Made by a program: the position numbers and the translations under genes
Virus record (IMG/VR): IMGVR_UViG_3300020156_000057
Location: 1-39,047 of that record
DNA: 39,047 bases
Strand: one strand, 5' to 3'
From: a virus
Part shown: positions 1 to 39,047 of the stretch, piece after piece
How positions within the stretch are numbered: the stretch's first letter is position 1
How the letters are laid out: every line of letters begins with the position of its first letter
The notes under the pieces: model-generated
What the model saw: only the letters and a program-made list of their open reading frames with translations
What the model was told of the DNA's origin: nothing
Database searches by the model: none

Positions 1-70
1 CTCGGCTTTCTCTTGTACGGAATGACAGCCTATCGGCACTGCCCAAAAGTCTTAACCGGCCAGAACCATT

Positions 71-192
71 CGTTCACCTTTCGTGCTATGTGTTCGCACG
101 CGGTCGGGAACGATCCGTTCACCTAATCCCCCGAGATCGCAAGCGTCTCGGCATATCGCGGGTTAAGTTCCCGCATTGATGCAACGTTCACC
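71..192. repeat. triple CGTTCACC repeat interleaved with four hairpins
   Basis: CGTTCACC occurs at 71-78, 116-123 and 185-192. Between and over the copies lie perfect short hairpins: CGTGC/GCACG (82-86 with 96-100), GAACG/CGTTC (108-112 with 116-120), CCGAGA/TCTCGG (131-136 with 146-151) and GCGGG/CCCGC (158-162 with 170-174). The second hairpin uses part of the second repeat as an arm. This suggests a structured RNA or a protein-binding DNA site, such as a packaging or origin element. No known family was recognised. Confidence 0.5.
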
Positions 193-209
193 CTACAGGA
201 ACGGATGCA

Positions 210-270
210 CTAGGCATAATCACAATGTTGTTACTTGACACTAACCCATTGATATGCCTAGGAACCTAGG
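210..270. repeat. inverted repeat with paired CCTAGG sites
   Basis: CTAGGCAT at 210-217 is the inverse complement of ATGCCTAG at 254-261, giving an 8-bp stem around a 36-base loop. The right arm runs into CCTAGG-AA-CCTAGG (257-270), itself a tandem of two self-complementary hexamers. A TTGACA box lies in the loop (235-240), but no matching -10 box follows at 16-18 bases. Function is unknown; an operator or cruciform is possible. Confidence 0.4.
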
Positions 271-434
271 TAACGATTCGTTCTCTATTTGTTTCTATGT
301 CAAATCACATTTGTTATTTGTTCTCAACTGGTTAACCCTAGAGGAACTATTGATGGAGGAACGGCCGCTTTCAGCGACCTATCACTTTCCACAGTTCAAA
401 CGGACCTCACCTAGAAATAACATTCTACGCTGCA

Positions 435-504
435 AGTATTTGAAGACAATACTATTTCATCCTGCAAGTATTCGTTGGAAAAGTATTTTAACCCAGGTAG
501 TATT
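435..504. repeat. AGTATT short repeats, roughly 16-bp phased
   Basis: AGTATT starts at 435, 467, 482 and 499, with one inverted copy (AATACT) at 448-453. The first two direct copies share a longer unit, CTGCAAGTATT (430-440 and 462-472). Spacings of 32, 15 and 17 are close to multiples of 16. The array may be iteron-like or a regulator site, but the unit is short and AT-rich, so chance is possible. Confidence 0.3.
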
Positions 505-540
505 CATTAGAATATTTTTGCTTGACGTGATAGGAGACCC

Positions 541-558
541 CCCGCCAGGGGGGGCGGG
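541..558. other. GC-rich hairpin in an AT-rich region
   Basis: CCCGCC (541-546) pairs with GGCGGG (553-558) around a six-base loop, inside a run of C then G. It is followed by a self-complementary stretch, CGAGCGTAGCGAG, at about 563-575. The block stands out sharply from the AT-rich sequence on both sides. It lacks the T-run of an intrinsic terminator. It resembles bacterial GAGCGNAGCGAG-type intergenic elements, but its function is not known. Confidence 0.4.
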
Positions 559-672
559 CGACCGAGCGTAGCGAGGGAGTACACCTCCAGAGAATTTCTC
601 AGAGAAAATAACCGAAAAGTAGGAAAAAGACACATATTTACTAGTTTTAGTCATTTTTATACAAAAACACTA

Positions 673-701
673 TTGACAATGAATTACCAAAATGGTATAA
701 T
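673..701 (+). promoter_or_regulatory. consensus sigma70 promoter for the virion operon
   Basis: TTGACA (673-678), a 17-base spacer and TATAAT (696-701) form a perfect consensus, with TGG directly before the -10 box making an extended -10 element. It lies about 120 bases upstream of the small terminase start and reads into the + strand virion arm. The same combination occurs on the - strand at 38047-38075. Confidence 0.93.
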
Positions 702-707
702 ATACTT

Positions 708-732
708 ATAGAGTAAAGCAACAGAACTCTAT
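708..732 (+). promoter_or_regulatory. 5' stem-loop of the rightward transcript
   Basis: ATAGAGT (708-714) pairs with ACTCTAT (726-732) around an 11-base loop. It begins where transcription from the consensus promoter should start, so the mRNA would carry a terminal stem-loop, possibly protecting it from decay or acting as a recognition site. A stem-loop sits at the same place in the leftward leader. Confidence 0.55.
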
Positions 733-747
733 TAACTTCTATAATCA

Positions 748-756
748 ATACAGTAT
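748..756. promoter_or_regulatory. ATACAGTAT palindrome in the rightward leader
   Basis: The 9-mer ATACAGTAT (arms ATAC and GTAT) lies about 40 bases into the rightward leader and is followed by GACGTTATACTATA. The same 9-mer followed by TAACGTTAGAGTATA occurs in the leftward leader at 37974-37982. The shared order suggests a common operator or RNA element; this is inference. Confidence 0.4.
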
Positions 757-822
757 GACGTTATACTATAAACACATGCTGCTTAACTCACCTAGAATTA
801 TTCATTCATAAGGATAATACCA

Positions 823-1320
823 ATGCCGCAGTGGAAAACGTCAAATGGACAGCATTATCTCAAGGCCCTATTCTACGAAGAGGCTTTGGAGCCGGGGCGT
901 GACTATGTTGTCTACACATTAAAGCTCTATGACCATGAAGGTTATCCGAGTATTCATCGTTTGTATGTCGAAACCAATGATCCCACCGAATACGAGTTCG
1001 CAAAGAAGTATTTCGATGGATGGGCACATTGGAAGAAGATTAAACAGTGTACGTGGTTTAAGCCATACTACGACGCGATGAAGGAAGAACTCGAAGTATC
1101 CATTCGTTCTCGTGCTCTCAAGAAACTACGTCAGCATGAGAATTCCGAGAAAGCCGGGGTACAGGTTAATAAGTACCTTCTCGACGGTGGTTGGATCGAA
1201 AAGGACGATAAACGCGGGAGACCCTCGAAAGAGACAATCAAACGTGAAGCAGACAAACTGTTCAAGGATCAAGAGATCATTGACGAGGATTATGGTCGTA
1301 TTCTATTAAATGTCAATTAA
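823..1320 (+). CDS. terS: terminase small subunit (putative)
   Basis: This 165-residue protein is likely the small terminase subunit, which recognises phage DNA and feeds it to the large subunit for packaging. Support is mainly positional: it is the first gene of the virion operon and overlaps the large subunit start by 11 bases. Residues 131-145 contain RGRPSKETIKREAD, a basic stretch often seen in small terminases of podoviruses. The rest is helix-rich and charged. The ATG follows an AAGGATAA ribosome site. Small terminases diverge quickly, so the family match is weaker than the context. Confidence 0.75.
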   Translation: MPQWKTSNGQHYLKALFYEEALEPGRDYVVYTLKLYDHEGYPSIHRLYVETNDPTEYEFAKKYFDGWAHWKKIKQCTWFKPYYDAMKEELEVSIRSRALKKLRQHENSEKAGVQVNKYLLDGGWIEKDDKRGRPSKETIKREADKLFKDQEIIDEDYGRILLNVN

Positions 1321-2854
1321 CAAACACGAAGAGATTAAACGGGCAGCAGAAGCAGACCTAGTAACCTTCATTAAATTAGTACACCCTCAGAGAGTATTGG
1401 GTCATATTCATGAGGAACTCATTACTTGGTGGTGTCGTCAGGATTGTAAGTCACACCAGTTGGTTCTACTCCCTCGTGACCATGGTAAGAGTGCTATGGT
1501 TGCTTATCGAGTGGCATGGGAAATTACGAGGAACCCTAGTCTTCGTGTCCTCTATATTTCGAGCACTGCTAACCTCGCAGAGAAACAGCTCAAGTTTATA
1601 AAGGATATTCTCACCTCTCGCATTTATCGTCGTTATTGGCCGGAGATGGTACATGAGGATGAAGGTAAAAGGGAAAAGTGGACGAACAACGAAATTGCCG
1701 TTGACCATCCAATCCGCAAAGCCGAAGCCATCCGTGATCCAACGATCTTCACTGCCGGTCTCACTACCGGTATTACCGGAATGCACTGCGATATTGCCGT
1801 GCTTGATGACGTTGTTGTAAAAGAGAACGCCTACACGGAAGAAGGTAGGGACAAGGTTAAACAACAGTATTCTCTCTTGGCGTCTATTGAAGGTGCCGAT
1901 GCGAAGGAATGGGTTGTTGGAACGAGATACCATCCCAAGGACCTCTACGATGATTTGTTGTCTACGACTGTGGATACATACGATGAAGAGGGTAATCTCC
2001 TTGAAGGCCAAGAGGAACACCTCTACGAAGTGTACGAGCGCGTGGTGGAAGACATTGGGGATGGCACCGGGCAGTTCTTATGGCCCCGTCAGCAGCGCAG
2101 TGATGGCAAATGGTTCGGCTTCGATCCTCGCATCCTAGCGCAGAAGAGAGCCAAGTACCTCGATAAAACTCAGTATAGGGCTCAGTACTACAATGATCCC
2201 AACGATATTGAGTCCGCCGGTATCCAGAGAGAGTTCTTCCAATACTACGAGAAAGAATTACTCAAGATTGAGGGCGGAGCGGTATACTTCAATAACCGTA
2301 AACTCAATGTCTTTGCCGCAGTAGACTTTGCGTTCTCTCTCGAAAAGAAAGCCGACTATACATCAATTGTTGTTGTCGGTGTTGATGCGAAGCACAACTA
2401 CTACGTTCTCGACATTGCGCGTTTCAAGACGGATCGTATCGTAGAGTATTTCAATCAGATACTCCTCCTCCACAAGAAGTGGCACTTTAGAAAGCTTCGA
2501 GCGGAAGCAACCTCGGCAGCGACAATTCTCGTCAAGGACCTCAGAGAGAACTACATTCGGCCTTTCGGCCTTGCACTCTCAATTGATGAGGTTAAACCGC
2601 AGACGAAGAAAGAGGATCGTATTCATGCTGCTTTGTCTCCCCGGTATGAGAACCGGCAGATATGGCACTATCGTGGTGGCAACTGTGAAATCCTCGAAAA
2701 CGAGTTAGTCTTACAGAACCCCCCACATGACGACGTGAAGGACTCTCTCGCTTCCTGTATCGACATTTGTGTCCCTCCATCACTGGAATACTACGGTCGT
2801 CCTCGGGGATATAATAATCAGTTTGTTCACTCCCGATTTGGAGGCATAAATTAA
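1310..2854 (+). CDS. terL: terminase large subunit
   Basis: A 514-residue packaging motor combining ATPase and nuclease. The N-terminal ATPase shows a terminase-style Walker A, LLPRDHGKSAM, at residues 53-63, and a Walker B, DIAVLDD, at 161-167. The C-terminal RNase H-like nuclease begins at about residue 335, with AAVDFAF (Asp340) as the first metal-binding site and HDDVKDSL near the end as the probable last one. Length is normal for T7-like TerL. The ATG overlaps the terS stop, implying coupled translation. It would dock on the portal encoded two genes downstream. Confidence 0.95.
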   Translation: MSINKHEEIKRAAEADLVTFIKLVHPQRVLGHIHEELITWWCRQDCKSHQLVLLPRDHGKSAMVAYRVAWEITRNPSLRVLYISSTANLAEKQLKFIKDILTSRIYRRYWPEMVHEDEGKREKWTNNEIAVDHPIRKAEAIRDPTIFTAGLTTGITGMHCDIAVLDDVVVKENAYTEEGRDKVKQQYSLLASIEGADAKEWVVGTRYHPKDLYDDLLSTTVDTYDEEGNLLEGQEEHLYEVYERVVEDIGDGTGQFLWPRQQRSDGKWFGFDPRILAQKRAKYLDKTQYRAQYYNDPNDIESAGIQREFFQYYEKELLKIEGGAVYFNNRKLNVFAAVDFAFSLEKKADYTSIVVVGVDAKHNYYVLDIARFKTDRIVEYFNQILLLHKKWHFRKLRAEATSAATILVKDLRENYIRPFGLALSIDEVKPQTKKEDRIHAALSPRYENRQIWHYRGGNCEILENELVLQNPPHDDVKDSLASCIDICVPPSLEYYGRPRGYNNQFVHSRFGGIN

Positions 2855-3124
2855 ATGAAATGGAGAGGCCGGCCAGGCTCTAAAAATATCGAAGATCGCC
2901 GTATCAAAGATAAGTACGGAACTAGTGAGACGGCTAGTAAGGCTGTTGCTAAGGTTCGAGAAACTCGTGCAGCCGCTCGGAAAAAGGCACAATACGAACG
3001 AGACTTGAAGGCTAAACCTATTCCTCGTAAAACGAGTACCTTCGAAAAGTCTAAAGTTAAGCATCACGAAAAGTTGTTACAGTACGGAAATACTTACGTC
3101 TTAAAAAACAAAAGAGGCAAATAA
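2855..3124 (+). CDS. small basic protein between terminase and portal
   Basis: An 89-residue, strongly basic, helix-rich protein with no recognised domain. It starts right after the terL stop, and its stop overlaps the portal start by one base, so it belongs to the packaging operon. The N-terminus, WRGRPGSKNIEDRR, resembles the short motif that opens bacterial YpfJ-type zinc metallopeptidases (W-x-GR-x2-S-x-N-x-EDRR), but no peptidase domain follows. A DNA-binding or head-assembly role is possible. Function is unknown. Confidence 0.7.
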   Translation: MKWRGRPGSKNIEDRRIKDKYGTSETASKAVAKVRETRAAARKKAQYERDLKAKPIPRKTSTFEKSKVKHHEKLLQYGNTYVLKNKRGK

Positions 3125-4923
3125 TGCCGGGTAAAACCTTAGACATCATTGACATGATTAACCCGGATGATTTGGCTAAGGTAATTGCCAACTTTTGGGT
3201 TGAATGGGATAGCTTCCGAGACAAGAAGAAAGCCGATTGGGAAGAGTTGCGTCGCTACATCTACGCGGTAGATACCACGACCACTACCAATGCAAAGCTT
3301 CCTTGGTCAAATAAGACCACTGTCCCCAAGCTCTGTCAGATTAGAGATAACCTCATTGCCAACTATGAAGCCACGATGTTCCCCAAGAGGCAGTGGCTAG
3401 AGTGGGAAGCTGCGAGTAAGCAGGATAATGACCAGCAGAAGCAGCGTAAGATCAAGAATTACATGCTCTGGAATGTTGAGCAGCCTTACTTCAAGGAAGA
3501 AGTCAAGAAGCTAGTACAGGACTACGTTGATTACGGTAACTGTTTCGCGACCATTGAATGGGTTGACAACACAGTTGAAACCAACGGGAAGATCAAACCT
3601 GGGTTTACCGGCTCTCGGCCGGTGCGTATTAATCCCCTCAACATTGTCTTCAATCCCACTAGTACGTCATTTACCGAGTCACCCAAGATCATACGCGGTA
3701 TGATGACTATTGGTGAAGCATACGACTTCATCCACAAGCTCTACGCTACTCCGGATCAGAGAGCAATTGCCGAAGCCGTATTCCAACAGTGCCTCGATAA
3801 TCGGTCTCTCGTTGGAAAGTATGGTCCGGCGGACTTTAAGGAGATTGACCAACAGTACCAGGTAGACGGATTTAATTCTTATTACCATTATTTGTCTTCC
3901 AACTATGTTGAGCTTCTCACATTCTATGGAGACCTCTACGATAAGCAAACGAACACCATGTATCGTAATCATATGATTGTTGTCATGGATCGTTGCAAGG
4001 TGGTGTTCAAGGAACCTCATCCGTACCCGATGGCAGAAATGCCAGTCTTCCACGCCGGATGGCGTATTAGACAAGACAATCTATGGGCTATGGGTCCTCT
4101 CGATAATCTCGTCGGTATGCAGTATCGTCTCGATCATATTGAAAATATGAAAGCAGACCTCTACGACCTCACTACATTCCCACCTTTGAAAGTTAAAGGT
4201 ATTGTCTCCGACTTTGAATGGGGACCAATGGAGAAAATCTTCGTTGATGGTGATGGCGACGTTGAGTTAATGAGCCCCACTACCAACGTTATGCAGATTG
4301 ACCTCGCTATCCAACGATACGAGCAATTGATGGAAGAAATGGCTGGCTCTCCGAAGGAAGCTATGGGTTTCCGTACTCCCGGTGAAAAGACCGCGTATGA
4401 GGTTCAGCGTCTAGAGAATGCTGCCTCGCGTATCTTCCAGAACAAGATTGGGCAGTTCGAAGAGAAGATTGTTGAACCCATCCTCAATGCCATGCTCGTC
4501 TACGCAAAGGAGTATCTCACTCCGCAGAGCATCCGCACTGTCGATAATAAGTTCAACACTGTTTCGTTCGAAGACATTCGTAAGAATGACCTCTCGGCAA
4601 ATGGTCGTCTCAAGCCCGTAGCGGCTAGGCACTTCGCCGAAAGGGCAGAGAGAATTCAGAACCTCAACAATTTCGTTGCTAGTGGTTTGTATATGGATGC
4701 TGCTGTTAATCAGCACTTCTCTAGTGTCAAACTAGCAAAGATGATTGAGGACGAATTAGACCTCTCTGAATGGGAACTCGTTACTCCGTATATTCGTCTT
4801 TCCGAGCAGGCAGAAGCCGAACAGTTGATGAATGCCAATATGGAGAACACAATGGCCGCTATTGATGCACCCTCCGGCTTAACTCCGGAAGACTCAACGG
4901 AGGCACCCATTGGACAGATTTGA
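3124..4923 (+). CDS. portal (head-tail connector) protein
   Basis: A 599-residue protein forming the dodecameric ring at the capsid vertex through which DNA is packaged and ejected. Evidence is the position between terminase and scaffold/capsid, a normal podovirus portal length, and the usual pattern of an aromatic-rich N-terminal half (LPWSNKTTVPKLCQIRDNL near residue 58) followed by long helices, such as FRTPGEKTAYEVQRLENAAS at about residue 417, a segment typical of portal wing/crown regions. The Gly/Ser/Glu-rich tail is probably disordered. The ATG overlaps the preceding stop (TAATG). Confidence 0.88.
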   Translation: MPGKTLDIIDMINPDDLAKVIANFWVEWDSFRDKKKADWEELRRYIYAVDTTTTTNAKLPWSNKTTVPKLCQIRDNLIANYEATMFPKRQWLEWEAASKQDNDQQKQRKIKNYMLWNVEQPYFKEEVKKLVQDYVDYGNCFATIEWVDNTVETNGKIKPGFTGSRPVRINPLNIVFNPTSTSFTESPKIIRGMMTIGEAYDFIHKLYATPDQRAIAEAVFQQCLDNRSLVGKYGPADFKEIDQQYQVDGFNSYYHYLSSNYVELLTFYGDLYDKQTNTMYRNHMIVVMDRCKVVFKEPHPYPMAEMPVFHAGWRIRQDNLWAMGPLDNLVGMQYRLDHIENMKADLYDLTTFPPLKVKGIVSDFEWGPMEKIFVDGDGDVELMSPTTNVMQIDLAIQRYEQLMEEMAGSPKEAMGFRTPGEKTAYEVQRLENAASRIFQNKIGQFEEKIVEPILNAMLVYAKEYLTPQSIRTVDNKFNTVSFEDIRKNDLSANGRLKPVAARHFAERAERIQNLNNFVASGLYMDAAVNQHFSSVKLAKMIEDELDLSEWELVTPYIRLSEQAEAEQLMNANMENTMAAIDAPSGLTPEDSTEAPIGQI

Positions 4924-5176
4924 CGCTCGCTGGTTCGGTAATCTCAAAGAGGACGAGAAAGCGAGACTCAAAAGAGAGTTGATTGATAACATATCCACTC
5001 TCGCTAGACTATACGCAATTGTTGTTGAAGAGGAAGAAAAACTACTCGCGAGTGATTTGTCTATCTCTGAATACAACTCACCCGCATGGCCCTACTTAAA
5101 AGCTGACCGGCTCGGAGCCTTGCGATCATTACATAGTATACGTAAGCTATTAGAGTTTACACAGCAAAAGGAATAA
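4910..5176 (+). CDS. small hypothetical head-module protein
   Basis: An 88-residue helical, acidic protein of unknown function. A TTG at 4910 is the best start: GGAGG (4899-4903) lies six bases upstream, inside the end of the portal gene, and no ATG is available without losing most of the protein. It overlaps the portal stop by 14 bases. Its place between portal and scaffold suggests a head-assembly or connector accessory, but no family was recognised. Confidence 0.7.
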   Translation: MDRFDARWFGNLKEDEKARLKRELIDNISTLARLYAIVVEEEEKLLASDLSISEYNSPAWPYLKADRLGALRSLHSIRKLLEFTQQKE

Positions 5177-5183
5177 CATCAGT

Positions 5184-5912
5184 ATGACCGATACTGCAAT
5201 CACCGATCCCTTCGCCGACCATAACGAAGAGGTCAATCCACTGGACTACGCCAAGTCAAAGTTCAAGAAGGCAGATGCCGATGAAATTGACGTCGAAAAG
5301 CTAGCCCGTGGTAAGTACGAGAGCGACAGGCACATTTCCACGTTGGAAGCCGAGCTTGCCGATCTTCGTAAAAAGGCAGAACTAGGAATGGGTCTCAAGG
5401 AATTCTATGAGGCCATTCGTCAACCCAATCAGGGCAATCCTCCGAATAACCAAAACGAAGGTACACCCAATGGTGAGTCTGCTTCTCCCCCCGTGGACAT
5501 TACTAAAACTGTCCAAGAAGAGCTAAACCGTATTACTCTCGCGCAGCGTGAGGAAGCGAACAAGAAGCAGGTTGTCGATAAGCTCGCCGAAGTCTATGGT
5601 GCTAATGCTAGTGCCGAGATTTCAAAGGCTGCTAGTGCTCTCGGTTTACCCGTGAGTAAACTCAATGACCTCGCTAAAGAGTCTCCTGCGGCATTCTTTC
5701 GCCTCACCGGACTTGATAATCCCGTTTCCAAGCCTAGTGGTGGTGTCGTACCGACCGGTACAGTAAACCTCCCGAGCCATAATTCAGGCGTGCGCAATCA
5801 GCAGTATTACCAGAAGCTCCGAAAAGAAAACCCGAAGCTCTACAACGATCCCAAGACACAGGCTCAGGAATTGAGAGATGCCTTGGAATTGAAGGAGAGG
5901 TTCTTCCAATAA
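5184..5912 (+). CDS. capsid scaffolding protein
   Basis: A 242-residue protein probably acting as the internal scaffold for procapsid assembly. It sits directly before the major capsid gene. It has the usual composition: acidic N-terminus, predicted coiled coil at about residues 45-72 (STLEAELADLRKKAEL), a Pro/Asn/Gly-rich linker at about 80-105, and a charged helical C-terminus (AQELRDALELKERF) that would contact capsid subunits. An AAGGAATAA ribosome site precedes the ATG. No protease is encoded nearby, so the scaffold probably exits intact, as in T7. Confidence 0.82.
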   Translation: MTDTAITDPFADHNEEVNPLDYAKSKFKKADADEIDVEKLARGKYESDRHISTLEAELADLRKKAELGMGLKEFYEAIRQPNQGNPPNNQNEGTPNGESASPPVDITKTVQEELNRITLAQREEANKKQVVDKLAEVYGANASAEISKAASALGLPVSKLNDLAKESPAAFFRLTGLDNPVSKPSGGVVPTGTVNLPSHNSGVRNQQYYQKLRKENPKLYNDPKTQAQELRDALELKERFFQ

Positions 5913-5932
5913 TAAACTAATGGAGAAGTAAT

Positions 5933-6892
5933 ATGTCGTTTTCTACTACTTCGACCGATCATTTGATCCGTTCAAATCTTTGGTCGTCCAAGCTCAAGGA
6001 GGTTTTCCTCGAAGACCTCGTTGCAATGCGGTGGATCGACATGGTTGAAGATTTCCCTGATGGCGATACGATTAATATTCCGTCTATCGGTCAGGCCGAA
6101 GTCTCTGACTATGCCGAGGGTCGCCCGGTCACTTATACGTCCTTCGATACTGGTAACTTCACGTTCACCATTTCGCAGTACAAGCAGACCGGCCTCTACA
6201 TCACCAACAAGATGAAGCAGGACTCCTTCTACTTCGAACAGCTCGCTGCAAAGTTCGTCCCGAACATGTACCGTGCCCTCGCGAAGCAGATGGAAGTCGA
6301 TGCTCTGAAAGTTGGTCCCGATGGTCAGACCGCTTCCAATGCAAACACGATTAATGGTGCGGATCACCGTTTCATCGCGTCCGGTACGAGTGAGGTTATT
6401 GCCCTCAAGGACTTTGCCCTCGCTACCTACGCCCTCGAAATGGCCAATGCGCCCATGACTAACCTCGTCGCGATTGTTGATCCTTCCGTGGAGTATACTC
6501 TCAAGACCCTAGCCAACCTCGTCTCTCTCGACAACAACCCCAAGTGGGAAGGTGTCATGCGCGACGATCTCATTACCGGCTCTAAGTTCGCGTTTAACGT
6601 CCTCGGTTGGGACGTGTATACTTCGCAGAACCTCAAGAAGTCCGTGAATGAGACTATCGACGGTCCGGGTGCTTCCCGTACTTCCGCCGCTGGTGTTGCC
6701 AACCTGTTCTTCTCGGCTGCCCCCGATGCACGCCCGTTCATTGGCCTCGTCCGTGAACAGCCCCACGTGGACTCCGAGTATAACAAGGATTACCAGCGTG
6801 AGGAGTATGTGTCAACCTGCCGTTATGGGTTCGGTCTCTGGCGTCCGGAGAGCCTCGTTGTCATTATCAGCGACACCGATCAGGTTGCGTAA
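5933..6892 (+). CDS. major capsid protein (HK97 fold)
   Basis: A 319-residue shell protein. It follows the scaffold, has the length expected for a small podovirus head, and shows an HK97-type pattern: an N-terminal helical arm, a beta-rich E-loop region (GDTINIPSIGQAEVSDYAEG at about 43-62), the long spine helix near YRALAKQMEVDALKVG (about 113-128), and a P-domain/A-domain mix ending in LWRPESLVVI. The ATG at 5933 has a GGAGAAG site upstream. Codon use is rich in C-ending codons compared with the fibre genes, as expected for high expression. Confidence 0.92.
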   Translation: MSFSTTSTDHLIRSNLWSSKLKEVFLEDLVAMRWIDMVEDFPDGDTINIPSIGQAEVSDYAEGRPVTYTSFDTGNFTFTISQYKQTGLYITNKMKQDSFYFEQLAAKFVPNMYRALAKQMEVDALKVGPDGQTASNANTINGADHRFIASGTSEVIALKDFALATYALEMANAPMTNLVAIVDPSVEYTLKTLANLVSLDNNPKWEGVMRDDLITGSKFAFNVLGWDVYTSQNLKKSVNETIDGPGASRTSAAGVANLFFSAAPDARPFIGLVREQPHVDSEYNKDYQREEYVSTCRYGFGLWRPESLVVIISDTDQVA

Positions 6893-6911
6893 TTAATAGG
6901 AGATATGACAA

Positions 6912-7427
6912 ATGGCAGAATGGATTAATGAAGACGGCTTGCGGGTTCGTCTTGGTACTACCGAGGCTGAGGTCAACCGTGGTGGTGAACTCCCCTCGTC
7001 TGGTGCTCTCCGGGAATTTGAGTTTAATCTCACCCTGACTGCACTCGGTACTGGTTCGGCTCTCGTTCCGGATACCACGGGTATTGTTATCCCGTCTGGT
7101 TTCTTCATCGAAGAGGTCGAAGTCTTTACTGAAACTGCTGCCACCTCTGGTGGTTCGGCGGTTCTCAATGTTGGTCTCAATCGTCTCGATACGACTACGG
7201 CAATTGATGCTGATGGTCTGCTCGCTGCGGTTGCGATCACGTCGCACGATGCTGCTGGTGAGACCACTCGTTATCGAGTTGGTACTACCGGTGTTGGTGC
7301 CCTCGTTGGTACTGTCACTGCAAATGCCGGTGTCCTCGTAGCGGACTACGATACAGCTGCATACACTGCTGGTGAACTGCGGATTATCGTCCGTGGTTAC
7401 ATTAAGCGTCCTGCGGCTACCAACTAA
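6912..7427 (+). CDS. putative head decoration or minor capsid protein
   Basis: A 171-residue protein rich in Thr, Val, Gly and Ala with alternating beta-strand patterns, such as FFIEEVEVFTETAATSGGS. It lies between the major capsid gene and a terminator, where small phages often encode decoration or head-completion proteins. Codon use matches the capsid gene, hinting at abundant expression. An AGGAGAT ribosome site precedes the ATG. No family was identified, so the role is inferred from position and composition. Confidence 0.6.
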   Translation: MAEWINEDGLRVRLGTTEAEVNRGGELPSSGALREFEFNLTLTALGTGSALVPDTTGIVIPSGFFIEEVEVFTETAATSGGSAVLNVGLNRLDTTTAIDADGLLAAVAITSHDAAGETTRYRVGTTGVGALVGTVTANAGVLVADYDTAAYTAGELRIIVRGYIKRPAATN

Positions 7428-7430
7428 TGG

Positions 7431-7459
7431 ATGGGGCTTCGGCCCCATTCGTTTTATTT
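7431..7459 (+). terminator. intrinsic terminator after the head genes
   Basis: ATGGGGC (7431-7437) and GCCCCAT (7442-7448) form a 7-bp GC-rich stem closed by a stable TTCG tetraloop, followed by a T-rich tract, TCGTTTTATTT. It sits just after the head genes. Partial termination would lower fibre and tail mRNA relative to capsid mRNA. Confidence 0.85.
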
Positions 7460-7479
7460 CAATCATTGGGATTTGATGT

Positions 7480-9528
7480 ATGGCTAAAGTTACCTTAACT
7501 GATCTAGCAAATATTAGTGGGGCGGAAACAACCGCTATTGCCGCAATCAATGCCAATAATACGAGTATCGAAACGGCTATTGAGAATACTATCTCGCGTG
7601 ACGGAACTGCTCCGAATGCGATGAATGCCGATTTCGATATGAATGGATACGATATTCTCAATGCTGGTGCTGTCGATGTTGAAAGCCTCACTGTAGGTGG
7701 TGTTGATGTCGCTAGTATCGTAGGTGAGACTGGTCCACAGGGTGAACAGGGTGAAACTGGCCCACAAGGTGAGCAAGGTGAGCAGGGTGAACAAGGACCT
7801 GCCGGAGCCGATGGCGACAATGTAGTTTGGATTGCTCAGGCTGGTGCCCCGTCAGATTTGAATGACGGTGAAGATGGTGACATGTACCTCAACACGTCTA
7901 ACGGTGACGTGTATGGTCCCAAAGCTGCCGGTGCATGGGGCTCTTCAATTGCCAATATTATTGGCCCGGAAGGTCCTGCTGGAGCAGGTAGTGGTGACAT
8001 GCTTGCTGCTACTTATGATCCTCAGAATATTATGGATGATGCTTTTGATCGTGCCAACCATACCGGTACTCAGACGGCTTCAACGATCAGTGACTTTGAT
8101 ACCGAAGTTTCCAACAATGCCGATGTAGCTGCAAATACTGCTGCGCGTCATGATGCTGTTACGGTTACAGACAGTTCAGAAATCAATTTCACTTTAACCG
8201 GACAAGATATTACAGCATCTTTGATTGCTGCATCTATTGATGAGTCCAAACTTGACGCGTCTGTTAATGCGTCTCTCGATTTAGCAGATAGTTCATTACA
8301 GGATGCAGATATTGGTGTCTCCGTTCAAGCATACAGCGCCAATCTCGATGAGTATGCTGCTGTAAATCCTACTGCTGCCGGTCTGGCACTACTCGACGAT
8401 GCCAATGCTGCCGCACAGTTAGTTACTCTCGGTTTGACTGCTACCGCTGCTGAACTGAATATCTTAGATGGAGCAACTCTCACCGTTACCGAGTTGAACT
8501 ATGTAGACGGTGTAACGTCTTCTATTCAGACACAGTTGGATGGTAAACAGGCAACTATTACTGGCTTGACTGCTTCCGGAGCGGAACTGAATATTCTCGA
8601 CGGTGCTACCTTAACTACTACTGAATTGAATTATGTTGATGGTGTGACATCCGCAATTCAAACTCAATTGGACGGTAAGCAAGCTACTATTACAGGACTA
8701 ACTGCTTCCGGTTCAGAGTTGAATATCTTGGATGGGGCTACTTTAACTACCACCGAACTCAATTATGTCGATGGTGTTACTAGTGCCATTCAGACACAAC
8801 TAGACGGTAAACAACCTCTTGATGCAGACTTAACTTCATGGGCTGGTGTTACTCGTGCTGCTAACTTTGATACCTTCGTTGCTACTCCTTCGAGTGCCAA
8901 TTTGCGTGCTCTCCTCACGGACGAAGTAGGTACAGGTTCCGCATATTTTGTTGGTGGTGCTCTCGGTACTCCCGCTAGTGGTACATTAACCAATGCTACA
9001 GGTCTTCCGCTCTCTAGTGGTGTAACCGGACAGCTTCCATTAGCAAATGGTGGTACGGGCGCAAATCTCAGTGATCCCGGTGCTGATCGTATTGTCTTTT
9101 GGGACGATAGCGCAGGCGCAATTACTTGGTTGAGTGCTAGTACCGGACTAACAATTTCGGGAACCAGTATCTCGACTTCTTCTAGTGTTGCTCTTCTCGA
9201 CACGGCAGACCAAACGATTACTGGTGGTGCTAGAGTTACAACAAATGATTTGGGTAATTTGAGCGGTGCAACTATTACACCCGATCCCGGTGACAGACCA
9301 ATTCAGAAGATTACAAATAATGGAGCCGGTACAATCGCTCCAGGATCAAATCAAGGGTCTTACTTACTGGTTGTTAAAAATACGACAGGTGCAGGTGCAA
9401 TTACAACTTCCGGTTGGTCTCTCGTAACTGGTGACTCTTTCGGAACCGCTACTACTGCTGAATACTTATGTCACTGTACTGTTGTTGGCGATTTTTCTTG
9501 CATGATTATTACAGAGGTAACAGCATAA
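7480..9528 (+). CDS. tail fibre with collagen-like and ELNILDG repeats
   Basis: A 682-residue fibre protein for host attachment. The first 75 or so residues form an N-terminal module shared with the protein at 10795 (ISGAET, ENT-SRDGT-PN-M-AD-DMN), probably the virion-anchoring part. Residues 85-110 are Gly-x-y collagen-like repeats (GETGPQGEQGEQGEQGPAG). Three 44-residue repeats containing AELNILDGATLTTTELNYVDG follow at about 320-450, a known phage fibre repeat. The C-terminus is Thr/Gly-rich and beta-like. A trimeric fibre is expected. The low-confidence start region follows the terminator. Confidence 0.85.
   Translation: MAKVTLTDLANISGAETTAIAAINANNTSIETAIENTISRDGTAPNAMNADFDMNGYDILNAGAVDVESLTVGGVDVASIVGETGPQGEQGETGPQGEQGEQGEQGPAGADGDNVVWIAQAGAPSDLNDGEDGDMYLNTSNGDVYGPKAAGAWGSSIANIIGPEGPAGAGSGDMLAATYDPQNIMDDAFDRANHTGTQTASTISDFDTEVSNNADVAANTAARHDAVTVTDSSEINFTLTGQDITASLIAASIDESKLDASVNASLDLADSSLQDADIGVSVQAYSANLDEYAAVNPTAAGLALLDDANAAAQLVTLGLTATAAELNILDGATLTVTELNYVDGVTSSIQTQLDGKQATITGLTASGAELNILDGATLTTTELNYVDGVTSAIQTQLDGKQATITGLTASGSELNILDGATLTTTELNYVDGVTSAIQTQLDGKQPLDADLTSWAGVTRAANFDTFVATPSSANLRALLTDEVGTGSAYFVGGALGTPASGTLTNATGLPLSSGVTGQLPLANGGTGANLSDPGADRIVFWDDSAGAITWLSASTGLTISGTSISTSSSVALLDTADQTITGGARVTTNDLGNLSGATITPDPGDRPIQKITNNGAGTIAPGSNQGSYLLVVKNTTGAGAITTSGWSLVTGDSFGTATTAEYLCHCTVVGDFSCMIITEVTA
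8437..8815 (+). repeat. three 132-bp tandem coding repeats in the fibre gene
   Basis: Three successive 132-base units encode 44-residue fibre repeats. The codons for ELNIL start near 8452, 8584 and 8716. Protein identity between copies is high while third codon positions differ, so the copies are old or kept apart by selection against recombination. The last copy ends at LDGKQ and is followed by a different sequence. Confidence 0.8.
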
Positions 9529-9529
9529 T

Positions 9530-10078
9530 ATGGCAACAGTAACTAGATACGCAATCGAAAAAATTGATACAGGTCAGATTGTAAAACGTTATAATACAAT
9601 CCCTCGTAGTTTTGAAGTTACAATCAATGGACGAAATCGTCGGATTATTTCACCTGTTAAGGTTGGGGATGAAGGTCTCGGTTATAGATTTATCGAGATT
9701 GTAGAAGTTGACTTTATGCAACCCGGACAATTTTACCATAAAGGTGAAACTGTAACAACTCGAACTGATACTGATACAATTACTGTTACTCAGAACTGGA
9801 CTCCATGGACTCAAGTAGAAATTGACGCTTGGAACGTTAGTCGCTTAGACGAAACAGCAAATGTAATGGACCAAATAGAAGATGTTACTCGTGCTGCTGT
9901 CTTAGTGATTATGGATGAACTCAATCTTCATTCTACTCGTATGGCAGCAATAATTGAGGCTGGTGCTAATGCTTCTAGTCTGGCAAATTTCCGTTCCGCA
10001 ATGCAATCAATTCAACCTATTCCTCAACGTACGGCTGCACAATTAAAAACTGCTATTCGTAATAAATTAGGTGTGTAA
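9530..10078 (+). CDS. hypothetical tail/fibre-associated protein
   Basis: A 182-residue protein of unknown function in the fibre cluster. The first 90 or so residues look beta-rich (VEVDFMQPGQFYHKGETV), the rest helical, ending in a short basic tail (LKTAIRNKLGV). It begins two bases after the fibre stop, and its stop overlaps the next start (TAATG). It could be a fibre chaperone, hinge or small tail protein. No catalytic motif, signal peptide or membrane segment was seen. Confidence 0.6.
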   Translation: MATVTRYAIEKIDTGQIVKRYNTIPRSFEVTINGRNRRIISPVKVGDEGLGYRFIEIVEVDFMQPGQFYHKGETVTTRTDTDTITVTQNWTPWTQVEIDAWNVSRLDETANVMDQIEDVTRAAVLVIMDELNLHSTRMAAIIEAGANASSLANFRSAMQSIQPIPQRTAAQLKTAIRNKLGV

Positions 10079-10794
10079 TGTTTTTTGTCTCAAATATTGG
10101 GTGGCAAGTAAATGATGGTGTTGCCGGTCCACGTGTAACACCAACAATTCTTCCTACAACTGCTCAATTTAATGGAGTTGGATCAGGTAGTATTGATGTA
10201 AGTGGATTAGGACTGCAAGCAGATGATCTAATTTTAATTTTCTTTCAGGAAGATGATGGCGGTGATTTTGCTCCGTCCGGCTCTATTCCCAATTGGACAT
10301 ATCTAACCGACAGCCACAGGGCTTGGGGAACAAATAACGCCATTTCGGTTTATTGGAAACGATCCGACGGAACGGAAACAAGCGCCTCTATCCCTGATAC
10401 CGGTGATCATCAAATCGCAATGGCTGTTGTCTTACGTGGTGTGGATTGGGGTTCCGGTGGTGAGGATTGGCTAGGTAGTGATATCGTTCACAATGGACAA
10501 ACAGCATCTAGTGGTATTTCTGTTGATGGGGTAACTACAACTGTTGAAAATACTCTTGTCATAATTGGTCTTGCTGGTACATTAGCAACGAGCTATAATA
10601 GTCCATCTAATGCTAATTTAACTGATCTTGCCATTATAGATCAACAAACTACAACAGGTGGTGACGATGGTTGTGTAGCGGCAGTTGCAGGTGTTAAAGC
10701 AACGGCTGGTGCAACCGGTGATACTTCTATTAACGCTTCTTCCAACCAAGGTAATGCTCATGTTAAGTTTGCAGTCAAAGGATTAACAAGTTAA
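10078..10794 (+). CDS. beta-sandwich receptor-binding-like protein, copy 1
   Basis: A 238-residue, Gly/Thr/Ser-rich, strand-rich protein. It aligns by eye with the protein at 11802 over most of its length. Shared landmarks are a V-G-S-G start, a D-D/DYL strand, WKRSDG versus FYTGSNP, a V-L/LTFRGV strand, the central TTVEN/TTVPN segment followed by FVIT or LVII, GGDDGCVAAVAGVKATAGA versus GGFAAAGGIKRTAGA, and a final strand of FAVKG or FALRP. The fold is probably a jelly-roll or beta sandwich. It likely tips or decorates the fibre and may bind receptors. It overlaps the previous stop and directly precedes the second fibre. Confidence 0.6.
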   Translation: MFFVSNIGWQVNDGVAGPRVTPTILPTTAQFNGVGSGSIDVSGLGLQADDLILIFFQEDDGGDFAPSGSIPNWTYLTDSHRAWGTNNAISVYWKRSDGTETSASIPDTGDHQIAMAVVLRGVDWGSGGEDWLGSDIVHNGQTASSGISVDGVTTTVENTLVIIGLAGTLATSYNSPSNANLTDLAIIDQQTTTGGDDGCVAAVAGVKATAGATGDTSINASSNQGNAHVKFAVKGLTS

Positions 10795-11805
10795 ATGGCG
10801 AAACTAACAACGTCTGACTTGACTAATATCAGTGGTGCTGAAACCGCTGCTATTACGACAATCAACAACAACTTCGCTGCTGTAGAAACGGCAATGGAGA
10901 ATACGTTATCTCGTGATGGTACTTCACCCAATACAATGAGTGCAGACCTAGACATGAACGATAATGACCTTCTCAATGTTAATGCACTCGACGTTACTAG
11001 TATTACTCTCGGCGGTACTCCCGTATTCATCGACGATATAACCGCTCTCGGTTATGATGGTTGGTCTCCCGTATTCGCTATTGTCGCCAATGGCGATGAA
11101 CGTGTAATGCAGTTAGTGGAATACGTTGGTGGTGAAGGTACTGCTCCCACAACTTACATTGATTATTATGTAGGTTCTGATGGTATGGTCTCTGCAATCG
11201 GAGACGCAGTAAACATACGCGGTCCCGGTGGTGTTGGTACTGGTGATTTGTTTGCAAGTAACAATCTTTCCGATGTTGACAACGCATCTACAGCATTCTC
11301 AAATATCAAACAGTCTGCTACCGATAGTGCAACAGGTGTTGTCGAGTTAGCCACAGATGCAGAGACACAAACAGGTACGGATACTGCTAGAGCAATTACC
11401 CCGGCTAATTTAACAGCTAAAGAAGCGACAGTTGCCAATGTGAGAGCCAATACGGCAGATCGTATCTTAACGACAGATGTTGTCAATTCAGCAATGGCTG
11501 TTGTTACACTCACCGATGCCGCAACCATCGCATGGGATATGTCTACCGGAATTGACTTCCAAGTTACTCTCGGTGGTAATCGGACTCTCGGTAATCCAAC
11601 CAATACTGTTGTCGGACGTAGAGGACGTATCAAGGTTATTCAAGATGGTACAGGGTCTCGAACTCTCACCAAGTCTAGTAATCATAAAACTGCTGGTGGT
11701 TCGGCTATTTCTCTCTCAACTGCTGCTGCGGCAATTGACTATATTGACTATGATGTTGTGTCCTCGACAGAGATTAGGTTGAATGTATCGAAAGCTTGGT
11801 CATGA
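10795..11805 (+). CDS. second tail fibre, N-terminus paralogous to the first
   Basis: A 336-residue fibre-like protein. Its first 75 or so residues are paralogous to the large fibre at 7480 (SDLTNISGAET, MENTLSRDGTSPN, ADLDMN, VTSITLGGTPV). It then carries a short distal part with DAETQTGTDTARAITPANL at about 200-220, a motif common in phage tail fibres near the trimer shaft, and a beta-rich C-terminus (LGGNRTLGNPTN). It follows the preceding gene with no gap. The shared N-terminus suggests both fibres use the same docking site on the tail. Confidence 0.78.
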   Translation: MAKLTTSDLTNISGAETAAITTINNNFAAVETAMENTLSRDGTSPNTMSADLDMNDNDLLNVNALDVTSITLGGTPVFIDDITALGYDGWSPVFAIVANGDERVMQLVEYVGGEGTAPTTYIDYYVGSDGMVSAIGDAVNIRGPGGVGTGDLFASNNLSDVDNASTAFSNIKQSATDSATGVVELATDAETQTGTDTARAITPANLTAKEATVANVRANTADRILTTDVVNSAMAVVTLTDAATIAWDMSTGIDFQVTLGGNRTLGNPTNTVVGRRGRIKVIQDGTGSRTLTKSSNHKTAGGSAISLSTAAAAIDYIDYDVVSSTEIRLNVSKAWS

Positions 11806-12515
11806 GTATTCCCGGTACATTTTCTAGTATGTTTATGAATACTGGTGGTGGGACGGTTTCATTCATAGGAGTTGGTAGTCGTGCAGTTAGAAGTGGAAAT
11901 GGTAATTTAACTTTACCGGTTCATGCTTCTACTCAAAGTGGTGATTACTTAGTTTGTATGTATCAATGGGACCAAGATAGTTCTGCTAGTGGTCCAACAG
12001 GATCAACCGAATTAGCGTATCGCGACGAAGGTGATTTTGAAGTACGAGCTTCTGGTTTATTCTACACGGGTTCAAATCCAGTAATTACCTTGAATAGTGG
12101 TGGCGATCAGTTAATTGGTGCAGCTTTAACGTTTAGAGGTGTAAATACCACAACTCAATTAGACGCTACAAACACCGAAGGTAATTTTAGTATGCGAGGA
12201 ATTGAACCGTCAGAAGGTAGTGATGGTTCGAACTCTGTACCAAATGTTACAACTACCGTTCCCAACTGTTTTGTTATTACAATGATTGGTCACGATATTA
12301 ATACTTCTTCTAGTAGTTTATTTTCTGATTGGGTAAATGCCGATTTAGAAGGATTTGATGAGTTAGTGGAGTATTCAACAACTACCGGGTGGGATGGTGG
12401 CTTTGCCGCTGCTGGTGGAATTAAACGAACAGCAGGTGCAGTAGGAAATACAACTTTTATTTCTACGGCTGAAAAAGACGCAGTTAGAATTTCTTTCGCT
12501 TTGAGACCACAATGA
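11802..12515 (+). CDS. beta-sandwich receptor-binding-like protein, copy 2
   Basis: A 237-residue paralogue of the protein at 10078, with the same strand-rich pattern and shared central (TTVPNCFVIT) and C-terminal (GGFAAAGGIKRTAGAVGN) blocks. The ATG at 11802 overlaps the fibre stop as ATGA; an upstream in-frame TTG (11796) is less likely. Base composition looks more AT-rich than the capsid genes, as in copy 1. It is probably a second adhesin or fibre tip. Function is inferred from context. Confidence 0.6.
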   Translation: MSIPGTFSSMFMNTGGGTVSFIGVGSRAVRSGNGNLTLPVHASTQSGDYLVCMYQWDQDSSASGPTGSTELAYRDEGDFEVRASGLFYTGSNPVITLNSGGDQLIGAALTFRGVNTTTQLDATNTEGNFSMRGIEPSEGSDGSNSVPNVTTTVPNCFVITMIGHDINTSSSSLFSDWVNADLEGFDELVEYSTTTGWDGGFAAAGGIKRTAGAVGNTTFISTAEKDAVRISFALRPQ

Positions 12516-12516
12516 A

Positions 12517-12804
12517 ATGGAACCGATTACAAACGGATGTGACTTTTGGTTCGATGGAAACTGGAAAACTTGCTGCGATCTACATGACATCGCGTTCCAG
12601 CAACCTAATTCGGATTTTATGGATTGGACCATCGCTAATGCAGACCTCGTAGCCTGTATCTTTCCCATCAGTCCAATTAATGCAATTATTGTAGGAACGG
12701 GCACCTTCATAGGATCATGGATGGTGTTCAATTTTAGGGGACTCAAAGGTAAAACCCTTTGGGAGATACTAACAGGAAAGAGATATAATGGACCCCAAGG
12801 ATAA
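12517..12804 (+). CDS. small membrane protein with phospholipase A2-like signature
   Basis: A 95-residue protein opening the lysis cassette. Residues 18-27 read TCCDLHDIAF, close to the secreted phospholipase A2 active-site signature CC-x2-HD-x-CY: the catalytic His23-Asp24 pair is present, the last Cys is Ala, and Tyr is Phe. An earlier NGCDFWFDG (6-14) could supply part of a calcium loop. Residues 47-72 are hydrophobic (PINAIIVGTGTFIGSW) and probably span the membrane. It overlaps the endolysin start by 17 bases. An enzyme that attacks host phospholipid during lysis is a reasonable hypothesis; a non-enzymatic holin-like protein is the alternative. Confidence 0.55.
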   Translation: MEPITNGCDFWFDGNWKTCCDLHDIAFQQPNSDFMDWTIANADLVACIFPISPINAIIVGTGTFIGSWMVFNFRGLKGKTLWEILTGKRYNGPQG

Positions 12805-13423
12805 TTTCAAGAGCGTCGTACCAAAATATATGAAACTTCTAATGAAGGATTTCAACCTCACCAAATTAGACGCTGCTGCTGTCTTTGGTAATGCCGGATA
12901 TGAAAGTCTCGGCTTCACTTTACTACAGGAACTTGAACCGGTAGTGAAGGGCTCTCGTGGTGGTTTTGGTTGGTTTCAGTGGACGGGACCTCGTAGACGA
13001 GAGTTCGAAGCTTACTGTAAGCGTAACAAGCTCGATCCACGTTCCAATGAGGCAAACTATAAGTTCTTGTTTGTCGAACTAACCACAACGGAAAAACGAG
13101 CATTAACTAAACTCAAAGCTGTCAACTCTCTCGAAGATAAAACAATCGCCTTTGAAGATAGTTTCGAAAGAGCCGGAGTTAAGAAATACCCCGAGCGAGT
13201 AAAATGGGCTAAGATCGCTCTAGCGGCGTATGAAGCCTCGGAAGCTATACCCATACCAAAAGAACCCCCGAAGGCTCGTACGGTTGAACCTCCGGCCCCT
13301 GTGAGCCCTCCCAAACCCGTAGTAACCAAAGTTGAAGAAAAGAAACAGTGGGTACACCCCTTAGTTAGAGTGTTCCTCGCTATTTGGAGGATTTTTACAA
13401 ATGAACCTGCTAAGCGTCGGTAA
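12788..13423 (+). CDS. endolysin, phage-lysozyme family
   Basis: A 211-residue probable peptidoglycan hydrolase. Residues 26-150 match the phage tail-lysozyme/glycosidase pattern: AAAVFGNAGYESLGF, with Glu39 as likely catalytic acid, then GGFGWFQWTGPRRREF at about 58-73. A Pro-rich linker follows (about 165-185), then a short hydrophobic, basic-ended C-terminus (HPLVRVFLAIWRIF) that could tether it to the membrane. The AGGAAAGAG ribosome site supports the ATG at 12788. Its neighbours are a holin-type protein and the PLA2-like protein, so a lysis role fits better than a tail role. Confidence 0.82.
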   Translation: MDPKDNFKSVVPKYMKLLMKDFNLTKLDAAAVFGNAGYESLGFTLLQELEPVVKGSRGGFGWFQWTGPRRREFEAYCKRNKLDPRSNEANYKFLFVELTTTEKRALTKLKAVNSLEDKTIAFEDSFERAGVKKYPERVKWAKIALAAYEASEAIPIPKEPPKARTVEPPAPVSPPKPVVTKVEEKKQWVHPLVRVFLAIWRIFTNEPAKRR

Positions 13424-13793
13424 ATTCTTATTCGACATTGGGAAGGGCATTGGTAGTCTATTCACTGGCGGTAGCCTCGATACCATTCTCTCGACCATCG
13501 AAAGTAAGATGGACAATGAAGTTGAGAAGGAAAAGATTAAAGCCGAAGTAACTCGTACATGGATTAATGCTCAGGCTTCTCTTCTTGTTGGGCGTACTTG
13601 GTGGTTCCAGTTACTCTTTGTCGTACCTCTCGGTGTATGGTGGTCAGCAGTTATTGCCGATACAATTCTCCCCGGAGAATGGAATGTTGCACAACTCCCC
13701 GGACCTTTAGAGGAATGGGCTGCATGGATTATCTCTGCTCTCTTCATCGTTGATGGCACTAAAGCTGTTATGTCGAGGTTTGCAAAGAAATGA
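13401..13793 (+). CDS. holin, 3-TM gene-transfer-agent type (putative)
   Basis: A 130-residue membrane protein expected to open the inner membrane for the endolysin. Hydrophobic segments lie at about residues 10-24 (weak), 65-86 (WWFQLLFVVPLGVWWSAVI) and 105-120 (EWAAWIISALFIVDGTKAV). The RTWWFQLL and GTKAV patterns resemble the three-TM holin family known from alphaproteobacterial gene transfer agents. GGAGGA lies eight bases before the ATG, which overlaps the endolysin end by 23 bases. Confidence 0.75.
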   Translation: MNLLSVGKFLFDIGKGIGSLFTGGSLDTILSTIESKMDNEVEKEKIKAEVTRTWINAQASLLVGRTWWFQLLFVVPLGVWWSAVIADTILPGEWNVAQLPGPLEEWAAWIISALFIVDGTKAVMSRFAKK

Positions 13794-13960
13794 GTAATCT
13801 CTCAGAAGACGAAGAAAAAATTCTCAAAGAATTCGCTCAAAACCTATTAGCAACAAACAGACTAGGACGAGTAATTAAAAGTGGACTAATGTGGTTTGCC
13901 TCCGTTATTGGAGCTAGTTACATAGTATGGGAATGGTTCCTAAAAAGTAGAGGTGGTTGA
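13790..13960 (+). CDS. small single-TM protein of the lysis cassette
   Basis: A 56-residue protein. The ATG overlaps the holin stop (ATGA) and its TGA overlaps the next start (TGATG), so it is tightly coupled on both sides. The N-terminal 25 residues are acidic and helical (SEDEEKILKEFAQNLL), followed by one hydrophobic segment (LMWFASVIGASYIVWEWFL) and a basic end. It may be an antiholin, a pinholin-like partner or a spanin-like factor. No Cys lipobox is present. No family was recognised. Confidence 0.72.
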   Translation: MSNLSEDEEKILKEFAQNLLATNRLGRVIKSGLMWFASVIGASYIVWEWFLKSRGG

Positions 13961-14715
13961 TGCGCTATACATTAATTGAACTGACACAACGTATCCTCGA
14001 AAGTATGGATAGCGATGAAGTGTCGAGTATCACGGATAGCGTTGAGTCTCTAGCCGTTGCGAATATCATCAAGGAATGTTACTTTGATATTCTCTCCAAT
14101 CAGGACCTTCCCGAAGGTAGAGACATCTTCCAGTTGACTGCTAGTGGTGACAACACTAAGCCAACCTTAATGACCAAACCGAGTAATGTTCTCGATGTCA
14201 ATAAGGTAATGTATAATAACAACACCGTAGCCGATCCCGTATACTACGAAGTATACTTCAAAGAGTTCTATGACTTCCTCGATCACATTAGTTCCTATGA
14301 TGTAGACGAGGATAATGTGGAGTCAATGACCATCACGAATGGTCTCTCTCAGAGTTTCACTTTCAAGTATCGTAACGATCAGTTACCGGGATACTACACT
14401 AGCTTTGACGATAGTCGTTTGATCTTCGATAGTTTTGATGAGACAGCAAACTCAACTCTCGTTGGTGCTAAGACCTTATGTGAAGGAATGATCGAACCAA
14501 CCTTTACAATGTCGGATAGTTACACTCCGGACCTCGATCCGAGGCAGTTTCAACTTCTCTTGCAGGCAGCAAAGGCTCAGGCTTTTATCGAACTCAAGCA
14601 GGTTGAGAACCCCAAAGCCGAGAAGAAGGAACGTCGTAACATTATCACGGCACAGAGAACCAAGAATAACATTGATCGCCGTACAGGCATGTATAGAGGA
14701 TATGGTAGAAAATAA
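13960..14715 (+). CDS. head-tail adaptor, tail tubular protein A-like
   Basis: A 251-residue protein probably forming the adaptor ring between portal and nozzle, like T7 gp11. The N-terminus (LTQRILESMDSDEVSSITDS) and the following VANIIKECYFDILSNQDLP are typical of these adaptors in marine podoviruses. The C-terminal helix region is rich in Lys/Arg. The ATG at 13960 overlaps the preceding stop and has an AGAGG ribosome site; an in-frame TTG three bases upstream is less likely. The gene directly precedes the nozzle module. Confidence 0.82.
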   Translation: MRYTLIELTQRILESMDSDEVSSITDSVESLAVANIIKECYFDILSNQDLPEGRDIFQLTASGDNTKPTLMTKPSNVLDVNKVMYNNNTVADPVYYEVYFKEFYDFLDHISSYDVDEDNVESMTITNGLSQSFTFKYRNDQLPGYYTSFDDSRLIFDSFDETANSTLVGAKTLCEGMIEPTFTMSDSYTPDLDPRQFQLLLQAAKAQAFIELKQVENPKAEKKERRNIITAQRTKNNIDRRTGMYRGYGRK

Positions 14716-14939
14716 TGGTAACGTTAGAACGCTTAAATGAAAATGAACGCCTAGTAACTGCGGATACTCGTAAGTTTACTATTCGTAGGTCCAACGGAGA
14801 CCAACTCTGGACCGTTCATACCGAAGTTGGTGTACTTCCTAGAGAGCTTCGAGGTTCCTTTACCTCTCCAGAGACAGCCAAACAGTACATCGAGAACTAC
14901 GCACATAGAGTTCAAGTTAAACAGCAGCGAGTTAAATAA
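14715..14939 (+). CDS. small hypothetical tail-module protein
   Basis: A 74-residue basic protein between adaptor and nozzle genes, overlapping both by one base (TAATG at each junction). It looks like a small beta domain (KFTIRRSNGDQLWTVHTEVG) followed by a helix (SPETAKQYIENYAHRVQ). No family was recognised. The tight coupling suggests a structural or assembly partner of the tail. Function is unknown. Confidence 0.75.
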   Translation: MVTLERLNENERLVTADTRKFTIRRSNGDQLWTVHTEVGVLPRELRGSFTSPETAKQYIENYAHRVQVKQQRVK

Positions 14940-17053
14940 TGCCCCGTTCTAGTGCCGTTACCATTGAGAATAACTTCTCGAAGGGTTTAATTACCGAAGC
15001 AACGGCAATGAACTACCCCGAGAACTCGGTGGTGGAAACGGATAATGTTGTCTACACAAAGAACGGTAAAGTTATTCGTCGATATGGTATCGACTATGAA
15101 ACTGCATATGCAATAACCAATTTGTCAACAATGAGTATCATGGCATCTGCCGGTACTCCCTCCGATTATTATGATGATATTGTCTTCACTGAGTACAATT
15201 GGACTACTGTTAGTAGTGATGGAGCTATCTCTTTTGTTGTACAACAGATTGGTGATCGTCTCGTATTTTTCGAAGTGAATGACGACAACAACATTTCTGC
15301 AAATAGAAAGACTTTTTCTGTTGACCTAGATGATTATCTCGTTGATGTTCCCGGAGATAACGTTGGTCAATATACAGCAGCGAAAGAATGTAATTTTGCT
15401 TCCGGTAAAGGTTATCTTTTCGTAACACACCCTTTGTGTGAACCATTCTACGTTGAGTATGATCCTAGTGCAGATGATATTACCGTAACCGAGATTGCTG
15501 TTCAGACAAGAGATTTTGTACGCTTAAATGACAGTCTCGATATTGATGAGCGTCCGGCTACTCTCACTGATACACATGAATATAATCTATGGAACCAAGG
15601 GTGGTATGGTTCTGTAGATGTTGGTGTTAGTATTACAAATCCTATTACAGATTGGGATGCTATTCGAACTGATTTTCCTAGTAATGCAGATGTTTGGTGG
15701 CTTTTCAAAGATTCTAATGAAGAGTTTGATCCTGCACAAGCCGACAAATTTGCTATTGGTAATACTGCTGCTCCCAATGGACATTACATCTATAGTGCAT
15801 GGGATACCGATAGAAGCACAATTACTGGTAATGTAATTACAGAAAATTCTTCTAGCGATCAACGTCCAGCAGTGTGTTCTTTTTATGCAGGTCGTGTGTG
15901 GTATTCAGGTATAGATGCAACGGGATATAATTCCAATCTCTACTTCTCAAAAATTATTGAAGATATTACGGATGCCGGTAGATGTTACCAAGTTAATGAT
16001 CCCACTTCGGAACACAATGCAGACCTGTTACCTTCGGATGGTGGTGTTGTAGTTATCCCGGAGATTGAAAGAGTGGTTGGTATGATTGCTGCCCGCTCTG
16101 CCCTCTACGTCTTCTGTACTAATGGTATTTGGAAGATCACTGGACCAAATGGTATCTTCACTGCTGAGGATTATTCTGTACAGCGTATCTCCAATATTTC
16201 GATTGTTGCTCGTAACAGCATTGTTGTCGCGGAAGGTTCCCCCATCTGGTGGGATACTGCCGGTATCTACTCAATTCAGTTCGATCCTAATTCGGGTGAA
16301 GAAACTGTGGTAAATATTACCGAGCCAACAATTCAAACTGTTATTAACGAGATACCAAACGAAAACTTACCATACGTAAAAGGTACATATAATAACATCA
16401 ATAAGACGGTACACTATATCTACAAATCGACCACACCTAATTCAACTACGTCAAGATACAACTACGATAAATTGTTGGTGCTCACTTTAACTAACGGCTC
16501 TTTCTCTACTCATACAATCTCTGACGGTACTCCAAAGGTCTGTGGATTAATTTTCACTAATCAGAGTAATAATGATGATTTGATTGGAGACGAAGGAGCT
16601 TCCTTGGTGAAGTTCTTTACTTTCGGAACTATTGGGGCGTCGAGTGCAACTGCCGTAACGGTATCTCAGTTTAACAATAGTGACTACTTAGATTGGGAAA
16701 CGTTTGATGGTGATGGAGTTGACTTCGAAAGTTATTTCATTACCGGGTATCGTGTACGTGGAGACCTCTTACGTAAGTTCCAGAATAACTACATCGTTGT
16801 CGTAACCGAACAGGAGACAAATGCAGGTTGCTTGATACAAGGGATTTGGGATTATGCAAATAGTCCATTGACCGGTAGATACACAACTTCGCAGCAGGTC
16901 TTCGTGAGTGATACAACCAAAGATTATTCTCGTAGGAAAATAAAGATTAGAGGATCGGGTTACTCGTTACAGTTTAAGTTTCGATCCCAAACTGGTAAGC
17001 CCTTCACCATTGTTGGATGGGCAGTTAGTGAGACAGCAGGTAATGTCCCTTAA
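14939..17053 (+). CDS. tail nozzle, tail tubular protein B-like
   Basis: A 704-residue protein likely forming the tail nozzle, like T7 gp12. The N-terminus, ENNFSKGLITEATAMNYPEN (about 9-28), is the characteristic opening of this family: a short strand, then FSxGL. The body is strand-rich with aromatic/Gly turns, consistent with a beta-propeller platform; WYSGIDATGYNSNLYFSK and VYFCTNGIWKITGPNG-like blades are visible. Length agrees with T7-like nozzles. Fibres probably dock between this ring and the adaptor. Confidence 0.87.
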   Translation: MPRSSAVTIENNFSKGLITEATAMNYPENSVVETDNVVYTKNGKVIRRYGIDYETAYAITNLSTMSIMASAGTPSDYYDDIVFTEYNWTTVSSDGAISFVVQQIGDRLVFFEVNDDNNISANRKTFSVDLDDYLVDVPGDNVGQYTAAKECNFASGKGYLFVTHPLCEPFYVEYDPSADDITVTEIAVQTRDFVRLNDSLDIDERPATLTDTHEYNLWNQGWYGSVDVGVSITNPITDWDAIRTDFPSNADVWWLFKDSNEEFDPAQADKFAIGNTAAPNGHYIYSAWDTDRSTITGNVITENSSSDQRPAVCSFYAGRVWYSGIDATGYNSNLYFSKIIEDITDAGRCYQVNDPTSEHNADLLPSDGGVVVIPEIERVVGMIAARSALYVFCTNGIWKITGPNGIFTAEDYSVQRISNISIVARNSIVVAEGSPIWWDTAGIYSIQFDPNSGEETVVNITEPTIQTVINEIPNENLPYVKGTYNNINKTVHYIYKSTTPNSTTSRYNYDKLLVLTLTNGSFSTHTISDGTPKVCGLIFTNQSNNDDLIGDEGASLVKFFTFGTIGASSATAVTVSQFNNSDYLDWETFDGDGVDFESYFITGYRVRGDLLRKFQNNYIVVVTEQETNAGCLIQGIWDYANSPLTGRYTTSQQVFVSDTTKDYSRRKIKIRGSGYSLQFKFRSQTGKPFTIVGWAVSETAGNVP

Positions 17054-17495
17054 TCTACGTTTGAAAAGGGATGAGGACTTAGAAGCCTATTATCGAATGG
17101 CACATGCGTTTCATGAGTTCTCTCCCTTCTCTCGTCTTCCACTCTCTGAAAAGAAACTCAAAGAAATTTTTGATGTTGTGGGGGAAGAGATTATCTTGAT
17201 CTTTTTAACTAATGACGATAAGCCGGTAGGTATGCTACTCGGTATTGTAAATGAACCATACTTTAGTGAGGAAAAGGTTGCAACGGAGCTAGCGTGGTGG
17301 GTTGATCCCGAATTTCGTAAATCGAAAGCTTCCCTAGACCTCATGTATGCGTTTGAAGATTGGGCGTATCGTAAAGGTGCTCGAACAGTTACTTTAGCTT
17401 CCTTAACAGGTTTGTCTCCACCTTCGGTATCTAAACTATACCTAGGTATGGGGTTTGAGAAAACAGAAGAAACATATATGAGGAGTTTCATATAA
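17043..17495 (+). CDS. GNAT-family N-acetyltransferase
   Basis: A 150-residue probable acyl-CoA-dependent acetyltransferase. It shows the GNAT order: helix, strand IILIFLTNDDKPVGMLLGI, ELAWWVDPEFRKSKASLDLM (the acyl-CoA loop region, with a degenerate R/Q-x2-G-x-G/A), ARTVTLASL, and LYLGMGFEKTEETYMR, typical of the C-terminal strand. The ATG at 17043 overlaps the nozzle stop by 11 bases; a TTG at 17010 would overlap more and is less likely. The substrate is unknown. It sits between tail nozzle and ejection genes, so it may modify a virion or host protein. Confidence 0.85.
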   Translation: MSLNLRLKRDEDLEAYYRMAHAFHEFSPFSRLPLSEKKLKEIFDVVGEEIILIFLTNDDKPVGMLLGIVNEPYFSEEKVATELAWWVDPEFRKSKASLDLMYAFEDWAYRKGARTVTLASLTGLSPPSVSKLYLGMGFEKTEETYMRSFI

Positions 17496-17972
17496 ATGGC
17501 AGCATTGTCAACAATTATTGCCGGTATCGGTTTGGCTGCCTCGGTTGCTGGTACTGCCGTTACTATGGCTGGTCAGGAACAACAGCGTAAAGCTTCTGTT
17601 AGAGCAGAGAGATTACGTGAACAACAGATGAATTTAGAGAGTGCTCGACAGAGACGCTCTGTTATCCGTAATGTCTTACGTGCTCGTGCTCAGGCTCTCG
17701 TTGGAGCAACTGCTGCTGGTGCTGCGGAAGGTTCAGGCTTGCAAGGTGGCTTTGGTCAGATTGCTCAGCAGGGTGGAACTAACATGGTTGGCATTAATCA
17801 AGGACAAGAGATTGGCGCGGGTATCTTCGCAGCCAATAGAGATATGGCCGGTGGACAGACACTTGCTGCATTTGGTGGTGGTTTGAGTTCCCTCGGTGGA
17901 GCCTTATTCTCCGGATCGGAGTCGATTGGTAGAGTTGGTTCATTTGCCACTGGTGACGCAGTAAAGCCGTAA
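17496..17972 (+). CDS. internal virion (ejection) protein, gp14-like
   Basis: A 158-residue protein, probably the first ejection protein that travels with the genome into the cell. It begins with a hydrophobic, Ala/Gly-rich segment (STIIAGIGLAASVAGTAVTM), continues with a basic/Gln-rich helix (AERLREQQMNLESARQRRS) and ends in Gly/Ala/Gln-rich repeats. This layout and the position before two large internal proteins match T7 gp14. It would insert in the outer membrane region during ejection. Confidence 0.75.
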   Translation: MAALSTIIAGIGLAASVAGTAVTMAGQEQQRKASVRAERLREQQMNLESARQRRSVIRNVLRARAQALVGATAAGAAEGSGLQGGFGQIAQQGGTNMVGINQGQEIGAGIFAANRDMAGGQTLAAFGGGLSSLGGALFSGSESIGRVGSFATGDAVKP

Positions 17973-17985
17973 TGAGGATTATATA

Positions 17986-20900
17986 ATGGTGTTTGCCGTA
18001 GGGACTAAAATCCCCCTCACTCCCGAAGAGACTTCGCAGGGTATCTCCTTAATGAACCCTGCTACTCCTCATTCGATTGAGTATAAGGACGACAAAGCTG
18101 AGAAGATTAACATTGCTTTAGGACCGAACCTCTCTCCCGGCGCACCGAGTATTCGTGCTGCCTTGGAAACTCAGACGCAGGATCGCTTTGCTGAACTTCT
18201 CGCACAGCGTAAAGCTGTTGAGTTACAGGACGTTCGAAACAGTATTGTTGCAGAGATTGCTTCTCAAAGAGGGGGGTCTCCCACTCAACTCGACGTCGAG
18301 GTTGTCAAAGGTCTCACGGAAGAAGATTTAAGTTCTCCGGACTTGAGTACCATTCTCGAACAGGAATACGCTCGTAAGATTACAGACCTCTCTGCTACGC
18401 TTCTCAATGAAGAGACCGGCTTAGCTGATGAAGCGTATGCTGCCAATCCCGAAGCAACCCTCGACATTATGGATCGTGTTGAGGATGCCTCTGCTCGTAA
18501 TATGATTGCAGCAGACATGCTCGATGAAGTACGTACTCTCTACAATAAGAGTGGTATTATCTCTCAGGGGTTTGCATGGGCACAAGCTTTCATTCCTTTC
18601 CTCTCGTGGGTACAGTACGAGAACTTCACAGATAGCCCGTTCAAGGCTTTCCTTCCCGGTGATACTATCGAAGCTCAGATTACGTATCTACATTCTTTGT
18701 CTCCCTCGAAGGCGAAAGCTCTTTTGAGACAGGGTGTGGATAAGGCTGTGGGTGAAGGCAATTACCTAGGTGCAATGACATTCCTCGAAGCTTTCTTGTC
18801 CTACTCGGATACGGATAAGAGTATCGAAAATATCTTTGCGGGTATTGACATTGCCTCTTTCCTTCCGATTAAGCTCTTTGCTAAAGGATTAAAAGGAGCT
18901 TCAAAGGCTGTCATTACTCCCACGAAAGAAATGGCCGAAATGGCTACTCGTGCGGGTTTAGAGAAGGAAGCTGCTCGTATTACGTTCACTCGCGCTTTAG
19001 AGGCTCGTAAGCTCCCCGGTCAGGACATTCGTCGTATAGGTGATGTTGAACAACTCGTAGAGAGTATCGCTCGTCCTCAAGAGGCATGGGCTGGTCGTCC
19101 TCTGCGTGCATCTGCTGCCGTGGTTAATCGCTTGGCGCAGGCTTCACTCAATCGTGCCGGTAAGGCTCTCGAAATCCTAGGAGACCTCAATAGGGTTGAA
19201 CGTTTAACTCCACAGGCTCTCGAACTCGCTTTCAAGGAAACCGAGGATGAGTTGTGGAGTACCTTCAATCACGCCAATCACAACGTGGTTCATGTCTCTC
19301 GTGATGCTGCCGAAGATTCTCTCGGTAATGTGTATCAGGTTTCTGTTCAGTGGGGAAAGAAGGACGGTAGTGCATACGGTTCCAAACTCTCTGCCGAGAA
19401 GGCTGCGAAGAATTGGTTCAAGTTCAAGACCGATGATTATTCGATCCTAGAAACAGATCATGGTTGGGTAATTGAGACAAAGAAGTATGTCGATGAAACC
19501 AAGAGTTCCGTTAGAGACCTAGAGATTGAAACTGAGAATGTAACCCCCGATACATTTGATCGTCGCTTCCTCTCGTTTGTCTACGGTGCAGATCGTAAGG
19601 TGTCTGTTGAACAGACCCGTGCTCGATCTGTTGCTACACAGACCTCCGAACATATGTCTGCTCTTTTGGAAGAGTTAGCTGCTCCATTTCGTGCGCTCTC
19701 GAAGACCGAGAAGAAGGACATGGAGAAGTTCTTCACTAAGAGCCGTGACCATGTTGGAACCGATGGTGTTGGTTTAACGTATAAGACCGCTGCCGACTTT
19801 GAGGATGCTTTCAATGCAATGTTCAGTCGCTTACCTAGTGAAGCGGAACTAGACGCATGGAACGCTTTCAAACAAGCATACGATTTAGATTTTATCATTC
19901 GAGACCTAGACGTCTTCAAACAGAAAGCGATCATGGGTGTTGAGGAGTTCTCCTTCAAGGTAGGTGAGAACTTCGTTAATATGGAAGGTAAAGCTCTATC
20001 GGCATTGCCTCGTGGTACTACTAAACCTTTTCGTATTGGTGTTGTCGATGGTTCTGGTAACGTATTAAAAGGACAGAATTACTTCTCTGCGAGTATGAGT
20101 ACCAAAGACTGGACACGTATTCAAGAAATTATTGATAACGGTTTTGAAATCATTCAACCGTACAAGGGTTTTACTAAACTCGGCGACGAATACTTTAATT
20201 TTGTCCTCGTAAAGAGCCCCAAACGTAATCGTGTCGGTTTGCTCAATATGAAGTATTCCGATGGTTCTCGTATGATGGCGAAGTATCCCAACTACGTTAA
20301 GCAAGCTAAAGTTGCTGTTAAGAATGGCCGTGGTCGTTACCTCGGAGACAATTCGATTGTCAATGCTCGTAGTGCAGATGAAGCCAAGTTCATTACCAAG
20401 ACTCTCGAAACCGTTCGACAGATGATGCGCAATGGTGATCCTACTGTTGCCAAGTATTTTGAAGATAACCTTCCCGTCTTTCCGTTTACACGTTTCAAAG
20501 AAATGGTAGACAAGAAGGAGATTGACCTCAACATTCCGTTTACTTCAACCAAAGCCGGTGCTCGTACAATTGACAGTGCCGACATTGAGAAGGCAGCTAG
20601 GGATGGGCATGGTATCAATTCTTTCGACGTAGACAGTGAGTTTGATTTGTCTCGTAATGTACGTGCTCGCTTCGTCGGGGATCGTGCTGATGAGTCAATG
20701 GAGACTTGGGCTACGGAGAAAGATACAATCTTCAAGTTCGAAGGTGACAATCTTGTATCTCCATATGATACTCTTCGTATGTCCATGAGTAACATGATTG
20801 ATGTTCATGTTCTCAATGACTACCGTATTAAGAGTATCCGTGACTTTACGAAAGAGTTTAGGGACCTACTCGATGGTACGGAAGCGGACTTCAATGCTAA

Positions 20901-22626
20901 TGGCTTTGCGTTTATTCTCGAACCGAAGTATCGTAATGGAGCCGATCCCAACCGTGTGAAGGTTGCAGAGAATGTTCGTAAGTCCGTACTCAATCTCTTT
21001 AACCATCGTACCTTCCTCGATAGACAGGTGGACGCATATAAGGAGAGAATTGTTCGTAGTCTCGGTTCCAAGTTTGGTGATCGTGCCGAATGGTTAGCCG
21101 ACAACGCCCTCACCAAGATTGGTAATGCCGATAAGTATATGCGTTGGGTTGCATTCCAAACCAAGATGGGTTTCTTCAATCCAAAGCAGTTCTTCTTACA
21201 GGCTTCTACTTCACTCATGGCTATTGCCATTGCTCCCACTCATGGTCTACGTGCAGCAAAGGTTGCTTCGGCTCTCCAGATGTCTGCATATGCCAAGAAA
21301 GAATGGGTTAGGGCAATGGGGCAGAAACTCTCTGGATTGAGTGGTTGGAGTGCTGATGAATTCGAAGAACTCCGTGATGCTTACTACCGTAGTGGCTTCG
21401 GTCATGTTGGTGGAGACGTCTCATTCATTGACGACCTCTCTCCTCCCAAACTGTCCAAATCGAAAGTAGGTACAGTTCTCTTTGATTGGGGTACTGAACC
21501 CTTCCGTGCTGGTGAGCGTACGGCTCGATCTGTTGCATTCGCGACAGCGTATAGCGAGAGAAAGAAGTTAATCAAAGGACGTCCACTCACTCGTTCAGAC
21601 GAAGCATGGATACTCAAACGTGCTACCGATATGACGGGTAACATGACTAGAGACAGTAATGCCTTGTGGCAAAATGGTCTCGGTAGTGTCTTAACTCAGT
21701 TCATGGGTTATCAGATGCGCCTCATGGAACTCATGATCGGTAATAAGCTAACCGGTATGGAGAAGGCTCGTCTCTTTGGCACAATGTCTCTCATGTATGG
21801 TGTACCAACCGCTGCTGGTATGTCTACGGGTGTTGTACCCATTAGGGAATGGCTCCGTGATGAATTAGCAAAGAATGGTGTGCAGTACGATAATACCCCG
21901 TATGAACCATTCATTGATGGCTTTGCTGCTTCGTTCGTTGAACTCCTCTCTGGACACGATTTCAATGTCGCAGAGAAGTACGGTCCCGGTGGCCTCACTA
22001 CATTCTACGATGTTATCAAAGGTGATATTGATTACTATGAGGTCCTACAGGGTGCCTCTGGTGGTATCATCGGAGACATGTGGATGGATACCGCTCCGAG
22101 TGTGTATGGTATGTTTGCTGCTGCCAACCCCAACGATGATGTAGTATTCCCTATCACGGTTCAGGACCTCATTGAACCATTCCGTAATATCTCTACTGTG
22201 AACAACACTGTTAAACTCTATGAGGCTGTTAACCTCAAGAGGTGGATTTCACAGAATGAAAATATCCTCACGGAAAATGTGGACGCAATGGAAGCTGTTG
22301 TGTCTGCTGTGTTCGGCTTAGACCCTGATCGTGTCTCGGATGCATTCACTCAGATGGGAGCTATGGAGTCAATCAAGGCTTCCAAGGCTAGTGCGCAGAA
22401 GAGTATGATTGCAGACTATCGTCGTGCTATTATCGCAATGAGAGACGGAAACTTGGATGAGGCAAAGAAACTATTCTCGCGTGCAAAGAGTCACGGTATC
22501 CTCGCTGGATTTAACAACAGAGAGTTCCGTGATGCATACCGTAGAGCCCTCGATGAAGAGCCTTTGGATGAGTCCATCCTTCGTCGTTATGAAGAAATCG
22601 TTAAAGATGCCACTGGTAGGAGTTAA
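17986..22626 (+). CDS. large internal virion protein (ejectosome, gp16-like)
   Basis: A 1546-residue protein, the largest in the window, placed like the large core/ejection proteins of T7-like phages. It is mostly charged and helical, with a hydrophobic stretch at about residues 1060-1095 (NPKQFFLQASTSLMAIAIAP) and a conserved-looking NGLGSVLTQFMGYQMRLMEL block near 1228, both typical of membrane-interacting ejection proteins. No lytic transglycosylase motif was seen at its N-terminus, unlike T7 gp16; the cell-wall enzyme appears to be on the next protein. An AGGATTATAT site precedes the ATG. Confidence 0.8.
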   Translation: MVFAVGTKIPLTPEETSQGISLMNPATPHSIEYKDDKAEKINIALGPNLSPGAPSIRAALETQTQDRFAELLAQRKAVELQDVRNSIVAEIASQRGGSPTQLDVEVVKGLTEEDLSSPDLSTILEQEYARKITDLSATLLNEETGLADEAYAANPEATLDIMDRVEDASARNMIAADMLDEVRTLYNKSGIISQGFAWAQAFIPFLSWVQYENFTDSPFKAFLPGDTIEAQITYLHSLSPSKAKALLRQGVDKAVGEGNYLGAMTFLEAFLSYSDTDKSIENIFAGIDIASFLPIKLFAKGLKGASKAVITPTKEMAEMATRAGLEKEAARITFTRALEARKLPGQDIRRIGDVEQLVESIARPQEAWAGRPLRASAAVVNRLAQASLNRAGKALEILGDLNRVERLTPQALELAFKETEDELWSTFNHANHNVVHVSRDAAEDSLGNVYQVSVQWGKKDGSAYGSKLSAEKAAKNWFKFKTDDYSILETDHGWVIETKKYVDETKSSVRDLEIETENVTPDTFDRRFLSFVYGADRKVSVEQTRARSVATQTSEHMSALLEELAAPFRALSKTEKKDMEKFFTKSRDHVGTDGVGLTYKTAADFEDAFNAMFSRLPSEAELDAWNAFKQAYDLDFIIRDLDVFKQKAIMGVEEFSFKVGENFVNMEGKALSALPRGTTKPFRIGVVDGSGNVLKGQNYFSASMSTKDWTRIQEIIDNGFEIIQPYKGFTKLGDEYFNFVLVKSPKRNRVGLLNMKYSDGSRMMAKYPNYVKQAKVAVKNGRGRYLGDNSIVNARSADEAKFITKTLETVRQMMRNGDPTVAKYFEDNLPVFPFTRFKEMVDKKEIDLNIPFTSTKAGARTIDSADIEKAARDGHGINSFDVDSEFDLSRNVRARFVGDRADESMETWATEKDTIFKFEGDNLVSPYDTLRMSMSNMIDVHVLNDYRIKSIRDFTKEFRDLLDGTEADFNANGFAFILEPKYRNGADPNRVKVAENVRKSVLNLFNHRTFLDRQVDAYKERIVRSLGSKFGDRAEWLADNALTKIGNADKYMRWVAFQTKMGFFNPKQFFLQASTSLMAIAIAPTHGLRAAKVASALQMSAYAKKEWVRAMGQKLSGLSGWSADEFEELRDAYYRSGFGHVGGDVSFIDDLSPPKLSKSKVGTVLFDWGTEPFRAGERTARSVAFATAYSERKKLIKGRPLTRSDEAWILKRATDMTGNMTRDSNALWQNGLGSVLTQFMGYQMRLMELMIGNKLTGMEKARLFGTMSLMYGVPTAAGMSTGVVPIREWLRDELAKNGVQYDNTPYEPFIDGFAASFVELLSGHDFNVAEKYGPGGLTTFYDVIKGDIDYYEVLQGASGGIIGDMWMDTAPSVYGMFAAANPNDDVVFPITVQDLIEPFRNISTVNNTVKLYEAVNLKRWISQNENILTENVDAMEAVVSAVFGLDPDRVSDAFTQMGAMESIKASKASAQKSMIADYRRAIIAMRDGNLDEAKKLFSRAKSHGILAGFNNREFRDAYRRALDEEPLDESILRRYEEIVKDATGRS

Positions 22627-22633
22627 TACTTAA

Positions 22634-25195
22634 ATGGCCACATTCAATCCCGATGTTGGTGGTGTACCCGCACCGAATATGCCGGATCAGACCGGCGCTT
22701 CCCGTGGTATCCTTCCCAATAGGACTTTTGAAACTCTGTTTGAAGGTATCGGTACTGTCGTAAAAGGTGGTGCCGAGTTAATGGATAAGTCTATTCAGAA
22801 TAGTATCCAGAGGGATGCTCAAGAGGGATTTGATGCCGCTATGGCACCCTATGATCCCGACAATCTCCCACTAGAGGTACAGACTTCTCAACAGACTATA
22901 CAAACTTTGCAGACGGCATTTGAGCAGGGTAAGATTAGTGATGTCTATTTCTATGGACAGCTAACTGCCCTCTCAAAGAACCTACGTTCGAAGTATCCCG
23001 GATACGAACCAATCGTAGACGAAACTATTCGCAGTGTTACCGGTATTCGTCCGGCTAATTCTTTCCGGGATGCTCTACTCGCAGAACTCGGAGCCAATCA
23101 GACTGCTGCTGAGAAAGCTGCAAAGGAAGAGCGAGATTGGATAGACCAGAATGCAAAGTACATTGAATACGCTATCCCCGGTTTCTTCTCTAATCCCGGT
23201 GCTTACGACATTAATCATGTCCGAGTTGAAGTAGCTAAAGCCAAAGCAAAGGACTATGACAATGAGGCTAGACAGAAAGAGATTGCTCGTCTCGATGCCG
23301 AAGATAATCTCACTGAGGAAATGGCAACCGAAGGTGCTGCTGCAAAGCTAGGGTTTATCGTACAGGGGTTCATGAATGGTACGAGTACAATCCTCGGCTT
23401 CGATCAGAAGGGGATTATGAAGAAGATCATTGACATGCAGGCGAGTGGTTTTACCACAGAGGAATACTCCGGTCTCATGCAACAGATCAATTCTGCAAAT
23501 GCAATCTTACGTTCTAGTTTGCAGGCTGCTCTCGCAGAAGATATTGGTGAGGGTAAGTCCTACAACATGATCCTCGGTGGAGACAAAACAAAACTCGATA
23601 ACCTAGTCAATCAGGCTATGGCTCCCTTCACTGTTATCGAAGATATGTTAGCCAATAAGGACTATGGCTTGGCTGCCTACTACCTCAATCAGAATAAACT
23701 GATGCAGGATCAGGACCTTGCGATGCTTCTCGAAGACCCTGATATTCGTGTCTCTAATGCTCTCTCGGAGATTAGTCCGGTACTCGCCGAACGCTATCTC
23801 GATCAGGCTGGTAAGAGTGAGACTATTATGTCTCAGGTTATCCCTGAAATGGCTGCTCGAATTGCTACGGGGCAAATTACTGCTGGTGATGCCATTGCTA
23901 GTATTGCCACTACGCGCAAGAGCGCACAGGAGAAAGCCGGTGGTATTAACACCTTAATCAATAGTGGTCTGGATACGATTACCTCTGGTGATGGTACTCC
24001 GGAAGAAGTACGCAATTGGGTCAAGGCTATCTATAGTCAAGACGATGAAGGTGCAACCATTTGGTCCTACATTAAAGACAGTGAACGCGCAATGTTCTAC
24101 CGTCGTATGTTCCATCCGGATGTTATCAATGCTCTCGTAACTTCGGGAGACAAAGCATCGCTCGAAATGGTGTATACTGCCGCACGTACTGAACTTAAAG
24201 CACTCCCTGAGTTCTCTAGGGCTGCTGCTGCGGTACAGGATGTTGAGCATTGGTCTGATAACTTCGAAGTTAACTTTGATCCCGCTACGGGTCGCCTATC
24301 GGTCAACGTACTCAAACCTACAAAGGGTGGTAGTTCTCTCGGATCATACGACTCAACGAGTATCATGATTAAACCCGTACAAGGAGCCGTTGATACTCTC
24401 AACTCTGTCTTCGATACTTTGAGCCCCATCGCTGATGGTCTCGGTATGTCGGAAGAGGAGAAGGTAAAACAATATCAAGATGTAATGAAGGAGTTGTCTA
24501 TTGACCTCGGTGCAGGTAGACAGGAAAACTTCTTCGAATGGTTGGGTAAACAGATGGGTGGTGTCCTCGGACAAGTGGACGACATTCAAGATGAACTCCC
24601 CGATCCCAATACCCCTCTCTCTGAAACAGCATTCAACTTTGAAGAAGTTCTAGCAGGTGACGAAGAGGCAATCCTACAGGCTGCTTCTAGTCCCTTCACT
24701 GGTGACTGGTCTAGGTTCAAGGATGCCGATACACCGATTGAGATTGCTTCAACTTTTGTCGGATTGAATGAGACAAAAGATCGTAAGGTCATTGCAGAAT
24801 TCATTAAGAAGGCTGCCGGTATGGACGTTGATCCCGCACAGACACCTTGGTGTGCTTCGTGGATTAATGCCGTCTTACAGGCTTCCGGTGTGAATGGTAA
24901 TGGACAGCAGACTGCACGTTCATTCCTCAAGTGGGGAACCGAAACTACTGAACCCACACAGGGTGATGTTGTTGTCCTCGAAGGTGAGGATGGTCCCGGT
25001 GGTTGGATGGGTCATGTTGGCTTCTTCGTAGGTATGGAAGGAGACAAGATCAAGGTACTCGGTGGTAATCAAGGGGATAGTGTCGCTGTAGATACATTCC
25101 CTGCTACTATGGTACTCGGTTATCGACGACCTCCAAAAGCACCAACAAAAGAATTGGATTTGGCCGCAACAGGTAGTAATCCAACAACTAGATAA
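22634..25195 (+). CDS. internal virion protein with C-terminal CHAP-like hydrolase
   Basis: An 853-residue protein ending the virion operon. Residues 1-700 are helical and charged without a recognised domain and are probably an ejection or core protein like T7 gp15. Residues 720-840 form a CHAP/NlpC-P60-like peptidase: TPWCASWINAVL (Cys740), WMGHVGFFVG (His794) and LGGNQGDSV (Asn812), the usual Cys-His-Asn triad, in the style of the TIGR02594 family. It likely opens peptidoglycan during genome entry. A GTAGGAGTT ribosome site and the bidirectional terminator flank it. Confidence 0.82.
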   Translation: MATFNPDVGGVPAPNMPDQTGASRGILPNRTFETLFEGIGTVVKGGAELMDKSIQNSIQRDAQEGFDAAMAPYDPDNLPLEVQTSQQTIQTLQTAFEQGKISDVYFYGQLTALSKNLRSKYPGYEPIVDETIRSVTGIRPANSFRDALLAELGANQTAAEKAAKEERDWIDQNAKYIEYAIPGFFSNPGAYDINHVRVEVAKAKAKDYDNEARQKEIARLDAEDNLTEEMATEGAAAKLGFIVQGFMNGTSTILGFDQKGIMKKIIDMQASGFTTEEYSGLMQQINSANAILRSSLQAALAEDIGEGKSYNMILGGDKTKLDNLVNQAMAPFTVIEDMLANKDYGLAAYYLNQNKLMQDQDLAMLLEDPDIRVSNALSEISPVLAERYLDQAGKSETIMSQVIPEMAARIATGQITAGDAIASIATTRKSAQEKAGGINTLINSGLDTITSGDGTPEEVRNWVKAIYSQDDEGATIWSYIKDSERAMFYRRMFHPDVINALVTSGDKASLEMVYTAARTELKALPEFSRAAAAVQDVEHWSDNFEVNFDPATGRLSVNVLKPTKGGSSLGSYDSTSIMIKPVQGAVDTLNSVFDTLSPIADGLGMSEEEKVKQYQDVMKELSIDLGAGRQENFFEWLGKQMGGVLGQVDDIQDELPDPNTPLSETAFNFEEVLAGDEEAILQAASSPFTGDWSRFKDADTPIEIASTFVGLNETKDRKVIAEFIKKAAGMDVDPAQTPWCASWINAVLQASGVNGNGQQTARSFLKWGTETTEPTQGDVVVLEGEDGPGGWMGHVGFFVGMEGDKIKVLGGNQGDSVAVDTFPATMVLGYRRPPKAPTKELDLAATGSNPTTR

Positions 25196-25213
25196 GTAAA
25201 CTATAAACAAAAG

Positions 25214-25248
25214 AAACCCCGGCAGGATCGCTCCTCCGGGGTTTTTCT
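25214..25248. terminator. bidirectional intrinsic terminator between convergent arms
   Basis: AAACCCCGG (25214-25222) pairs with CCGGGGTTT (25236-25244), and inside it AGGA (25224-25227) pairs with TCCT (25232-25235) around a TCGC loop, leaving one bulged C. A T-run follows on the + strand, and an A-run precedes it, giving a T-run on the - strand. It would stop both the rightward virion transcript and the leftward early transcript. Confidence 0.93.
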
Positions 25249-25254
25249 TTTACA

Positions 25255-25605
25255 TTAACTCGGGTAGTGTTTTTCTCTATCTCCCACTCGCCATTCGGCT
25301 AATGCTTCTGGAGAGAACTTCGAATTGTCGAGAATACTTTCGGGTCGATCATCAATCCAAATATCAATTTTACCCGGACCGAACTGTTCTGCCCACCATC
25401 TCTTTGCTACTCCTCGTGTATAATACACCGGAATGTAGTCTTCGAGTTCAATGAGAAGAGGAGTTTTATCGTATCGTTCATCACGATATGTTAAGAGAAA
25501 GATTGTGTGACCATTTGTCTTACAACTAGCAATAAAGCTATTCCATAACTTAGGATCAGCATCATACGTAGAGTCATAGTCAAGAGCTATTTTTAACTCG
25601 GTCAT
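25255..25605 (-). CDS. HAD-like phosphatase / 5'-nucleotidase
   Basis: A 116-residue protein with the HAD pattern: motif I ALDYDSTYDADP (D-x-D) at residues 7-18, motif II TYRDER near 39, and motif IV IDIWIDDRPESIL near 83. Family members hydrolyse phosphate esters; in this nucleotide-metabolism cluster a nucleotidase is likely. The ATG at 25605 is preferred over a GTG six bases upstream. It overlaps the neighbouring upstream gene and is the last gene of the leftward arm, ending at the terminator. Confidence 0.78.
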   Translation of the reverse strand: MTELKIALDYDSTYDADPKLWNSFIASCKTNGHTIFLLTYRDERYDKTPLLIELEDYIPVYYTRGVAKRWWAEQFGPGKIDIWIDDRPESILDNSKFSPEALAEWRVGDREKHYPS

Positions 25606-25909
25606 CTTCACCGATTTTCCTTTGAATGTAAGTTACAAGAAAAGCTGCATTACACAGAATGTGAGACATATGACTTTCACCAGTTTCAGGATCGAGGTCT
25701 TCACCTTTCTCCCATGCAAGTAAATGTCTCTTCAAAGAGGCTACACAAGTAGACCACTTCATACCTAATTCCCAATTACGAGGAGCATATTTCTTTGCCC
25801 CTTTAGTGAGAATTTTTGCCAATTCTTCATCGGCCTCCGGAGGAATTAAATCCATCCGGAGCTTACCTTCGTTATACCTTAAACCTTGAGATACACTATT
25901 GCTTTCCAT
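25580..25909 (-). CDS. dATP/dGTP diphosphohydrolase-like protein (DUF5664)
   Basis: A 109-residue protein of a helical family common in phages and annotated as dATP/dGTP diphosphohydrolase N-terminal domain. Characteristic blocks are LRYNEGKLRMDLIPPEA (10-26), LTKGAKKYAPRNWELGMKWS (34-53) and GESHMSHILCNAAFL near 77-91, where E, H and N/D may bind metal. Known members act on purine dNTPs or accompany nucleotide-pool remodelling. It sits with RNR, ThyX and MazG. The ATG at 25909 lies inside the end of the preceding gene. Confidence 0.8.
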   Translation of the reverse strand: MESNSVSQGLRYNEGKLRMDLIPPEADEELAKILTKGAKKYAPRNWELGMKWSTCVASLKRHLLAWEKGEDLDPETGESHMSHILCNAAFLVTYIQRKIGEDDRVKNSS

Positions 25910-26064
25910 CTACGCCTCGTTGCATCTGCGGGAACTACATCAACTTTAACCGGATTACCGGCTTCCTTGTACTGTGACTTTTTATTGTCTCCCCACTCGA
26001 TAGCCTCTGCTTGAGTAGGGAAGATCATACTCTCTAAGATTTTAGGGTAGACTGCTTGAGCCAT
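25879..26064 (-). CDS. small hypothetical protein
   Basis: A 61-residue protein with a mixed alpha/beta look (FPTQAEAIEWGDNKKSQYKE, then VKVDVVPADATRRRWKAIVY). It overlaps the glutaredoxin end and the following gene start, so it is embedded in the RNR operon. No family was recognised. A small single-domain accessory protein is likely; function is unknown. Confidence 0.65.
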   Translation of the reverse strand: MAQAVYPKILESMIFPTQAEAIEWGDNKKSQYKEAGNPVKVDVVPADATRRRWKAIVYLKV

Positions 26065-26285
26065 TTAACCAAATCCTCATATCCGCCAATAACTTCGACT
26101 TCATCATACATACCTATACAAATCTGAGGAACGGTTTTTGCTCCCCTAAAAATAAACTTAAACTCATGTAGGGCTTTAGAGTCTTCCTCTATATTATAGT
26201 ATGCGAATGGAAGACCCTTCTCATTGAGAAGAGCCTTCGCACGTTCACACCATACACAGTTATTACGTCCGTATACCTCAAACAA
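26034..26285 (-). CDS. glutaredoxin
   Basis: An 83-residue glutaredoxin, a small thiol-disulfide carrier that can re-reduce ribonucleotide reductase. The active site is CVWC (residues 10-13 from this start), followed by the thioredoxin-fold segments AKALLNEKGLPFAYYNI, KTVPQICIG (cis-Pro loop TVPQI) and GGYEDLVKWL. A TTG at 26285 is the preferred start, since GAGG lies nine bases upstream within the RNR end; a TTG at 26291 is also possible. Its placement right behind RNR supports the partner role. Confidence 0.88.
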   Translation of the reverse strand: MFEVYGRNNCVWCERAKALLNEKGLPFAYYNIEEDSKALHEFKFIFRGAKTVPQICIGMYDEVEVIGGYEDLVKWLKQSTLKS

Positions 26286-28266
26286 GATCAACTACCTCAC
26301 ACCCATCGGGGCCACAAGCAAATGTCTGACTACCTGCCGTATTATCTTCACGCTCATACTTATTCAAGAGTGACCATTCCAAAACGCTAGGTGTTCGGGA
26401 CATAAACTCTTCATACTTTTCCACAGTGCATTCGTCATAAGGGGCTTGCCTGTAGGTATGGTCTGAGTGTGGTAAGAAAGACACACCGGACACCAGATCG
26501 AAATTATCATAGACCCATCCACCAACAGTTGGCCACTCATGTTCACGGACCGTAACGGTGATACTCGGTTTGTGCTCACACCAATGCTCCTGATAAATCT
26601 TCCATAGTTCTAACTGTTCAATTGCACTCATTTCATTTCGAGTAATAGCCCCTTCGGGTGACTTCATTGGGAAGAAGAACACCGTAGTATTATTGGGCTT
26701 CATTACATCGGGTTCACTGTAGACCCCTTGATCTATGAGAAATTGGGTAATAGGGTCTTTATTGTCAGCGCGAACACTCCTAATATAATAATCGGAGTGA
26801 CGAGCATGTATACCACTGGCGCTATCCACGAGTTGAGATACGGTCCCACTAGGTTTAACACAAGTAATAGCAGTGCTCCGGCTAATACCGAGGCTGTCAG
26901 CAAGGCTAGCATTAGTCTCAATTGCAACATTCTTTAATTCTTCGAGTATTTCTCCAAGAGACGCATTCTCATTAACTCCGAATGACGCTGTTTCCATTGC
27001 GTCATTAATTGATCTACCGGAGAGAATGCCATTGTCCATAATACCAGTAAGAGATAAGCCAAGGAGACGTTCCTCTTCTGTATTTCGTTGCCATTCTTTA
27101 CTTAGGTACGGGAAGTAGGTGAGGGTAGATTGGAAAGTACCGAGGATAGAAGCGAGCTTAACTTTCCGAGCGAGAGACTCGTAAGTATCGTCTCGCCGTA
27201 CAACGACTTCAGTAAGGTTACAGAACTGCTTGGAACGGAGGATGATTTCGCTACATGGGTTAGTACCGAACGCATAGTCTGCATCTCTACGACCATTTTT
27301 TCTAGCTTGTCGTTTACTAGCTTCTCGATTGAAAATTCCTCGCTCACCAGATTTACTCCTATAAAGGGAAGCCCATTCTTCTAAGAATGATCCGACATCA
27401 GGTTTCTCCGTATAACTGACACTATTGTTAGATAAAGCTCGTTGAGGATTGTGTTCCCACCACTGACCGCTCTTTGCATTTCGCATACGATCATCGGAGA
27501 GGTTAGAGAGGGAAATCATTGCACTACGGCGTACGCCACCGACAACAACAATCTCTCCAATCTTACACATGATGTCATGACATTCAAGAGAGTTTAACTT
27601 TCGTCCCTTAGCTCCCTCAAACCTTTTAACGACAAATTCGAATAATTCAACGAGCGGAGCAGGTCCACTAGCGCGGCCTCCAAACGTCTTAAGTCGTGCT
27701 CCGGCTGGTCGGACCTTACTAGTGTCCCATTTCGGTATTTCTCCAGAATAGAGAAGAGCCACAAGCTGTCGGAGAGCTTTAGCCCATCCCGCTTTGCTGT
27801 CACTAACAACAATTGTAGTTTCACTAGCAAAGAGTTGGTCCGGGACCGGTGGTAGTAAAGTGATGTATTGTCTTTCAACAGAGAAACCTACTCCTGTTCC
27901 ACAGAGCAAAATGTACATTGCCTCATCAAATGCATGAGGATTATCAACGTCCAAGAATGAACAATTATATCCGGCGGTATTATCTCTTTCGAGAGCCTTA
28001 CCTGCCGTCATAATTGAACGCATTGAGGGCATTACCTCAAAGTTGTAAATAGCTTCGAAGAGTTCTGCATAAAGAGAGAATTCTAGATTATACCCATGTT
28101 TCTCTGCTAAATGTTTTTCCATAAAGCGAAGATATCGGGTTACTGTTTCATCCCAATCTTCTCGCCTTTCTTCTTCTTCGATCCAACGAGCGTATCTAGA
28201 CTTATAAATGAATTCCTGATAAGGTGTCAAGAACGGTGAGTTTTTTCCTTGCGAAGTTGATACCAA
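26278..28266 (-). CDS. nrdJ: class II (adenosylcobalamin) ribonucleoside-triphosphate reductase
   Basis: A 662-residue enzyme reducing ribonucleotides to deoxyribonucleotides with vitamin B12 coenzyme. It matches the monomeric Lactobacillus-type class II enzyme. NPCSE at 336-340 gives the radical Cys338 and Glu340. Cys349 lies 11 residues on and pairs with Cys102 (YNCSFL) as the redox pair. Cys651 and Cys656 in CGPDGC form the C-terminal shuttle pair, with the same five-residue spacing as the model enzyme. A TTG at 28266 is the longest start; a TTG further in cannot be excluded. Host cobalamin would be needed. Confidence 0.95.
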   Translation of the reverse strand: MVSTSQGKNSPFLTPYQEFIYKSRYARWIEEEERREDWDETVTRYLRFMEKHLAEKHGYNLEFSLYAELFEAIYNFEVMPSMRSIMTAGKALERDNTAGYNCSFLDVDNPHAFDEAMYILLCGTGVGFSVERQYITLLPPVPDQLFASETTIVVSDSKAGWAKALRQLVALLYSGEIPKWDTSKVRPAGARLKTFGGRASGPAPLVELFEFVVKRFEGAKGRKLNSLECHDIMCKIGEIVVVGGVRRSAMISLSNLSDDRMRNAKSGQWWEHNPQRALSNNSVSYTEKPDVGSFLEEWASLYRSKSGERGIFNREASKRQARKNGRRDADYAFGTNPCSEIILRSKQFCNLTEVVVRRDDTYESLARKVKLASILGTFQSTLTYFPYLSKEWQRNTEEERLLGLSLTGIMDNGILSGRSINDAMETASFGVNENASLGEILEELKNVAIETNASLADSLGISRSTAITCVKPSGTVSQLVDSASGIHARHSDYYIRSVRADNKDPITQFLIDQGVYSEPDVMKPNNTTVFFFPMKSPEGAITRNEMSAIEQLELWKIYQEHWCEHKPSITVTVREHEWPTVGGWVYDNFDLVSGVSFLPHSDHTYRQAPYDECTVEKYEEFMSRTPSVLEWSLLNKYEREDNTAGSQTFACGPDGCEVVDLV

Positions 28267-28607
28267 TTATTCACTAGCTCCGTGATTGATTTCTTAAATG
28301 ATGGCTGGATGTTCTTGATAAAACGAGACATGAGAATATTGTCTTCCCAAATCTCGGGGGTAATCACAATCTCGTGTTTCTTGAGAAGTCGATCACCTAA
28401 CGACATGTCAATACCAGTAAACAGTCGTGTCTTAATCTTGAAAGAAGGAACAAGAGGGTTCTGGCTATCGTCGTTAAACTCTACAGAGAACTCTACATCC
28501 GAAAAGTTCTTGTCTACCCATTCAGAGAGTTCACTAAATTCCTTTAAGATGCCTTCAAACTGTTGCTGGTAAACCTGACTAAAGATTTCCTTGGTTGTTA
28601 AATCCAT
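28227..28607 (-). CDS. hypothetical protein upstream of RNR
   Basis: A 126-residue protein of unknown function with alternating helices and strands (FSVEFNDDSQNPLVPSFKIK, then DRLLKKHEIVITPEIW). It overlaps the RNR start by 40 bases, and its ATG overlaps the stop of the gene before. No catalytic motif, signal or membrane segment was seen. Linkage to RNR suggests co-expression, not necessarily a shared function. Confidence 0.68.
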   Translation of the reverse strand: MDLTTKEIFSQVYQQQFEGILKEFSELSEWVDKNFSDVEFSVEFNDDSQNPLVPSFKIKTRLFTGIDMSLGDRLLKKHEIVITPEIWEDNILMSRFIKNIQPSFKKSITELVNNWYQLRKEKTHRS

Positions 28608-28816
28608 TCTTCTTCATTATACTCCATCTTGGGCTTCTTTGCAACCTTTTTCTTCGTCTTCTTAAGGAGTTCCCCCTTGGTTGCCCATGGTTTTTGCGGT
28701 ACGTCTATTGGTTCTATCGGAGAAAGAACCCAATCGTGATCGAGATAAACTGTTTCTACTGTAGAAGTTACATCATCTACAGCTGTAACCGTAACAGAGG
28801 CACCTGTAATTGTCAT
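28598..28816 (-). CDS. small hypothetical protein
   Basis: A 72-residue protein with a Thr/Val-rich N-terminal half (ASVTVTAVDDVTSTVETVYL) that looks like two beta strands, and a Lys-rich C-terminal half (GELLKKTKKKVAKKPK). It abuts the HNH-like gene with no gap and overlaps the next gene by ten bases. No family was recognised; a nucleic-acid-binding tail is conceivable from the charge. Confidence 0.6.
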   Translation of the reverse strand: MTITGASVTVTAVDDVTSTVETVYLDHDWVLSPIEPIDVPQKPWATKGELLKKTKKKVAKKPKMEYNEEEWI

Positions 28817-29071
28817 TTAATCGTGTGATCCATCGCGTTTGGGTTGACGTCTACGATTGGTACGGCGAGAGACTACCTTAGTCCGTTTATTGTTAAGCGG
28901 TCCCCGTCGATTGAAACCCTCGTGGTCAACTTCTTTCCCGTCTCCTTTTCTAACCGCTCCACGCTTCTCAGCAGCTCTTCGAGCGGCGTTTCTCTGCGCT
29001 CTACGCGCGATCTGTTCGGGCTTTCCATGGTATTCTCGATATTCTTTTGCATAATTACGTTTCTTTGACAT
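28817..29071 (-). CDS. small HNH-like (His-Me finger) protein
   Basis: An 84-residue, very basic protein. The C-terminal part reads KEVDHEGFNRRGPLNNKRTK, then VVSRRTNRRR. The DH, the central N and the final N of VVSRRTN match the minimal HNH nuclease core (DH-x-N-x-N). The N-terminal Arg/Ala-rich helix could bind DNA. Related short HNH proteins are frequent in podoviruses. Whether it is an active nicking enzyme or only a DNA-binding fold is uncertain. The start is a clear ATG. Confidence 0.72.
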   Translation of the reverse strand: MSKKRNYAKEYREYHGKPEQIARRAQRNAARRAAEKRGAVRKGDGKEVDHEGFNRRGPLNNKRTKVVSRRTNRRRQPKRDGSHD

Positions 29072-29300
29072 TTAGAGTATTTTCCCTTTGCTCATTAAGT
29101 TCTTCTGCTTTATCTATTGCATCACCTAAATACTTAAAAGAACCATATGTGTCACACACTTGGTCCCATACTTCCCATGTAATTTCATCACAATCTTTTT
29201 CACTAGCAGGACCGATTCCATTTTTTAACGGCATAACAATTGGAAAATACCAACGATTACGACAACCTCTTGGTAAAGTTATTGTATTAGAGCGTTCCAC
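29055..29300 (-). CDS. small hypothetical protein downstream of thyX
   Basis: An 81-residue acidic protein starting at a GTG (29300) with GAGG five bases upstream, inside the end of thyX. It contains LPRGCRNRWYFPIVMPLKNG and an acidic helical C-terminus (YLGDAIDKAEELNEQRENT). It overlaps the HNH-like gene by 17 bases. No family was recognised. Confidence 0.62.
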   Translation of the reverse strand: MERSNTITLPRGCRNRWYFPIVMPLKNGIGPASEKDCDEITWEVWDQVCDTYGSFKYLGDAIDKAEELNEQRENTLNVKET

Positions 29301-29944
29301 GAATGCCTCACTTTTTCAATACTACCAATAATTTCATCCCATTGTTTTGCTAATTCTTGAATTTCCATCTGTGCATGTGGATCACTACGAAGTTTATATG
29401 CTCTCGCCCATGCAGCGAGACTACCAGAGACATAATACTCGGTATACATACTTTGAGGAAGAACCATACGAGCTTGCTCTGGAGCTACTCCACCTGCAAT
29501 TAGATCATTATAGTACATTGTAACTTGTTCGATAAAAGCAGAATAAGCGTATCCAGGATCAGACACCCAATTATCGGAATAATTGTGAAAAGTTATTTCT
29601 TCTACAGCTTCATCCGAGGAACCTTGCTTCTTATTCTCAGCCCTGCCACGCCATACATCGGGATGGTAAAACCGAGGAGCTTCATCAACGTAGCGACGAG
29701 ATACCTCATTGTACGTAAATCCCACCATGTGTTTGAAACGTTGTCGTGCAACAAAGATTGGTACTGTCTCCCTCATGGTAATCATGACATGGGAAAAAGG
29801 TGTCCAATGATTGTGTTTAGCTAGGTAGTTAATGAGCTTAATATCAGCTTCTGATAATTCGTTACTCTCTTTGTTAAAGGAGACGCGGGCGGCGTTAACC
29901 ACCCGCAAATCGTCTCCCATGTAGTCAATTAATTTAACTTCCAT
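29279..29944 (-). CDS. thyX: flavin-dependent thymidylate synthase
   Basis: A 221-residue enzyme making dTMP from dUMP with FAD and NADPH. The ThyX order is visible: AARVSFNKE (18-26), HWTPFSHVMITMRETVPIFV (46-65), the signature region at 67-85 and a C-terminal LRSDPHAQMEIQELA block. The signature is unusual: where most ThyX proteins have RHR-x-x-S-x-N-E, this one has ARQRFKHMVGFTYNEVSRRY, with KHM in place of RHR. The ATG at 29944 overlaps the mazG stop. An upstream frame to 29983 is open but would overlap mazG more. Confidence 0.92.
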   Translation of the reverse strand: MEVKLIDYMGDDLRVVNAARVSFNKESNELSEADIKLINYLAKHNHWTPFSHVMITMRETVPIFVARQRFKHMVGFTYNEVSRRYVDEAPRFYHPDVWRGRAENKKQGSSDEAVEEITFHNYSDNWVSDPGYAYSAFIEQVTMYYNDLIAGGVAPEQARMVLPQSMYTEYYVSGSLAAWARAYKLRSDPHAQMEIQELAKQWDEIIGSIEKVRHSWNALIQ

Positions 29945-30269
29945 TGTGACGCTTATTAAGCTTGTCAATATTCTTTGCAGCAATCATCGCCATATCGAGA
30001 CCATAGTCACCTGCGATACGGTTCAAATACCAGAGAACATCACCCAATTCGAGTTCGAACTTTTCAATATCAATGGGACGGTGACGATCACCCTCACGAC
30101 GATCCTTCTTGATATGTTCAACTACTTCTCCAACTTCCCCAATGAGACCGAGAACCGGATCATCGTAGAGAGGCATTGCTTCAACCGCATCCTGATACTC
30201 GTCGAAGGTGAAGTAGTTCAGGGGGTCTTCGCTTTCATCACGGAAAAAATCAAGCTGAGCGTTATTCAA
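29934..30269 (-). CDS. mazG: MazG-like nucleotide pyrophosphohydrolase
   Basis: A 111-residue all-helical protein of the MazG/dUTPase-2 superfamily, which hydrolyses NTPs or dNTPs to monophosphates. The metal-binding motif is GLIGEVGEVVEHIKK (about 41-55, E-x-x-E), paired with ELELGDVLWYLNRI (about 72-85, E-x-x-D). A TTG at 30269 is the only sensible start; it overlaps the previous TGA (TTGA) and has a GAGGA site upstream. It could supply dUMP or dCMP for ThyX or lower ppGpp-type signals, but substrate cannot be read from sequence. Confidence 0.88.
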   Translation of the reverse strand: MNNAQLDFFRDESEDPLNYFTFDEYQDAVEAMPLYDDPVLGLIGEVGEVVEHIKKDRREGDRHRPIDIEKFELELGDVLWYLNRIAGDYGLDMAMIAAKNIDKLNKRHNGS

Positions 30270-30448
30270 TTAATCAGTTCCTCTTCACTGTTGCAAATCA
30301 AAATTAGGTAGTCATTATCTTCGTCGAAAGTCCACTCAATTACATGAAGGGACTCATTATCGGGTAGTCGTCCTTCGATTTGAAGGATGGTAGTTACAGC
30401 CATTGAAAGAAAGGCTTTGTCTACCGTAATCGTCGCTGTGTCGTCCAT
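30266..30448 (-). CDS. small acidic hypothetical protein
   Basis: A 60-residue acidic protein with mixed strand/helix pattern (ATITVDKAFLSMAVTTILQI, then EWTFDEDNDYLILICNSEEE). It is translationally coupled to mazG through a TTGA overlap. It lies among several short acidic proteins of the early arm. No family was recognised; such small early proteins often bind host factors, but nothing here shows a target. Confidence 0.62.
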   Translation of the reverse strand: MDDTATITVDKAFLSMAVTTILQIEGRLPDNESLHVIEWTFDEDNDYLILICNSEEELIN

Positions 30449-30453
30449 ACGTT

Positions 30454-30618
30454 TTATAACAATCTATCTAGGAGGTCTTCATCAATTAAACCTTCGTTGA
30501 ACAAAACTTCAAATGCCTCGGTAACTGTAACGTCAAACATCTCTAGAATTTCTTCAAACGAATAGTCGTCGTCAATGTATTTCTCGATGAACTCCTCAAT
30601 CTTCGTCTTCATCAACAT
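30454..30618 (-). CDS. small acidic helical protein
   Basis: A 54-residue strongly acidic protein, almost entirely helical (KTKIEEFIEKYIDDDYSFEE, ILEMFDVTVTEAFEVLF). The sequence contains a pattern like a small helix-turn-helix (SFEEILEMFDVTVTEAFEVL), though the negative charge argues against direct DNA binding. The ATG at 30618 has AGGA eight bases upstream; an in-frame ATG at 30642 would extend it by eight residues. It overlaps the end of the upstream basic gene. Confidence 0.62.
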   Translation of the reverse strand: MLMKTKIEEFIEKYIDDDYSFEEILEMFDVTVTEAFEVLFNEGLIDEDLLDRLL

Positions 30619-30751
30619 AATCGTAGTCCTGTGGTTGTTCATTACGATCTTTTACAGATCGCTTAATTTTAGGGAGGGCGTCCCTTTCGTGCTTGCGACG
30701 ATGGTCCAAACGACGTTTTGAACGCTTCTCTTTTTCTTCCGGTGTAGACAT
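30596..30751 (-). CDS. small basic/acidic two-part protein
   Basis: A 51-residue protein. The first 35 residues are very basic (KEKRSKRRLDHRRKHERD) and the last 12 very acidic (DYDYVDEDED). The ATG at 30751 follows the secreted-protein gene, and the stop lies inside the next gene. Composition suggests nucleic-acid contact with a self-shielding tail, but no family was recognised. Both ends are tightly packed with neighbours, which supports it as a real gene. Confidence 0.6.
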   Translation of the reverse strand: MSTPEEKEKRSKRRLDHRRKHERDALPKIKRSVKDRNEQPQDYDYVDEDED

Positions 30752-30753
30752 CT

Positions 30754-31101
30754 TTAGAGACTAGGAATAACTCCCAACACGGGAAGATCACTCTCTGTCC
30801 ACCACTTATAGTCGAGAAGGCATCCCGTTTCATCAAACCACATATCGAGGTACGGATTGATGGTGCCATCCTTCGTATCGTAGAGTACGTGAGTATAGCT
30901 ACCTTCAACGTATCCACCAATCATTACGGAACCGGGGTAATGAAACAATGTCTTTAAATGTGCGGTTTCCATATTATCGAAAGGAAGACATTCATTCACG
31001 ACTTCGGGAGTAGGTACATTTGGAACCGCAGGTTCAACAGCCATAATCGGCATGGTCGAAAGCATCACTGCTGCAACCGTAGACAAGATAAACTTAACCA
31101 T
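30754..31101 (-). CDS. secreted or periplasmic hypothetical protein
   Basis: A 115-residue protein with a clear Sec signal peptide: MVKF, then the hydrophobic ILSTVAAVMLSTMPIMA, with likely cleavage after AVA-like residues at about 20-22 (PIMA-VEP). The mature part has two Cys (in NECLPFDN and ETGCLLDY) that could form a disulfide, and a GGYVEGSYTHVLYD strand block. No family was recognised. Export to the periplasm by an early-arm gene suggests a host envelope role such as superinfection exclusion or immunity; this is inference. Confidence 0.7.
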   Translation of the reverse strand: MVKFILSTVAAVMLSTMPIMAVEPAVPNVPTPEVVNECLPFDNMETAHLKTLFHYPGSVMIGGYVEGSYTHVLYDTKDGTINPYLDMWFDETGCLLDYKWWTESDLPVLGVIPSL

Positions 31102-31855
31102 AGATTTTCTCCAGTTGGTTTAGAGAAATGAACTCGGGGTCGTACTGTCCATCCTCTACATTACGTTTGATAATGACCCCTCGCCAATACAAGAGATTGG
31201 CATGACCAGCCCAATCACTGTTGTAATCGAAATAGCATCCGGCTACTAGGGCGTGTCGTTTCTTTCCAGTAACTTCTGTCCGAACGTTATAGTCCAGAGT
31301 GTGAATATGGCCAGCGGTAACGCTATTACCCAATTTTGCGGAAAGAGAATAAGCAGGGTGTTCCCCACCAATAGGGCGACCCATGACCCCTGATATAAAG
31401 TAATGGGCGTAGTGGATCCCATCCACTTCAACAATCCCTGGAGTCGATCCTTCGTAGCGAATGATTTCATCGTAGTAGTAATCCAAGTCGTAGTCTTTGA
31501 AGTCAATTGTCCCAACCATCTCAGGGGAGAGGTCAAGAGCTTTTTCAATTCGATGTTCATGATTTCCTTCTAAAAATATGCGACGCGGTAACTTCTTCTT
31601 GGTTGCCTTTACCGGAGCCCATAAACGATCTGAGAACTCCCGGCCAATAGTAATATCGTTATGGTAGCTACGACCAACAAAGGAACGTTTACCTTTGTCG
31701 TATCCCGATAGGCTAGCCATATCGAACTGATCCCCAAGATTGATGACAATATCTGGCTTAACATCAATAATAAGCTGAGCCAAAAAATCTGCGCGTCTAT
31801 TGGAGAAATTATAGTGAGCGTGACAGTCTGGAATTACGAGGTGAGTTTTAGACAC
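31094..31855 (-). CDS. calcineurin-like metallophosphoesterase
   Basis: A 253-residue phosphoesterase with all core metal motifs: IPDCHAH (Asp10, His12), LGDQFD (41-45), GNHEHR (97-102) and GHIH (182-185), plus a histidine at about 149. It cleaves phosphodiesters or phosphomonoesters of unknown identity. Related proteins are frequent in T7-like marine phages. The start is a GTG at 31855; an ATG two bases upstream is in another frame. It follows endonuclease I by about 39 bases and overlaps the secreted protein start by eight bases. Confidence 0.88.
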   Translation of the reverse strand: MSKTHLVIPDCHAHYNFSNRRADFLAQLIIDVKPDIVINLGDQFDMASLSGYDKGKRSFVGRSYHNDITIGREFSDRLWAPVKATKKKLPRRIFLEGNHEHRIEKALDLSPEMVGTIDFKDYDLDYYYDEIIRYEGSTPGIVEVDGIHYAHYFISGVMGRPIGGEHPAYSLSAKLGNSVTAGHIHTLDYNVRTEVTGKKRHALVAGCYFDYNSDWAGHANLLYWRGVIIKRNVEDGQYDPEFISLNQLEKIYG

Positions 31856-31894
31856 ATTGCAAATCCAATACAGATAATGATGTAAAGTACCGTT

Positions 31895-32338
31895 TCATTC
31901 AATAAACCATTCCTTGGGAATTTCCTTTACTGCAAATGGAAAGCCGTACTTGATTGCCCAATCACTAGGTCTCGTCTTACTACCCCTACCTAGTTGACTA
32001 GGGTTGTCTCGGTAGAAGACAATGCGAATATCCAAATCGGGGTTCTGTTCCTTTATGGATACCATCTTATGGCGGTCGGGATATGGAAAAAATCCCTTAC
32101 TCTCAATATAAATCTTACGGCCATCTTTTAATGAAATAATGAAGTCGGGTACGTACTGTCTAACTTCTGTGTATTCGAGCTTTTCAGTCTCATACTCAAT
32201 TGTACTACCCTTGGGAGCGAGATTACAGAGTTCCTTGTAAATGGTGAACTCGTATTCAGATTTAACCTTCTTACGACCAATCTTTGGAAGGGACGGTTTC
32301 TCCTTTTTCTTCTTCGAAATTCTATTTGAGTGTGCTAT
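31895..32338 (-). CDS. endonuclease I-like Holliday junction resolvase, non-standard start
   Basis: An open frame of 147 codons matching T7 endonuclease I (gp3), which resolves branched DNA and breaks host DNA. The catalytic block YVPDFII (Asp65) and YIESKGF (Glu79, Lys81) is clear, followed by PDLDIRIVFYRDN, GRGSKT and IPKEWF, as in T7 gp3. There is no ATG, GTG or TTG before the catalytic core. The frame starts right after, and in phase with, the exonuclease TAA; an ATA at 32338 has GGAG nine bases upstream, and an ATT lies at 32320. Rare start, readthrough or sequence error are all possible. Confidence 0.85.
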   Translation of the reverse strand: MAHSNRISKKKKEKPSLPKIGRKKVKSEYEFTIYKELCNLAPKGSTIEYETEKLEYTEVRQYVPDFIISLKDGRKIYIESKGFFPYPDRHKMVSIKEQNPDLDIRIVFYRDNPSQLGRGSKTRPSDWAIKYGFPFAVKEIPKEWFIE

Positions 32339-33199
32339 TTAAGTAATCTCCATTACGTTAGGTTCACGAACAACCCTAGACAAATACACAGGGCCACTAT
32401 AGTAAATAAATGTTCGTAATCCAGGCCAACACGACTTTTTGAAAGGGCAATAAGAGCAGTTGACAGAGAGCTTTCGGTTTCCGGATTTACCATCGGGTTC
32501 ATCACTGAAACCCCTGCTCGGTACTGTACTAGCATCTTCTATATCCAGTCGTCGTCGTTGTACGAATTCTCCCCAATCTCTGTCGGATTGATAATCGTGG
32601 AAGTCGAGACATATATGCCCGAGGGTTTTGTCGATAACCAGAAATGCTCCTCTCGATTTATCGGTGACAAGTGCATCGTCTTGTGAAGCGTGGAGATAAA
32701 GTTGTAATTGCCCGATATACCCAAAGGCATCTTCAATAGGAGTGAGATGGGTTTTGAATTTATTGAAAGAATAAGTGCTTGCGCTTTTACAGTCCACGAG
32801 GACCCCGTCAATAACTGCATCCCTGTGTCCCAAGATGCCAGCAACTGCAAGAGTGTCTTGTCGTCCTTCAACTCTGTGTCCAGAAAGTTCCGCCAAGAAT
32901 AAGATAAATTCTTCGAGGAGGTCTCCGTAGAGGAACTTGAGTTTTGTACTTGCATTTAGAGGTTCACCCTCTTCCGGTACATGGTGTTCATACCATAATT
33001 GTCGTGTACATGGTTTACCAATAGAAGACATTCGGAGAGCATGTGAATGTCCTTCAATTTCCTTTCGAACAATACGATGGGCGAGAGTTTCACCCATACG
33101 CTCTCCAAACGCTTCGACTATCTCTTCTGGTATATTGTCTAAACCATCGACGAGTAGAGCCTGAATATCCTCTACGAGTGTGTCGATAGTTTTATTCAT
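32339..33199 (-). CDS. Cas4/RecB-like exonuclease with iron-sulfur cluster
   Basis: A 286-residue PD-(D/E)XK nuclease. Motifs: FLYGDLLEEF (Glu96/97), ILGHRDAVIDG (His125, Asp127), VLVDCKSA (Asp136, Lys138) and YIGQLQLY (161-168). Cys64 (GKPCTRQLWY) and the C-terminal NCSYCPFKKSC (Cys248, 251, 257) are the four ligands of a Cas4/AddB-type 4Fe-4S cluster. It probably degrades DNA ends or host DNA, replacing T7 gp6. Its ATG overlaps the SSB end; its TAA directly precedes the endonuclease I frame. Confidence 0.9.
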   Translation of the reverse strand: MNKTIDTLVEDIQALLVDGLDNIPEEIVEAFGERMGETLAHRIVRKEIEGHSHALRMSSIGKPCTRQLWYEHHVPEEGEPLNASTKLKFLYGDLLEEFILFLAELSGHRVEGRQDTLAVAGILGHRDAVIDGVLVDCKSASTYSFNKFKTHLTPIEDAFGYIGQLQLYLHASQDDALVTDKSRGAFLVIDKTLGHICLDFHDYQSDRDWGEFVQRRRLDIEDASTVPSRGFSDEPDGKSGNRKLSVNCSYCPFKKSCWPGLRTFIYYSGPVYLSRVVREPNVMEIT

Positions 33200-33716
33200 C
33201 CCAAGGCGTCTTCGCTACCGTTGCTTTGGTTTCACCCTTCACAATCGTACCGGCATTAACACCGCCGGTAGGGATGTATTCAATGAGGTCGAGAACCTTA
33301 ATGCTTTCGAGCCTCTGACCCTTACCCTTCTGAGTATCGTAGACAGCAACAGTAATCTCTACGTCACTGCCATTACCAATGAGGACAACATCACCAACTC
33401 GATCAAATGCATCACCACTGGCATTCTTCTGATAACCAACGAGAATAGAACCATCCTTATCGAGAATTACCGGGGGATGGAATTCATGCAACACACCCTT
33501 AATGAGCTTGGCACACTCACGAGTAAACTCGATCATACGGCCATCGGGAGTATCGTTAACCTTCTTCTGAATACCGCTCGACTTAACTTTCTTTTCCGTG
33601 TCTTCGTCGAGGATTAGACATGCCTTCCAACGGGCACCAAACTTTGTATCGGGATCATAAACCTGAGCCCACATAATCTTACCACGAAACTTTTCATACT
33701 TTGTCTTACCGGCCAT
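33192..33716 (-). CDS. single-stranded DNA-binding protein (DUF2815/gp2.5-like)
   Basis: A 174-residue OB-fold type protein that would coat single-stranded DNA in replication and recombination. The pattern GKIMWAQVYDPDTKFGARWK (13-32), ACLILDEDTEKKVKSSGIQK and VEITVAVYDTQKGKGQRLES matches the phage DUF2815/gp2.5-like family. The C-terminus ends in KTPWDE, a short acidic/aromatic tail resembling the protein-interaction tip of SSBs. Neighbours are DNA polymerase upstream and the exonuclease downstream. Confidence 0.83.
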   Translation of the reverse strand: MAGKTKYEKFRGKIMWAQVYDPDTKFGARWKACLILDEDTEKKVKSSGIQKKVNDTPDGRMIEFTRECAKLIKGVLHEFHPPVILDKDGSILVGYQKNASGDAFDRVGDVVLIGNGSDVEITVAVYDTQKGKGQRLESIKVLDLIEYIPTGGVNAGTIVKGETKATVAKTPWDE

Positions 33717-33910
33717 TATCGAACAATTTCTCCCTTGATAATATAAGCCAAAACATTATTAGGATTAATAATTACATAACCTTCTTCACATTCTAAGCGA
33801 GTCCATGAACCACCTGTATCTACAGATTTAACATTGTGAAGAATAATCTGTGCACCATCTTTTGATATAACACGCCTAACTTCTTCATTAACTACAAACT
33901 TACTAGACAT
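33716..33910 (-). CDS. small hypothetical protein between polymerase and SSB
   Basis: A 64-residue beta-rich protein (EEVRRVISKDGAQIILHNVK, then YVIINPNNVLAYIIKGE), possibly a small barrel. The ATG at 33910 overlaps the stop of the preceding small gene by eight bases and has GGAG upstream; a longer frame to 33955 would run through that gene. Its stop overlaps the SSB start. No family was recognised. Confidence 0.62.
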   Translation of the reverse strand: MSSKFVVNEEVRRVISKDGAQIILHNVKSVDTGGSWTRLECEEGYVIINPNNVLAYIIKGEIVR

Positions 33911-34049
33911 TAGACATTTTCTCCAATCTAAGTTTTTCTTTATATGCTTCTTCAAATGTATTGTGACAAGACACTACAATTGGGTCTTTTCCGTAGGTTT
34001 TGTAAACCAATCTAAAAGAAACTACAATTCCTTGTTCGATGTAAAACAT
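33903..34049 (-). CDS. small hypothetical protein after DNA polymerase
   Basis: A 48-residue protein whose ATG overlaps the polymerase stop (TGATG). It has a strand-like start (FYIEQGIVVSFRLVYKTYGK) and a charged helix (FEEAYKEKLRLEKM). Coupling on both sides supports translation. No family was recognised; it may be a short nucleic-acid-associated protein. Confidence 0.58.
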   Translation of the reverse strand: MFYIEQGIVVSFRLVYKTYGKDPIVVSCHNTFEEAYKEKLRLEKMSNV

Positions 34050-35935
34050 CAATGACAATCTTTCCAATTATAACCAATTTGAAATTTACCAGCTAATGGG
34101 CATTTAACACCCAAATCTATACCTGCTTGAACAATACTATCTGCTTGTACTTGACCAATGTACGTTGCTATGTCTTCATCATCGACAGTGCGCGTCTGCC
34201 ATTCGTCATGTACGTAGTTCATTTGCCAAAATGGAATTTTCTCTTTGAGTAGTTTTTGCCTCCATAACCAATTTGCATACTTCATTATGACGGTTTCACC
34301 ATTCTGTAAGTAACCAGCGAGCATTAAGTGTTCACTGTCACACATAACGGGACGACCATCTAAACCTTCAAACCAACCTCTTTCTGCATCACTCGGGATC
34401 AAAACAGACTTAAGATAATTTAATCCCGGAAATGAATTAACGAATTTCTCTCTAGCTTCTTTTGCTTCGGCTTCGGAGCATCCGAAAATTGATGCTGTCT
34501 TTCCGACCCCGGCACCGAGTAGGTAGGAGTAGATGAAGGTTTTGGCTGTTGTTCGATCCTTGCAGGCGTCTCCCAGCTTACGCCAGTTGAGGGTGTGTAC
34601 GTCTGTACCATCATCACTGTTGCCTGAAACCAAGGCTTGAGTGAATTCATCGTCGTCCATATAGTGGGCAAGGACTCTAAGTTGGATACCCTCAGCATCA
34701 CAACCAACTTGCCGTTTGTTGGGTCCAGCCATCCAAAGGGCTCGCATATCCGCACCGAACTCGGAAGTAACGCGAGCAATATTTCCCGTATTCGGATTTT
34801 TATGACTTGCTCGATGGGTCCAAGTGCCGATAGCTCGCACCTCACCGTGTATGCACCTAGTGTTTTCATTGTAGGCATCAATCCATTCTTGTAAAGTTGA
34901 GACACGACGAGTTAGGAGGATATGCCTAACAAGTAGTTTAGCAGCTTGAGGCGCTTCTTCGGGGAGAGTTTCGAGATTGTCTTCGGAGATTGTCCATCCA
35001 TAATGTTTAAAGTGCTCAAGCTTCTGTAGTAGTTCTTCACGCTGATCCCCCCTAGCCCACTTAATTTCTCTTTCAAGTTTAATATGGCCCTTTGTCTTTT
35101 CGAAAGGTTTCCATCCGAACTCATTTAATCTCTCTATGCACTGCTTGGGGGAGGCGGGGTTGAACTCGACAGTATCAAAAATATTAACAGGAACGCCAAC
35201 AACATATCCATGTTCTTCCGGGCTCCTACCGTCTTTTATCCATCTAAAGTCTTTTCTATTAATCTTTCCATCTTTTGTAGGTACAGGTAAGATTGTTCTA
35301 TTGAGTACTTTACGCGGAGGGAATGCTTCTTGGATAGCTTTTTCAAGTTTATCAAGTTCTTCCTTGATCTTCGAATGGAGTACTCTAGCTCCATCAGTAT
35401 CGAAACCAAATCCGTTTTCGTGCATTTCTCGGCAGATGATTGCTGCACGGTGTTCGACGGCCATTGCTCGTTTGAGTCGATCATCTTCGATGTACCTTTT
35501 GAAGAACTTAAATACTGCTTCTGTGATTTCAACATCTTCGGCACAACGGTGGATCATTTCGTCGGTTAATCCACCGGCCCAATCTGTGTACTCGGGTTTC
35601 TTTATACCGAGGCGTTCACCCCATTCTTCTAACCCGTGTTTTTCGTAGTCCCAATGGTTGATAAGTCGAGAGACCACCAAGGTGTCGATAACACTCTGAG
35701 GGTCTCGTTCATATCCGTTAACAAGCCTAAGAAGAGTAGGATTATCGAACCATAGAAAGTTATGGCCAACAATGAAATCGAATTGTCTTTGATAAGTGAG
35801 GAAATCCTCGGGATTAAGGTCAGGACGTGTGAAGACACGAGTTTCTCCTGTGTGGAAATCTTTGGTACAAATTACCCAAATCTTTTGGGCTTTCAAATCG
35901 TCTGTTTCAATATCACAAATTAAGTAACGTTTCAT
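34049..35935 (-). CDS. DNA polymerase, family A (T7 gp5-like)
   Basis: A 628-residue replicative polymerase with 3'-5' exonuclease. The exonuclease has CDIETDD (Asp8, Glu10) and VGHNFLWFD (57-65). Polymerase motif A is GCDAEGIQLRVLAHY (Asp413), motif B RTTAKTFIYSYLLGAG (461-476) and motif C NYVHDEWQ (His576-Glu578). The position equal to E. coli residue 762 is Tyr469, as in T7, whereas the usual Tyr at 766 is Leu473. Its own promoter lies just upstream (35963-35991), giving a leader of about 25 bases with an AGGAG ribosome site. Confidence 0.96.
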   Translation of the reverse strand: MKRYLICDIETDDLKAQKIWVICTKDFHTGETRVFTRPDLNPEDFLTYQRQFDFIVGHNFLWFDNPTLLRLVNGYERDPQSVIDTLVVSRLINHWDYEKHGLEEWGERLGIKKPEYTDWAGGLTDEMIHRCAEDVEITEAVFKFFKRYIEDDRLKRAMAVEHRAAIICREMHENGFGFDTDGARVLHSKIKEELDKLEKAIQEAFPPRKVLNRTILPVPTKDGKINRKDFRWIKDGRSPEEHGYVVGVPVNIFDTVEFNPASPKQCIERLNEFGWKPFEKTKGHIKLEREIKWARGDQREELLQKLEHFKHYGWTISEDNLETLPEEAPQAAKLLVRHILLTRRVSTLQEWIDAYNENTRCIHGEVRAIGTWTHRASHKNPNTGNIARVTSEFGADMRALWMAGPNKRQVGCDAEGIQLRVLAHYMDDDEFTQALVSGNSDDGTDVHTLNWRKLGDACKDRTTAKTFIYSYLLGAGVGKTASIFGCSEAEAKEAREKFVNSFPGLNYLKSVLIPSDAERGWFEGLDGRPVMCDSEHLMLAGYLQNGETVIMKYANWLWRQKLLKEKIPFWQMNYVHDEWQTRTVDDEDIATYIGQVQADSIVQAGIDLGVKCPLAGKFQIGYNWKDCH

Positions 35936-35962
35936 GCCTTCATTTCACACTCCTACATATAT

Positions 35963-35991
35963 ACTATACCATGTATTTGCATCAAAGTCAA
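35963..35991 (-). promoter_or_regulatory. leftward promoter for DNA polymerase
   Basis: On the - strand, TTGACT (35991-35986), a 17-base spacer and TATAGT (35968-35963) with TGG before the -10 box form a near-consensus extended promoter. Its -35 box overlaps the helicase stop codon (35990-35988). It probably boosts the polymerase/SSB/nuclease genes independently of the far leftward promoter. Confidence 0.85.
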
Positions 35992-37568
35992 GCCAAGTTG
36001 GGTACTTTAATTGCCTGTGGATGCTCACGCTCTTTGAGCATAAACGTCTCTCTGTCGAAGAGTAAGACACCGGCAGGTCCAGTGTTACCACCCAATCGTG
36101 CTTTCTCGATTGTTAAATAGGTAGAATTACGTTCGGTCTCGTCATTGCTAGTAATATCGCGACGAAGATCAATAACAGTATTGGCAACCTTCGTAATGTT
36201 GCGAGAACCCCTCGTCTTTCCACTATCGTTGACATGTGAAATCATACAAATACAGCATCCGAGTTCCTTCGCGAGAAGTTTGAACTTCTGTGAGAGACGA
36301 TCTAATTTCTTTCGCTCATCCTCGTCGTCTTGTCCTGTTGCTAACCAGCTAATATGATCGAGAAAAATAATACGACAATCAGCAGCAGACACCAAGAAAC
36401 GAATGTTATCAATGATCGCATTTTCGTCTTCGACGTCGAAGGAAGAATGGATATGAATACGTGTTTCGTCATTTTTGACTAGTTTCTTGATCGCTTTAAT
36501 GACGTCCGTATTCGAGACGCCACTGTCCGGTACAACAGCGGGTGCCTGTAATTCATAACCCGCAAGCGCCTTAATCGTAGTGCCATTGTCTTCCTCCAGA
36601 TGGATGATACCAATGTTGCATTTTGTTTCCTTGAGAATGTGATGTTCAATGGCTCGGAAGATTTCTGTCTTACCAATCCCTTCGTCTCCCTTAAATACCA
36701 CCACTTCGCCACTGTGGAGCCCGTACAGACGGTTCTGTAGGGTAGGGAAGGGGTAGGTAGCCAAAAGGGCTTCATCTGTCTCCACGAGGCTCTGTTCGAA
36801 TTCTAGGAAGGTTGAGATAATATTGTCTGGTGCATACCTCTTTGCATTCTTCCATGCATTATAGAAATCGTCTTGTGCTCCGTTGACTAGGTAGTCGTTG
36901 GCATCTTTGAAACGATTGAGTTTGACGTGATAGACTTTGTTAAAATCGAAGAGACTAGAAACTGCTCTAGCTGCCGATATTCCGGGTTCATCCCCATCAA
37001 AAGCAAGAATGATACGTCCGAAGGAGTTAATGTAATCGTAGTCTCTAGTACAATCTCTTTTAGCAGAGCTTGCACTTCGGACAGATATTGCAGCCGTTGC
37101 TCCTCTGGTAATGTCATATACTGCCAAGGCGTCATACTCGCCTTCTGTGAGAGTAATTGTATCTTTTGATCCAGGGTCAAATCGGTTAACTCCGAAACAT
37201 CCGGCATCGGACATTGGTCCTTCACTGTTGAATTCCTTCTTGTCGTAGGCACGCCATTTGATGGCTTTGTTTGGGTAGACAAAAGCTATACGCCTCGGTA
37301 CATCATCAACAAATTCAGTTGTTACATTATAGTATTCAAAAGTTGATTTTGAAATCCCCCGGTGTGGATGATATTCGTACGTTGCATTATCGGGTCTCGA
37401 CAATAATTCTTCTCCATCAGGTTTGAAATACGTTGCACATGCATAGCAGTAACTATGACCATCGTCGTATGTAGCAAAAGCGTCACTGCTACCACAATGT
37501 GGACAAGGTTGGTGCGTTTCAATTGCTTTGCTCGGCTTTCTTGACCCATGATCCGTACCATCCCGCAT
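35988..37568 (-). CDS. primase-helicase (T7 gp4-like, DnaB-type helicase)
   Basis: A 526-residue bifunctional replication protein. From this start, the N-terminal zinc domain is CPHCGSSDAFATYDDGHSYC with CYAC (Cys22, 25, 41, 44). TOPRIM primase motifs are TLTEGEYDAL (139-148) and AFDGDEPG (189-196). The RecA-like helicase has Walker A VVFKGDEGIGKTEIF (290-304) and Walker B IIFLDHISWL, followed by ISHVNDSGKTRGSRN. The ATG at 37568 is preferred, with AGAG six bases upstream; an ATG at 37604 would overlap the previous gene more and lacks a ribosome site. Confidence 0.94.
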   Translation of the reverse strand: MRDGTDHGSRKPSKAIETHQPCPHCGSSDAFATYDDGHSYCYACATYFKPDGEELLSRPDNATYEYHPHRGISKSTFEYYNVTTEFVDDVPRRIAFVYPNKAIKWRAYDKKEFNSEGPMSDAGCFGVNRFDPGSKDTITLTEGEYDALAVYDITRGATAAISVRSASSAKRDCTRDYDYINSFGRIILAFDGDEPGISAARAVSSLFDFNKVYHVKLNRFKDANDYLVNGAQDDFYNAWKNAKRYAPDNIISTFLEFEQSLVETDEALLATYPFPTLQNRLYGLHSGEVVVFKGDEGIGKTEIFRAIEHHILKETKCNIGIIHLEEDNGTTIKALAGYELQAPAVVPDSGVSNTDVIKAIKKLVKNDETRIHIHSSFDVEDENAIIDNIRFLVSAADCRIIFLDHISWLATGQDDEDERKKLDRLSQKFKLLAKELGCCICMISHVNDSGKTRGSRNITKVANTVIDLRRDITSNDETERNSTYLTIEKARLGGNTGPAGVLLFDRETFMLKEREHPQAIKVPNLA

Positions 37569-37576
37569 AGGGTCTC

Positions 37577-37771
37577 TTACACTCCGGGATTGACGTTGTT
37601 CCATTTGGGATCATAACCAATGTCGTACCAGTAGTATCCTTCTTCGAAGTCGTTCTCTTCGTAATATCCGTCTTCTTCATCGTCTTCATCAAACACCCAC
37701 TCGGGAACTTCCATTTCTTCGATTTCAAATTCGTTCGGGTTTAACATCTTCATCATCCTGTTCCAAATCAT
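37577..37771 (-). CDS. small highly acidic early protein
   Basis: A protein of up to 64 residues, dominated by Asp, Glu, Tyr and Trp: about 20 acidic residues versus three basic ones (EFEIEEMEVPEWVFDEDDEE, then YYEENDFEEGYYWYD). Internal ATGs at 37756, 37753 and 37747 are possible; the last has AGGA eight bases upstream. It overlaps the zinc-ribbon gene end. Composition recalls DNA-mimic inhibitors such as Ocr, but no homology was established. Function is unknown. Confidence 0.6.
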   Translation of the reverse strand: MIWNRMMKMLNPNEFEIEEMEVPEWVFDEDDEEDGYYEENDFEEGYYWYDIGYDPKWNNVNPGV

Positions 37772-37925
37772 ACAACGTTTCGTTTACAAACTCAAAACAC
37801 TCCTCGCAGATCAAATTACCGGGGAACATGTCGTCCGCGAGGTATCTTCCGTGATAGTAGTTTTCGGGATTTAAGGCGAGGTATTTGTCATTAGTTCGCT
37901 CGCACACATGACATCTATGTGACAT
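37725..37925 (-). CDS. small zinc-ribbon-like early protein
   Basis: A 66-residue protein with two Cys pairs: CHVC (residues 5-8) and LICEEC (about 39-43), a zinc-ribbon arrangement, followed by an acidic tail (YDLEQDDEDVKPE). It is the first gene after the leftward consensus promoter, with a leader of about 115 bases, and GGAG precedes the ATG. First position suggests an immediate-early role such as host or transcription control; this is inference from position and fold. Confidence 0.7.
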   Translation of the reverse strand: MSHRCHVCERTNDKYLALNPENYYHGRYLADDMFPGNLICEECFEFVNETLYDLEQDDEDVKPERI

Positions 37926-37971
37926 AATGAGACTCCAATAGAGATACTCGTACAGAGTTATACTCTAACGT

Positions 37972-37984
37972 TAATACTGTATTA
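37972..37984. promoter_or_regulatory. TAATACNGTATTA palindrome in the leftward leader
   Basis: TAATAC-T-GTATTA on the + strand is a perfect 13-base palindrome with a one-base centre. Its 9-base core also occurs at 748-756 in the rightward leader. In both leaders it is followed, in the transcription direction, by an ACGTTA-containing stretch. It may be a shared operator or RNA signal. Confidence 0.45.
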
Positions 37985-38017
37985 GTACAATTCATATACA
38001 ACAATCCTGTAACAATA

Positions 38018-38044
38018 ACTCTAGTAGTGTTATTCTTCTAGAGT
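38018..38044 (-). promoter_or_regulatory. 5' stem-loop of the leftward transcript
   Basis: ACTCTAG and CTAGAGT (38038-38044 and 38018-38024) form a 7-bp stem with a 13-base loop, starting about where transcription from the leftward promoter begins. Placement and CTCTA content mirror the rightward stem-loop at 708-732. Confidence 0.55.
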
Positions 38045-38046
38045 AT

Positions 38047-38075
38047 ATTATACCATAGAAAGGTGAGGTTGTCAA
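38047..38075 (-). promoter_or_regulatory. consensus sigma70 promoter for the early arm
   Basis: On the - strand, TTGACA (38075-38070), 17 bases and TATAAT (38052-38047) form a perfect consensus with extended TGG before the -10 box. It reads leftward into the zinc-ribbon, acidic, helicase and polymerase genes. Fourteen bases around the -10 box (TGGTATAATATACT) are identical to the rightward promoter. Confidence 0.93.
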
Positions 38076-38080
38076 TAGGA

Positions 38081-38671
38081 TTAATTCCTCATCCCATGAT
38101 ACCCTCTACCCTTCTCCACCTTCCAATGAAAACCAAACTCTGCATGAGGTTCGGAAGCATACTTTGTAGTTACCTCATACCCTTGGGATTTACAATTATC
38201 TCTATACCACTGAGGCTTGTGTATCCACATATATGCTTGGACAATAGGTGGTTTTTTGTCTTTGTGAACACTCTCTTGGTCACGACAACAAACGTATACC
38301 TTCTCTCTGTCCATTATACGAGTTACGTTATTGAGCACGTCCAAACGATGAACCATATGCGCATCGACAGCGTATAACTCACCATGAACTCTAGCCCTAT
38401 GAGACTCTAAATAGTCATTAACTAAGTATGGATAAAATCCATTTGACTTCATGGTATACTCAGGCATGAGAGTTATTCCCTTACCCATGTAGATACAGTC
38501 TTTTAAGGTGTTCTCATGATTGAACCCACCGAACATCATATTATCCCAAATGAAGATTAATATGTTGTCGTACTGATCCAAGTTCTTGAAATCTGGTGTA
38601 TACGCTTGTCTCGTTAGTAGGGTTTGCTTTGTCTTGTAAGCTCGGATACCGTCTTTCAAGGCGACACTCAT
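38081..38671 (-). CDS. gamma-glutamylcyclotransferase-like early protein
   Basis: A 196-residue protein resembling the GGCT/AIG2 fold. Landmarks: ILIFIWDNMMFGGFNH (37-52), in the place of the VYGTL-x-G-xNH loop; YMGKGITLMPEYTMKSNGFY (61-80), typical of the flG-x-a ... yxL-x-g-yP strand pair; and VHGELYAVDAHMVHRLD (95-111), the V-x-GE-y-v region. The catalytic Glu expected a few residues after LD is Asn114 here, and the YGTL loop is altered, so the classical reaction may be absent. It lies upstream of the main leftward promoter. Confidence 0.62.
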   Translation of the reverse strand: MSVALKDGIRAYKTKQTLLTRQAYTPDFKNLDQYDNILIFIWDNMMFGGFNHENTLKDCIYMGKGITLMPEYTMKSNGFYPYLVNDYLESHRARVHGELYAVDAHMVHRLDVLNNVTRIMDREKVYVCCRDQESVHKDKKPPIVQAYMWIHKPQWYRDNCKSQGYEVTTKYASEPHAEFGFHWKVEKGRGYHGMRN

Positions 38672-39027
38672 TATGCAGCTACCTTCTCGTTTACATTCTT
38701 GGAAGCCAACTTATTTTCCAAATCTTCGATTTGCTTCTTGAGTTCAGCAATCAACTTCTCACCCTTGACTTTCTTCTCGTCCATTAACTCGTATGAGTCC
38801 TTGAGAACATGGAGTTCTTGTGCGAGGTCTTCGATGAGCTTGGTAGCACAATCGGGCTCACTCTTCACATAATTCCGAATTTCGAAAGTACTAAGGTAAG
38901 AGACACAACACAGCAAATCAAGATCAATAGGATCAGTGGGAGAAACACCGTCAAAGAGCCCCTTGAGGTCTTCGGGGATGAGAAATCGACCTGCGGCAGC
39001 CAAGTCTACATGCTTCAACTGAGTCAC
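38671..39027 (-). CDS. hypothetical coiled-coil protein, possibly cut by the window edge
   Basis: A 118-residue protein if started at the GTG at 39027. The frame stays open to the window edge, so the true start may lie outside. The N-terminal part is mixed (AAGRFLIPEDLKGLFDG), the C-terminal 55 residues form a likely coiled coil (DSYELMDEKKVKGEKLIAEL). Its stop overlaps the start of the GGCT-like gene (TAATG). No family was recognised. Confidence 0.6.
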   Translation of the reverse strand: MTQLKHVDLAAAGRFLIPEDLKGLFDGVSPTDPIDLDLLCCVSYLSTFEIRNYVKSEPDCATKLIEDLAQELHVLKDSYELMDEKKVKGEKLIAELKKQIEDLENKLASKNVNEKVAA

Positions 39028-39047
39028 CTTGTGGGTGCCCTCTTCCT

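Follow-up and report, generated by a model that had tools for sequence, protein, structure and literature searches.

Two promoter-like sequences in a viral contig of 39,047 nucleotides (the whole of the DNA analysed, here called the window) are, with a probability of roughly 0.7, strong host sigma70-type extended -10 promoters of a Zobellviridae-like phage without a recognisable RNA polymerase of its own. The first, R, would drive the virion arm, beginning with the small terminase gene, and adjoins the predicted genome end; the second, L, is internal to the leftward arm and would start the primase/helicase module behind a gene of the GGACT family. Judged from their sequences, both are ordinary promoters for host polymerase in a phage of a known kind; a phage-specific shared motif is added to them. 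A reading of the two leaders as a single, genome-wide RNA switch is not supported.

Phage and genome layout

The window is classed as linear in its IMG/VR record. Genes read rightward specify the terminase, portal, major capsid, tail and internal virion proteins; those read leftward specify, among others, primase/helicase, DNA polymerase, a Cas4-type exonuclease, MazG, ThyX and ribonucleotide reductase (Table 1). The large terminase (TerL) shares 60-66% identity with its counterparts in Zobellviridae that infect Lentibacter, Celeribacter and Roseobacter. Also in keeping with that family are the two convergent arms and the homologous genes for terminase, portal, major capsid and tail proteins. 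By gene content it is a Zobellviridae-like, short-tailed phage (a podovirus of marine type). Zobellviridae genomes have two opposed arms, and SIO1, a member of the family, was reported to be without an RNA polymerase (PMC6775973). The window phage has two such arms, and no RNA polymerase gene was found among the annotated or scanned ORFs (PHROGs matches) of the contig, from which the early end is missing. A near-search of phage records with the window DNA gave no match, and a scan of a genome collection with the small terminase gave no relative.

A conserved palindrome-like element, rGAATTTCTGTgAGAAAATmT..GGTGY, was aligned across 15 Zobellviridae-like phages and in the window adjoins promoter R. 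In Lentibacter phage ICBM2 it ends at the start of the annotated direct terminal repeat (40749), so that the element probably marks the genome end; it is probably a terminase recognition or cut site. Its position suggests that the physical end of the window phage lies near 580, which is some 90 bp away from promoter R.

Table 1. Positions of the features discussed, in the window and in related phages.
Feature	Genome	Position	Strand	Remark
Conserved element	window	580-610, aligned 591-610	best on -	adjoins R promoter
Promoter R, TTGACA-N17 (ends ATGG)-TATAAT	window	673..701	+	ahead of small-terminase-like gene, virion arm; 12/12 hexamer bases, TG extension
TGGTATAATATACT, sub-clade -10 region + ATAC extension	window	693..706	+	R copy
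Inverted repeat ATAGAGT-N11-ACTCTAT	window	708..732	+	arms 708-714/726-732; at predicted start of R transcript
Predicted R leader	window	708-822	+	start site to next start codon
AATACAGTAT-G-ACGTTA, candidate DNA operator	window	747..763	+	R copy
Small-terminase-like gene	window	823..1320	+	phrog_8035; first gene of virion arm
Large terminase	window	1310-2854	+	directly after small-terminase-like gene
P3, TTGACT-N17 (ATGG)-TATAGT	window	35963..35991	-	about 28 nt before DNA polymerase gene
Primase/helicase	window	37604-35988	-	after 66-aa CxxC gene
66-aa protein with CxxC pairs	window	37725..37925	-	next gene after L; 40% identical homologue in same place in L332
Predicted L leader	window	38040-37926	-	start site to next start codon
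AATACAGTAT-TA-ACGTTA, candidate DNA operator	window	37966..37983	-	L copy
Inverted repeat ACTCTAG-N13-CTAGAGT	window	38018..38044	-	about -4 to +23 from predicted L start
Promoter L, TTGACA-N17 (ends ATGG)-TATAAT	window	38047..38075	-	internal to leftward arm
Gamma-glutamyl cyclotransferase-like (GGACT), 196 aa	window	38081..38671	-	PF06094, 8.2e-10; upstream of L
Further leftward ORF	window	39027-38671	-	upstream of GGACT-family gene; reaches towards contig end
Conserved element	L130	1440-1459
Conserved element	L406	5746-5765
Conserved element	L426	9602-9621
Conserved element	L123	38756
Conserved element	L125	8687
Conserved element	L122	about 40729-40749
R promoter	G002			ATGGTATAATATACTTAGG
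R promoter	G003			ATGGTATAATATACTTGTAG
Early promoter	G003			ATGTTATAATATACATGAGG
Polymerase gene promoter	G003			ATGGTATGATATACTAAGG
R promoter	G008			ATGGTATAATATACATAAGG
Early promoter	G008			GGTGTATAATATACATGAGA
GCAGGGG/CCCCTGC promoters	L123	38681, 30175
GCAGGGG/CCCCTGC promoters	L125	8612, 37512 (- strand)
GCAGGGG/CCCCTGC promoters	L124	38928 +, 28106 -
GCAGGGG/CCCCTGC promoter	L122	28619
GCAGGGG/CCCCTGC promoters	L162, L169, L183, L188, L191, L192

Promoters R, L and P3

TTGACA-N17-TATAAT with an extending TGG, described for both leaders in the sequence-only reading, is present in R and L, which are the sole two perfect matches in 39 kb. Both continue with ATACT after the ATGG of the spacer and the -10 hexamer, and the identical TGGTATAATATACT reported from both leaders has exactly two occurrences in the window. 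As in sigma70-type promoters, the hexamers are separated by a distance within 16-18 bp and the sites are intergenic and upstream of a gene; the consensus of the host, whichever bacterium that is, may differ. The lytic phages SIO1, P12053L and those of Lentibacter, likewise without an RNA polymerase of their own, share the two convergent arms and these consensus hexamers, also 17 bp apart, at arm heads and internal genes. The proposal that both arms are read by host polymerase is supported by these promoters, by the finding of no phage RNA polymerase gene and by the SIO1 precedent (PMC6775973). P3, a third related promoter, is weaker and is followed by neither stem nor palindrome.

With the start predicted after a six-base gap from the -10 hexamer (A708 for R and 38040/38039 for L), both leaders measure about 115 nt and contain 28-31% G+C. 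The suggestion that each lies 110-120 bases before the first gene of its arm stands as to the distance to the next start codon and falls as to L, which is not first in its arm. Two leftward ORFs, one of the GGACT family, precede it. The window therefore does not include the head of the early arm, the contig ends within that arm and L is an internal promoter. The order of cyclotransferase-like gene, small CxxC protein and primase recurs in L332 without a separate leader; L331/G002 show synteny at the L site, with a perfect promoter whose leader, about 100 nt long, is a different one, and L328 has a near-consensus promoter and a leader of about 20 nt before the CxxC gene. The best primase/helicase matches in IMG/VR reach no more than 58% identity, and no close sibling of the L region was found among them. 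The leftward genes of L406 begin about 1.6 kb beyond the small terminase gene, on its other side, and resemble none of the window genes compared with them.

The R promoter is conserved in place in L130, L406, G002, G003 and G008. G002, G003 and G008 all have the form TATAATATAC at their R-type promoters, G003 and G008 have it at early-arm promoters as well, and TATGATATAC precedes the DNA polymerase gene of G003. ATAC follows the -10 hexamer in eight of 125 promoter-like sites of other relatives, most of which look by sequence like parts of the conserved large-terminase reading frame and not like promoters. Since the same form recurs in related genomes and ATAC is scarce in the others, the identical 14-mer TGGTATAATATACT is a sub-clade promoter form, which relatives retain at promoters on both arms; TATAATATAC, as judged from the three other genomes that have it, is the promoter form of the window phage's sub-clade. 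SIO1 and P12053L use TGTGTATAATAGTCTTAACAAGTCTCCCCTGC where this sub-clade has ATAC. The core TTGAC-N14-ATGGTATAATATA is common in phages generally among the matches listed in an IMG/VR scan, and because those matches include many ATGGTATAATATA-type promoters from phages that are not related, the extension alone could partly be convergent.

Leader turnover and RNA structure

The closest relatives on the R side, L130 and L406 (TerL 81% and small terminase 65-66% identical), keep TTGACT-N17 (ATGG)-TATAAT followed by ATAG. Their leaders contain neither stem nor palindrome and carry other inverted repeats, GAATTCG...CGAATTC and CAATAAG...CTTATTG; a retained promoter without stem and palindrome is the very combination that the sequence-only reading had named as refuting its shared element. 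In G002, G003 and G008 the R and early leaders share no word beyond chance (P at least 0.98), and the same is true of the early and virion-head leaders of ICBM2 and CRP-5 (P at least 0.96), while their early and internal leaders are borderline (P 0.06-0.07). Shared leader elements as a habit of the family were tested and rejected: SIO1 and P12053L alone clearly share a leader, within one arm, where 22 nt after the -10 hexamer (16 nt from the predicted start) are identical between the promoter that heads the virion arm and the one that follows the capsid gene.

Two other motifs were seen near promoters of the relatives. GCAGGGG or its reverse complement CCCCTGC stands mostly 12-18 nt after the -10 hexamer of related-phage promoters (Table 1), and several relatives besides SIO1 and P12053L have it at the same offset. 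L130 (999-1355) and a matching stretch of L406 contain an AGGTCAG-N6-CTGACCT-like dyad array, with five copies in L130; non-coding and ahead of the virion promoter, the L130 array is like an operator or a packaging site.

A stem-loop at the expected transcript start had been proposed for both leaders. R has a 7-bp stem from its predicted +1. The first arm of the L repeat (ACTCTAG, 38044-38038) lies at about -4 to +3 and is mostly untranscribed; the predicted start thus falls inside this arm, so that the L transcript could not form the stem, and no 7-bp inverted repeat is left in L from the predicted +1. Each repeat alone has a P of about 0.02 when a lenient start is allowed. Folding of the whole leaders is unremarkable against shuffles (z -1.68 for R and -0.57 for L over 115 nt; +0.88 for L over 80 nt), and the bases with which the palindrome letters pair are not the same in the two folds predicted. 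Structure prediction found no fold common to R and L, and consensus folding of the R, L, L130 and L406 leaders gave no base pair. Rfam gave no match at the gathering score, and the sole match to the leaders at E<=1 is a meaningless CsrC fragment.

These results bear on whether both leaders carry a common RNA element, either for processive antitermination of the HK022 put kind or as a stabilising 5' stem-loop. The R stem speaks for it, as does a slight excess of structure over shuffles in 20 arm-head leaders of the window phage and its relatives (mean z -1.18, P 0.003), a trend not clearly above that of neighbouring non-coding DNA (P 0.06). The put RNAs are about 70 nt long, with two stem-loops and sequence similarity (PMC9378689). 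Like putL and putR, R and L would place related leaders in two opposite transcripts; they differ in having no common fold, no second shared stem and one unstructured leader, and two related stem-loops in both early transcripts were not found. A 5' stem near the transcript end is predicted for R and not for L. With L lacking a stem from +1, and with neither a consensus structure nor an Rfam match, we regard a common RNA element as very improbable. The broader claim of one regulator or RNA element for the whole phage finds no support, given the replaced leaders of relatives, the lack of a common fold and the internal position of L. As a separate observation, the arm head of MEP401 (L127, 42158, - strand) has a predicted 80-nt leader of -22.3 kcal/mol (z -4.9), far beyond shuffles.

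The shared palindrome composite

The palindrome followed by an ACGTTA stretch, the remaining likeness proposed for the two leaders, is real as a pattern: AATACAGTAT-N1-2-ACGTTA occurs twice in the window and in none of 100 shuffles, and ATACAGTAT has exactly two occurrences. Both copies have the same orientation, each downstream of a perfect promoter, and the L palindrome is a perfect AATACAGTATT. In shuffles of the two leaders the composite arose in 0.03% (P=0.0003, under a rule set after the motif had been seen), more likeness than is predicted if R and L are two promoters and nothing else. The likeness downstream of the promoters has slightly under even odds of being chance between AT-rich leaders or the remnant of an old duplicated promoter cassette, now decayed. 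It is patchy: local alignment of the leaders outside the promoter gives P=0.051 against dinucleotide shuffles, the longest common word is 10 nt (P=0.036), and the -10 hexamer and palindrome are 46 nt apart in R versus 64 nt in L. The rarity of the composite in shuffles weighs against chance, and we consider the AATACAGTAT/ACGTTA composite somewhat more likely to be a real phage-specific site than not.

If functional, the composite is most likely a phage-specific DNA operator. Because its palindrome, 9 to 11 bp long, has a one-base centre and so cannot fold into a hairpin, the composite would act as a site on DNA rather than as RNA. As in operator systems, the same palindromic site stands at both promoters and is otherwise scarce in the genome. 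A comparable arrangement is the lambda OL/OR type, in which repressor operators are paired at divergent phage promoters. The likeness is in one short palindrome at two oppositely directed promoters; the window differs in having one site per promoter, downstream of the start, and no repressor identified. That AATACAGTAT-N1-2-ACGTTA is an operator with which a regulator from phage or host controls the replication and virion promoters together, for example by a roadblock that stands about 40-70 nt past the start, is a tentative alternative, favoured by the two oriented copies, the shuffle result and the perfect L palindrome. A 62-aa ORF (30454-30642, - strand) with a weak YlxM/p13-like HTH match (PF04297, 23.9 bits, cut-off 22.7) could encode the regulator. 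Against an operator, P3 has no site, the promoter spacing differs by 18 nt, the motif rule was post hoc, and neither the site nor an equivalent site pair is conserved in any relative examined; an IMG/VR scan for the composite returned 32 stretches, mostly unrelated and none behind a good promoter. It seems unlikely, though conceivable, that a phage-specific regulator at AATACAGTAT/ACGTTA times the virion arm and replication module jointly on host polymerase, with a different site in its place in each related lineage.

Two other readings of the leaders were discarded. A LexA box at ATACAG was ruled out by eye, as no CTG-N10-CAG is present, and a shared leader peptide was ruled out because the 1-nt spacing difference puts the common letters in different frames. 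AGTATT, half of the AATACAGTATT palindrome, also occurs with AATACT as five hexamers within 70 bp at 435-504, a density reached nowhere else in the window (any-hexamer P 0.02).

Significance

No published promoter analysis was found for this Zobellviridae-like group in a literature search. With R and L as probable host-polymerase promoters, the analysis sets a real shared motif apart from an over-extended whole-genome reading and provides a testable promoter map for a group of phages without an RNA polymerase of their own, in which the promoter core persists and the leaders behind it are exchanged.
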